Below, piece after piece: positions 1 to 64,000 of a stretch of 64,000 bases of DNA (position 1 is the first letter of the stretch; each line of letters begins with the position of its first letter). The DNA lies in contig NZ_QYYD01000012.1 of assembly GCF_003591005.1 (NCBI RefSeq), positions 62,001-126,000 on the forward strand, in the 5' to 3' direction. The notes below the pieces were generated by a model. The model made no database searches and was not told where the DNA came from. It saw only the letters and a program-made list of their open reading frames with translations. Source of the DNA: Rhodopseudomonas palustris. Lineage in GTDB: Bacteria; Pseudomonadota; Alphaproteobacteria; Rhizobiales; Xanthobacteraceae. The translations under genes were made by a program, and so were the position numbers.

Positions 1-930
1 CTCACTCAATCGAACGGCCGCCGCATCGCGGTGATCGTCAATGAATTCGGCGACGCCGGCTTCGACGGCGGACTGATCGAGGATTGCGGCGACGCCGCCT
101 GCACGCCGGACGATATCGTCGAGCTCACCAATGGCTGCATCTGCTGCACGGTGGCGGACGATTTCATTCCGACCATGGAGAAGCTGCTGAACCGCGACCG
201 CCCGCTCGACGCGATCGTGATCGAAACCTCAGGGCTGGCGCTGCCGCAGCCGTTGCTGAAGGCGTTCGCGTGGCCGGCGGTGAAGACCCGCGCCACCGCC
301 GACGGCGTCGTCACCGTGGTCGACGCGCTGGCGCTGAGCGAAGGCCGCATCCCGCTCGATGACGACGCCGCCAAGGCGAAGCGCGATGCGACCCATGATG
401 ATCCGATCGAGGAAGTGTTCGAGGATCAGCTCGCCTGCGCCGACCTCGTCGTGCTGTCGAAGAGCGATCTGGTTGCGCCTGATCAGCTGGACACGCTCGA
501 AGCAAAGCTCGCCACGCGCCTGCGCCCCAACGTCCGCATCATCCGCTCGCACGGCGAACTGGCGCCATCGGTGCTGATCGGCCTCGACTCTGCTGCGGAG
601 GACGACCTCGCGTCCCGCACGGGTCATCACCCCGAAGGCGAAGAGCACGATCACGACGATTTCGATTCGATCGTGGTGACGCCGCAGCCGGCCGACACGC
701 TGGATGCGATGCGTAGCCGGATCGATGCGGCGCTCGGGCTCGACGGCGTGCTGCGCGTCAAAGGCCACGGCCGCATCGCCGGCAAGCCGGCGCCGGTGGT
801 GGTACAGGCCGTCGGCACCCGCGTCGACCTCGCCTTCGCCCGCCCCGACGCCGCCCGTGCCGACCATCTCGTGGTGATCGGCCTGAAGGGTTTTGACACC
901 GACGCCGCCCGCCGGGCGCTTACTGGTTAG
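1..930 (+). CDS. cobW: CobW-type GTP-binding cobalt chaperone, 5' end missing
   Basis: The reading frame is open from the first base, so the start and the P-loop lie upstream of the window. The visible part holds the CobW/COG0523 metal-binding motif CICC (in NGCICCTV, near base 135), a conserved ETSGLA segment and a His/Asp-rich stretch (EEHDHDD, near base 643) typical of metallochaperones. The family hydrolyses GTP and is thought to deliver metal; position directly before cobN points to cobalt supply for the cobaltochelatase. A GTG at base 31 could be mistaken for a start, but the frame continues upstream with family-like sequence (RRIAVIVNEFG). The gap to cobN is filled by a palindromic repeat. 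Confidence 0.93.
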   Translation, partial: LTQSNGRRIAVIVNEFGDAGFDGGLIEDCGDAACTPDDIVELTNGCICCTVADDFIPTMEKLLNRDRPLDAIVIETSGLALPQPLLKAFAWPAVKTRATADGVVTVVDALALSEGRIPLDDDAAKAKRDATHDDPIEEVFEDQLACADLVVLSKSDLVAPDQLDTLEAKLATRLRPNVRIIRSHGELAPSVLIGLDSAAEDDLASRTGHHPEGEEHDHDDFDSIVVTPQPADTLDAMRSRIDAALGLDGVLRVKGHGRIAGKPAPVVVQAVGTRVDLAFARPDAARADHLVVIGLKGFDTDAARRALTG

Positions 931-945
931 TCCGATGCCTCTCCG

Positions 946-1028
946 CGTCATTGCGAGCGAAGCGAAGCAATCCAGAGGCTCCGCATCCGGAGCTGGATTG
1001 CTTCGTCGCTTCGCTCCTCGCAATGACG
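946..1028. repeat. Palindromic repeat, family A copy 1
   Basis: An 83-base imperfect inverted repeat. It opens with CGTCATTGCGAGCGAAGCGA and closes with the reverse complement, ending CGCAATGACG, so the transcript can fold into one long hairpin. A second copy with the same outer arms lies at 19021-19097. It fills most of the cobW-cobN gap and could stabilise or terminate the cobW transcript; that role is inferred. Confidence 0.9.
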
Positions 1029-1065
1029 GGGAGAGCGCGGGGCGTCAGCAACTGAGGTGCATCCT

Positions 1066-4000
1066 ATGCACCTGAAGCTCGACGCCAGCGCCAGTATCGA
1101 CGACGGCGACGTCGCGCGCGATCTGGGGCAGGAGCCAGCCGAGATCGTCGTGCTATCCGCCGCCGACACCGACCTCGCGGCGTTCGCCGCCGCCCGCGCC
1201 GAACTTCCCGTTGACTTCCCCAGCCTGCGCCTGACCAATCTGCTGGCGCTCGGCCATCCGGCGTCGGTCGATCTCTATGTCGAGCGCACGCTCGCCAAAG
1301 CCAAGATCGTCATTCTGCGCATGCTCGGCGGCGAGGCGTATTGGCCGCACGGCGTCGAGAGCCTGCGCCGCGACGCGTTCGCGCGCGGCGCGCTGTTCGT
1401 CTGCATCCCGGGCGAACTCACCTGGAACGCCGATCTTGCGGCGCGCAGCAATGCCGATCTCGATGACGCGCATGCGCTGTGGCGCTACTGCACCGAAGGC
1501 GGTGTCGAGAATCTGCGGCTGGCGCTGCGCTACGCCGCCTGGATGATCCTGCGCGACGACGCGCCGCCGCCGCCGCGACCGATGCCGGCCGCCGGTTACT
1601 GGCCCGCGGAGCCGCAACCGGCGCGGCGCAGCCGGGCGCTGATCATCTTCTACCGGGCGCTGGTGGCCAGCGGCGACACCGCGGCGATCGCAGCGCTGCG
1701 CGCGGCGCTGGAGGCGCGAGGGCTCGATGCGGCGTGTCTCCACGTCACCAGCCTGAAGGACGCGCGCTCGATCGCGTTCCTGCGCAGCGCGCTCGCCGCC
1801 GATCCGCCCGACGTGATCCTCAACGCCACCGCCTTCGCCACGGCGACCGCTTCTGACGACTCCGGCATCCTCGCCACGGCGGATTGCCCGATCCTGCAGA
1901 TCGCGCAGGCCGGCGTCAGCCGCGACAGCTGGGAGCAATCCAGCCGCGGCCTTAACCCGCGCGACCTGGCGATGCATGTCGTGCTGCCGGAAGTCGACGG
2001 CCGCATCTTCGCCGGCGCGGTCGCGTTCAAGCAGCGCGGCGGCGACGAGGGCGACTACGCGCCGACCGTGTATCAGCCGCTCGGCGATCGCATCGACGCC
2101 GCGACCGATCTCGCCAAGGCCTGGGTGCGGCTGCGCCGGCTGCCGCAGCGCAAACGGCGCGTCGGCATCGTACTCGCCAACTATCCGAACCGTGACGGTC
2201 GCCTCGGCAATGGCGTCGGTCTCGACGCGCCGCAATCGCTGCACGACCTGCTCTACGCGCTGCGCGAAGACGGCTACGACACCGGCGCGCTGCCGGCCGA
2301 TGCGGCCGAGCTGATGCAGATCCTGCAGCGCGGCCCGACCAATGAGCTTTCAGCACGCGAGCAGCGGCCCGGCGGCGTGAGCTGGCCGGTCGCCGACTAC
2401 AAGGCCGCATTCGCGATGTTGCCGGACGCGGTGCGCCGCGCGGTCGAAACGCGCTGGGGCCGGCCCGAAGCTGATCCGCACGTCGCGGACGGCAACTTCC
2501 GGCTCGCACTACATCGCTTCGGCAACATCCTGGTCGGCGTGCAGCCGGCGCGCGGCTACGCCATCGATCCGAAATCGAGCTTCCACGATCCGGACCTGCC
2601 GCCGCCGCATCATTATCTGGCCTTCTATCTGTGGCTGCGCGGCGCCTTCGACACCCATGCGGTGATCCATCTCGGCAAGCACGGCAATCTCGAATGGCTG
2701 CCGGGCAAGAGCGCCGGGCTGTCGCGCGACTGTTTTCCGAGTGCGCTGCTCGGCCCGCTGCCGCATCTCTATCCGTTCATCGTCAACGACCCCGGCGAAG
2801 GCATCCAGGCCAAGCGCCGCACCGCCGCGGTGATCGTCGATCATCTGACGCCGCCGCTGACCCGCGCCGAACTGCACGACGAGATGGCCCGGCTGGAAGG
2901 CCTGGTCGACGAATACGCCCTCGCCGCCGACCTCGACCCGACGCGCGCCGACGCGATCGCCGACGACATCCTGTCGCTGGCGCGCGCGACGCGGCTCGAC
3001 GCGGATGTGGCGATCGGCCGTGACACGCCGACGCTCGATGCGCTGCGCGCCATCGACGCGCATCTGTGCGACCTGAAAGAGATGCAGATCCGCGACGGCC
3101 TGCACATCTTCGGCCGCACGCCGAAGTCGGCACAGCGCGACGAGCTGTTAGTCTCGATCGCGAGGCTGCCGCGCTCCGACCTGAAGCCACAAGACGCCTC
3201 GCTGCACCGCGCGCTGGCGCTGGATCTTGGGCTCACCGATGCGCAAGGAGGCCCGTTCGACCCGCTGACGCGCGATCTGGCTGCGGATTATAGCGGCCCG
3301 CGCCCTGAGATGCTCGCCGCCCTCAGCGATCGTCCTTGGCGCACCAATGGCGACACCGTCGAACGCGTCGAGCTCCTTGCATCTCGATTGGTCTCAGCCC
3401 TTCCCCGAGCACAGCCCACCCCTCTCCCCTTGTTGGAGAGAGGAGAGGGTGAAGAGCGCTGGCCGCACGCCCAGCCCGTGCTCGACTGGATCGGCGCCTC
3501 GCTCCTCCCCGCGATCGATGCCTCCGGCGATGCCGAACGATCCGCCCTGCTCCGAGGCCTCAGCGGCCGCTTCATCCGCCCCGGCCCGTCCGGCGCGCCG
3601 ACGCGCGGGCGGCCGGACGTGCTGCCGACCGGACGCAATTTCTTCGCGGTCGATACCCGCGCGGTGCCGACGCCGTCGGCCTGGCGGATCGGCGCGCTGG
3701 CGGCCGAGCGACTGGTCGAATCCTATTGGCAGAGCGAAGGCGAGTGGCCGCGCTCGATCGCGCTGTCGGCGTGGGGCACCGCCAACATGCGCACCGGCGG
3801 CGACGATGTCGCGCAGGCCTTGGCGCTGATCGGCGCGCGGCCGAGCTGGGAGGACGCCACCGGCCGCGTCACCGGCTTCAGTATCGTGCCGCTGTCCGAA
3901 CTGAAGCGGCCGCGCGTCGACGTGACCTTCCGGGTCTCCGGCCTGTTCCGCGATGCCTTCCCGACCCAGATGGACCTGATCGCCAGCGCGACAGCGGCGA

Positions 4001-4821
4001 TTGCGGCGCTCGACGAGCCGGACGACGCCAATCCGATCGCCGCGCATGTCCGCGCCCGCGTCGACGAGTTGATCAAGGCCGGGCACGCCCCGGAGCGCGC
4101 GCGGCAGCAGGCAGCCGACCGCGTGTTCGGCGCCAAGCCCGGCGCTTACGGCGCGGGGCTGCAGGCGCTGATCGACGACGGCGGCTGGCAGACACGCGGC
4201 GAACTCGCCGACGCGTATCTCGCCTGGGGCGGCTATGCCTACGGCTCCGGCCGCGATGGCGACGAGGCGCGTGACGGCTTTGCGGCGCGGCTGCAGACCA
4301 CCCAGCTTGTCGCGCAGGCGCAGGACAACCGCGAGCACGATATTCTCGACTCCGACGATTACTATCAGTTCATCGGCGGCCTCGCCGCGACGGTCGAGAC
4401 GCTAAGCGGCGCGGCGCCGAAGATCGCCCATGTCGACACCTCGCGCCCCGAAGCGCCGCAGCCGCGGACGCTGGCGCACGAGATCAGCCGCGTGGTGCGC
4501 GGCCGCGCCGCCAATCCGAAATGGATCGCCGGCGTGATGCGCCATGGCTACAAGGGCGCGTCCGAGATCGCCGCCACGGTCGACTATCTGTTCGGCTTCG
4601 CCGCCTCGACCGACGCGGTCGCGCCGCATCATTTCGATCAGTTGTTCGCCGCCTATCTCGAAGACGAGACGGTGCGCGACTTCTTGCAGGGCGCCAATCC
4701 GGCGGCGCTGCGCGACATCGCCGAGCGCTTCGCCGAAGCCATCCGCCGCGGGTTGTGGATGCCGCGTTCCAACCGCGCGCCCGATCTGCTCGCCGAACTC
4801 ACCACCAAGGAAATCGCATGA
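1066..4821 (+). CDS. cobN: Cobaltochelatase large subunit CobN
   Basis: A 1251-residue protein, the usual CobN length. With CobS and CobT it inserts Co2+ into hydrogenobyrinic acid a,c-diamide in the aerobic B12 pathway, using ATP. The diagnostic CobN/BchH segment HLGKHGNLEWLPGKS is at about residues 535-549, followed by VNDPGEGIQAKRR. Start: GAGGTG at 1054-1059 is a good ribosome-binding site 6 bases before ATG 1066; an in-frame GTG at 1057 lies inside that site and is less likely. Its stop overlaps the cobO start (ATGA), implying translational coupling. Around residues 785-796 (3419-3449) a palindromic repeat is read in frame, giving a Pro/Leu/Glu-rich insertion in what looks like a variable linker. 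Confidence 0.96.
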   Translation: MHLKLDASASIDDGDVARDLGQEPAEIVVLSAADTDLAAFAAARAELPVDFPSLRLTNLLALGHPASVDLYVERTLAKAKIVILRMLGGEAYWPHGVESLRRDAFARGALFVCIPGELTWNADLAARSNADLDDAHALWRYCTEGGVENLRLALRYAAWMILRDDAPPPPRPMPAAGYWPAEPQPARRSRALIIFYRALVASGDTAAIAALRAALEARGLDAACLHVTSLKDARSIAFLRSALAADPPDVILNATAFATATASDDSGILATADCPILQIAQAGVSRDSWEQSSRGLNPRDLAMHVVLPEVDGRIFAGAVAFKQRGGDEGDYAPTVYQPLGDRIDAATDLAKAWVRLRRLPQRKRRVGIVLANYPNRDGRLGNGVGLDAPQSLHDLLYALREDGYDTGALPADAAELMQILQRGPTNELSAREQRPGGVSWPVADYKAAFAMLPDAVRRAVETRWGRPEADPHVADGNFRLALHRFGNILVGVQPARGYAIDPKSSFHDPDLPPPHHYLAFYLWLRGAFDTHAVIHLGKHGNLEWLPGKSAGLSRDCFPSALLGPLPHLYPFIVNDPGEGIQAKRRTAAVIVDHLTPPLTRAELHDEMARLEGLVDEYALAADLDPTRADAIADDILSLARATRLDADVAIGRDTPTLDALRAIDAHLCDLKEMQIRDGLHIFGRTPKSAQRDELLVSIARLPRSDLKPQDASLHRALALDLGLTDAQGGPFDPLTRDLAADYSGPRPEMLAALSDRPWRTNGDTVERVELLASRLVSALPRAQPTPLPLLERGEGEERWPHAQPVLDWIGASLLPAIDASGDAERSALLRGLSGRFIRPGPSGAPTRGRPDVLPTGRNFFAVDTRAVPTPSAWRIGALAAERLVESYWQSEGEWPRSIALSAWGTANMRTGGDDVAQALALIGARPSWEDATGRVTGFSIVPLSELKRPRVDVTFRVSGLFRDAFPTQMDLIASATAAIAALDEPDDANPIAAHVRARVDELIKAGHAPERARQQAADRVFGAKPGAYGAGLQALIDDGGWQTRGELADAYLAWGGYAYGSGRDGDEARDGFAARLQTTQLVAQAQDNREHDILDSDDYYQFIGGLAATVETLSGAAPKIAHVDTSRPEAPQPRTLAHEISRVVRGRAANPKWIAGVMRHGYKGASEIAATVDYLFGFAASTDAVAPHHFDQLFAAYLEDETVRDFLQGANPAALRDIAERFAEAIRRGLWMPRSNRAPDLLAELTTKEIA
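3419..3449. repeat. Palindromic repeat inside cobN (family D)
   Basis: The segment CCTCTCCCC-TTGTTGGAGAG-AGGAGAGGG is an imperfect palindrome closely resembling the CCTCTCCCCGC/GCGGGGAGAGG hairpins between cobO and cobQ (5591-5614 and 5698-5722). It lies within the uninterrupted cobN frame and encodes roughly TPLPLLERGEGEE. This looks like a mobile palindromic element accommodated inside a protein, comparable in concept to Rickettsia palindromic elements; the mobility is inferred. Confidence 0.75.
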
Positions 4822-5441
4822 CCGCCGCCCCCGAGCGCGACGACAACGCCCGCCACGCCGAGAAGGCGAAGAAGCGCAAGGCCGCGCACGACAAGAAGCT
4901 CGAGGGCATGTCGGACGACAAGGGCCTCTTGATCGTCCACACCGGCACCGGCAAGGGCAAGACCTCGGCCGCGCTCGGCATGGTGTTCCGCCATATCGGC
5001 CATGAGATGCCGGTCGCGGTGGTGCAGTTCACCAAGTCGGAAAAGTGGAACACCGGCGAGGCCAAGCTGCTGGCGAAATTTCCCGAACTGGTGACGCTGC
5101 ACATCATGGGCGAAGGCTTCACCTGGGAAACCCAGGACCGCGAACGCGACATCGCCACCGCCCGCGCCGGCTGGGAGCGCGCGAAGGAGCTGATCCGCGA
5201 CGACCACCACCGCATGGTGCTGCTCGACGAACTCAACATCGTGCTGCGCTACGATTACTTGCCGATGCCCGAAGTGATCGCCTTCCTGCTCGACGAGAAG
5301 CCGCCGGGCAAACACGTCGTCATCACCGGCCGCAACGCCAACCCGGCGCTGATCGAGATCGCCGATCTTGTGACCGAGATGACCTTGGTAAAACACCCGT
5401 TCCGCAGCGGCGTGAAGGCGCAGAAGGGCGTGGAGTTTTGA
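4818..5441 (+). CDS. cobO: Cob(I)yrinic acid a,c-diamide adenosyltransferase CobO
   Basis: A 207-residue protein of the CobO/CobA/BtuR family, which transfers the adenosyl group from ATP to the cobalt of the reduced corrinoid. The P-loop HTGTGKGKTSAALG is at about residues 41-54, followed by the family segments VVQFTKSEKWNTGE and LLDELNIVLRYDYL, and ITGRNANPAL near the C-terminus. ATG 4818 overlaps the cobN stop by four bases and has AAGGA a few bases upstream. The basic, Lys-rich N-terminal 30 residues are typical of the longer CobO forms. It ends at GVEF, as most CobO proteins do. A long repeat block separates it from cobQ. Confidence 0.95.
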   Translation: MTAAPERDDNARHAEKAKKRKAAHDKKLEGMSDDKGLLIVHTGTGKGKTSAALGMVFRHIGHEMPVAVVQFTKSEKWNTGEAKLLAKFPELVTLHIMGEGFTWETQDRERDIATARAGWERAKELIRDDHHRMVLLDELNIVLRYDYLPMPEVIAFLLDEKPPGKHVVITGRNANPALIEIADLVTEMTLVKHPFRSGVKAQKGVEF

Positions 5442-5757
5442 GTCCCGCCAACCTATCGTTCGTCATTCCGGGGCGCCCTCTTCACCCTCCCCTGGAGGGG
5501 CAGGGTCGGCGCGTAGCGCGCGAAGCGCGGTACACGCCGGGGTGGGGTGAGCCCCAGGCACGGCGTACGCAGCAGGGCGCGGCCTCCTCACCTCTCCCCG
5601 CTGGCGGGGAGAGGTCGGATGGCGAAGCGATCCGGGTGAGGGGGCTTCTCCACGAATCGCTGCGCTCGGTCTCGCGGACGAGCCCCCTCACCCCAGCCCT
5701 CTCCCCGCACGCGGGGAGAGGGAGCGCTCCGAGCATCTCGCTGCGGCGGTGCTCCGC
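5442..5757. repeat. Composite palindromic repeat block between cobO and cobQ (no gene)
   Basis: The 316 bases between cobO and cobQ hold no credible gene. They are a mosaic of short inverted repeats: CCTCCCCTGGAGGGGCAGGG near 5487, a GCGCG/CGCGC-rich segment near 5510-5530, a perfect hairpin CCTCTCCCCGC-TG-GCGGGGAGAGG at 5591-5614 and a second one at 5698-5722. The block ends almost at the cobQ start, leaving little room for a promoter. It may act as an RNA processing or attenuation element between the two cob genes (inference). Confidence 0.85.
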
Positions 5758-7245
5758 ATGAAGACGGTCACCCCCGCGCTCATGATCCAAGGCACCTGCT
5801 CCAACGCCGGCAAATCGACGCTGGTGGCGGGGCTGTGCCGAGCGCTGGTGCGGCGGGGACTACGCGTTGCGCCGTTCAAGCCGCAGAACATGTCGAACAA
5901 CGCGGCCGTCACCGTGGACGGCGGCGAGATCGGGCGGGCGCAGGCGGTGCAGGCGCGCGCCGCGCGGCTGCCGCCGACCGTGCACATGAACCCGGTGCTG
6001 CTGAAGCCCGAGACCGACACCGGCGCGCAGGTGATCGTGCAGGGCCAGCGCTTCGGCCGGCTCGGCGCGCGCAACTTTCTGGACAAAAAGGCGGCGCTGC
6101 TGCCGCATGTGCTGGATAGTTTCGCGCGGCTGGCGCAGGACGCCGACATCGTGCTGATCGAAGGCGCCGGCTCGCCGGCCGAGATCAATCTGCGCGCCGG
6201 CGACATCGCCAATATGGGCTTCGCGCAGGCCGCAAATGTTCCCGTTGTCATTGCCGGCGACATCGAGCGCGGCGGCGTGATCGCGAGCCTCGCCGGCACG
6301 CATCTGGTGCTGAACGACGACGAACGCGCGCTGGTCAAAGGCTATCTGATCAACAAATTCCGCGGCGACGTCAGCCTGTTCGACAATGGCCTCGTCGCCA
6401 TCACGGACCTCACCGGCTGGCCGTCGCTCGGCGTGGTGCCGTGGCTACCGAGCGCGGCGCTGCTGCCGGCCGAAGACGCCGTCGATCTCGATCGCGCCCG
6501 CGCGTCCGACGCCAAGCGCGTCATCGCCGTGCCGATGCTGGCGCGGATCGCAAACTTCGACGACCTCGACCCGCTAGGCCTCGAGTCGGGCGTAAAGTTG
6601 ATCTTCGTGCCGCCCGGCTCGCCGATCCCGGCCGAGGCCGACGTGGTGATCATTCCGGGCAGCAAATCGACGCTCGGCGACCTCGCCTTCCTGCGCGCGC
6701 AGGGCTGGGACATCGATATCGCCGCGCATGTCCGCCGCGGCGGCCATCTGCTCGGGCTTTGCGGCGGCTATCAGATGCTCGGGCGCCGCATCGCCGATCC
6801 CGACGGCGTCGACGGTACGCCCGGCACGGTCGATGGCCTTGGCCTGCTCGATATCACCACGATCATGCAGGGCGACAAATCGACCACGCTGGTCAGCGGC
6901 ACCCACAGCGCCACCGGCGCGCCGGTCGAGGGCTATGAGATCCATCTCGGCCGCAGCTCCGGCCCCGATTGCGCCCGCCCGGTCGTCACCATCGCCGGCC
7001 GTCCCGACGGCGCGATCTCGCGCGACGGCCGCGTGCAGGGCACGTATCTGCACGGCCTGTTCACCAACGACGCGTTTCGCAAGGCCTGGCTCGCCGGCCT
7101 CGGCATCGCGTCGCAACTCGCTTATGACTCACAAGTTGAAAACGCACTCGACGCGCTCGCCGATCACCTCGAGGCGCATCTCGATGTCGATGCGATGCTG
7201 GCGATCGCGCGGACGCGTCACAGCACCAACGCCAGCGCCGCATAG
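5758..7245 (+). CDS. cobQ: Cobyric acid synthase CobQ
   Basis: A 495-residue glutamine-dependent amidotransferase that amidates the b, d, e and g side chains of adenosylcobyrinic acid a,c-diamide. The N-terminal dethiobiotin-synthetase-like ATPase domain carries [12 protein letters not shown] at residues 10-21 and KPQNMSNNA near residue 42. The C-terminal class I glutaminase domain has the nucleophile Cys at about 335 (GLCGGYQML) and the catalytic His at about 431 (YLHGLF). ATG 5758 is chosen; a GTG three codons earlier (5749) is possible and neither has a clear ribosome-binding site because a repeat abuts the gene. The last 28 bases overlap the convergent cobD gene. Confidence 0.95.
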
Positions 7246-8189
7246 ATCAGCCCCTGCAGCGCGCAGGCGGCAAGGAGCAGCCGCAGCGCGCGGCCGATAT
7301 CGGCCGGCGTCGCGGCGACGCGGCCTTCGGCATTGAGCGGCGGATCGTCCACCACTTGACCGCCATAGACCCGCGGCCCCGCCAGCGCGACGCCAAGCGC
7401 GCCTGCCATCGCCGATTCCGGCCAGCCGGCATTCGGCGAGCGATGCTTGCTTGCGTCGCGGCGCATCACCGCGAACGCCTGCTTGGCCGAGCCGCCGACC
7501 ACCGGCGCCACCGCGGCAATCAGTAGCCCTGCTAATCGCGCCGGGATCAGGTTCAGCACATCATCGAGCCGCGCCGCCGCCCAGCCGAACGAACGATGCG
7601 TCGGCGTCAGATGCCCGATCATCGAATCAGCGGTGTTGACGATCTTGTAGATCAAGAGCCCCGGCAGCCCGAACAGCGCCAGCCAGAACACCGGCGCCAC
7701 CACGCCGTCGGAAAAATTCTCCGCGCAGGATTCGATCGCCGCGCGGCACACCCCGACTTCGTCCAGCACCTCGGGATCACGCCCGACGATCAGCGACACC
7801 TTCTCGCGCGCCGCCGTGAGCCCGCCCTCGGCGAATGCATCGCGGACCCGGGCGACATGTTGATACAGACTCCGCTGTGCGATCAGCGTGGAGGCCAGCA
7901 AGCCGAGCGCAATCCAGCCGCCCCAGGTTTGCCTCAAGGGTGCCTGAAGTAAGAAACCGATCGCGCCCGACAGCACGACAAGCAAAACCACCACCAGAAT
8001 ACCAGCCAGCTTCCGCCGCCCTTCGGACCAGGCGTCGCGATTGAGGGCGCGATCGAGCCGGCCGATCAGCGCGCCCATCAGCACCACGGGATGCGCCATC
8101 CGCTTCCACAGCCAGTCAGGATCGCCGATCAGCGCATCGATCAAGAGCGCGACGAGCACGATCAGCAAGGCGTCAGCATCGATCAGCAT
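7218..8189 (-). CDS. cobD: Adenosylcobinamide-phosphate synthase CobD/CbiB
   Basis: A 323-residue integral membrane protein that attaches the aminopropanol (or its phosphate) arm to adenosylcobyric acid. Family marks are [22 protein letters not shown] at residues 18-39 (quoted in part: [14 protein letters not shown]), the internal segment [15 protein letters not shown], and a C-terminal part with [20 protein letters not shown] and GRALRLL. About five hydrophobic segments are visible. The start is one base after the stop of the BtuF-like gene, so it is the last gene of the riboswitch-controlled operon. Called cbiB in the Salmonella nomenclature. Confidence 0.94.
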
Positions 8190-8190
8190 C

Positions 8191-9027
8191 TCAGCGCTCC
8201 ACGCGTGCGAGTTCGTCGGTGAGCCGGTCGAGCGCGTCGGCCAGCATCGGGCCGCCGCACACCGTCAATTTCTCGGGAATCGCGATCCGCTTCGATGCAG
8301 GATAGACCTTTTCGAGCGCGGGATGCAGCACGAAGGCGCGGCCTTCGTCCTCGGCGAAGTCGCTGTCCTCGGAGATCAGCAGATAGTCCGGCTGCAGCGC
8401 CACCACCGCTTCGAGCGTGGCGAAGCCGCCATGCTTGATGCCGAGCGCACCGGCGGCGTTGACGAGGCCGACCGTGGTCAGCAGCGAGTTGATCAGGCTG
8501 TCGCTTCCCGACACCCAACCCCGCCGCTCCAGCGGCAGCACGCGAAACGGCCTGTCGGACGCGGCTTTCCGCGCCCGCGCCACCGCCGCATCAATCCGCG
8601 CATTCGCCGCGTCGGCGCGATCCGGATGGCCGACCAGCTCACCCATCTTGCGGATCTGCGCCTTGACCTCGTCGAGTGTGCGCGCCGCGTCGAACGCGAC
8701 GACGCGCTGGCCTTGTTGCTGCAGCATCTCGCGGGTCGCGCGCTTGGTGAAGCGGCCCATCACGATGATATCCGGCTTCAGTATCAGGACGTCTTCGGCC
8801 TCGCCGGATAGCTTCGGAAACTGCGCCGCCTTGCCCGCCAAGAACGACCGCGCCTCGTCGCGCGCGTAGGGACTGAGACCGAGGATCTGCTCCGGATCGG
8901 CGAGCGTCATCAGCAGCTGATCGGTACAGACATTGATCGACGCAATGCGGGGCAGCGGCGCCGCCTGCGCGGCCAATGGCAGGCACGCGGCGAGCGCCGC
9001 GAAAACGAACCAGCGGCGCGCCCGCAT
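8191..9027 (-). CDS. btuF: Periplasmic cobalamin/siderophore-type binding protein (BtuF-like)
   Basis: A 278-residue class III solute-binding protein. Residues 1-22 (MRARRWFVFAALAACLPLAAQA) look like a signal peptide with an AQA cleavage site; the mature part begins APLPRIASINVCTDQLLMTLAD, the usual BtuF/FecB opening, with KPDIIVMG near residue 95. ATG 9027 is preferred over GTG 9045 because it places the signal peptide at the N-terminus, has a GGGG stretch 7 bases upstream, and sits two bases after the ATPase stop. Binding of a corrinoid is inferred from the riboswitch and the cob neighbours; an iron chelate is the alternative. Confidence 0.85.
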   Translation of the reverse strand: MRARRWFVFAALAACLPLAAQAAPLPRIASINVCTDQLLMTLADPEQILGLSPYARDEARSFLAGKAAQFPKLSGEAEDVLILKPDIIVMGRFTKRATREMLQQQGQRVVAFDAARTLDEVKAQIRKMGELVGHPDRADAANARIDAAVARARKAASDRPFRVLPLERRGWVSGSDSLINSLLTTVGLVNAAGALGIKHGGFATLEAVVALQPDYLLISEDSDFAEDEGRAFVLHPALEKVYPASKRIAIPEKLTVCGGPMLADALDRLTDELARVER

Positions 9028-9029
9028 CG

Positions 9030-9806
9030 TCAGACCCCGGCCCACGGCAGGATCACGCCGCTGTCCTGATAGTCCGCCCGATAGGCGCTGACGCGGAACA
9101 CCTGCTGCAGCACCTCGTCCGACAGCGCGTCATGCGGCGTACCCTGCGCCGCCAGCCGCCCCGCCGCCATCACCAGCACCGTATCGGCAAAGCGCGCCGC
9201 AAGGCCGAGATCATGCGTCACCACGATCACCAGCGTGCCGGCATCGGCGGCCTTGCGCAGCGTCTGCATGACGTCGAGCTGATAGCGCGGATCGAGCGAG
9301 GCGGTCGGCTCGTCGGCCAGCACCACCGGCGCCTCGACCGCGAGCACGCGTGCCAAGGCAACGCGGCTACGCTCGCCGCCGGAGAGTTCGGTGACGACGC
9401 GATCCGCGAACGGCTCGACATCGGTCGCCGCCATCGCGCGCGCGACCGCGCCGGCATCCACGGGCGACAGCCGCGCCGGATCGGTGGCGCCGTGCGGGAA
9501 GCGGCCGAGCGCAACGACGTCGCGCACCGGCAGCGGCCAGTGCACCAGATGGCCCTGCGGCAGATAGCCGAACCGCCGCGCGCGCTCACGCAACGGCAGC
9601 GTGGAGAGAAGATCACCGGCGATGCTGACATCGCCGCGTGCCTCGATCAGCCCGGCCAGCGCGCGTAGCAGCGTCGTCTTGCCGGCGCCATTGGGGCCGA
9701 CCAGCGCGACCAAATGGCCCTTGGTCAGGTTCACTGAGACGCCGTGCAGCACGGCGCGGCCAGACAGCGCGACGTGAAGATCGCGTGCGGTGAGAAAGCC
9801 GGTCAT
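9030..9806 (-). CDS. btuD: ABC importer ATPase, BtuD/FecE family
   Basis: A 258-residue ATPase that powers the adjoining permease. Walker A GPNGAGKTT is at residues 37-45, the Q-loop at YLPQG near 81-85, the signature LSGGERSR at 141-148 and Walker B VVLADEPTAS at 161-170, with the switch His in VVTHDLGLAARF. It overlaps the permease gene by four bases. Corrinoid as cargo is inferred from context, as for the binding protein. Confidence 0.9.
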   Translation of the reverse strand: MTGFLTARDLHVALSGRAVLHGVSVNLTKGHLVALVGPNGAGKTTLLRALAGLIEARGDVSIAGDLLSTLPLRERARRFGYLPQGHLVHWPLPVRDVVALGRFPHGATDPARLSPVDAGAVARAMAATDVEPFADRVVTELSGGERSRVALARVLAVEAPVVLADEPTASLDPRYQLDVMQTLRKAADAGTLVIVVTHDLGLAARFADTVLVMAAGRLAAQGTPHDALSDEVLQQVFRVSAYRADYQDSGVILPWAGV

Positions 9807-10831
9807 CCGAGCCCTCCGCCCAGCGAGCGGCGCTCGCGCACGATCAGATACAGGAAGAACGGCACGCCGATGATCGAGGTCAGCACGCCGACCTTGATAT
9901 CAGTAGTGGCCGGAATGATCCGCACCGCGATATCGGCGGCGAGCAGCAGCGCCGCGCCGGCGAGCGCGCTCGGGATCAGCAGCCGCGCCGGATCATGCCC
10001 GATCAGCGGCCGCACCAGATGCGGCGCGACCAGGCCGATGAAGCCGATGGTGCCCGACACAGAGACCGCGCCGCCGACGCCGAGCGCGACGCCGATGATC
10101 ACGATCAGTCGCAGCCGCGCGACATCGACGCCGAGACTCTGCGCGGTTTCTTCGCCGAGGCTGAGCGCGCGGAACGCGGCGCGCTGGCTGAGTAACAAAG
10201 CCCCACCGACCACGATAAACGGCAGTGCCAGCATGACGTGGCGGAAGCTGCGATCTTCCAGCGAGCCGAGCAGCCAGAATGCGATCTCGAGGCTGGCAAA
10301 CGGATTGCGCGACAAGTTCATCACCAGCGCGGTGGCGGCGCCGGCGAGGCTGGAGATCGCAAGGCCCGCCAGGATCAGCAACAGCAGGCTGGCGCCGCGC
10401 CCAGCGACCGCCAGCAGCGCGAACACCGAGACGAACGCCATGCTGATCGCGGCGACCGGCAGTGCGTAGGAACGTACGTCCGCCCAGCCAAGTGCGATGA
10501 TCAGAACCGCGCCGAATGCCGCCGATTGCGGCGCGCCGAACAGCGACGGCGACGCCAGCGGATTGCGCAGCAGCCCCTGCAGCGCGGCGCCGGACAGCCC
10601 CAGGATCGCGCCGATCGCCAGCGCCAGGATCGCGCGCGGCAGCCGGATCTGCTGCACGATGATCTGCTGCACGTCGCCGCCGCGGCCGATCAAACCATCG
10701 ACCACCGCGAGCGGCGAAAGTTTCACCGGGCCGACGCCAAGCGAGCCGATCGCCAGCAGCGCGACGGCCAGCAGCAGCGCGGCGGTGACGACCGCCGCGC
10801 GCGAGACGTGATGAGACCCGGCTGCGCTCAA
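9803..10831 (-). CDS. btuC: ABC importer permease, BtuC/FecCD family
   Basis: A 342-residue polytopic membrane protein with about ten hydrophobic segments. FecCD-family marks are QIRLPRAILALAIGAILGLSGAALQGLLRNPLA (seen as RLPRAILA and LQGLLRNPLASP), SGTIGFIGLVAPHLVR near residue 260 and PATTDIKVGVLTSIIGVPFFLYL at the C-terminus, the coupling region for the ATPase. It starts four bases after the nickel/cobalt permease gene ends, so the five genes from 11909 down to 7218 appear to be one transcript. Confidence 0.9.
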   Translation of the reverse strand: MSAAGSHHVSRAAVVTAALLLAVALLAIGSLGVGPVKLSPLAVVDGLIGRGGDVQQIIVQQIRLPRAILALAIGAILGLSGAALQGLLRNPLASPSLFGAPQSAAFGAVLIIALGWADVRSYALPVAAISMAFVSVFALLAVAGRGASLLLLILAGLAISSLAGAATALVMNLSRNPFASLEIAFWLLGSLEDRSFRHVMLALPFIVVGGALLLSQRAAFRALSLGEETAQSLGVDVARLRLIVIIGVALGVGGAVSVSGTIGFIGLVAPHLVRPLIGHDPARLLIPSALAGAALLLAADIAVRIIPATTDIKVGVLTSIIGVPFFLYLIVRERRSLGGGLG

Positions 10832-10835
10832 CCGC

Positions 10836-11909
10836 TCAGTCCTGTGCGCCCGACGGGCGGACGTCGAGACGGTGATAGCCGTTGAGCCGATAGATGATGG
10901 TCGAGACGATCCAGCTCAAGACAAACAGCGCGACGATGCCGTAGCCGAGCGCGCCGAAATTTTCGTTGAGCTCGGTGATCCATTCCCAGAACGCGCCTTC
11001 GAGATGCAGCCGGCCGGCTACGAGACCGAGCGTCTCGATGCCGCCGATCACGATGGCGACCAGCACCGACACCGAGGTGATGGTCATGTTGTAGTACAGC
11101 TTGCGCACCGGGTTGCGATAGGCCCAGCCATAGGCGCCGAGCATCAGCACGCCGTCGAGCGTATCGACCAGCGTCATGCCGGCGGCGAACAGCGCCGGGA
11201 AGATCAGGATCGACCAATGCGAGATCGAGCCGGCATTGTTGGCGGCGAGGCCGAACAGGCTGATCTCGCTGGCGGTCTCGAAGCCGAGCGCGAACAACAG
11301 CCCGATCGGATAGAGCTGCCAACTCTTGGAAACGAATCGAAACAGCGGCCGGAACAGCCGCGCCAGCCAGCCGCGCTGCTGCAGCAGATGGTCGATATCG
11401 TCGTCGTGCACCGCCTCGCCGGCCCGCACCTTCTTGAATGCGCGATAGACGCCGCTCAGCACCGACAAATTGGCCAGCGCGATGGCGAACAGAAACAGCG
11501 CCGACGCCGAGGTGCCGATGATGCCGCCGATCTCGCGATAGCCGGCGAACCGCTCGGTGAGCGAATTGGCCGCCACCGCGATCGCCAGCGATGCCACCAG
11601 CACGACGGTGGAATGGCCGAGCGCGAAGAACAAGCCGACCGCGACCGGGCGCTTGCCGTCCTGCATCAGCTTGCGGGTGACATTGTCGATCGCCGCGATG
11701 TGATCGGCGTCGAGCGCGTGGCGCAGGCCGAGGCTATAGGCCAGCACAGCGGTGCCGATCAGCACCGGCTGGCCGGCGAAGGCGGTGAGCGCCCAGGCCC
11801 AGGCGGCGATATTGGCGACCACCAGGCCGCCGAGCACGGCAAACAGCCGGAGCCGGAAGCCATCCGGGCGAGCGACGGCGATGGCGGCAGGAGCGAGTGT
11901 GTCTGACAT
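10836..11909 (-). CDS. NiCoT-family nickel/cobalt permease
   Basis: A 357-residue membrane transporter of the HoxN/NixA/NhlF family. The signature RHALDADHI is at residues 63-71 in the second membrane segment (the family metal-selectivity motif), and FALGHSTVV and LFALGFETASEI further along are the other two family motifs. Eight hydrophobic segments can be counted. Placement behind a cobalamin riboswitch and ahead of B12 transport and synthesis genes argues for cobalt as the physiological substrate. A GGGGA ribosome-binding site precedes ATG 11909. Confidence 0.93.
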   Translation of the reverse strand: MSDTLAPAAIAVARPDGFRLRLFAVLGGLVVANIAAWAWALTAFAGQPVLIGTAVLAYSLGLRHALDADHIAAIDNVTRKLMQDGKRPVAVGLFFALGHSTVVLVASLAIAVAANSLTERFAGYREIGGIIGTSASALFLFAIALANLSVLSGVYRAFKKVRAGEAVHDDDIDHLLQQRGWLARLFRPLFRFVSKSWQLYPIGLLFALGFETASEISLFGLAANNAGSISHWSILIFPALFAAGMTLVDTLDGVLMLGAYGWAYRNPVRKLYYNMTITSVSVLVAIVIGGIETLGLVAGRLHLEGAFWEWITELNENFGALGYGIVALFVLSWIVSTIIYRLNGYHRLDVRPSGAQD

Positions 11910-11994
11910 GAGAGTCCCCGAACGGTGAGCAGCTTCCTGTCACCCATGCGGCGGACCGCCCCAGCCGCGCGCACCGCACGCTGGAAGATGACGT

Positions 11995-12175
11995 GGCTCA
12001 GGCCGGTCTCCTGGCTTGCGGGTCGTCGCGCTCCCTCGCCTTCCCGGCCCGGTTGGGTCAGTGGCATGATGAAGGATCGCTCGCCGCCTACAGTTGCGGG
12101 CGCAGCGCCGGCTTAGGGCGCCATCGAAGCGCCCGCACCGGCTTCCCTGTACCGGATCGCTCCGGCACACCTGAA
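11995..12175 (-). promoter_or_regulatory. Cobalamin (AdoCbl) riboswitch
   Basis: On the minus strand the conserved aptamer elements occur in order: the 5' stem and GGGAAGCCGGTGCGGGCGC (about 12128-12147), GCAACTGTAGGCGGC (12083-12097), the B12-box core GCCACTG (12059-12065), GGGCCGGGAAGGCGAGGG (about 12036-12053) and GCCAGGAGACCGGCC (12001-12015). The aptamer ends about 85 bases before the ATG of the nickel/cobalt permease, so B12 probably represses the whole permease-BtuCDF-CobD operon. Mechanism (translation or termination) cannot be told; no U-run terminator is seen, which favours translational control. Confidence 0.96.
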
Positions 12176-12239
12176 CGTCGCGATCAAAGGCGGCGGAGGC
12201 TGTTTTGTCAATCGCCGCCTTGGTCGGAGCGCAGCGCCG

Positions 12240-12563
12240 TCACGCCGGCGTGCTGAGCTTGAGCCCGACCATGCCGGCGACGATCATCGACAGGCACAGC
12301 ACGCGCAACGCATTGGCGGGCTCGCCATACAGCGCCATGCCGACCACGATGCTGCCGGCGGCGCCAATCCCGGTCCACACCGCATAGGCGGTGCCGAATG
12401 GCAGCGACTTCAACGCAATGCTCATCAGGCCGAAGCTGGCAGCGATCGCCACCAGCGTGCCGAGCGCGGGCCAGAGCTTGGTGAAGCCGTCCGAGTGCTT
12501 CAGCCCGAGCGCCCAGACGATCTCCATCAGGCCCGCGGCAAATAGCGCGAGCCAGCCGGTCAT
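12240..12563 (-). CDS. sugE: SMR-family guanidinium/quaternary ammonium exporter (SugE/Gdx)
   Basis: A 107-residue small multidrug resistance protein with four membrane helices. The essential glutamate is E14 in GLMEIVWALGLKHSDGF, and the WALGLKHSDGFT stretch matches the SugE/Gdx branch (guanidinium exporters) rather than EmrE. Its ATG overlaps the btaB stop in ATGA, so it is translationally coupled to a betaine-lipid methyltransferase gene, an unexpected partner. It works as a dimer; only one subunit gene is present here, consistent with a homodimer. Confidence 0.9.
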   Translation of the reverse strand: MTGWLALFAAGLMEIVWALGLKHSDGFTKLWPALGTLVAIAASFGLMSIALKSLPFGTAYAVWTGIGAAGSIVVGMALYGEPANALRVLCLSMIVAGMVGLKLSTPA

Positions 12564-13261
12564 GTGGCGCGGGACGGCAGGGTCAGCACCGCGGCCTGGG
12601 CGTAGCCGCGATACGGCCGGTCGAAGGTCAGCCCAGCACCGATGCGCACCGCGATCTGGCTCAGCGTCGTTTCCAGCTGATCGCGCGGCGTGACGCCGAA
12701 CAGCGCCAGCCAGCGGCGGAGCGCCCGACGGGCGAAACCCGGCAGCCCGGACTGATCGCCGAAATCGACGATGTGGAGCTGCCCGCCCGGCTTCAGGCTG
12801 GCGATCGCGTGCTCGATCACTGCGGTCCAGTCCGGAATCATCGACAGGCTGTAGGAGATCATCACCCGGTCGAACGCCACCGCCTGACCGAACACGCTTT
12901 GCGCGGTGAAATTGGTCGCGTCGCCATGCGCCACCTTGGTCCGGCCGCCGAGGCCGGCGCGAGCGATCGCGCCGATCGCCGAGGTCAGCATCTCGGTCGA
13001 GACGTCGAAGCCATAGAACCGGGCCTGCGGATAGCGCAGCGCCGCGGTCACCAGATTGCGCCCGGTGCCGCAGCCGATCTCGAGGACATGGCCGCCGGCC
13101 GGCGGCGCCAGGCCCGCAATCAGTTCGTTGCGACCAAGAAGATAGTACCGACGGGTGATATCGTAGATGTGTCGCTGATAGCGATACATCCGGTTCATGC
13201 GGGTCGTCGCATCGACCGGCCAGGACGGATCAACCGTGAATTCGGAGCGGATCATCGTCAT
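12560..13261 (-). CDS. btaB: Betaine-lipid N-methyltransferase BtaB
   Basis: A 233-residue class I SAM methyltransferase. Motif I is VLEIGCGTGRN at residues 59-69, preceded by the BtaB-like N-terminus (MNRMYRYQRHIYDITRRYYLLGR) that resembles the PmtA/UbiE-like lipid methyltransferases; FDRVMISYSLSMIPDW and LKPGGQLHIVDFGD follow. BtaB trimethylates diacylglyceryl-homoserine to the betaine lipid DGTS. ATG 13261 is chosen because AAGGG lies 8 bases upstream. The assignment rests on divergent btaA; alone it could be a phosphatidylethanolamine methyltransferase-like enzyme. Confidence 0.85.
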   Translation of the reverse strand: MTMIRSEFTVDPSWPVDATTRMNRMYRYQRHIYDITRRYYLLGRNELIAGLAPPAGGHVLEIGCGTGRNLVTAALRYPQARFYGFDVSTEMLTSAIGAIARAGLGGRTKVAHGDATNFTAQSVFGQAVAFDRVMISYSLSMIPDWTAVIEHAIASLKPGGQLHIVDFGDQSGLPGFARRALRRWLALFGVTPRDQLETTLSQIAVRIGAGLTFDRPYRGYAQAAVLTLPSRAT

Positions 13262-13344
13262 GAAATGCACCCTTCGCGCAGGGAGAATCGTCCGCCTTCC
13301 ATCCGATTTTGCCACGACACAGTGATGACAGATCGAGCTGCAGG

Positions 13345-13362
13345 CTGTCGCAAAACTGCATT
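13345..13362 (+). promoter_or_regulatory. Candidate Pho box between btaA and btaB
   Basis: CTGTCGCAAAACTGCATT shows two CTGnC-type half sites 11 bases apart with an A-run between, resembling the PhoB consensus (CTGTCAT repeated every 11 bases). It lies 43 bases before btaA. Betaine lipid synthesis is induced by phosphate starvation in Rhodobacter and Sinorhizobium, so such a site is expected here, but the match is imperfect. Confidence 0.45.
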
Positions 13363-13404
13363 GCTACATGGCTATTCTCGACCGATGAGCGAGTCGAGGA
13401 CGGC

Positions 13405-14628
13405 ATGAACACGCAGCAACTGATCGCGGACGCGGTCCGCAACAGCAAGGATCGCAGCGAGTCGACGATCTGGGACCGACTGTTTTCGATCTGGTTCCGC
13501 CGTCTGGTCTATACCCAGATCTGGGAAGATCCTGAGGCGGATCTTGCTGCACTGCAACTCCCGATCGGCTCGACCATCGTCACCATTTCGTCCGGCGGCT
13601 GCAACGCGCTGTCCTACCTCTCCGCCAAGCCGGCGCAAGTCTTTGCGGTCGACCTCAACGAAGCGCATCTGGCGCTGCTGAAGTTGAAACTTGCCGGGCT
13701 GCGGGCACTGCCGGACTACAAGCAGTTCTGGCGCTTCTTCGGCGAGGGCGAAGCGGACGACAATGCTGATCTTTATCGCCAGCGCTTGCGCCCGCAGCTC
13801 GATCGCGACGCCCGCAACTATTGGGACGAACGCGATTTCCGTGGCCGGGCGCGCTATCGCTATTTCACCGACGGCTTCTATCGGCACGGCGCACTTGGCA
13901 GCTTCATCGGCTTCGCGCATCTGTTGGCAAAATTCGCCAAGATCGATCTGAAGGCGCTGCTCGAAGCGACCCCGGACTCACCGGAGCGGCAGAATGCGCT
14001 GCGCCGGGTGGACCGGCTGTTCCATTCGGGGTTTGCGCGTCTGCTGACCCGGACGCCGGCATTGTTGTTCAGCCTCGGCATTCCGCCGCAGCAGCGCGAC
14101 CTGCTCGGCGGCGATCAGCCGCTCAACGAGGTGCTACATCAGCGCTTGATGCGGTTGATCGATGCCTACCCGAACGAGACGAACTACTTCGCCTGGCAGG
14201 CGCTGAGCCGGCGCTATCCGGGACCCGGCGACACTTGCCTGCCGCTGTATCTGCAGAAGAGCCGCTACGCGCAGATGCGATCGGGCGCCGGACTGATCAT
14301 TCCGGTGCATGAAAATCTGCGGGTGTTTCTCGGAAGCCTGCCGGCCCGGCAAATCGATGCCGTGGTTTTGCTCGACTCGCAGGACTGGATGGCGCCGGAT
14401 GAAATCCGCGCGCTGTGGGACGCGATCGACCGCTCCGGCAAGGACTCCGTGCGGGTGATCTTCCGCACCGCCGGCGCCGAGTCGCCGCTCGAGACCGAAG
14501 CGCTGGCGCCGCTGCAACAAGCCTGGCAGCGCGACGCCGATCGCAGCGCGATCGGCTTCGACCGCGACCGCTCCGGCATCTACGGCGGTTTCCATTGCTA
14601 CGCACGCCGATCCGTTGGTGCGGTGTGA
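13405..14628 (+). CDS. btaA: SAM:diacylglycerol 3-amino-3-carboxypropyltransferase BtaA
   Basis: A 407-residue DUF3419 protein, the usual BtaA length. It transfers the 3-amino-3-carboxypropyl group of SAM to diacylglycerol, making diacylglyceryl-homoserine, the BtaB substrate. Family signs: LVYTQIWEDPEADLAAL at residues 34-50, the SAM-binding segment STIVTISSGGCNALSYL at about 56-72, DLNEAHLALLKLKL following it, and the C-terminal YGGFHCYARR. ATG 13405 has GAGGA four bases upstream. Unlike the btaAB operon of Rhodobacter sphaeroides, btaA and btaB are divergent here. Confidence 0.92.
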   Translation: MNTQQLIADAVRNSKDRSESTIWDRLFSIWFRRLVYTQIWEDPEADLAALQLPIGSTIVTISSGGCNALSYLSAKPAQVFAVDLNEAHLALLKLKLAGLRALPDYKQFWRFFGEGEADDNADLYRQRLRPQLDRDARNYWDERDFRGRARYRYFTDGFYRHGALGSFIGFAHLLAKFAKIDLKALLEATPDSPERQNALRRVDRLFHSGFARLLTRTPALLFSLGIPPQQRDLLGGDQPLNEVLHQRLMRLIDAYPNETNYFAWQALSRRYPGPGDTCLPLYLQKSRYAQMRSGAGLIIPVHENLRVFLGSLPARQIDAVVLLDSQDWMAPDEIRALWDAIDRSGKDSVRVIFRTAGAESPLETEALAPLQQAWQRDADRSAIGFDRDRSGIYGGFHCYARRSVGAV

Positions 14629-14830
14629 CCGGCGACGCTTGCCGCGTCATCGGACAGTCGTCCTTCCCAAACCTCTTAACGGCCGGACTTTTTTTAGAAG
14701 CACGCGGGATGCGCGCCGCAAGAGAATCGACGTCATAGCGAACAGCAGCCTGGTGAGCGCGTGCAGCGCAACTACGGCGCTGCACAAGATCACTAGCAGT
14801 TAGTTGATGAGACCTTCGCGGGCGGCCGGC

Positions 14831-14873
14831 CGAAAATCGATTTTCGATTTCGGTTGACGCTTAGCGGTATGAT
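14831..14873 (+). promoter_or_regulatory. Palindromic operator and promoter candidate before the GntR gene
   Basis: CGAAAATCGATTTTCG (14831-14846) is a perfect 16-base palindrome in an AT-rich patch just before the GntR gene at 14889. TATGAT (14868-14873) could be a -10 box, in which case the palindrome overlaps the -35 region and the transcript would be nearly leaderless. Autoregulation by the GntR protein is the simplest reading. Confidence 0.45.
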
Positions 14874-14888
14874 GTTCATTCTTCGTGC

Positions 14889-15614
14889 ATGAACGGGATG
14901 GGACTGCGCGTTTCAGAGACCGTCGGCGGCGGGCCACGGAGCCTGACGTCGGCGTTGCACGAGCGGCTCCGCGGTGACATTCTCGCGACCCGGCTGCTGC
15001 CGGGGCAGAAGCTCAATATCGCCAGCCTTGCCAAGCAGTTCGGAGTCAGCCTCGCCGCCGTACGCGAGGCCCTGTCACGGCTGACCGCCGACGGCCTGGT
15101 ACAAGCCTCGGATCAGCGCGGCTTCCGGGTCGCGCCGGTCTCACTTGGCGACCTCGCCGATATCACGCGCACGCGTATCGACATTGAAGGCCTTGCGTTG
15201 CGGCGCTCGATCGAGTTCGGCGACGCGCGCTGGCTGATCGCAGTGCAGCAGTCGTGGGAAGCGCTCAAGGCCGTCGAGTATCGCGACCCGGACGACGGCT
15301 CCGAGCATCATGACGAGTGGATGAGCCGTCACCGCGTCTTCCATCGCACGCTGGTGAGCGCCTGCGACTCGCCATGGCTGCTCGGCTTTCGCGACGTGCT
15401 GCACGAGCAGAGCGAACGCTACCGACGGCTGTCGATCCGGCGCGAGCTCGGCAAGATCCGCGATGTCGAGGCCGAGCACGCTACCATCGTGGCTGCGGTG
15501 CTGGATCGCGACGCCGAGGCGGCGGTGCGGGCGCTGGCGCTGCATTTCAGCGTCACCAAGGAATTCGTCGAGCTTGCGGCTTTTCGCATCGCGGAGGTGA
15601 GCGCGGCGCACTGA
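14889..15614 (+). CDS. GntR-family regulator with FCD domain
   Basis: A 241-residue FadR-subfamily transcription factor. The N-terminal winged helix spans about residues 17-85 (LTSALHERLRGDILATRLLPGQKLN, then LAKQFGVSLAAVREALSRLTADGLV, then GFRVAPVS), and the C-terminal all-helical FCD ligand domain occupies about 90-225 with putative metal-binding His in HRVFHRTLV. It precedes the ABC transporter genes in the same orientation and is the obvious local regulator of the cluster through 21730. No good ribosome-binding site precedes ATG 14889; ATG 14898 is an alternative. Confidence 0.9.
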   Translation: MNGMGLRVSETVGGGPRSLTSALHERLRGDILATRLLPGQKLNIASLAKQFGVSLAAVREALSRLTADGLVQASDQRGFRVAPVSLGDLADITRTRIDIEGLALRRSIEFGDARWLIAVQQSWEALKAVEYRDPDDGSEHHDEWMSRHRVFHRTLVSACDSPWLLGFRDVLHEQSERYRRLSIRRELGKIRDVEAEHATIVAAVLDRDAEAAVRALALHFSVTKEFVELAAFRIAEVSAAH

Positions 15615-15661
15615 TCGACCGGAGAAAACTCCGGCGTCCAACAACATTGGGAGGAAACACC

Positions 15662-16627
15662 ATGAAGATGTCTCGCCGGCTGGCGCTGTCGTCACTCGCC
15701 GCTGCGGTTCTGTTCGCCGGACCTGCGACGGCTGCCGAAACCATCCGGGTTGGCCTTCCCACAAAGACGTTCTGGCCCACCACGGTGGCCGAAACCGCCG
15801 TGCGGCAGAAGCTGTTCGAGAAGGAAGGCCTCAAGGCCGAGCTGACGATCTATCGCAGCGGCGCCGAAACCTTCGAGGGCATGGCGGCCGGAGCTGCCGA
15901 TATCATCCTTGACCCTCCGTCGCTGGTCTCGGCCGGCCGCAAGAAGGGCGTGATGTCGCGCGTCGTCGGCAACGCTACGATGGGCAATTACGGCTGGCAG
16001 CTGATGGTGCCGGCCAAGTCGACGCTGACCGTCAAGGATCTGCAGGGCAAGAAGGTCGGCATCACCGCAGCCGGATCGGGCTCCGACCTGCTGGCGCTGT
16101 GGACGATCCAGGACAAGAAGGTCGAGTTCAACCGCGTGCCGGTCGGTGGCGGCGGCCTGGTACCCAACCTGCTCGCCGGCAATGTCGACGCCGCCGTAGT
16201 GTACTCGCCACTCAGCTTCCAGATCGCGAAGGCCGGCGAGGCCAAGACCATCCTCGACTACGCCACCGCTGTGCCGCCGAACCTCACCGCCGGGTGGATC
16301 GTGCTCGACCGCTTCGCGGAGGCCAAGCCGGAGGTCGTGCAGAAGGCCCTCAACGCGCTGTACGGCGCGGTGCATTTCATGCGCGGCAACCGTGACGTCA
16401 CCATCAAGCTGATCTCCGAACTGTACGAGATGCCGGCCGAGATCGCCGCGCTCGAATACGAGCAGACCATCATGAAACTCGAGACCGACGGCAGCATGAG
16501 CGCCGCCAACGTGCCGGCCGCGGTGCAACTGTCGCTGGATATGGCGCGAAGCGGCGGGCTGAAGGATCTGGTGCCGGTCGAGGACGTGATCTCGACCAAG
16601 TTCAAGCCGGTCCCGACCAAGCCGTGA
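15662..16627 (+). CDS. NitT/TauT-type ABC solute-binding protein
   Basis: A 321-residue periplasmic protein of the SsuA/TauA/ThiY-like family. Residues 1-24 form a signal peptide ending ATA; the mature part opens ETIRVGLPTKTFWPTTVAE and includes LQGKKVGITAAGSGSD and a hinge region VDAAVVYSPLSFQIA. A strong GAGGA site precedes ATG 15662. The ligand is not evident: relatives bind sulfonates, nitrate, pyrimidines or aromatic acids. It begins a four-gene transporter unit. Confidence 0.9.
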   Translation: MKMSRRLALSSLAAAVLFAGPATAAETIRVGLPTKTFWPTTVAETAVRQKLFEKEGLKAELTIYRSGAETFEGMAAGAADIILDPPSLVSAGRKKGVMSRVVGNATMGNYGWQLMVPAKSTLTVKDLQGKKVGITAAGSGSDLLALWTIQDKKVEFNRVPVGGGGLVPNLLAGNVDAAVVYSPLSFQIAKAGEAKTILDYATAVPPNLTAGWIVLDRFAEAKPEVVQKALNALYGAVHFMRGNRDVTIKLISELYEMPAEIAALEYEQTIMKLETDGSMSAANVPAAVQLSLDMARSGGLKDLVPVEDVISTKFKPVPTKP

Positions 16628-16628
16628 C

Positions 16629-17384
16629 ATGGCAGGCACCCTCGCCATTCAGCTGACGCGGATCGCGATCGTCGTCGCGATCCTGGGGCTGTGGGAGACG
16701 CTGTCGCGCACCGGCCTCGTCAACCCGCGGCTGCTGCCGCCGGCGTCCGAGACGTTCGCGACGCTGCTCGATCTGTTGCAACGCGCCAGCGTGCAGAAGG
16801 ACCTGCTGGTCACCGGCAGCGAAGTCATCACTGCGTTTGCGCTGGCCGTGCCGGCCGGCGCGCTGATCGGCCTGTTGATGGCGGAGAACCGTTACTTCGG
16901 CGAAGTGACGCGGCCGCTGCTGTTCTTTGCCTTCAGCATTCCGAAGTCGATCTTCCTGCCGATGTTCATTCTGGTGTTCGGCGTCGGCTTCGCCCAGAAG
17001 GTCGGGTTCGGATTTTTCTCGACGATCTTCATCGTCATCATGTCGACCGCCACGGCGGTAGAGTCGGTCAAGGTCGAGCACCTCACCGTGGCGCGCTCCT
17101 ATGGGGCGACGCCGGTGCAGACCGCGCTCCGCGTGTATCTGCCCAGCATGCTGCCGGTGCTGCTCGAGGCGCTGCGGATCGCGATGATCTTCAACCTCAC
17201 CGGCGTGATCCTCGCCGAGATGTACGCCTCACCGGACGGCATCGGCCATCAGATCGCGATCTGGGGCGAAAACTTCCAGATGAAGCAGCTGCTCGCCGGC
17301 GTGGTGATGGTCGCGGCGATCGCCATGACGTTCAACGAACTGATCAGATGGGTGGAAACACGATGCAGCCATTGGCGAACGTGA
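16629..17384 (+). CDS. ABC transporter permease, NitT/TauT type (first)
   Basis: A 251-residue membrane protein with about six helices (SsuC/TauC family), starting one base after the binding-protein stop. The EAA-type coupling loop is VEHLTVARSYGATPVQTALRVYLPSMLP, seen near residues 145-175. It overlaps the ATPase gene by 22 bases. A second, different permease follows the ATPase, so the transporter is probably a heterodimer. Confidence 0.9.
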   Translation: MAGTLAIQLTRIAIVVAILGLWETLSRTGLVNPRLLPPASETFATLLDLLQRASVQKDLLVTGSEVITAFALAVPAGALIGLLMAENRYFGEVTRPLLFFAFSIPKSIFLPMFILVFGVGFAQKVGFGFFSTIFIVIMSTATAVESVKVEHLTVARSYGATPVQTALRVYLPSMLPVLLEALRIAMIFNLTGVILAEMYASPDGIGHQIAIWGENFQMKQLLAGVVMVAAIAMTFNELIRWVETRCSHWRT

Positions 17385-18169
17385 CCCCGCTGCGACCGGC
17401 GCCACGCGCCGGCGCCATTGCCGTCCGCAATGTCGGGCAGGTGTTCAAGACGAGGTCGCAGGACATCGTCGCGCTCGACGACGTCTCGCTCGACATCAAG
17501 CCGGGGCGCTTCGTCGTGCTGGTCGGGCCGAGCGGCTGCGGCAAATCCACTCTGCTGATGATGATGGCCGGGCTGCGCCGGCCGACCACCGGCACGATCA
17601 ATATCAACGGCGCGCCGATCACCCAACCGGACCCCAACCGCGTCGGTGTCGTGTTTCAGGAGGCCAGCCTGTTTCCCTGGCTGACTGCGGAAGAAAACGT
17701 CGAATTCCCGCTCAGCCTGCGCGGCGTCGCCAAGGCCGAGCGCCGCGTCAAGGCGCAGGACGCGTTGAAGCTGGTCGGGCTGGAGAATTTCGGCAAGCGC
17801 CACCCGCACGAGCTGTCCGGCGGCATGAAGCAGCGCGTCTCGATCGCGCGCGGCCTGGTGCAGGATCCGCCGGTGCTGCTGATGGACGAGCCATTCGCGG
17901 CGCTCGACGAGCAGACACGCATGACCATGGGCGACGAATTGCTGCGGATCTGGGCCGCGACCGGCAAGACCGTGGTGTTCGTCACCCACAGCCTGACCGA
18001 GGCGGTGTATCTCGCCGACGAAGTTATCGTGATGTCGGCGCGCCCCGGCCGCATCGTCGATCACCTGCAGGTGCAGCTGCCGCGGCCGCGGACTTACGAG
18101 ATGCTGAGCGGCGATGCGTTCGGCAAACTGCGCGACCAGATTTGGCGCCACATCCGCAAGTCGGCCTGA
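17363..18169 (+). CDS. ABC transporter ATPase, NitT/TauT type
   Basis: A 268-residue ATPase. Walker A GPSGCGKST is at residues 55-63, the Q-loop FQEASLFPWLT near 99-108 (typical of SsuB/TauB), signature LSGGMKQR at 151-158, Walker B VLLMDEPFAALD at 171-182 and the switch His in FVTHSLTEA. The first 20 residues are a Pro/Ala-rich extension. ATG 17363 lies inside the end of the preceding permease gene. Confidence 0.92.
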   Translation: MQPLANVTPLRPAPRAGAIAVRNVGQVFKTRSQDIVALDDVSLDIKPGRFVVLVGPSGCGKSTLLMMMAGLRRPTTGTININGAPITQPDPNRVGVVFQEASLFPWLTAEENVEFPLSLRGVAKAERRVKAQDALKLVGLENFGKRHPHELSGGMKQRVSIARGLVQDPPVLLMDEPFAALDEQTRMTMGDELLRIWAATGKTVVFVTHSLTEAVYLADEVIVMSARPGRIVDHLQVQLPRPRTYEMLSGDAFGKLRDQIWRHIRKSA

Positions 18170-18172
18170 GCC

Positions 18173-18976
18173 ATGCGCGCCGCCACGCTTCGCCGTTTGA
18201 TCGTACTCGCGCTGATCGTGATGTGGGAGCTGCTGCCGCGCAGCGGCCTGGTCGCCGAGCTGTTTTTGCCGCCGCTGTCAAAGACGCTGGTGGCGGGCTG
18301 GACCGACGCGGCCGAATATGGCCACGCGCTGGCGGTGACGCTGTACGAGGTGGCGATCGCGATGATCATCGCCTGCGGCGGCGGCATCCTGCTCGGCGCC
18401 ATCATCGGCAGCCTGCGCACGCCGCGCATCCTGCTGATGCCGATGGTCTCCAGCCTCTACGCCGTGCCGCTGGTGATCCTGTATCCGGTGTTCACCGTGT
18501 GGCTCGGCATCGGCTCGGAATCCAAGATCGCATTCGCGGCGATCTACGGCCTGCTGCCGACCATGCTGTCGACCGCGGCCGGCATCCAGACCATCGACCC
18601 GCAACTGATCGTGGCAGCGCGCAGCATGGGCGCGACGCCGAGCCAGCGGCTGCTGCGCGTCATCATCCCGGCGGCGATCCCGACCGTGCTGTCCGGCCTT
18701 CGCGTCGGCGGCGCGCTGGTGATCGTCGGCGTCGTGGTGTCCGAAATGCTGATCTCGTCCGCCGGCATCGGCTTCCTGATCTCGCGCTATCGCACCGTGC
18801 TCGACAGCCCACATGTCTTCGCCGGCGTGCTGCTGGTGCTGGCTATCACCATCGCGTTCAGCGCCGGCGTGCGCTGGATCGAGCGCAAGGCCGCAATCTG
18901 GCAAACCGGCACCCGCGCCGGCCAGGCCGCCGAGGATGACCTTGGCAGCCGCGGCCTGCAGCCGGCGACAACGTAG
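18173..18976 (+). CDS. ABC transporter permease, NitT/TauT type (second)
   Basis: A 267-residue membrane protein, homologous to but clearly different from the permease at 16629. It has about six helices and the coupling loop VAARSMGATPSQRLLRVIIPAAIP. It starts three bases after the ATPase stop. Two unlike permeases with one ATPase imply a heterodimeric channel, a less common arrangement in this family, where one permease usually forms a homodimer. Its hydrophilic tail after residue 240 is long. Confidence 0.9.
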   Translation: MRAATLRRLIVLALIVMWELLPRSGLVAELFLPPLSKTLVAGWTDAAEYGHALAVTLYEVAIAMIIACGGGILLGAIIGSLRTPRILLMPMVSSLYAVPLVILYPVFTVWLGIGSESKIAFAAIYGLLPTMLSTAAGIQTIDPQLIVAARSMGATPSQRLLRVIIPAAIPTVLSGLRVGGALVIVGVVVSEMLISSAGIGFLISRYRTVLDSPHVFAGVLLVLAITIAFSAGVRWIERKAAIWQTGTRAGQAAEDDLGSRGLQPATT

Positions 18977-19020
18977 GGGAGCAAATCCCGCCATGCAGCG
19001 AAATCCTCATCCCTCAGCCC

Positions 19021-19097
19021 CGTCATTGCGAGCGTAGCGAAGCAATCCAGACCCGCGCACTGAGCTCCTGGATTGCTTCGCTTGGCTCGCAATGACG
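19021..19097. repeat. Palindromic repeat, family A copy 2
   Basis: A 77-base inverted repeat opening CGTCATTGCGAGCG and closing GGCTCGCAATGACG, with arms matching the copy at 946-1028 and a divergent loop. It fills the gap between the second permease and the deacetylase gene and may separate expression of the transporter from the enzymes downstream (inference). Confidence 0.9.
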
Positions 19098-19120
19098 AAC
19101 TCGAAGGCACGTCTCTCAAC

Positions 19121-19786
19121 ATGTTCGACCTGACTCTCAGCTTCGACAACGGCCCCGAGCCCGACGTCACGCCACGCGTCCTCGACATCCTGCGCGAGCG
19201 CGGGCTGAAGACCACCTTCTTCGTGATTGGCGAAAAGCTCGCCGATCCGGCGCGGCGGGAGCTCGCCGAGCGCGCGCACCATGAGGGGCATTGGATCGGC
19301 AACCACACCTACACGCATGGCGTCCCGCTCGGCCAGCAGACCGATCCGCAGACCGCGCAAGCGGAAGTCGGCCGGACCCAGGCGGCGATCGGCGCGCTGG
19401 CGCATCCGCAGCGTTGGTTTCGGCCGTTCGGCGGCGGCGGCAATCTCGATGACCGGCTGCTGAAGCCCTCGGTGGTCGATTATCTGACGCAGCATCAGCA
19501 CAGCTGCGTGCTGTGGAATGCGATCCCGCGCGATTGGGAGGACCCGGATGGCTGGGTCGAGCGCGCGCTCGCGCAATGCCGCGCGCAGCCATGGACGCTG
19601 ATCGTGCTGCACGATCTGCCGACCGGCGCGATGGCTCAATTGCCGCGTTTTCTCGACGCAGCAGAGGCCGAGGGCGCGCGCTTCCATCAGGCGTTTCCGC
19701 CCGCTTGCGTGCCGATTCGCAGCGGCGCGATTGCGCTTCCCATTGACGCTTACGTCTCCTCAATCGAACAAGGCAGTTCCTCATGA
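19121..19786 (+). CDS. Polysaccharide deacetylase (NodB fold) family protein
   Basis: A 221-residue carbohydrate-esterase-4-like protein without a signal peptide, so presumably cytoplasmic. The metal-binding pair is H62/H66 in GNHTYTHG, and RPFGGGG is at 101-107. Motif 1 reads SFDNGP (residues 7-12) instead of the usual TFDDGP: the first Asp (catalytic base) is kept, the second (metal ligand) is Asn. This, the small size and enzyme neighbours suggest a small-molecule amide or imide hydrolase rather than a cell-wall deacetylase. ATG 19121 is chosen because it begins the family homology; its stop overlaps the next start by four bases. Confidence 0.8.
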   Translation: MFDLTLSFDNGPEPDVTPRVLDILRERGLKTTFFVIGEKLADPARRELAERAHHEGHWIGNHTYTHGVPLGQQTDPQTAQAEVGRTQAAIGALAHPQRWFRPFGGGGNLDDRLLKPSVVDYLTQHQHSCVLWNAIPRDWEDPDGWVERALAQCRAQPWTLIVLHDLPTGAMAQLPRFLDAAEAEGARFHQAFPPACVPIRSGAIALPIDAYVSSIEQGSSS

Positions 19787-20652
19787 AGATCGCGAGTTTC
19801 AAGGCCGCCGGCCGCGCCGGCTACGGCATCGTCACCGAGGCCGGCATCGTCGACGCCGGCAAGCGGCTGATGGACACTCCGACGCTGAAGGCGTTGCTGG
19901 CGGCCGGCGCGCTCGACCGGCTGCGCAAGCTGGCGGGCGAGCGCGCCGCCTACGCGCTGGCCGATGTCGAGCTGCTGCCGACGATCCCGGACCCGGACAA
20001 GATTTTCTGCATCGGCGTCAACTACGCCAGCCACCTCGCCGAAAGCGGCCATCCGACGCCGCCGCATCCGATGATCTTCACCCGCTTCGCCAACAGCCAG
20101 GTCGGCGCCGGTCAGCCGATGATCCGGCCGCTCGAGTCCGAGCGCTTCGACTACGAGGGCGAGATGGCGGTGGTGATCGGCCGCGGCGGCCGCCGCATCG
20201 CCCGCGAGGCTGCGCTCGGCCACGTCGCCGGCTATGCCTGCTACAACGACGGCAGCATCCGCGACTGGCAGCGCCACACCTCGCAATTCGCGCCCGGCAA
20301 GAATTTCGCCGGCACCGGCGGCTTCGGTCCGTGGATGGTCACGACCGACGAGCTGCCCGATATCAGCAGCCAGACGCTGATCACGCGGCTCAACGGCCAG
20401 GAGGTGCAGAAGGCGCCGATCTCGGACCTCGTGTTCGACGTGCCGGCGCTGATCGCCTATTGCTCGACCTTCACCGAGCTCGCCCCCGGCGACGTCATCG
20501 TCACCGGCACCACCGGCGGCGTCGGCGCCTATCGCAATCCGCCGCTGTGGATGAAGGGCGGCGATGTCGTCGAAGTCGAAATCACCGGCATCGGCACGCT
20601 GCGCAACCCGGTGATCGACGAGACCGCGGTGGCCGCCAGCCGCGCGGCCTGA
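19783..20652 (+). CDS. Fumarylacetoacetate hydrolase (FAH) family protein
   Basis: A 289-residue FAH-superfamily enzyme (hydrolases, decarboxylases or isomerases of acylpyruvates and related keto acids). Family marks: DKIFCIGVNYASHLAE at about residues 71-86, PMIFTRFANSQVG, the metal-binding acidic set around FDYEGEMAVVIGR, GYACYNDGSIRDWQR, and VIVTGTTGGVGAYRNPPLWMKGGDVVEVEI near the C-terminus. It is coupled to the deacetylase gene by ATGA. Substrate unknown; linkage to an importer and a GntR regulator implies catabolism of an imported organic acid. Confidence 0.88.
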   Translation: MKIASFKAAGRAGYGIVTEAGIVDAGKRLMDTPTLKALLAAGALDRLRKLAGERAAYALADVELLPTIPDPDKIFCIGVNYASHLAESGHPTPPHPMIFTRFANSQVGAGQPMIRPLESERFDYEGEMAVVIGRGGRRIAREAALGHVAGYACYNDGSIRDWQRHTSQFAPGKNFAGTGGFGPWMVTTDELPDISSQTLITRLNGQEVQKAPISDLVFDVPALIAYCSTFTELAPGDVIVTGTTGGVGAYRNPPLWMKGGDVVEVEITGIGTLRNPVIDETAVAASRAA

Positions 20653-20686
20653 CCTTCAATATAATAACAACAACAAGGACCACCGC

Positions 20687-21730
20687 ATGCCCATGCCGTC
20701 GCATCTGCTCCCCACCACCGTGGTCGGCAGCTATCCGCAGCCGGACTGGCTCGCCAATCGTGCGCTCTTGACCGGATCGGTGCCGCGCACCCGGCTGCAC
20801 GAACTGTGGCGGCTGCCGGCCGAGCATCTGCCGGAGGCGCAGGACGACGCCACGGTGGTGGCGATCCGCGACATGGAGAGGGCCGGCATCGACATCGTCA
20901 CTGACGGCGAGATCCGCCGCGAGAGTTACTCCAATCGCTTCGCCACCGCGCTCGACGGCGTCGACGGCGACAACCCGGCGATCATCGTGGCCCGCACCGG
21001 CAACACCAAGACGCCGGTGCCGCGCGTGGTCGGGCCGGTGAAGCGGACGCGGCCGGTCGAACTGCACGACATGCAGTTCCTGCGCGCCAACACCGACCGC
21101 GCCGCCAAGATCACGCTGCCGGGCCCGTTCACGATGAGCCAGCAGGCCAAGAATGAATACTACAACGACGAGGAAGAGCTGGCGATGGCGTTCGCCGAGG
21201 CGGTCAATGCCGAAGCGCTCGAGCTGCAGGCGGCCGGCGCCGACGTGATCCAGCTCGACGAGCCCTGGGTGCGCAACAATCCGGAGATCGCCAAGCGCTA
21301 CGCCGTCAAGGCCATCAACCGCGCGCTGCAGGGCATTACGGTGCCGACCGTGGTGCATCTGTGCTTCGGCTACGCGGCGGTGGTGCCGGGCTCGAACAAG
21401 CCGGCCGGCTATTCGTTTCTGGCGGAACTCGACGACACCATCGCGGATCAGATCTCGATCGAAGCGGCGCAGCCGAAACTCGATCTCGGCGTGCTCAAGG
21501 ATCTGTCGTCGAAAAAGATCATGCTCGGCGTGCTCGACCTCTCCGACCCGGAAGTGGAAAGCGTCGACACCGTCGCGGCCCGCATCCGCAACGGCCTCAA
21601 ATACGTCGCCGCCGACCGGCTCGTCCCCGCCCCGGATTGCGGCATGAAGTACATGCCGCGCGCGACCGCCTTCGGCAAACTGAAGGCGATGAGCGACGCG
21701 GCCCGGCTGGTGCGCGACGAACTCGGCTGA
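20687..21730 (+). CDS. MetE C-terminal-like cobalamin-independent methyltransferase
   Basis: A 347-residue protein matching only the catalytic barrel of methionine synthase II (full MetE is about 750 residues). It opens LLPTTVVGSYPQPDWL, keeps the zinc-site residues in VVHLCFGY (His about 223, Cys about 225) and DCGMKYM (Cys about 318), and ends with the usual KLKAMSDAARLVRDELG. Single-domain relatives include core-MetE enzymes and epoxyalkane:CoM transferase-like proteins. A gap of 34 bases with a purine-rich AAGGACC site separates it from the FAH gene. It could demethylate the imported compound onto a thiol; the acceptor and donor are unknown. Confidence 0.85.
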   Translation: MPMPSHLLPTTVVGSYPQPDWLANRALLTGSVPRTRLHELWRLPAEHLPEAQDDATVVAIRDMERAGIDIVTDGEIRRESYSNRFATALDGVDGDNPAIIVARTGNTKTPVPRVVGPVKRTRPVELHDMQFLRANTDRAAKITLPGPFTMSQQAKNEYYNDEEELAMAFAEAVNAEALELQAAGADVIQLDEPWVRNNPEIAKRYAVKAINRALQGITVPTVVHLCFGYAAVVPGSNKPAGYSFLAELDDTIADQISIEAAQPKLDLGVLKDLSSKKIMLGVLDLSDPEVESVDTVAARIRNGLKYVAADRLVPAPDCGMKYMPRATAFGKLKAMSDAARLVRDELG

Positions 21731-21812
21731 CGCCGACGCGGTAGGCAAGACCGTCCGGCGGACTCCTTGCCGTCAACGTGAGCAGCCGCGGAACCGGGTT
21801 GCTAACTAACTC

Positions 21813-21831
21813 CGTCATGGCCGGGCTTGTC
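21813..21831. repeat. Truncated half-copy of palindromic repeat family B
   Basis: CGTCATGGCCGGGCTTGTC is identical to the left arm of the full copy at 23242-23331, but no matching right arm follows. It lies between the convergent MetE-like and acyltransferase genes. It looks like a decayed repeat. Confidence 0.7.
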
Positions 21832-21867
21832 AGGCAACCGATGTCGCATGCCCCGGAGACGGGACAC

Positions 21868-22893
21868 TCACGACGAAACGGTGGTGGCCCGAACACCCAT
21901 TGGCAGCCGTTGCCGAAGTGATCGCAGGCGTTGATGGAACCCATATTCCGCGAGCCCGAACCCGACCGACACGGCAAAAACAAGCGCAGAGACCGCAAAG
22001 AACGAGACCCAGCCAGGCGCGACGAAGAGAAAACAGACCGCGAGGAGTGGCGAGTGGATCAGGTAGAGCCCATACGACGCATCTCCGAGCAACGGAAATA
22101 GCGGACGATCGTCGAAGTAACTCGACCGGGCGGCGGTGGTGATCAGGACGGCGAATGCGACGCTCTGTATCAGATAGGCCGCGAGCCAGTGGTCAGAGAC
22201 CAGATAGCGACCTGCGCAGAATAGACCGACCGACGCGGCCACTCCGGCCACACCACGAAAAGGCAGACGCGGCGCGAGCCACCACGTGAACATCCCAGCG
22301 ATGAAAGCGAGATTCAGAAATGAAAGCGCGATCCCGGCAATGGTGAGATCGGTGGAGAATCCACCTCCGAAAAGCAGGACGATGACCGCCCATGCCAGCA
22401 CCAGAAGCTTGCGAACCAATAACCTCGGGATCAAGATCAGCGCCGCAACAACGCAGTAGAAGAACGCCTCGAAGAACAGGGTCCATTCGACTCCCAGCGG
22501 GGCGATTCTTGAGCTGGTCGGGAACAGCGTCAGGTCGATCAGCAGACTCGGCGGGAAGGCTGTTCGCCAGATCGAATAGTGGATGAGGACAACGATGCCT
22601 GTTGCCACCCAAAGCCCTGGATAAACGCGCAGCGCCCGGTCAGCCAGGAAACGGAGCGGCGATCTCGCTTGATCCGAGATCTTCGCCATCAGGTAACCCG
22701 ACAAGACGAAGAACATGATCACGCCTGATGACGTCCACCTTGACGATTCCAGGTAAGTGCCGGGAATGATTTTCGCGAAGCCAGCGTTGGCCAGCGCGTG
22801 ATGCACGAAGACGCCGAACGCCGCCAAAAACCGAATCGCCTGAAGGCCGGTTGAGGTTTTGCGATCTAAACGTGCAGGATGTTCCGACCCCAT
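21868..22893 (-). CDS. Acyltransferase 3 family membrane protein (OafA/NolL type)
   Basis: A 341-residue polytopic membrane protein. The N-terminal RFLAAFGVFVHHALANAGF carries the family catalytic His, MFFVLSGYLMAK follows, and FLADRALRVYPGLW is the usual third motif; ten or so hydrophobic helices are visible. These enzymes O-acylate surface sugars such as O-antigen, exopolysaccharide or Nod factors. ATG 22893 is used; TTG 22896 is one codon earlier. Base composition is visibly less GC-rich than its neighbours, and it is flanked by repeats, so horizontal acquisition is plausible. No partner glycan genes are adjacent. Confidence 0.88.
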   Translation of the reverse strand: MGSEHPARLDRKTSTGLQAIRFLAAFGVFVHHALANAGFAKIIPGTYLESSRWTSSGVIMFFVLSGYLMAKISDQARSPLRFLADRALRVYPGLWVATGIVVLIHYSIWRTAFPPSLLIDLTLFPTSSRIAPLGVEWTLFFEAFFYCVVAALILIPRLLVRKLLVLAWAVIVLLFGGGFSTDLTIAGIALSFLNLAFIAGMFTWWLAPRLPFRGVAGVAASVGLFCAGRYLVSDHWLAAYLIQSVAFAVLITTAARSSYFDDRPLFPLLGDASYGLYLIHSPLLAVCFLFVAPGWVSFFAVSALVFAVSVGFGLAEYGFHQRLRSLRQRLPMGVRATTVSS

Positions 22894-23241
22894 CAAACTT
22901 TGCGAGCCTTCCGCTATATGTGCGGCACCGATACCTTCGCATCCGAAGGATGTCTAGCTTGGACGGGCCTTTTGACGGGGAAGCGCACGACTGAAGACGC
23001 GAGCGTCGGCTTGCGAGCTACAAAGTCGGTTCCATCCTCGGCAAAACTCCGCCGATTCCCACAATCGGAACTCACGTCCTACCCAATGCCTCTACGGCAG
23101 CGCGGTGAACGATCTCGCCGAAGACAGGCGATGGGAACTTCAGCTCTTGATTGCACTGAGCCCTCATCCGGAGAGTCGGAATCAACACTAAAGCTGACTT
23201 TTCAGCCAAATTTTGCGGTCGCCCAATTTGCCCACAAACGC

Positions 23242-23331
23242 CGTCATGGCCGGGCTTGTCCCGGCCATCCACGCCTTTGTTGCATTTGCTTCAGCAAGGC
23301 GTGGATGCCCGGCACAAGGCCGGGCATGACG
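23242..23331. repeat. Palindromic repeat, family B copy 1
   Basis: A 90-base inverted repeat with nested arms: CGTCATGGCCGGGCTTGTCC and GGCCATCCACGCC on the left, GGCGTGGATGCCC and GGCCGGGCATGACG on the right. A second complete copy lies at 43175-43263 and a half-copy at 21813-21831. Confidence 0.9.
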
Positions 23332-23440
23332 CGTGGATAGGAAAGTGCCTAGCTTTAAAGGCCGCATTTTCGCGCCAGGCTCTGAGGAGTCCGGCGAAGC
23401 CGGGCGTCTCGAAGGATGGGACAACACCGGAAATTCGCGG

Positions 23441-23481
23441 CTCATGATTCGAGACGGCGCTTCGCGCCTCCTCACCATGAG
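23441..23481. repeat. Palindromic repeat, family C
   Basis: CTCATGATTCGAGACGGCGC followed by TTCGCGCCTCCTCACCATGAG forms an imperfect 41-base palindrome with outer CTCATG/CATGAG arms. Its sequence is unrelated to families A and B. It is the only copy seen in the window. Confidence 0.65.
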
Positions 23482-23539
23482 GCTGTGCGTGTAGCGAGCA
23501 ACGGCTTGCTCGCACCGATTCACTACAAGCCAAAGCGGA

Positions 23540-24487
23540 CTACGCGCCCCGCTTCAGTTCCGCGTATTCCTGCTCATAGGCGGCGTAGGAATCCTTCAGC
23601 GTTGCCGAGTTCAGCAGCATGGTGGCGACGAGGCGGCCGCTGCTGTCGAACGCTTCGGTGCGCGCCCACAGGCTTTCGGTGCGCTTGCTGCCCGACAGCG
23701 CCACGACCTTACGTTGAATCCGGTAGCTTTCGCCGACGAACAGCGGACCGGTGATCAGCCGGATCTCCTGATCGGCAAACAGGCCGACGGCCGGGCCGCG
23801 CACCGGCAGGCCGTCCTGCTTGCTGACGTGCTGGAACAGCACGCTCAGCATCTCCATCGGAATGATCGGCCGACCCCATGGCGACGAAGCGTGATAATAC
23901 GGCGATGGCTCGGTGATCACCTTGAGCTTGTCGGCCAGCGAAAACGGATACAGCTCGCCCATGTGCTGATCGGCATCCATCTTCACGGTCTGCGGCGCGG
24001 TGGCCATGCCGACCGTGATGTCGCGCAGGATCACCGCATCGGTGAGCGGCTTCAGCTCGGTGAGCCGCTGATCGAGCGCCGATGGCGGCGCGTCGGTGCC
24101 GACCGAGGCGCTGCCGCGCAGCACTTCGGTGCCGTCGCGCTTGACCATGCGGATCGAGATGTGACGCACGCCGTCGGCCGGCTTGTCGACGATCGCCTGC
24201 ACCTCCTCGCCTTCATACGCGGCGCTGCGATAATGCGCCGAAAGGCAGCCGGTCTCGAACCACTGCTGGCCCCACAGCCGTTCGCACAGCGGCGCGAACT
24301 GGCTGAAATGCGTCGGGCCCTCAATGGTGCCGCCCTTGAAGCCGAGCTTCTGCGCGGTGGCGTCGTCGTGGATCGAGGCGTGCGAATCGTAGACCTGCGC
24401 GTGCAGCATCTGACGCGGCTGCCGCCACGGGCCGGCCAGCGCGGTGCCGGTGTCGTCGATCGGCGTGTCGAAAGCGGCTGTGCTCAT
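23540..24487 (-). CDS. Hotdog-fold (MaoC-like) protein of the acyl-CoA operon
   Basis: A 315-residue protein with the double-hotdog pattern of MaoC-type hydratases and thioesterases: an N-terminal segment VYDSHASIHDDATAQKLGFKGG (seen as IHDDATAQKLGF) followed by TIEGPTHFSQFAPL, where the MaoC proteins have an H-x-x-F motif, and a C-terminal half with PLFVGESYRIQRKVVALSGSKRTESLW. ATG 24487 has GGAG six bases upstream; an earlier ATG at 24499 overlaps the carboxylase stop. Last gene of the operon. Hydration or hydrolysis of an acyl-CoA made upstream is likely but not proven. Confidence 0.75.
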   Translation of the reverse strand: MSTAAFDTPIDDTGTALAGPWRQPRQMLHAQVYDSHASIHDDATAQKLGFKGGTIEGPTHFSQFAPLCERLWGQQWFETGCLSAHYRSAAYEGEEVQAIVDKPADGVRHISIRMVKRDGTEVLRGSASVGTDAPPSALDQRLTELKPLTDAVILRDITVGMATAPQTVKMDADQHMGELYPFSLADKLKVITEPSPYYHASSPWGRPIIPMEMLSVLFQHVSKQDGLPVRGPAVGLFADQEIRLITGPLFVGESYRIQRKVVALSGSKRTESLWARTEAFDSSGRLVATMLLNSATLKDSYAAYEQEYAELKRGA

Positions 24488-24498
24488 CGTTTGCTCCA

Positions 24499-27400
24499 TT
24501 ACCAGGTATCGACGCAGGGCCGCTTGCGCTCGGTGCGCTGCGGCGGCGTCGGCACCGAACGCAGCCCGGCCATGATCCATCGCCGCGTCTCGGCCGGATC
24601 GATGACGTTGTCGATCTCGAACACCGAGGCGATCGAGGTCGCCTTGCCGTTGGCGTACATCTCGGCGACCTTGTTCTTGTAGTAGGTCTCGCGCTCGACC
24701 GGATCGGCGATCGCCTCCATCTCCTTGCGGAAACCGAGGCGGACGTAGCCTTCCAGCCCCATGCCGCCGAATTCCCCGGTCGGCCACGCCGCCGTGAAGA
24801 ACGAGGCGTGGAAACCGCCGCCGATCATCGACTGCGCGCCGAGGCCGTAGCCCTTCCGCAGCACGATGCCGAACAGCGGCACCGTGAGGCTGGCGCCAGT
24901 GACGAACATGCGGGCGACGTGGCGCACGATCGCGGTCTTCTCCGCTTCCGGCCCGACCATGAAGCCGGGCGTATCGCACAGCGACACGATCGGAATGTCG
25001 AATGCGTCGCACAGCTGCAGGAAGCGCGCCGCCTTGTCGCCGGCCGGCGCATCGATGGCGCCGCCGAGATGTTTTGGATTGTTGGCGATCAGCCCGAACG
25101 GCTTGCCCTCGATCCGGATGAACGCGGTGATGATGCCGATGCCGAAATCACGGCGCAGCTCCAGCACCGAATCCTCGTCGGCGATCAGCTCGATGACATG
25201 GCGGATGTCGTAGACCCGCAGACGGTTTTCCGGGATCGCGCGGCGCAGCAGCCGCTGATCCGCCGCGCGCCACTCGGCGACCGGTCCCTGGAAGTAGGAC
25301 AGATATTTCTGCGCGACCCGCGTCGCCTCTTCCTCGTCCTCGACCAGGATATCGACCACGCCGTTCGGCGACTGGAACGACACCGGGCCGACTTCGGCCG
25401 GATGATACACGCCGAGGCCGCCGCCCTCGATCATCGCCGGGCCGCCCATGCCGATCGAGGCATTTTGCGTCGCGATGATCACGTCGCAGCAGCCGAGCAT
25501 CGCGGCATTGCCGGCGAAGCAATAGCCGGAGACGACGCCGATCACCGGGACCAGACCCGACAGCTTGGCGAACTGCACGAAGGACGGCCCGTCGAGGCCG
25601 GTGAGGCCGAGCCGGTCGGTGTCGCCCGGGCGGCCGCCGCCGCCTTCGGCGTAGAACACCAGCGGCATCTTCCATTGCTCGACTAGCGTCAGCATGCGGT
25701 CGATCTTCTTGTGGTTCATGTGGCCCTGGGTGCCGGCCAGAACCGTGTAGTCATAGGAGATCACCATGCAGCGCGCGTCGTGCTCGCCGAATTGCTTGGC
25801 GTTCACCGTAGCGACGCCGGCAACAAGGCCGTCGGCGGGCGTGTTCTTGATCAGATCGTCGAGCGCCCGGCGGCGGCGCTGGCCGGCGATCGCCAGGCTG
25901 CCGTATTCCATGAACGAACCTTCGTCGACCAGCTGCGCGATATTCTCGCGCGCGGTGCGCTGATTGGTCTTGCGCCGCCGCGCGACCGAGTCCGGCCTGT
26001 TCTCATCGAGCGTGTTGCCCTGCCGCGCCAGCACCTCGGCAAGGTCGGGGCGGATCACGTCGAGATCGATCTCGGTTTCCTCGGCGGCCTGATCGCCCTC
26101 GACGTCGAGCGGCTCGAGATACAGGATCGCCTCGCCCTGCATCAGCGTCACGCCGTCGGCGGTGGCGATGCAGCGGATGCGGCCGCCCTGCTCGGCCGTG
26201 ACCAGATGCTCCATCTTCATCGATTCGAGCACCGCGAGCTGCTGCCCCGGGCTGACGACGTCGCCTTCCGCGACGGTGATCGCCACCACCGTGCCCTGCA
26301 GCGGCGCGACGATCGACACTGCGCCTTCCGGCACGGCTTCGGTCGCTGCCTTGGCGTGTTTCTGCTGCGCCTCGCCGCCCGGCAACGCGACCAGCGGCGC
26401 GCCGAGCTTGTCCGCGGCGGCGACCAAATCGGCGACGTTGCGATCGATGAACGCGGTGCTGACGCGGTTGGCCTTGAAGTCCGGATGCGCCAGGATCGCC
26501 TGCAGCAGGGCGCTATTCGTTTCGACGCCGGCAATGCGGAATTCGCGCAGCGTCCGCGCCGCCTTGGCGACGGCGTCGGGCCACTGCCCGGGCGCGTGCA
26601 CGATCACCTTGGCGAGTAGCGAGTCGAACGCCGCGCTGGTTTTGTAGCCCGCGTAGCCGAACGTATCGACACGCACGCCCGGCCCCGCCGGCGGTTCGAA
26701 CACGCCGAGGACGCCGCCGCTCGGATGCGTCGCGCCGCTCGCGTCCATCGTCTCCATGTTGACGCGGAGCTGGATCGCGAAGCCGCGCGGCCGCGGCACG
26801 TTCGGCTGATCGAGCCCAAGCGAATGAAGCGTCGCACTGCCCGCCACCGCGATCTGCGAGCGCACCAGGTCAACGCCGAGCACTTCCTCGGTGACGGTGT
26901 GTTCGACCTGCAGCCGCGGATTGGCCTCGATGAACGCGAACGCGCCCTCACCGTCGCCGCCGTCGCCATCGACCAGAAATTCGAATGTGCCGAGACTGTC
27001 GTAATTCGCTGCCTTGGCGAGCTTCACCGCCGACTCGAGGATACGGCTGCGTAGCTCATCACTCAGCGACGGGCTCGGCGCGATCTCGATCAGTTTCTGG
27101 TTGCGACGCTGGATGGTGCATTCGCGCTCCCATAGGTGGCTGATCGCGCCGTGCTGATCGCCGATGATCTGCACCTCGATATGCCGCGCATTGCGGATCA
27201 GCCGCTCGGCATAGACGCCCTCGAAACCGAACGCCGCCTTGGCTTCGGACTGACAGCGCGCGTAAGCTTCGCCGAGATCCTCGGCGCGCTCGACCACGCG
27301 CATGCCACGGCCGCCGCCACCCGCCATCGCCTTGATCATCACCGCGGCGTTCGCACCGAGCGAGGCGAAAAAGGCCTGAATGTCCTCCAGCGTCGACGGC

Positions 27401-27807
27401 CCCTGCGTGCCGGCAATGATTGGCACTCCCGACTTCTTTGCGAGCTGCCGTGCCGCAACTTTGTCACCGAATAGCCTCAAGGCTTCGGGCGACGGACCAA
27501 TGAACCGAATACCTTCCTCGGCGCAGCGCCGCGCCAGGTCGGCGTTCTCGCTGAGGAAGCCGTAGCCGGGATGCAGCGCGTCGCAATGCGCCGACTTGGC
27601 AGCTTCGATCACCGCCTCGATGTCGAGATACGCCCGTGCGCCGCGTCCCGGAATTTCCCGCGCCTCGTCGGCGATGCGCAGATGCAGCGACGCCGCATCA
27701 TCGGACGGATAGATCGCCACGCTGGCGATGCCGGCATCAGCCGCGGCCCGCGCGATACGGATCGCAATCTCGCCGCGGTTGGCGATCAGCAATTTACGAA
27801 ACGACAT
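24499..27807 (-). CDS. Single-chain long-chain acyl-CoA carboxylase
   Basis: A 1102-residue fusion with all activities of a biotin-dependent acyl-CoA carboxylase. Residues 1-450 are biotin carboxylase (KLLIANRGEIAIRIARAA, AGGGGRGMRVV, EANPRLQVEHTVTEE); the biotinyl domain has its Lys at about 531 in LESMKMEHLV; about 600-1100 is the carboxyltransferase with both halves (GGGGRPGDTD, then CDTPGFMVGPEAEK and GFHASFFTAAWPTGEFGGMG). This architecture is the family of homohexameric LCC enzymes described from Mycobacterium and Rhodopseudomonas, which act on long and short acyl-CoAs. ATG 27807 has GAGGA seven bases upstream, better than ATG 27825. Sits between an acyl-CoA ligase and a hotdog protein. 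Confidence 0.93.
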   Translation of the reverse strand: MSFRKLLIANRGEIAIRIARAAADAGIASVAIYPSDDAASLHLRIADEAREIPGRGARAYLDIEAVIEAAKSAHCDALHPGYGFLSENADLARRCAEEGIRFIGPSPEALRLFGDKVAARQLAKKSGVPIIAGTQGPSTLEDIQAFFASLGANAAVMIKAMAGGGGRGMRVVERAEDLGEAYARCQSEAKAAFGFEGVYAERLIRNARHIEVQIIGDQHGAISHLWERECTIQRRNQKLIEIAPSPSLSDELRSRILESAVKLAKAANYDSLGTFEFLVDGDGGDGEGAFAFIEANPRLQVEHTVTEEVLGVDLVRSQIAVAGSATLHSLGLDQPNVPRPRGFAIQLRVNMETMDASGATHPSGGVLGVFEPPAGPGVRVDTFGYAGYKTSAAFDSLLAKVIVHAPGQWPDAVAKAARTLREFRIAGVETNSALLQAILAHPDFKANRVSTAFIDRNVADLVAAADKLGAPLVALPGGEAQQKHAKAATEAVPEGAVSIVAPLQGTVVAITVAEGDVVSPGQQLAVLESMKMEHLVTAEQGGRIRCIATADGVTLMQGEAILYLEPLDVEGDQAAEETEIDLDVIRPDLAEVLARQGNTLDENRPDSVARRRKTNQRTARENIAQLVDEGSFMEYGSLAIAGQRRRRALDDLIKNTPADGLVAGVATVNAKQFGEHDARCMVISYDYTVLAGTQGHMNHKKIDRMLTLVEQWKMPLVFYAEGGGGRPGDTDRLGLTGLDGPSFVQFAKLSGLVPVIGVVSGYCFAGNAAMLGCCDVIIATQNASIGMGGPAMIEGGGLGVYHPAEVGPVSFQSPNGVVDILVEDEEEATRVAQKYLSYFQGPVAEWRAADQRLLRRAIPENRLRVYDIRHVIELIADEDSVLELRRDFGIGIITAFIRIEGKPFGLIANNPKHLGGAIDAPAGDKAARFLQLCDAFDIPIVSLCDTPGFMVGPEAEKTAIVRHVARMFVTGASLTVPLFGIVLRKGYGLGAQSMIGGGFHASFFTAAWPTGEFGGMGLEGYVRLGFRKEMEAIADPVERETYYKNKVAEMYANGKATSIASVFEIDNVIDPAETRRWIMAGLRSVPTPPQRTERKRPCVDTW

Positions 27808-27847
27808 CCAAACATCCTCATTCACAAATATCAGCCGCGCCGCGCGA

Positions 27848-29560
27848 TCAGCGCGCGTTGGCGTCGAGTTCTTGCTTCTTCACTTTGCCGGTCGCGGTCA
27901 TCGGCAAGGCGTCGATGATGCGGATCTCCGGCACCTTGTAGACCGCCATCCGCTCGGCGCACCAGGCCTGCAACTCGGCCGGCGTGATACTGCCTTCCGC
28001 CTCCGGCTTGAGCTGAATGAAGGCGACCGGCACCTGCCCCTTGCCGGGATCGTCACGGCCGACCACGCCCGAGCCGAGCACTGCGGGATGCTGGCCGAGC
28101 AGCGCCTCGATCTCTGGCGGAAACACGCTCATGCCCTTGACCTTGAGCATCTCCTTGCGCCGGCCGAGGAAGTGCAGAAAGCCTTGCGGATCGATGGTGC
28201 CGATGTCGCCGGTGCGCAACCAGCCATCGACCAGTGACTGCGCGGTCGCCTCCGGCTTGTTCCAGTAGCTCTTCAAGAGCGACGGCGTCCGCACCCGGAT
28301 TTCGCCCTCGCCGCCGAGTGGCACCAGCTCGCCGGTCTCGAAATCGGTGATCTTGAACTCGGCGCCCGGCACTGGCAGACCGACGAAGATCGGCTGCGAA
28401 TTCAGATCGAAGTCATCGCCCTGGAAGCCGACCGTGAAGGTGTTCGACGTGTGCGTCTCGGTCATGCCCCACGACGCTTCGGTGAGGATGGTGCCGGTGA
28501 GATCCTTCCAGCGCTTGCGATAACTGGGATTGAGCTTCTTGACGAACGAGACCACGCGGACCTGCTTCAGCGACGACAGATCGAAATCCTTGAAGCGCGG
28601 GTGATCCATCAGCTCGACAGCGCCGTCGACCGGCATCGCGGTGACGCCGACCTTGTAGCGATCGATCGCCGACAGCACGCCGAGTGCGTCCCAGCGCGCC
28701 AGCAGCACCAGCGTGGCGCCGGCGAACAGCGGGAAGATCAGGCCGAAATTCTCGCCGGCGATCCAGAACTCGGGAAAGAACGACAGAAACACGCTGCGCT
28801 CGTCGGCGACCACCGAGATGCCGTGATTGGCGGCGGCGGTGTACACCATGTCGCGCTGGGTGTGGACGCAGCCCTTCGGCATGCCGGTGGTGCCGCCGGT
28901 GTAGTTCAGCGCCGCGACGTCGTCGAGCGAGGCCGGCGGCAGCGGCTCCGGCGCCGGCATTGCCGCCAGCGCCGGCAGCAGATCGGTCGCGCCGGCCACC
29001 GCCACGCGCGGCCCACTCACCGAATCCGGCACCGGAATTGTCGGCGAAGCGGGGATCACGTCGGCAAAACTGGTGACGATCACCTCGCGCAGCTTGGTTT
29101 CGCCGCGTACCTGATTGACCACCGAGGCAAGCTGGTCGAGCGCCACGATCACTTCGGCGTCGGTGTCGTTGAGTTCGTAGGACAGTTCGAACGCGCGCGA
29201 CAGCGGGCTGACCGGCACGTGGATCGCGCCGAGCTTGAGGATGCCGAAGAACACGATGTGGAATTGCGGGCAGTTCGGCAGGAACACCGCGACGCGGTCG
29301 CCCTTGCGCACGCCCTTCTGCATCAGCAGTGCGGCGAAGCGATCGCTGAGCTGATCGAGTTCACCGTAGGTGGTGACGTGGCCGTAGAAGATCACGGCCG
29401 GCCGCTCCGGCGCCCGCTTCGCCCAGGCGCGCAGATATTCGCTGAGCGCGATCTCGCCGTGCGGATAGCGCGGCTGGGTCGGCAGGCCCTTCGGCCAGGC
29501 CTTGGCCCAGAGATCGTGCAGTTTCGCGAGATAATCGGCTTCGGTGGCGCTGGCGCTCAT
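27848..29560 (-). CDS. AMP-forming acyl-CoA synthetase
   Basis: A 570-residue ANL-superfamily ligase that activates a carboxylic acid to its CoA thioester. The P-loop YTGGTTGMPKG is at residues 220-230, ASWGMTETHT marks the adenylate site, GWLRTGDIGTIDPQGFLHFLGRRKEMLKVKG (seen as WLRTGDIG and GRRKEMLKVKG) the hinge, and the catalytic Lys is in TATGKVKKQEL near the C-terminus. Predicted to supply the acyl-CoA for the carboxylase 40 bases downstream. The acid is unknown, presumably what the Dpp-type importer brings in. Confidence 0.92.
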   Translation of the reverse strand: MSASATEADYLAKLHDLWAKAWPKGLPTQPRYPHGEIALSEYLRAWAKRAPERPAVIFYGHVTTYGELDQLSDRFAALLMQKGVRKGDRVAVFLPNCPQFHIVFFGILKLGAIHVPVSPLSRAFELSYELNDTDAEVIVALDQLASVVNQVRGETKLREVIVTSFADVIPASPTIPVPDSVSGPRVAVAGATDLLPALAAMPAPEPLPPASLDDVAALNYTGGTTGMPKGCVHTQRDMVYTAAANHGISVVADERSVFLSFFPEFWIAGENFGLIFPLFAGATLVLLARWDALGVLSAIDRYKVGVTAMPVDGAVELMDHPRFKDFDLSSLKQVRVVSFVKKLNPSYRKRWKDLTGTILTEASWGMTETHTSNTFTVGFQGDDFDLNSQPIFVGLPVPGAEFKITDFETGELVPLGGEGEIRVRTPSLLKSYWNKPEATAQSLVDGWLRTGDIGTIDPQGFLHFLGRRKEMLKVKGMSVFPPEIEALLGQHPAVLGSGVVGRDDPGKGQVPVAFIQLKPEAEGSITPAELQAWCAERMAVYKVPEIRIIDALPMTATGKVKKQELDANAR

Positions 29561-29588
29561 GATGTCGTCCTTGTTGTTCTTGCTTGTC

Positions 29589-30464
29589 TCAGTTGCGCTT
29601 CATCGTCGGGTCGAGCGCAACGCGCAGCGATTCACCGAGCGTGTTGTAGGCGAGCGCGGTGAACAGGATCGCCAGCCCAGGCGGATACATCTGCTCCGGG
29701 GCGATCTCCATGTTCTGATACGCGCGCGCCAGCATCGCGCCCCAGCTCGGATCCGGCGGCTGAATGCCAAGCCCGAGGAAGCTGAGGCTGGCTTCGGCGA
29801 GCAGCGCGGCCGCGAGCAGCAGCGTCACCTGCACGATCACCGGCTGGATCGCATTCGGCAGCACGTGGCGCCACAGGATGCGCGTGGTCGAGCCGCCGAA
29901 GCAGCGCGCCGCGTCGACATAGAGTTCGTGCCGCACCACCAGCGTCCGCGCGCGGACCAGCCGCGCGAGCTGCGGCGAGAACACGATGCCGACCGAGATC
30001 ATGCCGTTGGTGAGCCCGATGCCGAGCGCGCCGGTGACGGCGATCGCCAACACGATGGCCGGAAACGACAGGAAGCTGTCGATGACGCGGCTGATCACGG
30101 TGTCGACCCAGCCGCCGAGATAGCCGGCGAGCACGCCGACCGGCACGCCGATCAGCACCGCGATCGCCACCGCCAGGAAGCTCGCATACAGCGACGCCAT
30201 GCCGCCATAGATCAGCCGGCTCAGTGTATCGCGGCCGAGATCGTCGGCGCCGAGCCAATGCTCGGCCGACATCGGCGCCAGCGACGCGTTGACGTCCTGC
30301 GCCAGCGGGTCATACGGCGCGAGCCACGGCGCCAGCACCGACACCACGAACAGCATGATCAAAAAGCCCAGGCTGATCGCGCCGCGAATGTCGGACACGA
30401 ACCAGCGCACGAATTTGCGCAGCCGCCGCGGCCGGTGCGGCGCCGTCATCGCCAGATCGGTCAT
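29589..30464 (-). CDS. Dpp/Opp-type ABC permease (DppC)
   Basis: A 291-residue membrane protein with a long cytoplasmic N-terminus, about six helices, and the coupling loop YVDAARCFGGSTTRILWRHVLPNA (seen as GGSTTRILWRHVLPN). HWLGADDLGRDTLSRLIYGG is the diagnostic DppC/OppC segment near residues 68-87. ATG 30464 overlaps the DppB-like stop by four bases. Confidence 0.92.
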   Translation of the reverse strand: MTDLAMTAPHRPRRLRKFVRWFVSDIRGAISLGFLIMLFVVSVLAPWLAPYDPLAQDVNASLAPMSAEHWLGADDLGRDTLSRLIYGGMASLYASFLAVAIAVLIGVPVGVLAGYLGGWVDTVISRVIDSFLSFPAIVLAIAVTGALGIGLTNGMISVGIVFSPQLARLVRARTLVVRHELYVDAARCFGGSTTRILWRHVLPNAIQPVIVQVTLLLAAALLAEASLSFLGLGIQPPDPSWGAMLARAYQNMEIAPEQMYPPGLAILFTALAYNTLGESLRVALDPTMKRN

Positions 30465-31417
30465 GAGGCGATCCTCGGATCGAGCACGCTGTACAGGATG
30501 TCGGTGAGCAGATTGAGCGACACCACGATCAGCACCATGGTGAACACCACGCCCTGCACCACCGGGAAGTCGCGGTGCATCGCGGCGTTGACGATCAGCC
30601 CGCCCATGCCGGGAATGGCGAACACCGCCTCGACCACCACGGTCGCGGCCAGCATCCGGTTGGCCAGCAGGCTGATCACCGTCAGCAGATTGACGCTGAC
30701 GTTCTTCAGGCCATGGCGCCACAGGATCGACGACGGCGGCAGCCCCTTGGCGTGCAGGGTGCGCACCGCCTGCGACGACAGGATTTCGACCAGCGACGAA
30801 CGCAGCTGCCGCGCCACTTCGGCGATGCCGCCCGAGGCGAGCGCCAGCGCCGGCAGGAGTGCGTGACTGAGCGACGCCCAGGGATCCTTGAAGAACGACA
30901 CCGCGCCGGTCGCCGGCAGCCAGTTCAGCTGCAGCGAGAAGAACGCGACCAGCAGCATGCCGAGCCAGAAGTTCGGCACAGCGACGCCGAGCGACGCGAT
31001 CGCCATCACGATGCTGTCGATCCACGAGCCCGGCTTGGTCGCCGCCGCGATGCCGAGCGGCACGCCGATGATCAGCGCGGTGAGCAGCGCCAGCACCACG
31101 ATCAGCAGCGTATGCGGCAGGCAGCGCTGGATCGAGGCCAGCACCGATTCGTTCGACACCAGCGAGTTCGACAGATCGCCCTGCACGGCCTTGGCCAGCC
31201 ACGACCCGTATTGCATCAGGAACGGCTGGTTCAGCCCGTAGAGTTCGCGGATCTCGGCGATGCGCTGCTCCGAGGCATTGTCGCCGGCGAGCGTCACGGC
31301 GACGTCGCCCGGCACCAGCTTGAGCAGGCCGAACACGATGAAGGTAGACAGCACCACCACCGGGATCGCCTGCAGCAGCCGGCGCCCGATGATGTGAAGT
31401 CGTGCGGCATTCAACAT
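30461..31417 (-). CDS. Dpp/Opp-type ABC permease (DppB)
   Basis: A 318-residue membrane protein. The N-terminal RRLLQAIPVVVLSTFIVFGLLKLVPGD segment (seen as LLQAIPVVVLSTFIVF), LYGLNQPFLMQYGSWLAKAVQGDLG-like sequence near residue 70, and a C-terminal FAIPGMGGLIVNAAMHRDFPVVQGVV stretch (seen as IPGMGGLIVNAAMHRDFPVV) are the DppB hallmarks. It pairs with the DppC-like protein to form the channel. Confidence 0.92.
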   Translation of the reverse strand: MLNAARLHIIGRRLLQAIPVVVLSTFIVFGLLKLVPGDVAVTLAGDNASEQRIAEIRELYGLNQPFLMQYGSWLAKAVQGDLSNSLVSNESVLASIQRCLPHTLLIVVLALLTALIIGVPLGIAAATKPGSWIDSIVMAIASLGVAVPNFWLGMLLVAFFSLQLNWLPATGAVSFFKDPWASLSHALLPALALASGGIAEVARQLRSSLVEILSSQAVRTLHAKGLPPSSILWRHGLKNVSVNLLTVISLLANRMLAATVVVEAVFAIPGMGGLIVNAAMHRDFPVVQGVVFTMVLIVVSLNLLTDILYSVLDPRIAS

Positions 31418-31463
31418 GGGCTGGATCCGGAACGAGCGCCGCGACGGTCGCGGCGGCGCCGTC

Positions 31464-33017
31464 TCATGCGAGGGAGATGTTTTCGAATTTCGGCTTGCCG
31501 AGCAGATTGGGCGTGAAGCCCTTTACCTTCGAGGACAGCGCGTCGAGCTCGAACTGGAATGCCAGCGGCGCCGACAGCGCCTGCTCGACGGTGATGCGCT
31601 GGATCTTGGCGAACACTTCGGCGCGCTTGGCGAGATCCTCACTGGCGCGGCTCTCCTGAATGAGCCTCGACAGCTCCGGATCGGCCGTGCGGCCAGCGTT
31701 GTAGTAGGCGCCTTTGTCGAAGCCGAGCCCATAGGTCATGCTCGGATCAGGACGCCCGGTCCAGGCAGACACCAACAGGTCGAACTTCTTCTCCTGCGCA
31801 AAGAACTGCGCGCTGATTTCCGCGATGGTGCCGCGGGTGAACTTCACCCGGATGCCGGCTTTGCCGAGCTGGTCCTGAATGACCTCGCCGCGGCGCACCG
31901 AATCCTGATCGGTGTAGCCGCCGATCGTCAGATCGATGCCATCCTTGTAGCCGGCCTCGGCCAGCAGCTGCTTGGCCTTGGCGATGTCGTGCGGATAGGT
32001 GTTGGCCACATCCTTGTTGTAGGCCCAGTGCGAGCTTGGCAGCGTCATCCGGGCCGGCTCGCCGAGGCCGCTGAGCGCCGCCTTGACGAAGGTGTCGCGG
32101 TCGAATGCGAAGTTGATCGCCTGCCGGACCTTGACGTTGTCGAGCGGTGCGCGCGCGTAGTTGAAATACACTTGGATGCAATACAGCGTCGGTGACGACA
32201 CCAGGGTCAGATCCTTGGCGCGCTCGATCACCGGCTTGAGGCGCGCCGGGAGCTGGAACGCCATGTCGTTCTGGCCGGCCACCACCGAGCGCAGCGCGGT
32301 GGCGTTCTCGGTGATGATGTTGAACTCGATGCCGTCGAGATACGGCCGGCCCTTGCGCCAGTAGTTGTCGTGGCGCGTCACCACGATGATCTCGTTGTCG
32401 TTCCAGCGCACCAGCTTCCACGGCCCGGCGCCGACCGCCTTGCGATCGGTCTCGTTACCGAGCGCCTTGAGGTTGGTCGGCGACACCATCATGCCGGCGC
32501 GGTCCGACAGGATCGCCGGCAGCGCGGTGTCGGGATTCTTCAGCTTCAGCGTCACCTGCAGCGGTCCGGTGACCTCGACCTGATCGATGCTGGCGAGATC
32601 CGGCTTGATGTTGGAGCGCTGATCGCTGCGATTGCGGTCGAGGTTGAACTTGACGGCCTCGGCGTCCATTGCGGTGCCGTCGTGAAACTGGATACCCGGG
32701 GTGATGTCGAGCACCATCGTGTTGGGGTCGGGATACGACCACTTGGCCATGCCGGGCTTCGGCTTCAGCGTGTCGTAGTCCCACTCCACCAGCGTGTCGT
32801 ACATCGTCCACAGGATGCTGTGGTCGGAGCCGGCACCGCCGGTCGCGGGATCGAGCGACGACGGGTTGGCGGGCGCCGCGACCTTGAGCACGCCGCCTTT
32901 CTTGGGCTCCTGCGCCAGCGCCGGCAGGCCGAGCGCGCTGGCCGCAACACTGCCGCCGATCAGCGCCAGAATGTCACGACGCCGCAGGGTTCGTCCGCCC
33001 AGATCGTACACGCGCAT
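31464..33017 (-). CDS. Dpp/Opp-type ABC solute-binding protein (Tat-type leader)
   Basis: A 517-residue SBP_bac_5 protein. The N-terminus has RRRDILALIGG followed by a hydrophobic stretch and ALA-Q, a likely twin-arginine signal, which would mean export after folding. The mature part has KKGGVLKVAAPANPSSLDPA and later YNKDVANTYPHDIAKAKQLLAEAGY (seen as YPHDIAKAKQLLAEAGY), typical of the family. Ligands of the family include peptides, nickel chelates, opines and other small acids; the acyl-CoA genes downstream argue for an organic acid or acylated compound. Confidence 0.9.
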   Translation of the reverse strand: MRVYDLGGRTLRRRDILALIGGSVAASALGLPALAQEPKKGGVLKVAAPANPSSLDPATGGAGSDHSILWTMYDTLVEWDYDTLKPKPGMAKWSYPDPNTMVLDITPGIQFHDGTAMDAEAVKFNLDRNRSDQRSNIKPDLASIDQVEVTGPLQVTLKLKNPDTALPAILSDRAGMMVSPTNLKALGNETDRKAVGAGPWKLVRWNDNEIIVVTRHDNYWRKGRPYLDGIEFNIITENATALRSVVAGQNDMAFQLPARLKPVIERAKDLTLVSSPTLYCIQVYFNYARAPLDNVKVRQAINFAFDRDTFVKAALSGLGEPARMTLPSSHWAYNKDVANTYPHDIAKAKQLLAEAGYKDGIDLTIGGYTDQDSVRRGEVIQDQLGKAGIRVKFTRGTIAEISAQFFAQEKKFDLLVSAWTGRPDPSMTYGLGFDKGAYYNAGRTADPELSRLIQESRASEDLAKRAEVFAKIQRITVEQALSAPLAFQFELDALSSKVKGFTPNLLGKPKFENISLA

Positions 33018-33037
33018 AATTGTCCTCCCGATGATGG

Positions 33038-34065
33038 TTATGACGCGGCTTGCGCCGGCTGATTGTTCGGCTGCGGCCCGTCGGCCGTGGCGAAATGACA
33101 GGCGACGCGATGGCAGGGGCGGACTTCGCGCCAGGCCGGCATCTCCTTGGCGCAGCGCGGCTGCACCGACGGGCAGCGGGTGCGGAAGCGGCAGCCCGAC
33201 GGCGGCGCCACCGGGCTCGGAATCTCGCCTTCGAGAATGATGCGGCGATCGACCCGCAGATGCGACGGCAGCGGGATCGGCTCGGCCGACAGCAGCGCGC
33301 GCGTATAGGGATGCAGCGGCCGCTCGATGACGTCTTCGGCGGGGCCGAGCTCCATCAGCTTGCCCAGATAGGTCACCGCAATGCGGTCGGAGATATGCGA
33401 CACCACCGAGATGTCGTGGGTGATGAACACGTAGGTCAGGCCGAACTCGCGCTGCAGATCGGCGAACAGATTGAGCACGTCGCCGCGGATCGAGACGTCG
33501 AGCGCCGCCACCACCTCGTCGCAGACGATCACCTTGGGCCGCAGCATCAGCACCCGCGCGATGTTGACGCGCTGCTTCTGTCCGCCGGACAATTGATGCG
33601 GATAGCGGTCCGCCGCCTCGGCGGACAGCCCGACACGCTCCAGCATCGCGATGCCGCGGCGGCGTCGCGAGTTCGCGTCGCCCTCGCGCAGAATCTCGAG
33701 CGGCTCGACCACGCTGTCGATGATCGTCATCCGCGGATTGAGCGCGGCGTTGGGGTCCTGGAAAATGATCTGATAGTCCCGGCGATGCTGGCGGAACGCG
33801 CGCGTGCCGAGCTGTTCCGGATCGGCGCCGTCGTGCAGGATCTGACCTTCGGTCGGCCGCAGCAGCGACACCAGCGCACGGCCGAGCGTCGTCTTGCCCG
33901 AGCCGGATTCGCCGATCACCCCGAAAGTCTCGCCGGCCTGTACGGCGAAATCCATGCCGTCGATCGCCTTGACGGTGTCGCGGCCGTCGCGCGACGGAAA
34001 CAGGATGCGCAGATCGCGCACCGCCAGAATGCCGGCTTCAGAACCGTCGCGCCGCGGAGAAGTCA

Positions 34066-34066
<1 letters not shown>
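33038..34066 (-). CDS. Dpp/Opp-type ABC ATPase (DppF)
   Basis: A 342-residue ATPase with Walker A GESGSGKTT, signature LSGGQKQR, Walker B KVIVCDEVVAALD (a hydrophobic Val-Val where Pro-Thr or similar is common) and the C-terminal oligopeptide-type Cys motif CRFRTRCP...C...C that can hold an Fe-S cluster. ATG 34066 overlaps the preceding ATPase stop by one base (TGATG). Confidence 0.92.
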
Positions 34067-35117
<1,051 letters not shown>

Positions 35118-35121
<4 letters not shown>

Positions 35122-35249
35122 TCGCCGCAACAATGCGCAGGATGGTGAGCCCGGCGCAGCATGTGCGCCGACGGACGCATGGCGTCGAAGCTTGCGATAG
35201 CGGCCTGTCGGCCTGACCGGACACGTGCCGGCGCTTCGGTGGTCGCCAT
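35118..35249 (-). CDS. Possible 43-residue leader peptide upstream of the Dpp-type operon
   Basis: A small frame beginning MATTEAPARVRSG and ending HHPAHCCGE. It has the best ribosome-binding site of this region (GGGAGG six bases before ATG 35249) and its stop overlaps the ATG of the DppD-like gene in ATGA. No homology is recognised. The Cys-Cys close to the C-terminus recalls the cysteine-responsive upstream frames seen before some alphaproteobacterial uptake operons, but this resemblance is weak evidence. Alternatively it is only a translation-coupling device. Confidence 0.45.
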
Positions 35250-35351
35250 GTTCATCCTCCCGTCCGCGGCTCCGGACCACGGTTCGTCGCGCTTTCGGCT
35301 TGGCGCCGATTTGGCCGCGCGACACCCGCAATCAAACGGCACGAATTGTCG

Positions 35352-35363
35352 ATTGTCAACAAT
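35352..35363. promoter_or_regulatory. Inverted repeat, candidate GntR operator
   Basis: ATTGT-CA-ACAAT (35352-35363) sits in an AT-rich patch (AATTGTCGATTGTCAACAAT) between the divergent Dpp-type operon and the GntR gene at 35423. TTGTCAACAA is close to the T-GT...AC-A pattern bound by FadR-subfamily regulators. It is well placed to control both directions. Confidence 0.5.
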
Positions 35364-35422
35364 TGACCGGCGCGCTAGTTTGTCCCGCGCCACGGGAGCC
35401 GACGGAGAGCGCTTTGGGAACG

Positions 35423-36211
35423 ATGGATCGCAGCTCGACGACTGCGAGGGACGGCCATAGCGAGCGCCGATTTGCGCCCCGCACGCTGCCCGACCAGGTC
35501 GCCGAAGAGCTCGGCGCCGACATCGTGTCCGGCCGTCGCAAAGCCGGCGCGCGACTGGTCGAACTCGATCTGGCGCAAGAATTCGGCGTCAGCCGCGGCC
35601 CGATCCGCGAGGCGATCCGGATTCTCGAACGGCGCCGCCTCGTCGAATTGCTGCCGCGGCGCGGCGCCTACATCAAGCCGGTGTCGCTGAAATCCGTCGC
35701 CGACCTGTTCAACGTCCGCACTGCGCTGTCGGCACTCGCAGTCCGCACCATGGCGACGTCACCGGTGGAGAGCTACATCGACACGCTGGCCCGGCGTTGT
35801 GACGAGCTGAAAGCACAGGTCGATCTCGACGACCCGATGGGATTTGCGCGGACGACGACGCGTGCAGTCAAGACGATCGCACGCGGCTCCGGCAACGAGT
35901 TGCTGGTCGAACTGCTCACCGACCTCGCCAATCAGACGGTGTGGACGATGATCTGGAAATCACCGCTCGATTACCAGACGCGTGACATCCGGCTGATGTC
36001 AGCCAACCTGATGACGTCGACCTTGAAGGCGATCCGGCAGCGCAAGCCTAACGCTGCCGAAACGCATTTCCGTCAGCTGCTCGAGGGCGACCGCGACCGC
36101 GCGCTGGCGACGCTGTCGGAGATTCGGGGCGAAGCCTTCGACTTCAGCGCGCTGGATCACGCCGACGCGGCCGGTGGCGCGTTGCAGCTGCGCACCGCCC
36201 GGCCCGCATAA
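35423..36211 (+). CDS. GntR-family regulator with FCD domain, divergent from the acyl-CoA operon
   Basis: A 262-residue FadR-subfamily transcription factor. The winged helix spans about residues 20-88 (DQVAEELGADIVSGRRKAGARLVE, QEFGVSRGPIREAIRILERRRLVE, GAYIKPVS) and the helical FCD domain follows to about 240. ATG 35423 is used; a TTG at 35414 with GGAGA upstream is an alternative. Its ligand is probably the transported acid or its CoA ester. Its stop lies three bases from the end of the convergent RidA gene. Confidence 0.88.
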   Translation: MDRSSTTARDGHSERRFAPRTLPDQVAEELGADIVSGRRKAGARLVELDLAQEFGVSRGPIREAIRILERRRLVELLPRRGAYIKPVSLKSVADLFNVRTALSALAVRTMATSPVESYIDTLARRCDELKAQVDLDDPMGFARTTTRAVKTIARGSGNELLVELLTDLANQTVWTMIWKSPLDYQTRDIRLMSANLMTSTLKAIRQRKPNAAETHFRQLLEGDRDRALATLSEIRGEAFDFSALDHADAAGGALQLRTARPA

Positions 36212-36214
36212 CCC

Positions 36215-36601
36215 TTATTCCGGCCGGCGACAAACCAGATCGATCTCGATCAGCGCGTCGTAAGCGAGCCCGGTGACGCCGACGCAGGTGCGCGCCGGCA
36301 GGCGGCCTTCCGGGAAGTAACTGCGATAGGTCTCGTTCATCTCGGCGTAGTCGCGCTTGAACTCGGTGAGATAGATCCGGCTCATCACGATGTGCTCGAG
36401 GCCGAGGTTCAGACCGGCCAGCACCACGCGCAGATTCTCCATCACGGCGCGGGTCTGCGCGACGATTCCTGCCGGCAGCACGCCGGGCGTCTGCGGCGTA
36501 TCCGGCATCTGACCGGTGACGAACACGAAGCCATCGGTTTCGACCGCGTGGCTGAACGGCGCGACCGGCTTCGGTCCGCCAGGGATCATGTGAAACTGCA
36601 A
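36215..36601 (-). CDS. RidA/YjgF family protein
   Basis: A 128-residue protein of the RidA superfamily, whose members hydrolyse reactive enamines and imines or act in related catabolic steps. Family signs: the N-terminal PFSHAVETDGFVFVTGQMP, LGLEHIVMSRIYLTEF and the C-terminal GRLPARTCVGVTGLAYDALIEID, which includes the substrate-carboxylate Arg in PARTCV. A TTG at 36601 is taken as start because AAAGG lies six bases before it, while the ATG at 36589 has none. It is the last gene of the amide operon; formation of an unstable imine in the pathway would explain its presence. Confidence 0.85.
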   Translation of the reverse strand: MQFHMIPGGPKPVAPFSHAVETDGFVFVTGQMPDTPQTPGVLPAGIVAQTRAVMENLRVVLAGLNLGLEHIVMSRIYLTEFKRDYAEMNETYRSYFPEGRLPARTCVGVTGLAYDALIEIDLVCRRPE

Positions 36602-36625
36602 GACTAGCCTTTCATGAGATGAAGC

Positions 36626-38956
36626 TCAGGCGCGCGGGTCGGCGAACACCTGTTTGCTGAGGATGGCGTGGACGCCCCAATTGCCGTCCACCACCTGGGT
36701 GACGCCGAAATCGACCGCGACCGACATCAGTGCAATCGCCTCGTCCTCGGTCAGTCCCTTGATGCTCATCAGGAAACGCCGCATTTTGCGGAACGCGTCC
36801 TTCATCGCGAGGTCGAGTGACGAGGTGGCGTAGACCTCGCTCTGGCCCTTGGCGCCGAATTCGGCCAGATAGTTCGGATGGCTGAACCCCATCAGCACCC
36901 AATCGGTCGCGGTTTCGATCAGCGGATAGCTGAGATCGGCGAACGGCTTGTCGGCGAACTCGCCCTTCTTGTGCAGGATCACCTCGAAGGTGCCGGTCAT
37001 CGAACATTCGATTGCAGTGCCGCCTAGCTCGCCGTCGCCTTGCGCGGCGTGCGGGTCGCCGACTGATAACAACGCGCCTGGCACCGACACCGGCAGATAG
37101 ATCGTCGAGCCCTTGCCGAGTCGCCAATTGTCGAGATTGCCGCCGAAGTAGGCGGGCGGCACCGAATCGACGAAGTCGGCTTCGCGCGGCGCCAGCGCGA
37201 TTACGCCGAAATGCGGCCGCAGCGGAATGCGCACACCATCGAGCACGTCGTGCCGCCGTCGCACCGAGGCGGGCTGCACCGGCACGCCCGGATAATCGTA
37301 AGTGGTGTGCACCGTGCCGAACGGATCGACCTGCGGGGCCCAACGATAGGAATACGCGGCGCGCGCATAGGGCGCCGCATCGTCGGCGACGATCTCATAG
37401 ATCGTGACTGCCTCGTGGGCGTGCTGCTCGGCCAAAAATTCCTTGTAGTGATAGCCCCACCACGCCGCGACGCTGCTGCCGAACACCCGGCCTTTGAAGT
37501 CCGGGTTGCGGCTGGCGCGCGGGACGATGTCGCGGATGCGGATCTCCAGCACGTCGCCCGGCTGCGCATCCTTCACCGCCACCGGCCCGGTGCAGATATG
37601 CACGCCAAAGCCTTCGCCGGCGCCGCGGCCGTAGATCGAGGCGTCGAGTGGGCCGGCGCCGCGGCGATCGACGTTCTTCTGATCGTGCGTCCAGTGAAAC
37701 ACGCTCTCGGCGCCGGCATCGCCCGAAATCATTCGTTCCGGATCGTCGGAAGCGTGCTGGGTCAGCGTCTCGATGGTGATGGTGTCGCCCGACGCGATCT
37801 CGATCTGCGGCGGCAGCGAGCGGCTAAAGTACCCCCAATGCACGCGCGATGCGTCGGCGGCGAGGTGATGATGCTGCGGCGTGGTCTCGGCGGACGCATC
37901 TGCTGCAGCGACATCAACGGCAGGCCGGCGCGCCGCAGTCGCCGCCGGTTGATTGCGCAGCTGCACCAGCGCCTGCTGCGGCCAACCGCGCTGCGCGGCG
38001 GCGGCGGCCGTCGCGGCATGACGCTCGGCCTCGGCCTGGCGATATTCGCGCGGCGACACGCCGAAGCGATGGCGGAAGGCGCGGCTGAAATGCGCCGAGT
38101 CGTTGAAGCCGACGCGGAACGCGATCTCGGAAATCGAGTGATGCGCCTCGGCCGGATTGGAGAGGTCTGCGCAGGTGCGCTGCAGCCGACGTTCGCGCAA
38201 GTAGTGCGTAAAGCTGGAGCCGGTCCCGCCGAACAGCTTCTGCAGATAACGCTCCGAGATGCCTTCGGCCGCGGCGACTTTCGCCGGAGTCAGATCCGGG
38301 TCGTCGAGCCGGCGCTCGATCGCCTGACACAGTCGCTGCAGCGTCGCCGCCTTGCTGGCGGTGCCGGCGCTCAGATCCGTCGTCGCGGGCGCCTGGCGCA
38401 TCAAGGCCGGCAGCAGATCGGCGAGGCTTTGCGCCGTCACCGGCCATTCGGTCTCGGACAGCGTCTCGAGATTGCGTGCGGCGCTTTCGAGCATGCGAAT
38501 GAAGATCTCGCCAAAGCCGCTCGGCGCGATGTGCTGAACCTCGGTCAGCGGCGGCGTTCGGCTACGCGCAGCCTCGCACGACACCGACAACACGACGGCA
38601 CGCAGATCACGCGCGAACGAAAGGCTCCAGCCGCTCGCCCGTGGCAACATCAGCAAATGTCCGATCGCGATGATCTGATGTCCTGCCGCGGTCTTCAGCG
38701 ACACGCCGTCTTCGAGCGGAAACAGCACCAGCGGATGCTTGCCATGCGCGTCGGCGTGCGCCGTCACCGCCTGCGGCCCGGCCGAAAGTGTCGCGAGCGT
38801 CACGCCCTCGGAACTGCGGCGGACTGCGGTGGCGTGGCCGGCATGGCTGGTTGCAGCTGCCGAGGGCTGCAAGCCGAGCGAGGCGAGGACGTCCCGCCAG
38901 GCTTCCGGGCGCTCGCTTTCGGAATAGGACTCGCTGGAATAGGGACGCAGACTCAT
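36626..38956 (-). CDS. AraC-type regulator fused to a formamidase/acetamidase domain
   Basis: A 776-residue uninterrupted frame joining two normally separate proteins. Residues 1-190 resemble an AraC-type sensory domain; about 205-310 is the AraC/XylS DNA-binding domain (VAAAEGISERYLQKLF, then ISEIAFRVGFNDSAHFSRAFRHRFGVSPREYR). An Ala/Gln-rich linker (315-365) leads to a full FmdA_AmdA domain from about 365 (VHWGYFSRSLPPQIEI) to the end. That domain keeps the family core SVGDPHAAQGDGE (about 630-642) and is close to the free-standing enzyme encoded just upstream. ATG 38956 has AGGAAGG seven bases upstream; earlier in-frame starts lack one. A regulator that binds or cleaves its own inducer is the obvious idea (inference). 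Confidence 0.9.
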   Translation of the reverse strand: MSLRPYSSESYSESERPEAWRDVLASLGLQPSAAATSHAGHATAVRRSSEGVTLATLSAGPQAVTAHADAHGKHPLVLFPLEDGVSLKTAAGHQIIAIGHLLMLPRASGWSLSFARDLRAVVLSVSCEAARSRTPPLTEVQHIAPSGFGEIFIRMLESAARNLETLSETEWPVTAQSLADLLPALMRQAPATTDLSAGTASKAATLQRLCQAIERRLDDPDLTPAKVAAAEGISERYLQKLFGGTGSSFTHYLRERRLQRTCADLSNPAEAHHSISEIAFRVGFNDSAHFSRAFRHRFGVSPREYRQAEAERHAATAAAAAQRGWPQQALVQLRNQPAATAARRPAVDVAAADASAETTPQHHHLAADASRVHWGYFSRSLPPQIEIASGDTITIETLTQHASDDPERMISGDAGAESVFHWTHDQKNVDRRGAGPLDASIYGRGAGEGFGVHICTGPVAVKDAQPGDVLEIRIRDIVPRASRNPDFKGRVFGSSVAAWWGYHYKEFLAEQHAHEAVTIYEIVADDAAPYARAAYSYRWAPQVDPFGTVHTTYDYPGVPVQPASVRRRHDVLDGVRIPLRPHFGVIALAPREADFVDSVPPAYFGGNLDNWRLGKGSTIYLPVSVPGALLSVGDPHAAQGDGELGGTAIECSMTGTFEVILHKKGEFADKPFADLSYPLIETATDWVLMGFSHPNYLAEFGAKGQSEVYATSSLDLAMKDAFRKMRRFLMSIKGLTEDEAIALMSVAVDFGVTQVVDGNWGVHAILSKQVFADPRA

Positions 38957-39048
38957 GGCTCGGCCTTCCTGGCCAAAACCTTGCAACCCGCGTGCCATCC
39001 CGAAGCAGACCGCACATTGCCCCAGCATCAGAGCGCTCATCGGCACGG

Positions 39049-40290
39049 CTAATCGCAGGGGAACACGTTCTTGCGGATGGTGCCGTGCACGCCCCAATTG
39101 GCGTCGACCACCTGGGTGACGCCGAAATCGGCGCCGACCGACATCAGCGAGATCGCCTCGTCCTCGCTGAGCTTGTGCACCGTCATCAGGAAGCGGCGCA
39201 TCTTGCGGAAGGCGTCGCGCATCGCGCGGTCGAGGCTGGAGTGGTTGGCGATCTCAAGCTGCGCGTTGGCGCCGAGCTCGGCGAGATAATTGGGATAGGT
39301 GAAGCCGTAGACCGACCAGGCGTCCGGCGTTTCCAACATCGGATGCGTCAGGCCTTCGAGCGGCGTGCCGCCGAGGTCGTTCTTCTTGTGCAGGATAAAT
39401 TCGAAATCGCCGGTCAGCGAGGTCTCGATCGCGGTGCCGCCGAGCTCGCTGTCGCCCTGCGCGGCGTGCGGGTCGCCGACCGAGAAGAACGCGCCCGGCA
39501 CGGCGACCGGATAGTACATCTTGGCGCCCTTGCCGACGCGCCAGTCGTCGATATTGCCGCCGGTGTAGCTCGGCGGAATCGAGGACACGAAATCCTCCTC
39601 GGACGGCGCCAGCCCCATCGTGCCGAAATGCAGCCGCGCCGGCAGCTTGACGTTGCTGAGGATGTTTTCGCGCTTGATGATGGTGCGGTGATCGACCGGC
39701 ACGCCCGGATAGTCGATGGTCGGATGCACGATGCCGTCGGGATCGGTCTGCGGCGTCCAGACGTAGTTGTAGACCGCTTCGGCGAACGGCTCGCCCGAGG
39801 TGTCGAGCTCGAAGATGGTGATCACCTCGCGCGGCTTCGGCTCCTCAATCAGGTCGTGATAGTGGAAGCCCCAATTCGCCGCGACGTTGGAGCCGAAGCA
39901 CTTGCCGGCATGACAGGCCTTGCAGGCCGGTCGCGGCTTGATGTCGAGGATGCGCACTTCCAGCACGTCGCCGGGCTCGGCGCCTTCGATCGCCACCGGC
40001 CCTGTGAGCAGATGCACGCCGACGCCTTCGCCGGAGCCGCGAATGAACGGGCCTTCGGTCGGACCGGCGCCGCGACGCGCCACTGCCTTGTGCTCGCGGG
40101 TCCACTTGAACACGCTCTCGGCGCCGGGATCGCCCTCGATCATGCGCTCGTAATCATCGCCAGCGTGATGCGTCAGCGTCTCGATGGTGGCGCGGTCGCC
40201 GGACTTCAGCGTCAGCGACGGCGCCACCACTTTGCTGAAATAGCCCCAATGGACGGTCTTGGGCGACACCGGGAGCAGATGATGCTTCAT
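39049..40290 (-). CDS. Formamidase/acetamidase (FmdA/AmdA family)
   Basis: A 413-residue enzyme that hydrolyses short amides to the acid and ammonia. Characteristic stretches: VHWGYFSKVVAPSL at residues 14-27, GVGVHLLTGPVAIEGAEPGDVLEVRI, FGTMGLAPSEEDFVSSIPPSYTGGNIDDWRVGKG (seen as GGNIDDWRVGKG) and SVGDPHAAQGDSELGG near residue 267. A Cys pair (KACHAGKC) at about 127-134 could bind metal, as in zinc-type formamidases. It starts 43 bases after the permease-ATPase stop. The exact amide is unknown. Confidence 0.93.
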   Translation of the reverse strand: MKHHLLPVSPKTVHWGYFSKVVAPSLTLKSGDRATIETLTHHAGDDYERMIEGDPGAESVFKWTREHKAVARRGAGPTEGPFIRGSGEGVGVHLLTGPVAIEGAEPGDVLEVRILDIKPRPACKACHAGKCFGSNVAANWGFHYHDLIEEPKPREVITIFELDTSGEPFAEAVYNYVWTPQTDPDGIVHPTIDYPGVPVDHRTIIKRENILSNVKLPARLHFGTMGLAPSEEDFVSSIPPSYTGGNIDDWRVGKGAKMYYPVAVPGAFFSVGDPHAAQGDSELGGTAIETSLTGDFEFILHKKNDLGGTPLEGLTHPMLETPDAWSVYGFTYPNYLAELGANAQLEIANHSSLDRAMRDAFRKMRRFLMTVHKLSEDEAISLMSVGADFGVTQVVDANWGVHGTIRKNVFPCD

Positions 40291-40333
40291 GCTGAGATCC
40301 TCGACGGGAAGAAAGTGAGAGAGCGGAGCGAAT

Positions 40334-41941
40334 TCACGAGACTTCGGCCTCCATCGCGTTGAGGAAGCGCTGCGCGACCGGATTCTTCGGATGATTGAGC
40401 ACCTGATCCGCCGGACCTTCCTCGATGATCGAACCGCCGGCGAGCAGCACGACGCGATCCGCGACCTCGCTGGCGAAGCGCAGCTGATGCGTCGAGATGA
40501 TCATGGTCAGCCCATCCTCGATCGCGAGGCGGCGGATCACTTCCAGCACCTCGTTGACGAGTTCGGGATCGAGCGCGGAGGTCGGCTCATCCAGCAGCAG
40601 CACGCTCGGGTTCGGCGCGATAGCGCGGGCGATGGCGACGCGCTGCTGCTGGCCGCCGGACAGATGCCGCGGCAGCGCGTCGGCGCGATGCGACAGGCCG
40701 ACCCGTTCCAGCAGTTCGAGCGCCCGGCGCTCGGCTTCTTCAGGCGACACGCCGTGTACCCAGCGCAGCGGGCCGGCGATATTCTCCTTGGCAGTGAGAT
40801 GACCGAACAGATTGAACTGCTGAAACACCATGCCGACGCCGACTTCGGCGCGCGCCTGCGCGGCCATCCGCGGCGACAGCGGCTTGCCCAGATGATTGAA
40901 GCCGAGCCGCCGGCCGCCGACCTCGATGGTGCCGTCGCTCCAAAATTCGAGATTGTTGATACAGCGCAGCAGCGTGCTCTTGCCGGAGCCGGACGGTCCG
41001 AGCAGCGCGATCACCTCACCATTGCGCACGGCGAGATCGACGCCGTCGAGCACGACATGGGCGTCGTAATTCTTGCGCAGCGCCTTCACCGCGACCGCGA
41101 CGTCGTTATGCACCAGCGTCTTGGCGCGCTCGGCCCGCTCGACGCGATTGGCCGACACGCGCGGCGGTGGCAGCTCGGCAACGCCACCATCGGGCAGGAT
41201 TTCCGGCGGCGCTTCCCCAGCCTGCAGCGGATCATCGATCCCCTGGGCCCGGTACCACGGCAGGAAGCGCATCAGCTTGACCTGCTTGGAGGTGCGGTCG
41301 AGATCGAACAGCCACTCCAGGAAAATCTGGATCGCCGAGATCGCTGTGGTCAGCAGCAGATAGATCAAGCCGGAGGCGAAGAAGATCGAGAAGAAATCGA
41401 ATGTCGAGGACGCGAGCTGCGTCGAGCGCAGCGTCAGCTCCTGCACGGCGATCACCGAGGCCAGCGACGAGTTCTTCAGCGCGCTGACGGCTTCGTTGCC
41501 GAATGCCGGGATCATGGTGCGGATCGCCTGCGGGGCGATGATCCGGCGCATCAGCACGCCGGGCGTCATGCCCAGTGCCTGGCCAGCGAGGATCTGGCCC
41601 TTCTCGACGCCGAGCACGCCGGCGCGCAGCATCTCGGCGATGAACGGAGCTTCGTTACAGGCCAGCGCGAGACCGGCGGCGAGGATCGCCGGAAGCTTGA
41701 TGCCGATATGCGGCAACGCGTCGTAGGCGAACACCATCTGCAGAATCAGCGGTGTGCCACGAAAGATGACGGTGTAGATCCGGGCGGCGGACGACAGCAG
41801 CCGAAACCGGCTGAGTTGCATCCCCGCCAGGATCGTTCCGAGGATCAGTCCGCCCCCGAGACCCAGAGCAGTGACCTGCAGGGTCACCTCGATGCCCTGG
41901 ATCATATAGGGCATGGTCAAGTAATGGAGAAACAGCTCCAT
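40334..41941 (-). CDS. Polar amino acid-type ABC permease fused to its ATPase
   Basis: A 535-residue protein. Residues 1-230 are a HisM/GlnP-type permease (TLQVTALGLGGGLILGT, IFRGTPLILQ, QALGMTPGVLMRRIIAPQAIRTMIP as the coupling loop); a hydrophilic linker spans about 230-285; the rest is a HisP/GlnQ-type ATPase with Walker A GPSGSGKST at about 311-319, signature LSGGQQQR and Walker B VLLLDEPTSALD. Such permease-ATPase fusions are uncommon. The protein would dimerise to form a complete transporter. ATG 41941 begins the family homology and has AGGA upstream. A repeat separates it from the binding-protein gene. Confidence 0.92.
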   Translation of the reverse strand: MELFLHYLTMPYMIQGIEVTLQVTALGLGGGLILGTILAGMQLSRFRLLSSAARIYTVIFRGTPLILQMVFAYDALPHIGIKLPAILAAGLALACNEAPFIAEMLRAGVLGVEKGQILAGQALGMTPGVLMRRIIAPQAIRTMIPAFGNEAVSALKNSSLASVIAVQELTLRSTQLASSTFDFFSIFFASGLIYLLLTTAISAIQIFLEWLFDLDRTSKQVKLMRFLPWYRAQGIDDPLQAGEAPPEILPDGGVAELPPPRVSANRVERAERAKTLVHNDVAVAVKALRKNYDAHVVLDGVDLAVRNGEVIALLGPSGSGKSTLLRCINNLEFWSDGTIEVGGRRLGFNHLGKPLSPRMAAQARAEVGVGMVFQQFNLFGHLTAKENIAGPLRWVHGVSPEEAERRALELLERVGLSHRADALPRHLSGGQQQRVAIARAIAPNPSVLLLDEPTSALDPELVNEVLEVIRRLAIEDGLTMIISTHQLRFASEVADRVVLLAGGSIIEEGPADQVLNHPKNPVAQRFLNAMEAEVS

Positions 41942-41972
41942 GGCGGCGGCGGTCCTTGGTGAGTTGTCTTCT

Positions 41973-42058
41973 GTAGGGTGGGCAAAGCGAAGCGTGCCCA
42001 CCGCCTTCCGCGAGACCGAGGGGTGGGCACGGCGCTTACGCGCCTTTGCCCACCCTAC
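41973..42058. repeat. Palindromic repeat, family E
   Basis: An 86-base inverted repeat: GTAGGGTGGGCAAAGCGAAG and CGTGCCCACC on the left are mirrored by GGTGGGCACGGCGCTTACGC and CCTTTGCCCACCCTAC on the right. It occupies the gap between the binding-protein stop and the permease-ATPase start, where it may raise the level of the binding-protein message relative to the channel, as REP elements do in enterobacterial transporter operons (inference). Confidence 0.9.
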
Positions 42059-42068
42059 GTCGGGGCGA

Positions 42069-42962
42069 TTACTTGACGACCAGCAGACCCGGCTCGATCA
42101 GGTTTTCGGGGTCGAGCTTCCACTTCTTCAAGAGCGCGAGCTGATCACCGGATTTGTAGATCTCGGTGAGGGCTTCCTTCACGGCGTCGCGGAACTTCGG
42201 CTTGTCCTTCGGCACGCCGATGCCGACCTGATAGGGGATCGTCACCGCGATCGCCTTTTCGAGCTTGTCCGGATAGGCCTTCACGGCGTTGTCGACGGTG
42301 TTGACGTCGTTGATGTAGGTGTCGGCGCGGCCGGCGAGGATCGCCTGGATGCAGTTGGCGTTGTTGTCGTAGAGCTGGATGGTCGGCTCCGGCTTGCCGA
42401 GCTTCTTGCACTCCGGCGCCAGCGCCTGGATCAGCGGCACTTCGACATAGCCGGTGTTTTCGGCCGCGGCGGTGCCGCACAGCGAGGTGTCGATGCCGGT
42501 GATCTTCTTCGGATTGCCCTTGGCGACCAGCACGCCGTCGAACACCTTGGAATAGGTGATGAAGTCGGCGGCCTTGGCGCGCTCTTCGGTGGCGTAGATG
42601 TCGGAGATGACGATGTCGGCCTGGCCGCTCGCCAGCGTGGTCAAGAGCGCCGCAAAGGTCACCGCCTTGTAGGTCAGCTTGAAGCCGAGACAGTCACCGA
42701 TCGCCTCGCCGAGGTCGATGTCGTAGCCGATATATTTGGTCGGATCCTTCGGATCGATCGACTCGTAGCCTGGGGTGTGCGGGTTGATGGCGTTGACGAG
42801 GGTCTTGCCCTTCCAATCGGGATACTTCTCCTGCAGCGCCGCACAGGCGGCGGGCGTGGCGGCATGCGCGGGCTTCGCCGCCGCAAAGCCGACCAGCACC
42901 AGCGCGCCGATCAGCGCGGCGCCCGTCAGGCTCCGAAACTCAGGAAGTGGCAACTTGACCAT
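42069..42962 (-). CDS. Polar amino acid-type ABC solute-binding protein
   Basis: A 297-residue SBP_bac_3 protein. Residues 1-34 (MVKLPLPEFRSLTGAALIG...) form a signal peptide with an AHA cleavage site; the mature protein has YIGYDIDLGEAIGDCLGFKLTYKAV (seen as GYDIDLGEAIGDCLG), ASGQADIVISDIYATEERAKAADF and the C-terminal KKWKLDPENLI. Two Cys pairs may form disulfides. It is the first gene of the operon with the permease-ATPase and two formamidases, so the ligand may be an amide-bearing amino acid or related compound. Confidence 0.9.
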   Translation of the reverse strand: MVKLPLPEFRSLTGAALIGALVLVGFAAAKPAHAATPAACAALQEKYPDWKGKTLVNAINPHTPGYESIDPKDPTKYIGYDIDLGEAIGDCLGFKLTYKAVTFAALLTTLASGQADIVISDIYATEERAKAADFITYSKVFDGVLVAKGNPKKITGIDTSLCGTAAAENTGYVEVPLIQALAPECKKLGKPEPTIQLYDNNANCIQAILAGRADTYINDVNTVDNAVKAYPDKLEKAIAVTIPYQVGIGVPKDKPKFRDAVKEALTEIYKSGDQLALLKKWKLDPENLIEPGLLVVK

Positions 42963-43282
42963 TCGATCGCTCCTTCGATGGTGCCATGGCGGAGGCCATG
43001 TTCCGAACCGACTGGAGCTAAGACCGTGCGCCGCAGAAAAACTTGTCTCCGGGCGCACAACCTCTTGTTCGAAGGCTGCTGCTATTTAGGCAGAGGATGC
43101 GTGATTTTTGGGCGGACGGTGACCGCAGAACGCTCCACATCGGAGAGCGACGGCGCGAGTACGACCTCATCCCCCGTCATGCCCGGACTTGTTCCGGGCA
43201 TCCACGCCTTACTGCGTTGCTACGCTCAAGGCGTGGATGGCCGGGACAAGCCCGGCCATGACGGATGTAGTGAGCGCCGCGA
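42963..43282. other. Gap between ctpA and the binding-protein gene: promoter region and repeat
   Basis: 320 bases with no credible gene. Bases 43175-43263 are a family B palindrome; 42963-43174 should contain the promoter of the amide operon on the minus strand, but no sigma-70 or operator motif stands out. Confidence 0.7.
43175..43263. repeat. Palindromic repeat, family B copy 2
   Basis: An 89-base inverted repeat opening CGTCATGCCCGGACTTGTTC and closing CAAGCCCGGCCATGACG, with inner GGCATCCACGCC/GGCGTGGATGGCC arms. It matches the copy at 23242-23331 but with left and right variants exchanged, so it is inserted in the opposite orientation. Confidence 0.9.
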
Positions 43283-44644
43283 CTACTGAGCCTTCGGCGC
43301 GGTCTGGTTATCGGCGCGCTTGCCCAGATAGGCGATCGCGGCGTTGAGCTGGGCATCCTCGGGCTTGCCGATCAGGTCGGCCTTGATCGGCGGCGACGAC
43401 GCCGCCGGCTTGTCGGTCGCAGCCGCAGCCCCGGAGGCCTTCGGCTTGGCCGCGCCGGGCTTGCCGTCGCTGCCGAGCTGACCCGGATTTGCAATCGCGC
43501 CGCGCAGCGCGCCTTCGCGCAGCATCGCGCCGCCGGCGATCTGCTGATCCTTCGGCGCTTCCTGAACGATGTCCGGCGTGATGCCTTCGTCCTGAATCGA
43601 GCGGCCGGACGGTGTGTAGTACAGCGCCGTCGTCATGCGGACCGCTCCGCGCCCCTTGATCGGGATCACCGTCTGCACCGAGCCCTTGCCGAAACTCTGC
43701 GTGCCCATGACGATGCCGCGTTTGCGATCCTGCAGCGCGCCAGCGACGATTTCGGACGCCGAAGCCGAGGCGCCATTGATCAGCACCACTACCGGCACGC
43801 CGGGCAGCATGTCGCCCTTTGACGGCGCGCTGAACACGCGCTGATCGTCCGGCTGGCGACCGCGAATCGACACCACAGTGCCCCCGTCGAGCAAATTGCC
43901 GGCGACGTCGACCGCGGCGGTGAGCAGGCCGCCTGGATCCTGACGCACATCGATGACCAGACCCTTCAGCCCGTCCTTGGCGTCGGTCTTGAGCTTGGTC
44001 AACGCATTCTTGAAGCCGTCCGAGGTGTCATCACCGAACTGACTGATCCGCACATAGCCGATGCCCTCGGGCTTGAGCTCCGACTTCACCGACGCGACCT
44101 TGATGATCTCGCGGGTCAGCGTGACGTCGAACGGCGGCTCCTTGCCGCGCAGGATGGTGATCGTCACCTTGGAGCCAGGCTTGCCACGCAGCATGTCGAC
44201 GACTTCCCGCAGGCCCATGCCTTGGGTCGAACTGTCGCCGACCTTGATGATGTCGTCGCCGGGCTCGAGCTTGGCGCGGGCCGCCGGCGTGCCGTCGATC
44301 GGGGCGACGATCTTGGGCACACCGCCCTGTCCCGAGATCTGCATGCCGAGGCCGCCGAACTGGCCCGCCATGTCGGTCTGCATGTCCTTGAATTCTTTTT
44401 CGTCCATGTAATCCGAATGCGGGTCGAGCCGGTTCAGCATGCCCTTGAGCGCATCCTTGGTCAGCTCGTCGGTGCCGACCGGGTGCACATAGGCCCGCTC
44501 GACGAGGCCAATGACGCCGCCGATCAGGTCGAGATCGGGCTGCGCCGTCGACGTTCGCTGCAGCGCCAGCGCCGACAGCATGGGAATGGTGATGATGCCG
44601 GCCGCGGCGGCGACGCTGATAACAAACTTGCGGGATTTGAACAT
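43283..44644 (-). CDS. ctpA: C-terminal processing peptidase CtpA (S41 family)
   Basis: A 453-residue periplasmic serine protease. A signal or anchor segment covers residues 1-29 (KFVISVAAAAGIITIPMLSALAL); a PDZ domain at about 85-165 holds GGLGMQISGQ and DDIIKVGDSSTQGMG; the catalytic Ser/Lys pair is about S295 (in GASASASEIVAGAL) and K320 (QSFGKGSVQ), the 25-residue spacing of the family. The last 90 residues are a low-complexity Ala/Lys/Pro tail. It trims the C-termini of exported proteins and is linked to envelope maintenance in related bacteria. ATG 44644 starts the signal peptide. Confidence 0.93.
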   Translation of the reverse strand: MFKSRKFVISVAAAAGIITIPMLSALALQRTSTAQPDLDLIGGVIGLVERAYVHPVGTDELTKDALKGMLNRLDPHSDYMDEKEFKDMQTDMAGQFGGLGMQISGQGGVPKIVAPIDGTPAARAKLEPGDDIIKVGDSSTQGMGLREVVDMLRGKPGSKVTITILRGKEPPFDVTLTREIIKVASVKSELKPEGIGYVRISQFGDDTSDGFKNALTKLKTDAKDGLKGLVIDVRQDPGGLLTAAVDVAGNLLDGGTVVSIRGRQPDDQRVFSAPSKGDMLPGVPVVVLINGASASASEIVAGALQDRKRGIVMGTQSFGKGSVQTVIPIKGRGAVRMTTALYYTPSGRSIQDEGITPDIVQEAPKDQQIAGGAMLREGALRGAIANPGQLGSDGKPGAAKPKASGAAAATDKPAASSPPIKADLIGKPEDAQLNAAIAYLGKRADNQTAPKAQ

Positions 44645-44964
44645 TGAAGGACACCGGAATGAGCTGGCGCGGCGTGCGCATTTGAGAGCCACCGCGCCTG
44701 ATCGCGGTCGGTCCTGTCTGGAGGACGATGGTCCCACCGGAACGGGTGGCCTATAAATACGCCGGTAAAGCGGCGACTCAAGGGTTGATAGGCTACACGG
44801 GAAGCCAGACCGCAATGCACCATAGCGACTCAACGTGCCAAGGCCGCGCCGCGATCACGATCCGGCTTCATCGGTGCGGCAGCCGTCGATGGCGATTTGG
44901 AAAAGGCAGCGGCAGACGGACGGCCGGTGAGTGACGAAGTCCCGGTCATCTTCGCCCGGCACGA
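44645..44964. other. Gap between regA and ctpA: nothing recognisable
   Basis: 320 bases without a credible gene, RNA or repeat. It holds the ctpA promoter region on the minus strand and the end of the regA message. A short inverted repeat (CCACC-GGAACG-GGTGG, about 44733-44748) has no T-run and is not called a terminator. Confidence 0.6.
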
Positions 44965-45534
44965 TCAGCGGACCTGCCGCTTCTCCAGCTTGCGGGCTAG
45001 CGTGCGGCGGTGCATGCCGAGGCGGCGGGCGGCTTCGGAGATGTTGAACTCGCTGTCGATCAGCGTCTGGTGGATGCGTTCCCACTCCAGCGTCTTGATC
45101 GAGGTCGGCTGACTCGCCAGCGCGATGTCGGCATTGCCTTCGGCCTTGCGGAACGCGGCCTCGATGTCGTCGGTGTTGGACGGCTTGGCCAGGTAATGAC
45201 AGGCGCCGAGCTTGATCGCCTCGACAGCGGTGGCGATGCTGGCGAAACCGGTGAGAACCACGATCAGCATCTCCGGATCCTGCGCGTGCAGCAGCTCGAC
45301 GCAGGCCAGACCCGACGCAACGCCGAGCTTGAGATCGACCACCGCATAGCCGAACGACCGCTCTTCGAGCGCCTCTCGCACCTCTTCGATGGTGAAGGCA
45401 TGCACCACCGTATAGCCGCGGCGCTCGAACGAGCGTTTCAGCGTTTTGGCGAAGCCGGAATCGTCCTCGACGATCAGTAGCGAGCGATCTTCGGCATCGA
45501 AGCGTTGGTCGGCGTGCTGTTCGGTATCAGTCAA
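44965..45534 (-). CDS. regA: Redox response regulator RegA (PrrA/ActR/RegR)
   Basis: A 189-residue two-domain regulator. The receiver has the acidic pair in IVEDDSGFAK, phospho-acceptor D67 in VVDLKLG, Thr in LTGFAS and Lys in LAKPSN; the C-terminal Fis-type helix-turn-helix is NISEAARRLGMHRRTLARKL, almost invariant in this family. It controls photosynthesis, CO2 and N2 fixation and respiratory genes in purple bacteria. It overlaps regB by eight bases, last in the oxidase-regulator unit. Confidence 0.96.
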   Translation of the reverse strand: MTDTEQHADQRFDAEDRSLLIVEDDSGFAKTLKRSFERRGYTVVHAFTIEEVREALEERSFGYAVVDLKLGVASGLACVELLHAQDPEMLIVVLTGFASIATAVEAIKLGACHYLAKPSNTDDIEAAFRKAEGNADIALASQPTSIKTLEWERIHQTLIDSEFNISEAARRLGMHRRTLARKLEKRQVR

Positions 45535-46921
45535 AATTCTGTCCGATCGCGAGAGTCGAAAGTGGCAGGATCAATTTAACCTTGGCGCCGCGGTTGCGGA
45601 GGTTCTCGGCGGTCATCGAGCCGCCGAGCTTACGCACCACGTTCATCACCAGGAACAGGCCGAGCCCGCCGCCGGCCCGCCCCTTGCTCGACTGATACGG
45701 CTTGCCGAGCTGTGCCAGCATCTCCTTGGAGAAGCCGGGACCGCGGTCGCTGATCGACAGCACGAGATTATCGCCGTCGCGCTCGGCCAACAGTTCGATC
45801 CAGTAGCGCGACACTTCGAACGCGTTGTCGAGGACGTTGAACACCGCCTGCTTCAGCGTCACGTCGGAGACGATCGGCAGATCCTCGCCGAAGGCGTTGA
45901 CCACATGCAATGTGGTGCGACTGCGGGCGTTGCGCCACTCCTCGGCCAGCGCTTCGAGGAATTCCGCCACGGTGGTCGGCGACGAGCCTTCACCGCGCGC
46001 CTCGCCCGCCGACACCAGAATGCCGGTCACGATCGACTGGCACCGCTTCAGAGCCGTCTCCATCTCGGCGAGATCTTCAGCCAGCTCGCGATTACTGGTC
46101 AGCGCCGGCATCCGGCGCCAGTCGCTGAGGATCACCGAGACCGACGCCAGCGGCGTGCCGAGTTCATGCGCGGCGCCTGACGCCAAGAGGCCCATGCGGA
46201 CGATGTGGTCCTGCTCGGCGGCGTGCTGGCGCAGCGAGGCGAGATGCGCGTCGCGGTCGCGTAGGTTGCGATGAATGCGGGTGACGAGCACCACCAGCAG
46301 CACCGCGTTCAGCGCGAATCCGAGCAGCATGCCGCCGACCCGCAGGTTCACCGGGTCGCCGGCCCATTCCGGCAGCGCCAGCGGCCGCGACGCTTCGGTC
46401 AGCCAGATGATCGCGGTGAACACCACGGCGACCAGAGACCAGCTCGAGCGGCTGTCGAGCAGCACGGCGCCGAGCGTCACCTGCAGCAGATACAGCGAGG
46501 TAAATGGATTGGTGACGCCGCCGCTGAGATACAGCTGCGCGGTCAGCGCGATCACGTCGAGGATCAGCGCGATCAGCAGGTCGTGGTTGCTGATCGCGAA
46601 ACGGTAGCGCATCCACATCAGGCTGGCGATGTTGAGCGCGATCAGCCCGAGGATGACGAGCCCCATCGGCGCCACCGGCAGCGGCGCACCCAGCCACAGA
46701 TGCACCGCCGCAATGGTGACGATCTGACCGACCACCGCGGTCCAGCGCAGCTGGATCAGCAGCGACATGTTCTTGCGGTCGGTTTCGTCGTCGGGTGTCG
46801 AGGTGCCGAGCGGGGCCAGGGCTTCGTCGCTGGACCGTGCTGTGATCGACGCGGACGGATCGTCGGCCCGGGTCCGCCAACCTGTCTTGTCGTCAGCGAT
46901 GCTCGGCGATCGGTCCAGCAT
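45527..46921 (-). CDS. regB: Redox-sensing histidine kinase RegB (PrrB/ActS/RegS)
   Basis: A 464-residue membrane kinase with six N-terminal helices. The quinone-linked motif GGVTNPF is near residue 130; the phospho-acceptor is H252 in GAAHELGTPL; the redox-active cysteine is C294 in LKRCQSIVTGIL; the ATP site has DNAFEVSRY, SDRGPGF and GGGLGLFLV. Known RegB proteins dampen kinase activity when the ubiquinone pool is oxidised or the cysteine is modified. ATG 46921 has AGGA just upstream and overlaps the SURF1 gene by 29 bases. The first 60 residues are an extra hydrophilic extension. Confidence 0.95.
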   Translation of the reverse strand: MLDRSPSIADDKTGWRTRADDPSASITARSSDEALAPLGTSTPDDETDRKNMSLLIQLRWTAVVGQIVTIAAVHLWLGAPLPVAPMGLVILGLIALNIASLMWMRYRFAISNHDLLIALILDVIALTAQLYLSGGVTNPFTSLYLLQVTLGAVLLDSRSSWSLVAVVFTAIIWLTEASRPLALPEWAGDPVNLRVGGMLLGFALNAVLLVVLVTRIHRNLRDRDAHLASLRQHAAEQDHIVRMGLLASGAAHELGTPLASVSVILSDWRRMPALTSNRELAEDLAEMETALKRCQSIVTGILVSAGEARGEGSSPTTVAEFLEALAEEWRNARSRTTLHVVNAFGEDLPIVSDVTLKQAVFNVLDNAFEVSRYWIELLAERDGDNLVLSISDRGPGFSKEMLAQLGKPYQSSKGRAGGGLGLFLVMNVVRKLGGSMTAENLRNRGAKVKLILPLSTLAIGQNFD

Positions 46922-47744
46922 TTGATCCTGTCGAAAGGGCGGATCGCGCCCCGACGCCGGATTGGCGCCTGGCGCGTGCCCCTCGCAGATATTCGCCCGC
47001 AAAGCCCACAACAAGCCAGCCGGCCAGCATAAAGGCCAGGCAAAACCACGTGAGCGCATAGGTCAGATGGTTGTTGGGGAACTGCACCACCGTCAGGCCG
47101 CCGATTGGCTGACCGGCTACATTGAGCGAGGCATCGGCATCGACAAAGAAGGGCGCGGCATCACCGAGGCCGCGCGCAGCCGCAATCGCCTGCACGTCCC
47201 GCGAGTACCAGCGATCCTCGGCTGGATCATTGTGTCGCAGGAAGCCGCCGCGCGGTTCGCTGATGCGCAGCAGGCCGGTCACCGTCACCGGCTCATCCGG
47301 CTCGCCGGCCCGGCGCGATGCGCGGTCGCGCCGCTCGGGCGGGATGAAGCCGCGGTTGACCAAGACTGTGCGGCCATCCGCGAGCAGGAGCGGCGTGATG
47401 ACCCAGAAGCCGCCGCCGGCTTCAGTGACGGCCGTCGTCAGCGTTTCGCGATCGAGCTGGAACTGGCCGGTCGCGGTGACGCGGCGATATTCGTCGTTGG
47501 CGGCCGTGAGCGTCGGCCAAGCCGCTTCGGCCGGCAGCGGCGCGGGCGCGGCGTGGATGCGGGCGTCGACGCGGTCGATCAGCGCCAGCTTCCAGGCCCG
47601 CCGCTCGATCTGCCAGACGCCGAGGGCGATCAGCAGGACGACGCCGAGCAGCGCCGGGATCGTCAGCCATAGCGACGGGCGGCGCGCAGGATCATTGCCC
47701 CGCGCGGGCGCATCGCCGGGGCTTGCGATCCCCGGCTCCGTCAC
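46893..47744 (-). CDS. SURF1-family oxidase assembly protein
   Basis: A 283-residue protein with two membrane helices: residues about 26-46 (LWLTIPALLGVVLLIALGVWQIERRAWK seen as LGVWQIERRAWK) and near the C-terminus (LTYALTWFCLAFMLAGWL). RTVLVNRGFIPPE and FPNNHLTYALTWF are SURF1 signatures. It uses a GTG start at 47744 overlapping the cyoD stop in GTGA. SURF1 proteins help insert heme a into oxidases; Paracoccus has a dedicated copy (Surf1q) in its quinol oxidase operon, so this oxidase may carry heme a. Confidence 0.92.
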   Translation of the reverse strand: MTEPGIASPGDAPARGNDPARRPSLWLTIPALLGVVLLIALGVWQIERRAWKLALIDRVDARIHAAPAPLPAEAAWPTLTAANDEYRRVTATGQFQLDRETLTTAVTEAGGGFWVITPLLLADGRTVLVNRGFIPPERRDRASRRAGEPDEPVTVTGLLRISEPRGGFLRHNDPAEDRWYSRDVQAIAAARGLGDAAPFFVDADASLNVAGQPIGGLTVVQFPNNHLTYALTWFCLAFMLAGWLVVGFAGEYLRGARARRQSGVGARSALSTGSNAGPIAEHR

Positions 47745-48130
47745 TTCGGCGGCACCATGTTGTGCACCGGCATCATGTTGGTGACGAGGTGGTGCATCAC
47801 CCACAGCGATCCGGCGAGCGCGATCACCACCATGACGATGGTGAAGATCAGCGCCATCATGGTCCAGCCCTGCTCGGACGAGGTGTTCATGTGCAGGAAG
47901 TAGATCATGTGCACGACGATCTGCACCGCCGCGAATGCCATGATGATGAGGCCGGTGATCGACTTGTCGGCGATCGCGCCGCTCATCACCAGCCAAAATG
48001 GAATCGCGGTCAGCACCACCGACAGGCCGAAGCCGATCAGATAGCTCTTCAGCGAGCCGTGCGCATGCGCGTCGGGATGGCCGTGGTGGTCCTCGCCGTG
48101 GGCGTCGACGGGCGGATTGTTGATGCTCAT
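47741..48130 (-). CDS. cyoD: Cytochrome o ubiquinol oxidase subunit IV (CyoD)
   Basis: A 129-residue protein with a His/Asp-rich N-terminus (DAHGEDHHGHPDAHAHG) and three helices, including KSYLIGFGLSVVLTAIPFW and VQIVVHMIYFLHMN, the usual CyoD pattern. It overlaps cyoC by four bases. Subunit IV aids assembly of the copper site in the E. coli enzyme. Confidence 0.94.
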   Translation of the reverse strand: MSINNPPVDAHGEDHHGHPDAHAHGSLKSYLIGFGLSVVLTAIPFWLVMSGAIADKSITGLIIMAFAAVQIVVHMIYFLHMNTSSEQGWTMMALIFTIVMVVIALAGSLWVMHHLVTNMMPVHNMVPPK

Positions 48131-48756
48131 CGCAGCACTCCCAAGAGATACACGAAGGTGAAGACGCCGATCCAGACCACGTCGAGGAAGTGCCAGAACA
48201 TGCTGAGGCACATCAGGCGGCGGCGATTGGCCTCGATCAGCCCCTTGCGGGCGACCTGGGTCATCAACGTCACCAGCCAGATGATGCCGAAGGTGACGTG
48301 CAGACCGTGGGTGCCGACCAGCGTGAAGAATGACGACAGGAAGGCGCTGCGCTGCGGCGTCGCGCCTTCATGGATCATGTGATGGAACTCGTAGAGTTCG
48401 ATGCTGAGGAAGGCGAGGCCGAACAGGCCGGTGATCGCCAGCCACATCTGGGTGGCGCCGACCTGGCGCTTCTCCATGGTCAGCATGGCGAAGCCGTAGG
48501 TGATCGACGACAGCAGCAGCATCGCGGTGTTGAGCGCGACCAGCTTGAGGTCGAACAGATCCTTCGGCGCCGGGCCGGCCGCGTAGTTGCTGCCGAGCAC
48601 GCCATAGGTGGCGAACAGGATCGCGAAGATCAGGCAGTCGCTCATCAGGTACAGCCAGAACCCGAGCATGGTGCTCGAGCCTTCCGGATGGGCGTGTTCG
48701 TCGACGACGTGGAAGACCAGATCGGCGTCCTTTGGATTGGCGACGGCGACACTCAT
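48127..48756 (-). CDS. cyoC: Cytochrome o ubiquinol oxidase subunit III (CyoC)
   Basis: A 209-residue heme-copper oxidase subunit III with five helices. It contains LGFWLYLMSDCLIFAILFATYGVL (seen as GFWLYLMSDCLIFA), IELYEFHHMIHEG and GTHGLHVTFGIIWL, all CyoC features. ATG 48756 overlaps the cyoB stop by one base (TGATG); a GTG just before it is less likely. Confidence 0.95.
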   Translation of the reverse strand: MSVAVANPKDADLVFHVVDEHAHPEGSSTMLGFWLYLMSDCLIFAILFATYGVLGSNYAAGPAPKDLFDLKLVALNTAMLLLSSITYGFAMLTMEKRQVGATQMWLAITGLFGLAFLSIELYEFHHMIHEGATPQRSAFLSSFFTLVGTHGLHVTFGIIWLVTLMTQVARKGLIEANRRRLMCLSMFWHFLDVVWIGVFTFVYLLGVLR

Positions 48757-50762
48757 CACTTGGCTCCCGCAGCGAGCAGACGGGTCCGCTCTTCTTCGAC
48801 CCGCACCACGTCCTCAACCGGGATGTGGTAGTCGCGGTGATAGTTGAAGGTGTGGCCGATCGCGACCGCCAGCAGCGCGATGAACGCCAGCGCCGCCAGC
48901 CACCAGATGTACCAGATCAGGCCGAACCCGACGACGGTGGCAAGACCCGCGAGGATGATGCCGGTGCCGGTGTTGCTCGGCATATGGATCGGCTTGAAGC
49001 CGCTGAGCGGGCGCTTGTAGCCGGCGCGCTTCATCTCCCACCACGCGTCGGTGTTGTGCACCATCGGGGTGAAGGCGAAGTTGTAGTCCGGCGGCGGCGA
49101 CGACGTCGCCCACTCCAGGGTGCGGGCGTTCCACGGATCGCCGGTGACGTCCCGCAGTTGCTCGCGGCGCAGCACGCTGACGGCGATCTGGATCAGGAAG
49201 GCCGCGATGCCGATCGCGATCAGGCCGGCGCCGATCGCGGCCAGGACGAACCAGATCTGCAGGCTCTGATCGTCGAACACGCGCAGCCGGCGGGTCACGC
49301 CCATCAGGCCGAGCACGTAGAGCGGCATGAAGGCGAGATAGAAGCCGACCACCCAGCTCCAGAACGAGATCTTGCCCCAGAATGGATCGAGCTTGAAGCC
49401 GAACGCCTTGGGGAACCAGTAGACGATGCCGGCGAACGCGCCGAACACCACGCCGCCGATGATCACGTTGTGGAAGTGCGCGACCAGAAACAGGCTGTTG
49501 TGCAGCACGAAGTCGGCCGGCGGCACCGCCAGTAGCACGCCGGTCATGCCGCCGATCACGAAGGTCAGCATGAAGGCGATGGTCCACATCATCGGCAGTT
49601 CGAACCGGATGCGGCCGCGATACATCGTGAACAGCCAGTTGAACATCTTCGCGCCCGTCGGGATCGAGATGATCATCGTGGTGATGCCGAAGAACGAGTT
49701 GACGCTGGCGCCCGAGCCCATCGTGAAGAAGTGGTGCAGCCACACCAGATACGACAGGATGGTGATGACGACCGTGGCGTAGACCATCGAGGTGTAGCCG
49801 AACAGCCGCTTGCCCGAGAACGTCGCGGTGACTTCCGAGAAGATGCCGAACGCCGGCAGGATCAGGATGTAGACTTCAGGATGGCCCCAGATCCAGATCA
49901 GGTTCACGTACATCATCGGGTTGCCGCCGAAGTCGTTCGTGAAGAAGTTGGTGCCGACATAGCGGTCGAGCGACAGCAGCGCCAGCACCACGGTCAGCAC
50001 CGGGAAGGACGCGACGATCAGCACGTTGGTGCACAGCGATGTCCAGGTGAAGATCGGCATGCGCATCATCGTCATGCCGGGCGCCCGCATCTTGACGATG
50101 GTGCAGATCAGGTTGACGCCCGATAACGTCGTGCCGACGCCGGCGACCTGCAGGGCCCATATGTAGTAATCGACCCCGACATCTGGGCTGTACCCGATAT
50201 TCGACAGCGGCGGATAGGCCAGCCAGCCGGTGCGGGCGAACTCGCCGACAAACAGCGAGATCATCACCAGCACGGCGCCGCCGACCGTCATCCAGAAGCT
50301 GAAATTGTTGAGGAACGGGAACGACACGTCGCGGGCGCCGATCTGCAGCGGCACGACGTAGTTCATCAGGCCGGTGACCAGCGGCATCGCCACGAAGAAG
50401 ATCATGATCACGCCGTGGGCGGTGAACACCTGATCGTAGTGATGCGCGTTGAGATAGCCCTCGGAGCCGCCGAACGCCATCGCTTGCTGCAGCCGCATCA
50501 TGATGGCGTCGGCGAAGCCGCGCAGCAGCATGACGATGCCGAGGATCATGTACATGATGCCGATGCGCTTGTGGTCCACGGTGGTGAACCACTCGCGCCA
50601 CAGATAGCCCCACAGCTTGAAATAGGTGAGGCCGGCAACCAGCGCGGCGCCGCCGCAGGCGACGGCCACGAAGGTGAGCACGACGATCGGTTCGTGGAGA
50701 GGCAGCGAATCCAGCGACAGCCGGCCAAAGATCGCTTTGACGATATCGAAATTGGAGAACAT
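48756..50762 (-). CDS. cyoB: Cytochrome o ubiquinol oxidase subunit I (CyoB)
   Basis: A 668-residue catalytic subunit that reduces O2 to water and pumps protons. Heme and CuB ligands are visible: the low-spin heme His in [10 protein letters not shown], the CuB His and cross-linked Tyr in [12 protein letters not shown], the CuB pair in [12 protein letters not shown], and the high-spin and low-spin heme His in [11 protein letters not shown]. Length and the fifteen-helix pattern match the quinol branch. Confidence 0.97.
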
Positions 50763-50770
50763 GCGATCCC

Positions 50771-51925
50771 TCAGGATTGGGACTTCGACGTGGAGCCGAA
50801 CAGGAGCGAGGTAGAGGAGCCGAGCGGCGCCAGCGACGGCCGCTTCAGTCCGGCGCCGAGCAGCGGCGTGGATTCACGGACCTGAGCAGTGGCGCGGCCT
50901 TGCGGTTCTTCCGGGGTGCAGATGCCGGCCACGAAGGACGGCTGCGGCCCGAGCGTCGTGCCGCGGCGGGCGTATTTGTCGTAAGCCAGCGGCAGGGTGT
51001 TGTTGAGGCCGGCCATGCCGGAGCCGCCGCGGGCGTCGATCGCCATCATCTCGCTCATGCACATCTTGCCGGTGTCGACGCACATATTGAGGATGGCGCG
51101 GAACAGGTCGCCGTCGACGGTGCCGAACATCCGCGGCTTCTCGTTGCTGCTCGGACGCTCGAGCTGCAGATATTCCGGGCGGCCAAGCTTGTCCGGGCTG
51201 GCCTTGGCGCGGGCGATCCACTGGTCGAAGCCGGCGTCATCGAGGCCATGGAAGGCGAAGTGCATGCCGGAGAAGCCGGCGCCGCTGTAGTTCGCCGACA
51301 GGCCGCGATAGTTGCCGGCGTGGTTGATCACCGCGTGCAGCTTGGTCTCCATGCCGGGCATGGCGTAGATCATGCCGGCGAGCGCCGGGACGTAGAACGA
51401 GTTCATCACCGAGGACGAGGTGATGCGGAAATTGATCGGCCGATCGACCGGCGCGGCCATCTCGTTGAGCGAGGCGATGCCGTATTCCGGATAGATGAAC
51501 AGCCACTTCCAATCGAGCGCCACGACGTTGACCTCGAGCGGCGCCTTGTCGCGATCGATCGGGCGGTTGGCGGCGATCCGGTCGAGCGACCGATAGGGAT
51601 CGAGCAGATGGGTGCCCATCCAGGTGATCGCGCCGAGGCAGATGATGATCAGCAGCGGTGCCGACCAGATCACCAGCTCGAGGCCGGTCGAATGATCCCA
51701 GTCCGGATCGTATTTGGCGGCGTCGTTGTTATGTCGATAGCGCCAGGCAAACCACACCGTCAGCGCCATCACCGGCAGCACGATCAGCAGCATCAGGACG
51801 GTCGACACGATGATCAGATCGCGCTGCTGGGCCGCCACATCGCCGGCCGGCGCCATCACCACAAAGTTGCAGCCGCTCAAGAGTACGGCCAGGGGTAGAA
51901 GCAGCAGGAACTTTAGTCGTGACAC
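50771..51925 (-). CDS. cyoA: Cytochrome o ubiquinol oxidase subunit II (CyoA), lipoprotein
   Basis: A 384-residue subunit II. The lipobox LLSGC near residue 19 predicts a lipidated N-terminus, followed by two helices and a cupredoxin domain. CuA cysteines are absent (the region reads [14 protein letters not shown]), so it takes electrons from quinol, not cytochrome c. GTG 51925 is chosen as the start: AAAGGG lies eight bases upstream, and earlier in-frame ATG codons would add an unlikely hydrophilic leader. The C-terminal 50 residues are a Ser/Pro-rich extension longer than in E. coli. Confidence 0.94.
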
Positions 51926-51992
51926 GCGATCCGCCCTTTGAGAATGAGAATATCTCGCAGGGACACGAGCTAGCTGCGGCGCAACAATCCGG

Positions 51993-52015
51993 ACATTGGA
52001 CAATTTGTCCAATGT
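51993..52015. promoter_or_regulatory. Perfect 23-base palindrome between cyoA and the MFS gene
   Basis: ACATTGGACAA-T-TTGTCCAATGT has two perfect 11-base arms around one base. It lies 68 bases before the cyoA start and 85 bases before the divergent transporter gene. No T-run follows, so an operator is more likely than a terminator. The sequence does not match the FNR or classical NsrR patterns; the regulator is unknown. Confidence 0.7.
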
Positions 52016-52099
52016 TGCGGTGCGGGATCAGCAATCAAACAAGGCTGCGATCGCTTTTAAAAGTGAGAAGCGCTAGCAACATTTTCCTTCGACATTTCA

Positions 52100-53434
52100 A
52101 TGGCAGAGGCGATGACGGACACCACCACAGCGGGAACCACGACGGCGGGGCTTGGCTCGGATCCGGCACACAAGCATGCCAACCCGAACGATATCGCCAT
52201 CGGCGTCATCATCGGCCGGACGGCCGAGTTCTTCGACTTCTTCGTGTATGCCATCGCGTCGGTGATCGTGTTCCCGCGTCTGGTATTCCCGTTCGCTAGC
52301 GAGCTGAACGGCACCCTGTATTCGTTCGCGATCTTCGCGATCGCCTTCATCGCCCGGCCGTTCGGCTCGGTGATCTTCATGGCAATCGACCGCACCTACG
52401 GCAAAAGCGCCAAGCTGATCAGCGCGATGCTGCTGCTCGGCACCGCCACCGTGGCGATCGCGTTCCTGCCCGGCTATTACGAGATCGGCGCGGCTTCGAT
52501 CTGGCTGCTGGCGCTGGCCCGCGCCGCGCAGGGTCTGGCCTGGGGCGGCGCCTGGGACGGCCTCGCCTCGCTGCTGGCGCTGAATGCCCCAAAAGAGCAG
52601 CGCGGCTGGTACGCCATGATCCCGCAGCTCGGCGCGCCGCTCGGCCTGATCGTCGCTTCGGCGCTGTTCGCCTATTTCGCCGGGCACCTGTCGTCCGAGG
52701 ACTTCTTCGGCTGGGGCTGGCGCTACCCGTTCTTCGTCGCCTTCGCCATCAACGTGGTGGCGCTGTTCGCCCGGCTGCGCATGGTGGTGACGCCGGAATA
52801 TTCCTCGCTGTTCGAAAGCCGCGAGTTGCAGCCCGGCCGCGTCAGCAACACGATCCGTCACGAAGGCCGCAATATCGTGATCGGCGCCTTCGCGCCGCTG
52901 GCCAGCTTCGCACTGTTCCACATGGTGACGGTGTTCCCGCTGTCCTGGGTGTTCCTGTTCACCCGCGAAAGCCCGGTGCGCTTCCTGATCATCGAAGCGA
53001 TCGGCGCCGCGGTCTGCGTGCTGGCGATCATCGCGTCGGGCTATCTGGCGGACCGCATCGGCCGCAAGCCGCTGCTGATCGGCTCGGCGGTGGCGATCGC
53101 AGTGTTCAGCGGCTTCGCGCCGCAACTGCTCGACGCCGGCGCGGTCGGCGAGTCGGTCTACATGATGCTCGGCTTCGTGCTGCTCGGCCTGTCGTTCGGC
53201 CAATCGTCCGGCGCGATCGCCTCGAGCTTCCGCATGGCCTATCGCTACACCGCCTCGGCGCTGACCGCCGACTTGGCGTGGCTGTTCGGCGCCGGCTTCG
53301 CGCCGCTCGCCGCGCTGCTGCTCGCCACCGATTTCGGCCTGCTCGCCTCGGGTGCCTATCTGCTGTCGGGCGCCGTGGTCACCGTGCTGGCGCTGTGGAT
53401 CAGCGGCCTGCGCGAATCGGAAGAGTATCGCTAG
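52100..53434 (+). CDS. MFS transporter, metabolite:H+ symporter (MHS) family
   Basis: A 444-residue protein with twelve predicted helices. The MHS pattern is clear: GRTAEFFDFFVYAIASVIVFPRLVFP in helix 1 (seen as TAEFFDFFVYA), IARPFGSVIFMAIDRTYGKSAKL as the loop 2-3 motif, GLAWGGAWDGLASLLA and SGYLADRIGRKPLLIGSA. Relatives carry dicarboxylates, ketoglutarate or betaines; the substrate here is unknown. ATG 52100 is used; ATG 52112 is an alternative. It ends at a rho-independent terminator. Confidence 0.9.
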   Translation: MAEAMTDTTTAGTTTAGLGSDPAHKHANPNDIAIGVIIGRTAEFFDFFVYAIASVIVFPRLVFPFASELNGTLYSFAIFAIAFIARPFGSVIFMAIDRTYGKSAKLISAMLLLGTATVAIAFLPGYYEIGAASIWLLALARAAQGLAWGGAWDGLASLLALNAPKEQRGWYAMIPQLGAPLGLIVASALFAYFAGHLSSEDFFGWGWRYPFFVAFAINVVALFARLRMVVTPEYSSLFESRELQPGRVSNTIRHEGRNIVIGAFAPLASFALFHMVTVFPLSWVFLFTRESPVRFLIIEAIGAAVCVLAIIASGYLADRIGRKPLLIGSAVAIAVFSGFAPQLLDAGAVGESVYMMLGFVLLGLSFGQSSGAIASSFRMAYRYTASALTADLAWLFGAGFAPLAALLLATDFGLLASGAYLLSGAVVTVLALWISGLRESEEYR

Positions 53435-53463
53435 GCGCAACGCTCCGTCGCGAGTTCATGATC

Positions 53464-53496
53464 AAAGCGGTCCGCGGCAGCGCGGGCCGCTTTTTT
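53464..53496 (+). terminator. Rho-independent terminator after the MFS gene
   Basis: GCGGTCCGCG-GCAG-CGCGGGCCGC (53467-53490, one G-U pair) is followed by TTTTTT (53491-53496). It lies 30 bases after the transporter stop and 13 bases before the end of the convergent YhaN-like gene. Confidence 0.85.
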
Positions 53497-53508
53497 CATG
53501 CCACATCT

Positions 53509-56500
53509 TTAGAGTTCGATCAGGTCGACCTGATGGTCCGGCAGCGCCGCGGCGAGTTCGGCGACGTGGCGGTGATGGGTGAACAGGATCATCTGGCGCT
53601 GCCGGCCGGCTTCGGCCAGCAGGCGCAGCGTCGCCAGGGTGCGGCGCTCGTCGAAGCTGGCGAGCAGATCGTCACCGATGAACGGCAACGTTTCCGACGC
53701 GCGGCGTTCAAGCAGCGCAAGCCGCAGCGCCAAGAACAGCTGATCGCGCGTGCCCTCGCTCAGTCCTGACAGCGGTACGCGTTCGCCCGACGCGCGGCGC
53801 GCCACCAGCGTCGGCTCGTCCTCATCGCCGTAATCGATCCCCAACCCGGCGAATGCCTCCGCCGTCGCCAGCGCGAACAGCTCACCGGCGCGCGCCACCA
53901 TCGGGTCCTGCACCTTGGCGCGGTGCAGTTCGACAACGCGGCGGGCCAGCATCGCCGCCGCCGACTTGAGCAGCCAGTCTTCAGCAACCGACAGCAGCTC
54001 GGCGCCCGCCTCGCGGCGCCGGCTCGCCGCGCCGGCAGCGTCGCGTCCCTTGGTCAGCGCGTCGACTTCACGCTGGCGCTGATGATGGGCCACGGTGGCG
54101 TCGCCGATATCCTTGACCAGCTGCGATTGGAGTTCGGTCGCGCTGGCGATGTCGGCCTGCAGCCGGTCGAGATCGATGCCCTCGCGCTCCTGGCGCAGCG
54201 CGGTCTCGTCCTGACCATCGGCGATTTCCAACAGATGCCGACGCAGCTCGGCTTGCTCGGACTGCAACTGCAGCCGGTCGGCGAACCGCGACAGCAACTC
54301 CGGCACCGCCGTGAGTTCGGCGCTGAGGATGTCGCTGGCACGCTGCAGCGCGTCGGTGCTTGCTGAAAGCTGCGCGACCAGGGCACCGCGGCGGATCGCG
54401 CGCTTCGCGGCGTTGTCATGTAGACGCCGGCACGCCTCGCTGCCGCGGCGGGCCTCGTCGAGCCGCTCGGCGAGGCGCGGCACCGCCTCCTGCGCCGCAA
54501 GGCTGCTCAGATCCGGCGCGACACGCGCCGCCAGGTCGGCAACATCGCTGTCGAACTCTTGCAGATCCGCCGTGATGGTATCGACGCTGCGGCTCTCACG
54601 ATCGAGATTGGCGCGCGGCACCCCGACCGAACTCCACACCGCGAGCGCAGCCTCGGCTTGCGCCGGCGATGCCTCGCCTGGAAGCCCGATCGCCTGCATC
54701 GTCTGCGGCCAATGCTGCCGCAGATCCCCAAGGGTGCGCTCGCAGCTCTCGCGCGCTGCATCGGCTTCGGCGAGATCGCGATCGAGCCGCTCCCTGGCGA
54801 CCTGACGCGCCTTCGCGTCGCTCCACGCCGTGACCAGCTGGTCGAACCGTCCCTTGGCTTCGCGATACAGCACGCCTGCGGGCGCCTTCGGATCGGCCGG
54901 GCGGCCGACGCTGTCGAGAAAGCCGATGATCGCCGCTTTGCCGTCGCTCAGCGCCATCGTCTGGGCGTCAATCGCCGCCCGCTGCAGATCGCATTTGTCC
55001 AGTCGGCCGATGATGTCGTCGAGCCGGTCGCGCCAGCGCAGCATGTCGGGCGCGGCCACCGGTTGCAGCCCCGATGCGGTCCAGACTTTCGCCCAGCGTT
55101 GCGCGATGTCCGCCAGTCCCTGCTGCAGGCTCGCCCGCTTCGTGGTGATGCGCTCGCGTTCGCTGCGGGTCTCTGCGATCCGCCGCTGCGCGTCCTGGTG
55201 CCGGGTGGCGCGTTCGGTGTCGGTCAGCAGTGAATCGGTAATGCCGTCGATCGCTCGCGAGGCCTCGGCGACGCCGTCGAACCGCTGCCGGCGTTCGTCG
55301 CGATCGCCGTCGAGACCATCGTAGAGCGCCCCCAGGCGATCGTCGCGCAGCCGTCGGGCTGCGATCAAATCGTCCTTGGTCGGCACCGCGCCGGCGCTCG
55401 ACAGCCGCGCCAGCTCGGCGTCGGAGGCGGCGATCGCATCGTCGAGTTTCGCTATCTCCGCATCAAGCCGCTTCAGCTCGGTTTCGCTGAGCTCGAAAGC
55501 GGCGGCGAATTTGGTGATTGTCGCGCGGTCGGGCACCGGCAGCGCGCGTACTCGCTCCAGCGCGCCTGGCGCTGGATCGAGCGCAGCGACCGCATAACCG
55601 ATCGCCTCCAGCTCCACCGCCAGCGCGGCGCGGTCGCGGCGCAGCCGCTCCTCCTGCGCCGGGATGTCGCCGAGCGCCTCGAAGCGCTGGCGTAGTGGTT
55701 CGAGATCGACGAGATGCGGATCGTCGCCGGTCGCAGCTTGGGCGTCGCGTTCGCGCTTTGCCCGCTCGCGCCGGCCTTCGATCTCGGCCAACTCCTTCGT
55801 GGCGCTTCGCATCCTCTCGAGCCGGTCGCGTGCCTCGGCGAGCGCCGGATCGGTCGGCAGCGCGGTGAGCAGCTCGACATGCGACGGAAGGCCGAGCTTG
55901 CGGGCGCAGTCGTCCAGCGTGGCCTCGGCGCTGGCGCGGTCGTGGCGCCGCCGCGGCAGGTCGGACGCCGCCTTGCGCACCGCGCCGAGCCGCTCGCGCA
56001 ACGCCTCGATCGTGCCGGCTTCGGCGAGCAGCGCCTCGTCGACATGGATCGTCGCGATCTCGGCCGCATCCGCAGCCGCGGCGGCGTCGAGCGCCGCGAT
56101 CTCGGCCTCGCGCGCGGTCTTGCTGTCGAGCGCCGTGCGCCATTCCGTGAGGTTTTCTTCGGTCACCTGCGGCAGATCTGCGAGCTCTGCCAGCTCGGCC
56201 TCAATCCGGTCGAGGCGAGCCAGCGGCGACCGAACGCGTAGCGTGCGCTGCCAGCGCGCCAGTGTGCTGCCGCAGGCGGCGTGCTCCGCCTTCAGCTTTT
56301 CCAGCTCGGCGGCGGCCTGCTCGACCGCGCCCTGCAATTGCCGCAGCATGTCTTTGGTGACGATGGCGTCGCGTAGCTCCTTGTCGGCCGCGTCACGGCG
56401 CTCGGCCGCCAGGTAGAACGGCTTGCTGGCGGATTTGCGCGGCGTGAACAGGTCGTCGGCCTGCTGCTGCAGCCGGTCCTTGATGCGCGACAGCTCGGCC

Positions 56501-56961
56501 ATGCCGGCCGAACTCGCCGCCAATGTCTCGGCCAAACGCCCGCCGGCGCCGAGCAATTCGTCGCCGCCGGCGCGCAGCGCCTGCGCGGTCATGCCGAATT
56601 CGCGGTTGAAACTGCTGCGCGTGACGTCGCCGAGCAGCGCCGCCAGATGATCGTCCGGCAGCGGCTGATCGGCGGCATCGAGCAGCGTGTTCTTGTTGCC
56701 CTTGCGCCGGCGCGCGGTGATCAAGCGGCCATCGGAATGGCGAAAGCTGCCGCCGAGCCGCAGCAGCTTGCTGTCGTGCTTGAAGTCGTAGTCGGTGCGC
56801 GGGGCGAAGCCGAACAGCAGATCGCCGATCGCCGTCAGCGCCGAGGTCTTGCCGGCCTCGTTGGCGCCGAGCACGATGTGCAGTGACGCCTGCGGGGCGA
56901 ACGGCACGATCCGGTCGGTGAAGATGCCGTAGCGCTCCAGCGCCAGCTGTTCGATTCTCAC
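53509..56961 (-). CDS. Rad50/SbcC-like ATPase (YhaN family)
   Basis: A 1150-residue SMC-like protein. The N-terminal ATPase half has Walker A GANEAGKTS at residues 32-40; a long helical, coiled-coil-rich middle (about 180-960) is rich in Ala, Glu, Arg and Leu; the C-terminal half has the signature LSGLSEGTRDQLFLALRLALLE (seen as LSEGTRDQLFLALRLA), Walker B LPFIGDDLLASFD and the switch LFTHHRH. It forms a complex with the exonuclease encoded just upstream and probably works in double-strand break or recombination repair. No Cys-X-X-Cys zinc hook was seen in the middle, unlike Rad50 and SbcC. Confidence 0.88.
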   Translation of the reverse strand: MRIEQLALERYGIFTDRIVPFAPQASLHIVLGANEAGKTSALTAIGDLLFGFAPRTDYDFKHDSKLLRLGGSFRHSDGRLITARRRKGNKNTLLDAADQPLPDDHLAALLGDVTRSSFNREFGMTAQALRAGGDELLGAGGRLAETLAASSAGMAELSRIKDRLQQQADDLFTPRKSASKPFYLAAERRDAADKELRDAIVTKDMLRQLQGAVEQAAAELEKLKAEHAACGSTLARWQRTLRVRSPLARLDRIEAELAELADLPQVTEENLTEWRTALDSKTAREAEIAALDAAAAADAAEIATIHVDEALLAEAGTIEALRERLGAVRKAASDLPRRRHDRASAEATLDDCARKLGLPSHVELLTALPTDPALAEARDRLERMRSATKELAEIEGRRERAKRERDAQAATGDDPHLVDLEPLRQRFEALGDIPAQEERLRRDRAALAVELEAIGYAVAALDPAPGALERVRALPVPDRATITKFAAAFELSETELKRLDAEIAKLDDAIAASDAELARLSSAGAVPTKDDLIAARRLRDDRLGALYDGLDGDRDERRQRFDGVAEASRAIDGITDSLLTDTERATRHQDAQRRIAETRSERERITTKRASLQQGLADIAQRWAKVWTASGLQPVAAPDMLRWRDRLDDIIGRLDKCDLQRAAIDAQTMALSDGKAAIIGFLDSVGRPADPKAPAGVLYREAKGRFDQLVTAWSDAKARQVARERLDRDLAEADAARESCERTLGDLRQHWPQTMQAIGLPGEASPAQAEAALAVWSSVGVPRANLDRESRSVDTITADLQEFDSDVADLAARVAPDLSSLAAQEAVPRLAERLDEARRGSEACRRLHDNAAKRAIRRGALVAQLSASTDALQRASDILSAELTAVPELLSRFADRLQLQSEQAELRRHLLEIADGQDETALRQEREGIDLDRLQADIASATELQSQLVKDIGDATVAHHQRQREVDALTKGRDAAGAASRRREAGAELLSVAEDWLLKSAAAMLARRVVELHRAKVQDPMVARAGELFALATAEAFAGLGIDYGDEDEPTLVARRASGERVPLSGLSEGTRDQLFLALRLALLERRASETLPFIGDDLLASFDERRTLATLRLLAEAGRQRQMILFTHHRHVAELAAALPDHQVDLIEL

Positions 56962-58178
56962 GACAGCTCTCCGGCCAGCAACGTCCGGGCATCGTCGGAC
57001 AGCGTGCCGAGCAGTTCGGACGCGGCGAATTCGTCCTGCACGTCGCGTGGCAATTTGGCCTTGATGGTCTCGGCTAACTCTGCCAGCGCGGCCGCAAAGC
57101 CGGGATCCTGAGCGCCTTCGGCGAGCAAGGCGGCAACGTCGATGTCGTCCCCTTCAGGCCGCACGACAGTCTGCGCCGGCAGCGTCGTCTTGAGCTTGAG
57201 CTGCTCGATCCAGCAATCGGCGGCGAGATGCAGCGCGGCGGCGCGCAGATCGTCCTGCAGCGCCTCGCGGCGGACCAGCAGCCTGTTGTGCAGCGGCGTC
57301 GCGCCGGTCAGCGTGACGCGCACCGCGAGCGCACGGCCGTCACTCTGCGCATGCAGTTCGGCAAGCCGCTCGTTCACCACGGACGACACTTGCGTCTCGT
57401 CCGCGACGCCGGTGATATCGATCGTCAGATGCGCCCAACGCGCGCTATCCAGCGCCAGCGGCGTGACGTCGACGATGCGGCCGTCCTCGACGGTGACGCG
57501 CATCGCGCCTTTAGCGCCGGTCTCGCGAACGCTGCGGCCTTGAAGATTGCCCGGAAACACGATCCACGGGTCGCGGTGAATGATCTCGGCGGCGTGGACA
57601 TGGCCGAGCGCCCAGTAATCGTAGCCGAAGCGCTTGAGGTCATCGACGCTGCACGGCGCGTAGCCCTCGTGGCCGCGCGTGCCGTCGAGCGAGGTATGCA
57701 GCACACCGATATTCAGCCAGCCGTCGCGGCGCGCCGGATAGCTCGCGACGAAATCCGCGTTGACGCGATCCGCAAAGCTGCGGCCGTGCAGCGCCACGCG
57801 GAAGCGGTCGAGTTCGACCGTCGTGGCTTTGGTCGGAAACACCTTGACGCTCTCGGGATAAGGCAGATCGCGTGACATCAGGCTATCGGCGTCGTGATTT
57901 CCCCTGGTGATGAACACCGGAATCCCGGCGCGATGCAGCGCCCCGATGGCGCCGACGAAGAACAGCCCGGTGGTGACGTCCTTCCAGTCGCCGTCGAAAA
58001 TGTCGCCGGCGATGATCAGGAAGGCGGCGTTGCTGGCAATCGCTTCGTCGACCAGCGCCTGCACGGCCTTGCGTCCCGCTTCGGCAAAGCGCTGCGCCAC
58101 ATCCTCGTTCTTGGCGCGCAGCCCTGCCAGCGGACTGTCGATGTGCAGATCAGCAGCATGAATGAAGGTGAAGCGCAT
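56958..58178 (-). CDS. Mre11/SbcD-like DNA exonuclease (YhaO family)
   Basis: A 406-residue calcineurin-like phosphoesterase. All metal-site motifs are present: FIHAADLHIDSP at residues 4-15, IIAGDIFDGDW, TRGNHDADS, GVLHTSLDG and LGHVHAAEII. It overlaps the ATPase gene by four bases (ATGA). ATG 58178 begins the conserved domain; the longer 58223 start adds an unconserved leader. Confidence 0.92.
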   Translation of the reverse strand: MRFTFIHAADLHIDSPLAGLRAKNEDVAQRFAEAGRKAVQALVDEAIASNAAFLIIAGDIFDGDWKDVTTGLFFVGAIGALHRAGIPVFITRGNHDADSLMSRDLPYPESVKVFPTKATTVELDRFRVALHGRSFADRVNADFVASYPARRDGWLNIGVLHTSLDGTRGHEGYAPCSVDDLKRFGYDYWALGHVHAAEIIHRDPWIVFPGNLQGRSVRETGAKGAMRVTVEDGRIVDVTPLALDSARWAHLTIDITGVADETQVSSVVNERLAELHAQSDGRALAVRVTLTGATPLHNRLLVRREALQDDLRAAALHLAADCWIEQLKLKTTLPAQTVVRPEGDDIDVAALLAEGAQDPGFAAALAELAETIKAKLPRDVQDEFAASELLGTLSDDARTLLAGELS

Positions 58179-58398
58179 GGCGAGATCATCTGAGGATTGG
58201 GGGCCGACCGGGACGCACAGCAACCAGCTGGCGATCGATTCCCGGCACGCCCGACATCCTTAGAATTCAATCTGCGCTTGCGATCAAGCCTGCGATCTCG
58301 CGTCGATCGGTGCCTGCCCGGCCCCCGCTTGCAACGGCTGCGGATCGGGCCCGATGGGAGCGCCCGATCCGCCTATGCGCTTGTCGAGACGCAGCCGC

Positions 58399-59181
58399 TC
58401 AGCGCGGCGCCATCCGGATGGCGCCGTCGAGGCGGACGTCTTCGCCGTTGAAGTAGCCGTTGGTGATCATCAGAAGCGCCAGCTGGGCATACTCGTCCGG
58501 CATGCCGAGCCGCTTCGGGAACGGCACCGAGGCGCTCAGCGCCGCCTTGACGTTCTCCGGCGCGCCCTGCAGCAGCGGCGTGTTGAAGATGCCGGGCAGG
58601 ATGGTGTTGACGCGGATGCCTTCGCTCATCAGATCGCGCGCGATCGGCAGCGTCATGCCGACGACGCCGGCCTTCGAAGCCGAATAGGCCGCCTGCCCCA
58701 TCTGGCCGTCTTCGGCCGCCACCGACGCGGTGTTGACGATCGCGCCGCGCTCGCCGTCGTCCAGCGCCGGCAGCGACAGCATGCCCTTGGCCGACTTGGC
58801 GATGCAGCGGAACGTGCCGACCAGATTGATCTGGATGATGCGGTTGAACGCGTCGATCGGGAAATGCGTCGGCTCGCCGGTCTTCTTGTCGCGGCCGGCG
58901 GTCTTCACCGCATTGCCGGTGCCGGCGCAATTGACCAGGATGCGCTCCTGCTGATGCGCCGCGCGCGCCTTGGCGAAAGCCGCATCGACCTGCTCGTCGG
59001 AGGTGACGTCGACCTTGCAGAATACGCCGCCGATCTCCTTGGCGACCGCTTCGCCCTTCTCGTCGTTGAAGTCGAAGATCGCGACCTTGACGCCTTGCGC
59101 CGCCAGTGCCCGCGCTGTCGCCGCGCCAAGGCCGGACGCGCCGCCGGTGACGACCGCCGCAACGGAGGAATCGAGTTTCAT
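58399..59181 (-). CDS. Short-chain dehydrogenase, 3-hydroxyacyl-CoA dehydrogenase type 2-like
   Basis: A 260-residue SDR. The NAD site TGGASGLG is at residues 12-19, DFND (NAD-selecting Asp) near 35, NCAGTGNA near 84, the catalytic Ser in NTASVAAEDG and Y-x-x-x-K in AAYSASKAG, and ILPGIFNTPLL. The overall sequence resembles HSD17B10-type enzymes that oxidise 3-hydroxyacyl-CoA. GGGAG eight bases before ATG 59181 fixes the start. It is 79 bases downstream of the phosphotransferase gene and likely co-transcribed. Confidence 0.9.
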   Translation of the reverse strand: MKLDSSVAAVVTGGASGLGAATARALAAQGVKVAIFDFNDEKGEAVAKEIGGVFCKVDVTSDEQVDAAFAKARAAHQQERILVNCAGTGNAVKTAGRDKKTGEPTHFPIDAFNRIIQINLVGTFRCIAKSAKGMLSLPALDDGERGAIVNTASVAAEDGQMGQAAYSASKAGVVGMTLPIARDLMSEGIRVNTILPGIFNTPLLQGAPENVKAALSASVPFPKRLGMPDEYAQLALLMITNGYFNGEDVRLDGAIRMAPR

Positions 59182-59260
59182 CAGTGTTTCTCCCTTGTTG
59201 ATTTTCTTATCAGAGGCAGACGAAGGCACAGCGCTTCGTCTGCGGACGAGGTCGCTCGGA

Positions 59261-60328
59261 CTACGCTGATAGGCCGTGCTGCTTCAGCCGCCCGATAGCC
59301 TGATCGGCGAGATCGAGTTGCTCGCCGATGCGGCGCCGCAGATTATCCAGATCGACGCCCTCGGCGCTCTTCTGCCCCGCCATGTAGCGCGCATAGACGC
59401 CGTGAACGATCGCGGCGCTCTTCCAGCGGTTGAAGCCGACGTAGTAATCGAGCTTCGACAAATCCCGCCCGGTGCGCGACGCATAGCGATCTGCCAGCAT
59501 GGTGCGGGTCGGAAAGCCCGGTACCGCAGTCGGCGCTTCGCCCCATTCTCGATCGCGGTCGCTGGGATCGGGAAACTGGTTCAGCGCGTAAGCGAGGTCG
59601 GCGAGGGGATCGCCCAGTGTGGAGATCTCCCAGTCGACCACCGCGACGATGCTGTGGTCCGGCCCGGTCAGCGTGTTGTGCAGGCCGTAGTCGCCGTGCA
59701 CGATCCGCGCCGGACCTTGATCCGGTAGCTGCGCGAGCAGGAATTCGCGCAGACTGTGGGCGCGCGGATCGTCGAATTTCGCCGGCTCGATCGACGCCGT
59801 CCAGGACTGATACCAGGTCTTGAGCTGGCGGCCGACGTAGCTGTCCTTCTTGCCGAGATCGCCGAGACCGACCGTGTCCGGGTCGACCTCATGCAGATCG
59901 GCCAGCACGTCGATGAACGAATGCGCCAGCTTTTCGCGCTGCGATTCCGGCACCAGGCGGCGCGTATCGTCGGCGCTGTAGAGCGGCCGGCCGTCGACGT
60001 GGCCCATGATGTAGAACCGCGCACCGGTCACTTCTGTATCGTCGCAGAAGCCGAGCGCGGCCGGGACCGGCACCGCGGTTGGACCGAGCGCGCTGATCAG
60101 CGCCCATTCGCGCTGCATGTCGTGCGCCTTGGGCAGCAGCTCGCCGAGCGGCGGCCGGCGGATCACTGCCTTGCGGCCACCGGCGTCTTCAATCAGATAG
60201 GTCAGATTGGAGTGACCGCCTTGCAGCCGCGTCCACTGCAGCGGCGGCTCCAGCACCGGGACGTTGGTGCGGATCCAGGCCTCCACGGCCGGGATGTCGT
60301 AGCCTGCAATCGGTTCGGTGGTCTTCAT
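59261..60328 (-). CDS. Aminoglycoside-phosphotransferase-fold kinase (ACAD10/11 N-terminal type)
   Basis: A 355-residue APH-family protein. It has a nucleotide-binding N-lobe (QGGHSNLTYLI, AVIRRPP), the catalytic loop HGDYGLHNT near residue 210 and the metal-binding VVDWEISTLGDPLADLAY. The GGHSNLTY and PTAVPVPAALGFCDD stretches match the group related to the kinase domain of ACAD10/ACAD11 and to LvaA of Pseudomonas, which phosphorylate 4-hydroxyacyl-CoA. Linkage to a 3-hydroxyacyl-CoA-dehydrogenase-like gene supports acyl-CoA metabolism over antibiotic resistance. Confidence 0.85.
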   Translation of the reverse strand: MKTTEPIAGYDIPAVEAWIRTNVPVLEPPLQWTRLQGGHSNLTYLIEDAGGRKAVIRRPPLGELLPKAHDMQREWALISALGPTAVPVPAALGFCDDTEVTGARFYIMGHVDGRPLYSADDTRRLVPESQREKLAHSFIDVLADLHEVDPDTVGLGDLGKKDSYVGRQLKTWYQSWTASIEPAKFDDPRAHSLREFLLAQLPDQGPARIVHGDYGLHNTLTGPDHSIVAVVDWEISTLGDPLADLAYALNQFPDPSDRDREWGEAPTAVPGFPTRTMLADRYASRTGRDLSKLDYYVGFNRWKSAAIVHGVYARYMAGQKSAEGVDLDNLRRRIGEQLDLADQAIGRLKQHGLSA

Positions 60329-60612
60329 GCCGCCTTGCTCCTCGATTGATCGCGAAGGCGCAGTTTGACTGGAGTCGACGCATTCGTCCGAGCCAGTCGG
60401 CGCTACCCGCTGCCTGCGTCTTGCGGCTCGCCAGGTGGCTTGTCAACTGACGAGCCGCCTGAACGCATCGGCTGCTCGGCCGGGCGGCGCTGCGAGTCGG
60501 CACTACGCAATCGTGGATTTCCGCAAGACGGGATCAGGGCATACCGACGCCGCCAAGACGTGGCGAGAGGACGCGTGATGCAACGCACACACCTGCGATC
60601 GGCAGCGACAGA
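60329..60612. other. Gap between the kinase and molybdenum hydroxylase genes
   Basis: 284 bases upstream of the phosphotransferase start and downstream of the hydroxylase stop, both on the minus strand. It should hold the promoter of the kinase-dehydrogenase pair. No convincing gene, terminator or operator is visible. Confidence 0.5.
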
Positions 60613-62817
60613 TCACACGTCCGGAAGGCCCGGGAGGATCTTGTCCGGCGTCATCGGAAAGCTGCGCACGCGAACGCCGCAGGCGTGATAGATCGCGTTG
60701 CAGATCGCGCCCGCCGCACCGCAGATTCCCAGCTCGCCGACACCCTTGGCCTGCAGCGGACTCGCCGCCGGATCGCGCTCGTCGAGTAGTTCGACATCGA
60801 GATGCGGCACGTCGAGATTGACCGGGATGTGATACTCGCCGAAGTCCGGATTGACGATGTGGCCGAAGCGCTTGTCGAACACTAAGTCCTCGCCGAGCGC
60901 GCTGCCGATGCCCCAGACCATGCCGCCCATGCATTGCGAGGTGGCCGTCTTGGCGTTGAGCACACGGCCGCACCCGAAGGTGCCGCCGAAACGGCGAAGG
61001 CGGGTTTCGCCCGTATAGGCATTGACGGCGACTTCGACGAAGAACGCCCCATACATCGCGGTGGCGAAGGATTCGCTCACCTTGCCGCTCTTGAAGTGGC
61101 CGACCTGCTCCAAGGCTTCGCCGGCGAGCAACTCCGTGAAGGCGATGCGCCGGTTTCCGGTTTCGGCGAATCCGTCTTTAAGCTTGAGCTGATCCTCGGC
61201 GCAGCCGAGCCGCTCGGCGATCTGCATGCGGATCGCTTCGCAAGCCTCGAACACGGCCGACCCGGTCGACGGCGCGCCCCAGCTGCCGCCCGAACCCGAG
61301 CCCGGCGGAAACTGCGTATCACCGAGCCGCACCTCGACGTCGCGCGGATCGAGCCCGAGCATCTCGCCGGCGATCTGGCCGAGCACCGTATAGGTGCCGG
61401 TGCCGATGTCGGTCATGTCGGAGGCAACTTCGGCGGTGCCGTCCGGGCGCAGCGTCACCCGCGCCTGCGCTTCATTGAGATTGTGGACACGTGCGGCGCT
61501 CGCCATGCCGGTCCCGATCCACCACTCCCCCTCGCGCCGCATGCACGGCCGACGATCGGCGCCGTTCCAGCCGAAGCGCTTCGCGCCGGCTTTCAGGCAC
61601 TCCGTGAGCTTGCGCGAACTATACGGAATATCCTCGCTCGGATGGCGATCCGGGATGTTGCGCAGCCGCAGCTCGACCGGATCGATGCCGATGGCGTTGG
61701 CGAGTTCATCCATCGCGGATTCAAGCGCCTGCATGCCGACCGCCTCGCCGGGCGCACGCACCGAGCCCGCCGTCATCAGATTGATCCGCGTCAGATCGAC
61801 GCGAAGGCTGCGATCCTTGCCGGGATAGAGAAATTCGCTGGCCTGGGTCACCGGCTCGGCGAACTCCTCCTCCGGCAGATTGGACACGCGCGCCTCGTGG
61901 CCGAAGCCCATCAGCCGGCCATCGGCATCGGCGGCAAGCCGCAGCCGCTGCGTCGTCTCTGAGCGGCGCATCACGCATTGGAAGACCTGCTGGCGCAGCA
62001 TCACGACGCGCACCGGCCGCTTCAGCGTCATCGCCGCCACCGCCGCCGCGACGCCCTCGGGGCTGATACCAAGCTTCGAGCCGAATCCGCCGCCCACATA
62101 AGGCGACAGCAGCCGAACCTTGTCGGGCGACAGCCCGATCGCGTCGGCGAGCTCCTTGATGTTGTAGCGCAGCATCTGCAGGCTGGAATGCAGCGTCAGG
62201 GTCGCGCCGTCCCACTGCGCGATGCTGGCGTGCGGCTCCATCGGCGCGCTGTTGTGGCCCTCTGTGGTGTAGGTGACATCAACCGCGTGCGCGGCGGTGC
62301 TCATCGCGTGCTCGAGATCGCCCTGTCGCACCGGCTCGCCGAATACCTCGACCGGCGCGTCGCTGTCGTGCGGATCGAGCAGGCCGTCATCGTCCTCGCG
62401 ATACGCGACCCGCAGATGCTTGGCTGCATGGCGGGCCTGTTCGAACGTCTCAGCCACGACCAATGCGATCGGCTGACCGCGATAAGCTACCTGACGCACA
62501 TTGCGGATCGGCGACTTGCCGGCGCCGCCCTGCGCGGGCCGGGCGATCATGCGGTCGTCGCTGATCACCGCGATGACACCCGGCAGCGACAGCACCGAGC
62601 CCTCGTCGATCGCCGTGACCTCGCCCTTGGCGATGGCCGCGGTGACCAGCACGCCCTCGACGCAGCCATCGATCGTGTATTCGGCCGCGTATTTGGCGGT
62701 GCCGGTGGTCTTGGCCGGGCCGTCCGGGCGATCCAGCGGCTTGCCGATCACGCCCTGCACCATCGCATCGAGCCGGTTGCGATCGTCCGGCTTGTCCATC
62801 GTCAGCATGCGAGTCAT
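60613..62817 (-). CDS. Molybdenum hydroxylase large subunit (xanthine dehydrogenase family, PaoC/YagR type)
   Basis: A 734-residue molybdopterin-binding subunit. GGGFGSKLG near residue 245 and the PGSGSGGSWGAPSTGSAVFEACEA region (seen as GSGGSWGAPSTGS) contact the cofactor, and the catalytic Glu is about 695 in GVGELGICGAAGAI. The protein resembles periplasmic or cytosolic aldehyde oxidoreductases of the PaoABC group. It overlaps the FAD subunit gene by four bases. Probable substrates are aromatic aldehydes or N-heterocycles; not determinable from sequence alone. Confidence 0.92.
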   Translation of the reverse strand: MTRMLTMDKPDDRNRLDAMVQGVIGKPLDRPDGPAKTTGTAKYAAEYTIDGCVEGVLVTAAIAKGEVTAIDEGSVLSLPGVIAVISDDRMIARPAQGGAGKSPIRNVRQVAYRGQPIALVVAETFEQARHAAKHLRVAYREDDDGLLDPHDSDAPVEVFGEPVRQGDLEHAMSTAAHAVDVTYTTEGHNSAPMEPHASIAQWDGATLTLHSSLQMLRYNIKELADAIGLSPDKVRLLSPYVGGGFGSKLGISPEGVAAAVAAMTLKRPVRVVMLRQQVFQCVMRRSETTQRLRLAADADGRLMGFGHEARVSNLPEEEFAEPVTQASEFLYPGKDRSLRVDLTRINLMTAGSVRAPGEAVGMQALESAMDELANAIGIDPVELRLRNIPDRHPSEDIPYSSRKLTECLKAGAKRFGWNGADRRPCMRREGEWWIGTGMASAARVHNLNEAQARVTLRPDGTAEVASDMTDIGTGTYTVLGQIAGEMLGLDPRDVEVRLGDTQFPPGSGSGGSWGAPSTGSAVFEACEAIRMQIAERLGCAEDQLKLKDGFAETGNRRIAFTELLAGEALEQVGHFKSGKVSESFATAMYGAFFVEVAVNAYTGETRLRRFGGTFGCGRVLNAKTATSQCMGGMVWGIGSALGEDLVFDKRFGHIVNPDFGEYHIPVNLDVPHLDVELLDERDPAASPLQAKGVGELGICGAAGAICNAIYHACGVRVRSFPMTPDKILPGLPDV

Positions 62818-63794
62818 GCGGCAGCTCCCGTGGCTTCGCGCAGCACCGCCTTGAGGGTTCGCCGGGCAAGCGGAATTTTGAAATCATTGGCGCCGTAACC
62901 GGTGGCGCCTTCGAGCAGCAAATCGGCGGCTTGATCGATCAGCGCGTCGGACGGCAGCTTGCCGCGCACCAGATCGTCGATCCGCGGATCGTGCCACGGC
63001 TTGTGCGCCAGGCTGCCGAACGCCAGCGAGGCGTCCGCGATCTTGTCGCCCTCCATCCGGACCACCGCGGCGATGGACACCAGCGCGAAGGCATAAGACG
63101 AGCGGTCACGCACCTTGCGATAGATCTGGCGGCCGCCCCGCGGCGGCGGCAGCAGCACCGCGGTGATCACTTCGCCCGGCTCGAGCACATTGTCTTTATC
63201 GGGTGTGTCGCCCGGCAGCCGATGGAAGCCGCGGACCGGCACGCTGCGCTTGCGGCCGTCCGGCTTGGCGATTTCGACGACCGCGTTCAGCGCCGCCAGC
63301 GCCACCGCCATGTCGCCCGGATAGGTGGCGATGCATTGATCGCTGGCGCCGAGAACCGCGTGGATCCGGTTGAACCCGCCGATCGCCGAACAGCCGCTCC
63401 CCGGCTGGCGTTTGTTGCACGGCGTCTCGATATTGTAGAAGTAGTTGCAGCGCGTGCGCTGACACAGATTGCCGCCGGTGGTCGCCTTGTTGCGCAGCTG
63501 AAACGTCGCGCCTGCCAGGATCGCGCGCGACAGCACCGGGTAGTCGCGGCGCACGCGCTCGTCCGCGGCGCAGACGCTGTTGCTGACCAGCGCGCCGATC
63601 CGCAAGCCATCGCCCTCGGCCTCGATGCCGCCGAGCGGTAGCCGATTGATATCGACCAGTTCGCTCGGGGTTTCGATCTCGAGCTTCATCAAATCGAGCA
63701 GATTGGTGCCGCCGGCAATCGCGCGCCCGCCATCGCGCAGCAGCAGCGCGGCGCGTTCGAGCCCGTGAGCCTGGGTGTATTCGAACGGCCTCAT
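62814..63794 (-). CDS. Molybdenum hydroxylase FAD subunit (PaoB/YagS type, with Fe-S insert)
   Basis: A 326-residue FAD-binding medium subunit. AIAGGTNLLDLMK at about 26-38 and GATFQLRNKATTGGNLCQR near 95-113 are the FAD motifs. It has four cysteines (C111, C116, C126, C135) in an insert, the [4Fe-4S] arrangement known from E. coli PaoB and 4-hydroxybenzoyl-CoA reductase. ATG 63794 starts the homology and overlaps the stop of the [2Fe-2S] subunit. Confidence 0.92.
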   Translation of the reverse strand: MRPFEYTQAHGLERAALLLRDGGRAIAGGTNLLDLMKLEIETPSELVDINRLPLGGIEAEGDGLRIGALVSNSVCAADERVRRDYPVLSRAILAGATFQLRNKATTGGNLCQRTRCNYFYNIETPCNKRQPGSGCSAIGGFNRIHAVLGASDQCIATYPGDMAVALAALNAVVEIAKPDGRKRSVPVRGFHRLPGDTPDKDNVLEPGEVITAVLLPPPRGGRQIYRKVRDRSSYAFALVSIAAVVRMEGDKIADASLAFGSLAHKPWHDPRIDDLVRGKLPSDALIDQAADLLLEGATGYGANDFKIPLARRTLKAVLREATGAAA

Positions 63795-64000
63795 CGTCCC
63801 GCCTCCTTCACCTCGGTGATGGCGTCGACAATGTTCGAATAGGCGCCGCAGCGACACAGATTGCCGCTCATGCGTTCGCGGATCTCGTCCGCGGTCAGGC
63901 TGACCTCAGCCGACAGATCGTCGGTGACGAAGCTCGGCCATCCCATCGCGGCTTCCTGCAACATGCCGGCGGCCGAACAAATTTGGCCGGGGGTGCAGTA
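63791..64000 (-). CDS. Molybdenum hydroxylase [2Fe-2S] subunit, C-terminal part only
   Basis: The minus strand is open from the window end and encodes 69 residues before a TGA at 63791-63793. It begins YCTPGQICSAAGML and contains MSGNLCRCGAYSNIVDAI: these are the two Cys-x-x-Cys and CRC motifs of the second (helical) [2Fe-2S] domain. The first, ferredoxin-like domain and the start lie beyond the window. Its stop overlaps the FAD subunit start in ATGA. Confidence 0.92.
   Translation of the reverse strand, partial: YCTPGQICSAAGMLQEAAMGWPSFVTDDLSAEVSLTADEIRERMSGNLCRCGAYSNIVDAITEVKEAGR

Follow-up and report, generated by a model that had tools for sequence, protein, structure and literature searches.

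Typical members of the AraC/XylS family of transcription regulators end near the helix-turn-helix (HTH) domain. Enzyme folds that turned into sensors are already known, namely in the MocR/GabR group and in the GATase-1-like AraC regulators, and the enzyme-like domain of GbdR and CdhR, two of the latter, is N-terminal. These AraC-family regulators are named after their amidotransferase-like part (PMC5806209), and GABA forms an adduct in GabR, where rotation of a tyrosine is said to block further transamination-like catalysis (PMC6917764). Among the open-licence PMC papers matched by searches for it, no title or abstract opening describes an AraC-formamidase or AraC-acetamidase fusion, nor was an acetamidase/formamidase-family enzyme found described there as a sensor for transcription.

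Here we describe such a fusion in a window of 64,000 nucleotides from the soil bacterium Rhodopseudomonas palustris. The protein, P0001, is encoded on the minus strand (36626..38956) and consists of an AraC-type regulator, a linker and an acetamidase/formamidase (FmdA_AmdA) domain. It differs from the comparable AraC/XylS regulators (FeaR-like proteins; CuxR for the N-terminal fold) by an amidase domain that follows the HTH and is about 410 residues long. With the acetamidase/formamidase family PF03069 it shares full-length homology and the core motif, whereas it differs from the closest structure, 3b9t (a predicted acetamidase/formamidase of Methylobacillus), by the DNA-binding part, Gln400 and Leu621. 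As proposed here for P0001, MocR/GabR proteins (wHTH plus aminotransferase fold) use a whole enzyme fold as the effector domain. However, the DNA-binding family, the enzyme fold and the cofactor all differ, and the four Pfam families matched by P0001 include neither GntR nor an aminotransferase. The enzyme folds of P0001 and of the GATase-1-like AraC regulators are unrelated. Our tentative reading is that P0001 is an AraC/XylS one-component regulator with an enzyme-derived sensor of amidase fold, which would control a cluster for amide uptake and hydrolysis.

Architecture and distribution of the fusion

The translation of P0001 runs without a stop over 776 residues, of which residues 1–312 form the regulator. 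Its N-terminal, cupin-like domain, probably of the AraC type (residues 1–195; 38372..38956, minus strand), matches the AraC_binding_2 profile at residues 22–185 with 25.4 bits, just below the cut-off of 27. The DNA-binding domain (residues 203–312; 38021..38350, minus strand) is a double HTH of the AraC type, as judged from the HTH_18 match at residues 228–307 (81.3 bits versus a cut-off of 33.6) and from structural matches to HTH domains of the AraC family. The amidase domain (residues 361–772; 36641..37876, minus strand) belongs to FmdA_AmdA by profile (PF03069 at residues 452–758, 103.2 bits versus a cut-off of 27). Although the Pfam match begins only at residue 452, the domain is complete, since residues 361–772 align with residues 72–480 of 3b9t (E = 6e-176). 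Both P0001 (58.3 bits) and the free-standing amidase P0002, encoded directly upstream, score far below the cut-off of 500 of the formamidase FmdA equivalog NF045496 (63.8 bits for P0002). An AlphaFold model of P0001 built from 28 sequences had a mean pLDDT of 65, too low for site geometry.

The sequence-only reading had proposed a single open frame of 776 codons uniting AraC and FmdA_AmdA, a retained family core motif and a close free-standing relative directly upstream. The profile matches and full-length homologues bear out the first; the motif, SVGDPHAAQGDGE, lies at residues 631–643 (37028..37066, minus strand); and P0002 is 57% identical to residues 361–771. The frames of relatives are nearly always open over both parts. 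Between codons 301 and 430, in-frame ATG, GTG or TTG occurs only at codons 331, 372, 409 and 419, so that the domain junction lacks a start codon. As the fusion is found at full length in many genomes, it is no sequencing accident, and an assembly artefact or frame error is ruled out.

A wider occurrence of the AraC plus FmdA_AmdA architecture, which had been suggested as a check, was indeed found: the fusion recurs in the family, in another class and on plasmids. A full-length match exists in 6 of 16 genomes of the genus, and in one further genome (G013) the match is split across contig ends. In the family, both parts are matched in at least 67 of the 296 sampled genomes (G013 counted), 16 of which have a second copy; this is a lower bound, with three candidates scored per genome. 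An in-frame stop interrupts three (G125, G246, G287) of at least 83 family fusion rows. With two candidates scored per genome, the fusion is present in at least 4 of 386 genomes of the class sample, two of them outside the family, and in at least 8 of 397 genomes of the phylum sample, one from another class. Among 19 matching plasmid records, 12 have one place that covers at least 80% of the fusion query; the carriers include Rhizobium, Neorhizobium, Caballeronia, Paraburkholderia, Variovorax and other alpha- and betaproteobacteria. For the comparison of neighbourhoods, the fusion query gave 251 relatives, of which we used the best 80, from named genomes (Rhodopseudomonas, Tardiphaga, Bradyrhizobium, Ancylobacter and others). 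Because these loci were picked by similarity to the fusion, its presence in all 80 is not a frequency. Some of them end at contig ends, and the frame is broken in one MAG (L115). In Rhizobium johnstonii plasmid pRlX5 (L210:8490-10899), the annotated CDS for the HTH and amidase parts has 1839 bases and is preceded by a short hypothetical CDS; the N-terminal domain looks detached. Database records give the plasmid-borne fusions the name 'acetamidase/formamidase family protein' or 'AraC family transcriptional regulator'.

Residues and selection in the fused amidase domain

Eight polar residues, H453, D468, N607, D609, D634, H636, E643 and E650, are invariant across 22 distant free-standing sequences. 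The same eight are found in every ungapped fused sequence, which places the fused domain in FmdA_AmdA by its residues as well; they are presumably metal-binding and catalytic. A few invariant positions that are small or hydrophobic are kept at 92–99%. The core motif of the fused domain reads GDGE, like that of distant enzymes, and the P0002 type reads GDSE. Since the literature searched yielded no active-site residues for the FmdA_AmdA family, catalytic competence of the fused domain is judged by conservation only.

Position 400 (codon at 37757..37759, minus strand) is Gln in 117 of 118 fused sequences, P0001 among them, versus His in 132 of the 135 closer free-standing relatives (the remaining three are gapped). 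The lone fusion with His400, L211 from Novosphingobium, is placed among the fusions in the tree. At position 621, 117 of 118 fusions have Leu (one gapped), versus Tyr in 131 of 135 closer free-standing sequences. Nearly all of these closer sequences agree at positions 495, 561 and 562, and their Asn495, Asp561 and His562 are exchanged in many fusions; P0001 of the window has Ser495. Neither His400 nor Tyr621 is family-wide: His400 is present in 13 of the 22 distant free-standing sequences, the remaining nine having Gly, Thr, Ala or Gln, and Leu621 is found in many distant free-standing sequences. The Gln among these nine is that of L001, the formamidase of the same genome, whose alignment is doubtful. 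For this reason, the changes at 400 and 621 may mean another specificity rather than lost turnover.

Selection on the fused domain is strict and close to that on the free-standing enzyme. The dN/dS values are 0.030–0.076 for the fused amidase domain (five pairs) and 0.028–0.055 for P0002 (the four pairs in which its partner is an orthologue). The pair with L053 gives 0.076 for the fused domain versus 0.028 for P0002; in the pair with L056, the partner of P0002 is a different, 71% identical enzyme, whose dN/dS of 0.291 is not comparable. Given these values and the conserved core residues, turnover by the fused domain is possible. A scaffold and core that are kept, together with an exchange of selected positions, would fit a sensor, or a new ligand, better than either a dead relic or an unchanged enzyme.

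The same data bear on a self-resetting switch, or trigger enzyme, in which a normal amidase fused to the regulator would sense its substrate, activate transcription and then destroy that substrate. Retention of all eight polar residues, a dN/dS close to that of the free-standing enzyme, the GDGE core shared with distant enzymes, and the occurrence there of Leu621 and of residues other than His at position 400 are all in its favour. It is weakened, however, because the cluster has a dedicated amidase, P0002, adjoining the fusion, and because the fused domain lacks the His of its closer relatives. The Tyr621 of these relatives is likewise replaced nearly throughout, and their residues at 495, 561 and 562 are changed in many fusions. 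We thus regard the switch, the main rival of the sensor reading, as rather unlikely and a role of the fused domain as a plain inducer-destroying enzyme as doubtful.

Gene cluster and origin of the fusion

The cluster lies entirely on the minus strand, in the order binding protein, permease-ATPase, P0002, fusion and RidA. The first gene encodes an extracellular solute-binding protein of family 3 (SBP_bac_3; 42069..42962), with the ATG at 42962 as its start. It is followed by the permease and ATPase of an ABC transporter in one polypeptide (BPD_transp_1 and ABC_tran; 40334..42001), by P0002 (39049..40290), a free-standing FmdA_AmdA amidase in which no Tat motif was seen and which precedes the fusion in transcription, and, after the fusion, by a RidA-family (imine/enamine deaminase-like) protein (36215..36601; Ribonuc_L-PSP, 100.1 bits). 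This order is conserved: counting from the fusion in the loci of the best 80 of 251 relatives, position −1 is an amidase in 77, position −2 the permease-ATPase in 76 and position −3 the binding protein in 67, and RidA follows the fusion in 67. The 13 loci without RidA comprise nine from Ancylobacter or a close relative, two that end at a contig end and two others. The permease and ATPase are those of an amino-acid-type importer, and their union in a single chain of 555 residues is kept in related loci. R. palustris XCP (L056) has a tandem amidase that shares only 71% identity with P0002 and falls in an Ancylobacter-like subgroup; the amidase domain of the fusion in this strain is 94% identical.

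Beyond the cluster, the window contains minus-strand genes for a single-chain biotin carboxylase-carboxyltransferase, an AMP-dependent ligase and an oligopeptide-type ABC transporter (24499-29560, 29589-35331). A GntR-FCD regulator (35423-36211, plus strand) stands between these genes and the fusion cluster. GntR and transporter genes of this kind adjoin the cluster in only three of the 80 loci (L052, L098, L119).

Fusions of other types have different neighbours. An amidase of a shorter subfamily is found beside the fusion in L151, L152, L155 and L170, a divergent amidase of the Tat-signal group in L161, L162, L200 and L212, and other amidases in L158, L163 and L164; none was seen beside the fusion in L153, L154, L156, L157, L159 and L160. 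In Caballeronia, transporter-amidase genes are divergent from the fusion and two genes away from genes for nitrile hydratase. Products of nitrile hydratases are amides, and this proximity is a pointer toward amides as the substrate, not proof of it.

Conserved adjacency of the fusion and an amidase within the cluster, the common family of the fused domain and P0002 (57% identity), and the deposition of solved relatives with several chains would also agree with co-assembly, in which the two form mixed oligomers, so that the enzyme would titrate or tether the regulator. Yet a close amidase partner is missing beside several of the fusions from other locus types, and the partner in L056 is the distant one despite the close likeness of the fused domain. 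Co-assembly therefore appears improbable.

As to origin, the sequence-only reading had derived the fused domain from the neighbouring amidase by duplication and joining. This is not borne out. A clade of type A fusions (those of the window's locus type) and neighbour enzymes (22 rows, a group picked after a first tree had been inspected) is rejected (AU p = 0.00118), whereas a clade of all fusions and neighbour enzymes is not rejected in the smaller tree (AU p = 0.185). Moreover, a neighbour of the P0002 type stands beside only part of the fusions, others having a different amidase, one of the Tat-signal group or none seen. P0002 is thus probably not the source of the fused domain. In the first tree, for which 55 of 308 domain sequences were left after thinning, the fusions are monophyletic with support of 96/94, but support is moderate (77/92) in a second tree of 70 rows. 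The latter left out L001, L168 and L185 (long branches) and L180 (truncated) and took in no new rows with less than 33% identity or fewer than 250 aligned residues. The fusion event probably happened once. Enzymes of the Tat-signal group, 10 of whose 12 rows have the strict Tat pattern, adjoin the fusions in the first tree (support 93/84); as the base of this group is without resolution in the 70-row tree, the claim of a Tat-type donor was dropped.

The regulator also occurs unfused. L199 has a Rieske oxygenase, LigB, an amidase and an unfused AraC regulator, which matches residues 5–309 of P0001 with 35% identity. L170 has the same order, with an AraC-amidase fusion in place of the regulator. 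These orders indicate that the regulator probably came first and then gained the amidase domain, the separate amidase gene being retained. L199, L170 and L173 have amidase-AraC pairs within putative clusters of aromatic catabolism that include a Rieske oxygenase; LigB is present in the first two and a 67% identical RidA in L173. This suggests a ring-cleavage route that yields an amide.

Linker, candidate operator and proposed role

The linker is variable in sequence except for an RGxP motif (RGWP in P0001, residues 323–326; 37979..37990, minus strand), present in 116 of 116 distinct linkers: 97 have RGWP, 16 RGRP, two RGLP and one RGKP. RGxP occurs in 3.4% of shuffled linkers, and none of the six distinct unfused AraC relatives compared shows it in its tail. 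In the window's locus type the motif extends to about QRGWPQxALxQLR. RGRP is the core of the AT-hook, a reading of the linker that was dropped given how few linkers have this form. Our guess is that RGxP is a docking or coupling element. That regulator and enzyme were joined merely for co-expression, each acting independently, would agree with two parts that both look intact and constrained, but is improbable, since His400 and Tyr621 are replaced in nearly all fusions and every linker keeps RGxP, which argues for interdependence.

For the preferred reading, in which the amidase fold is the sensor, the N-terminal domain is also of interest. It is the fastest evolving part of P0001 apart from the linker (dN/dS 0.11–0.23, versus 0.02–0.05 for residues 196–312 with the DNA-binding part). 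At HTH identities of 49–52%, N-terminal domains are 34–39% identical in three unfused pairs versus 21–31% in 14 fused pairs. The ranges overlap at HTH identities of 61–68% (41–49% unfused versus 33–46% fused), and there is no deficit at 77–78% (51% unfused versus 56% fused); the unfused side consists of four sequences only. The drift at low identity weakly supports a move of sensing to the amidase domain.

A candidate operator lies upstream of the binding-protein gene (43055..43114, minus strand), with three half-sites at 43099-43114, 43077-43092 and 43055-43070, exactly 22 bp apart; a spacing of about two helical turns fits sites of the AraC family. In alignments anchored at the ATG of this gene, an upstream element of about 80 bp is common to the 67 stretches compared, one from the window and 66 from the 80 loci; the rest lacked the gene itself, a start that matched or sufficient upstream DNA. 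The stretches are partly diverged and all have a GACAAG anchor. Against dinucleotide shuffles, the repeat signal in 18 chosen sequences peaks at lags of 21–22 (z of 3.9 and 5.7; 3.3 at 23), values inflated by the relatedness of the sequences. A pattern of two half-sites built from the window site has one mismatch-free occurrence in the 5.6-Mb genome. Among 23 loci scanned, only L187, a locus of the window type, is far above its three shuffles (22.7 versus at most 13.8). L151, L161, L169, L170, L177 and L188 exceed their three shuffles by 1.8–3.5, which was not counted, and the other 16 are not above theirs. Neither the other fusion types nor L169, whose gene order is that of the window, showed a clear element of this kind. 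A conserved, inverted-repeat-like TTGTGCGCCCGGAGACAAG (43042-43060) adjoins the tandem half-sites and may be part of the promoter or a site for another regulator.

We infer the DNA target, the ligand, the sensing and the residual catalysis of the fusion as follows. An AraC/XylS regulator would have acquired, probably in a single event, a C-terminal copy of an enzyme of the acetamidase/formamidase family. Its AraC part probably binds the tandem 22-bp candidate element, through which the fusion would control the cluster of transporter, amidase, regulator and RidA. Sensing most likely falls to the amidase-fold domain, which would bind either the amide that is imported and hydrolysed by P0002 or the product of this reaction; with ligand bound, it would inform the DNA-binding part about the state of the pathway. 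Replacement of His400 by Gln and of Tyr621 by Leu would represent tuning from turnover to recognition, slow catalysis still being possible. The position of the fused regulator in L170, where L199 has the unfused one, is counted in favour of the sensor reading.

Beyond the window, it is possible, at the level of sequence comparison, that the alpha- and betaproteobacterial fusions are a family of amidase-fold regulators in which an enzyme, fused once, turned into the ligand-sensing part of an AraC activator, with the nearly universal exchange of His for Gln marking the switch and RGxP coupling the parts. The architecture is a reason against calling such proteins simply acetamidase/formamidase or AraC regulator, as current records do. 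Regulators occur unfused and fused in clusters of like order, and the free enzyme stands next to the fusion with a diagnostic residue difference. Since these forms exist side by side, the evolution of an enzyme into a receptor would be testable with few constructs.
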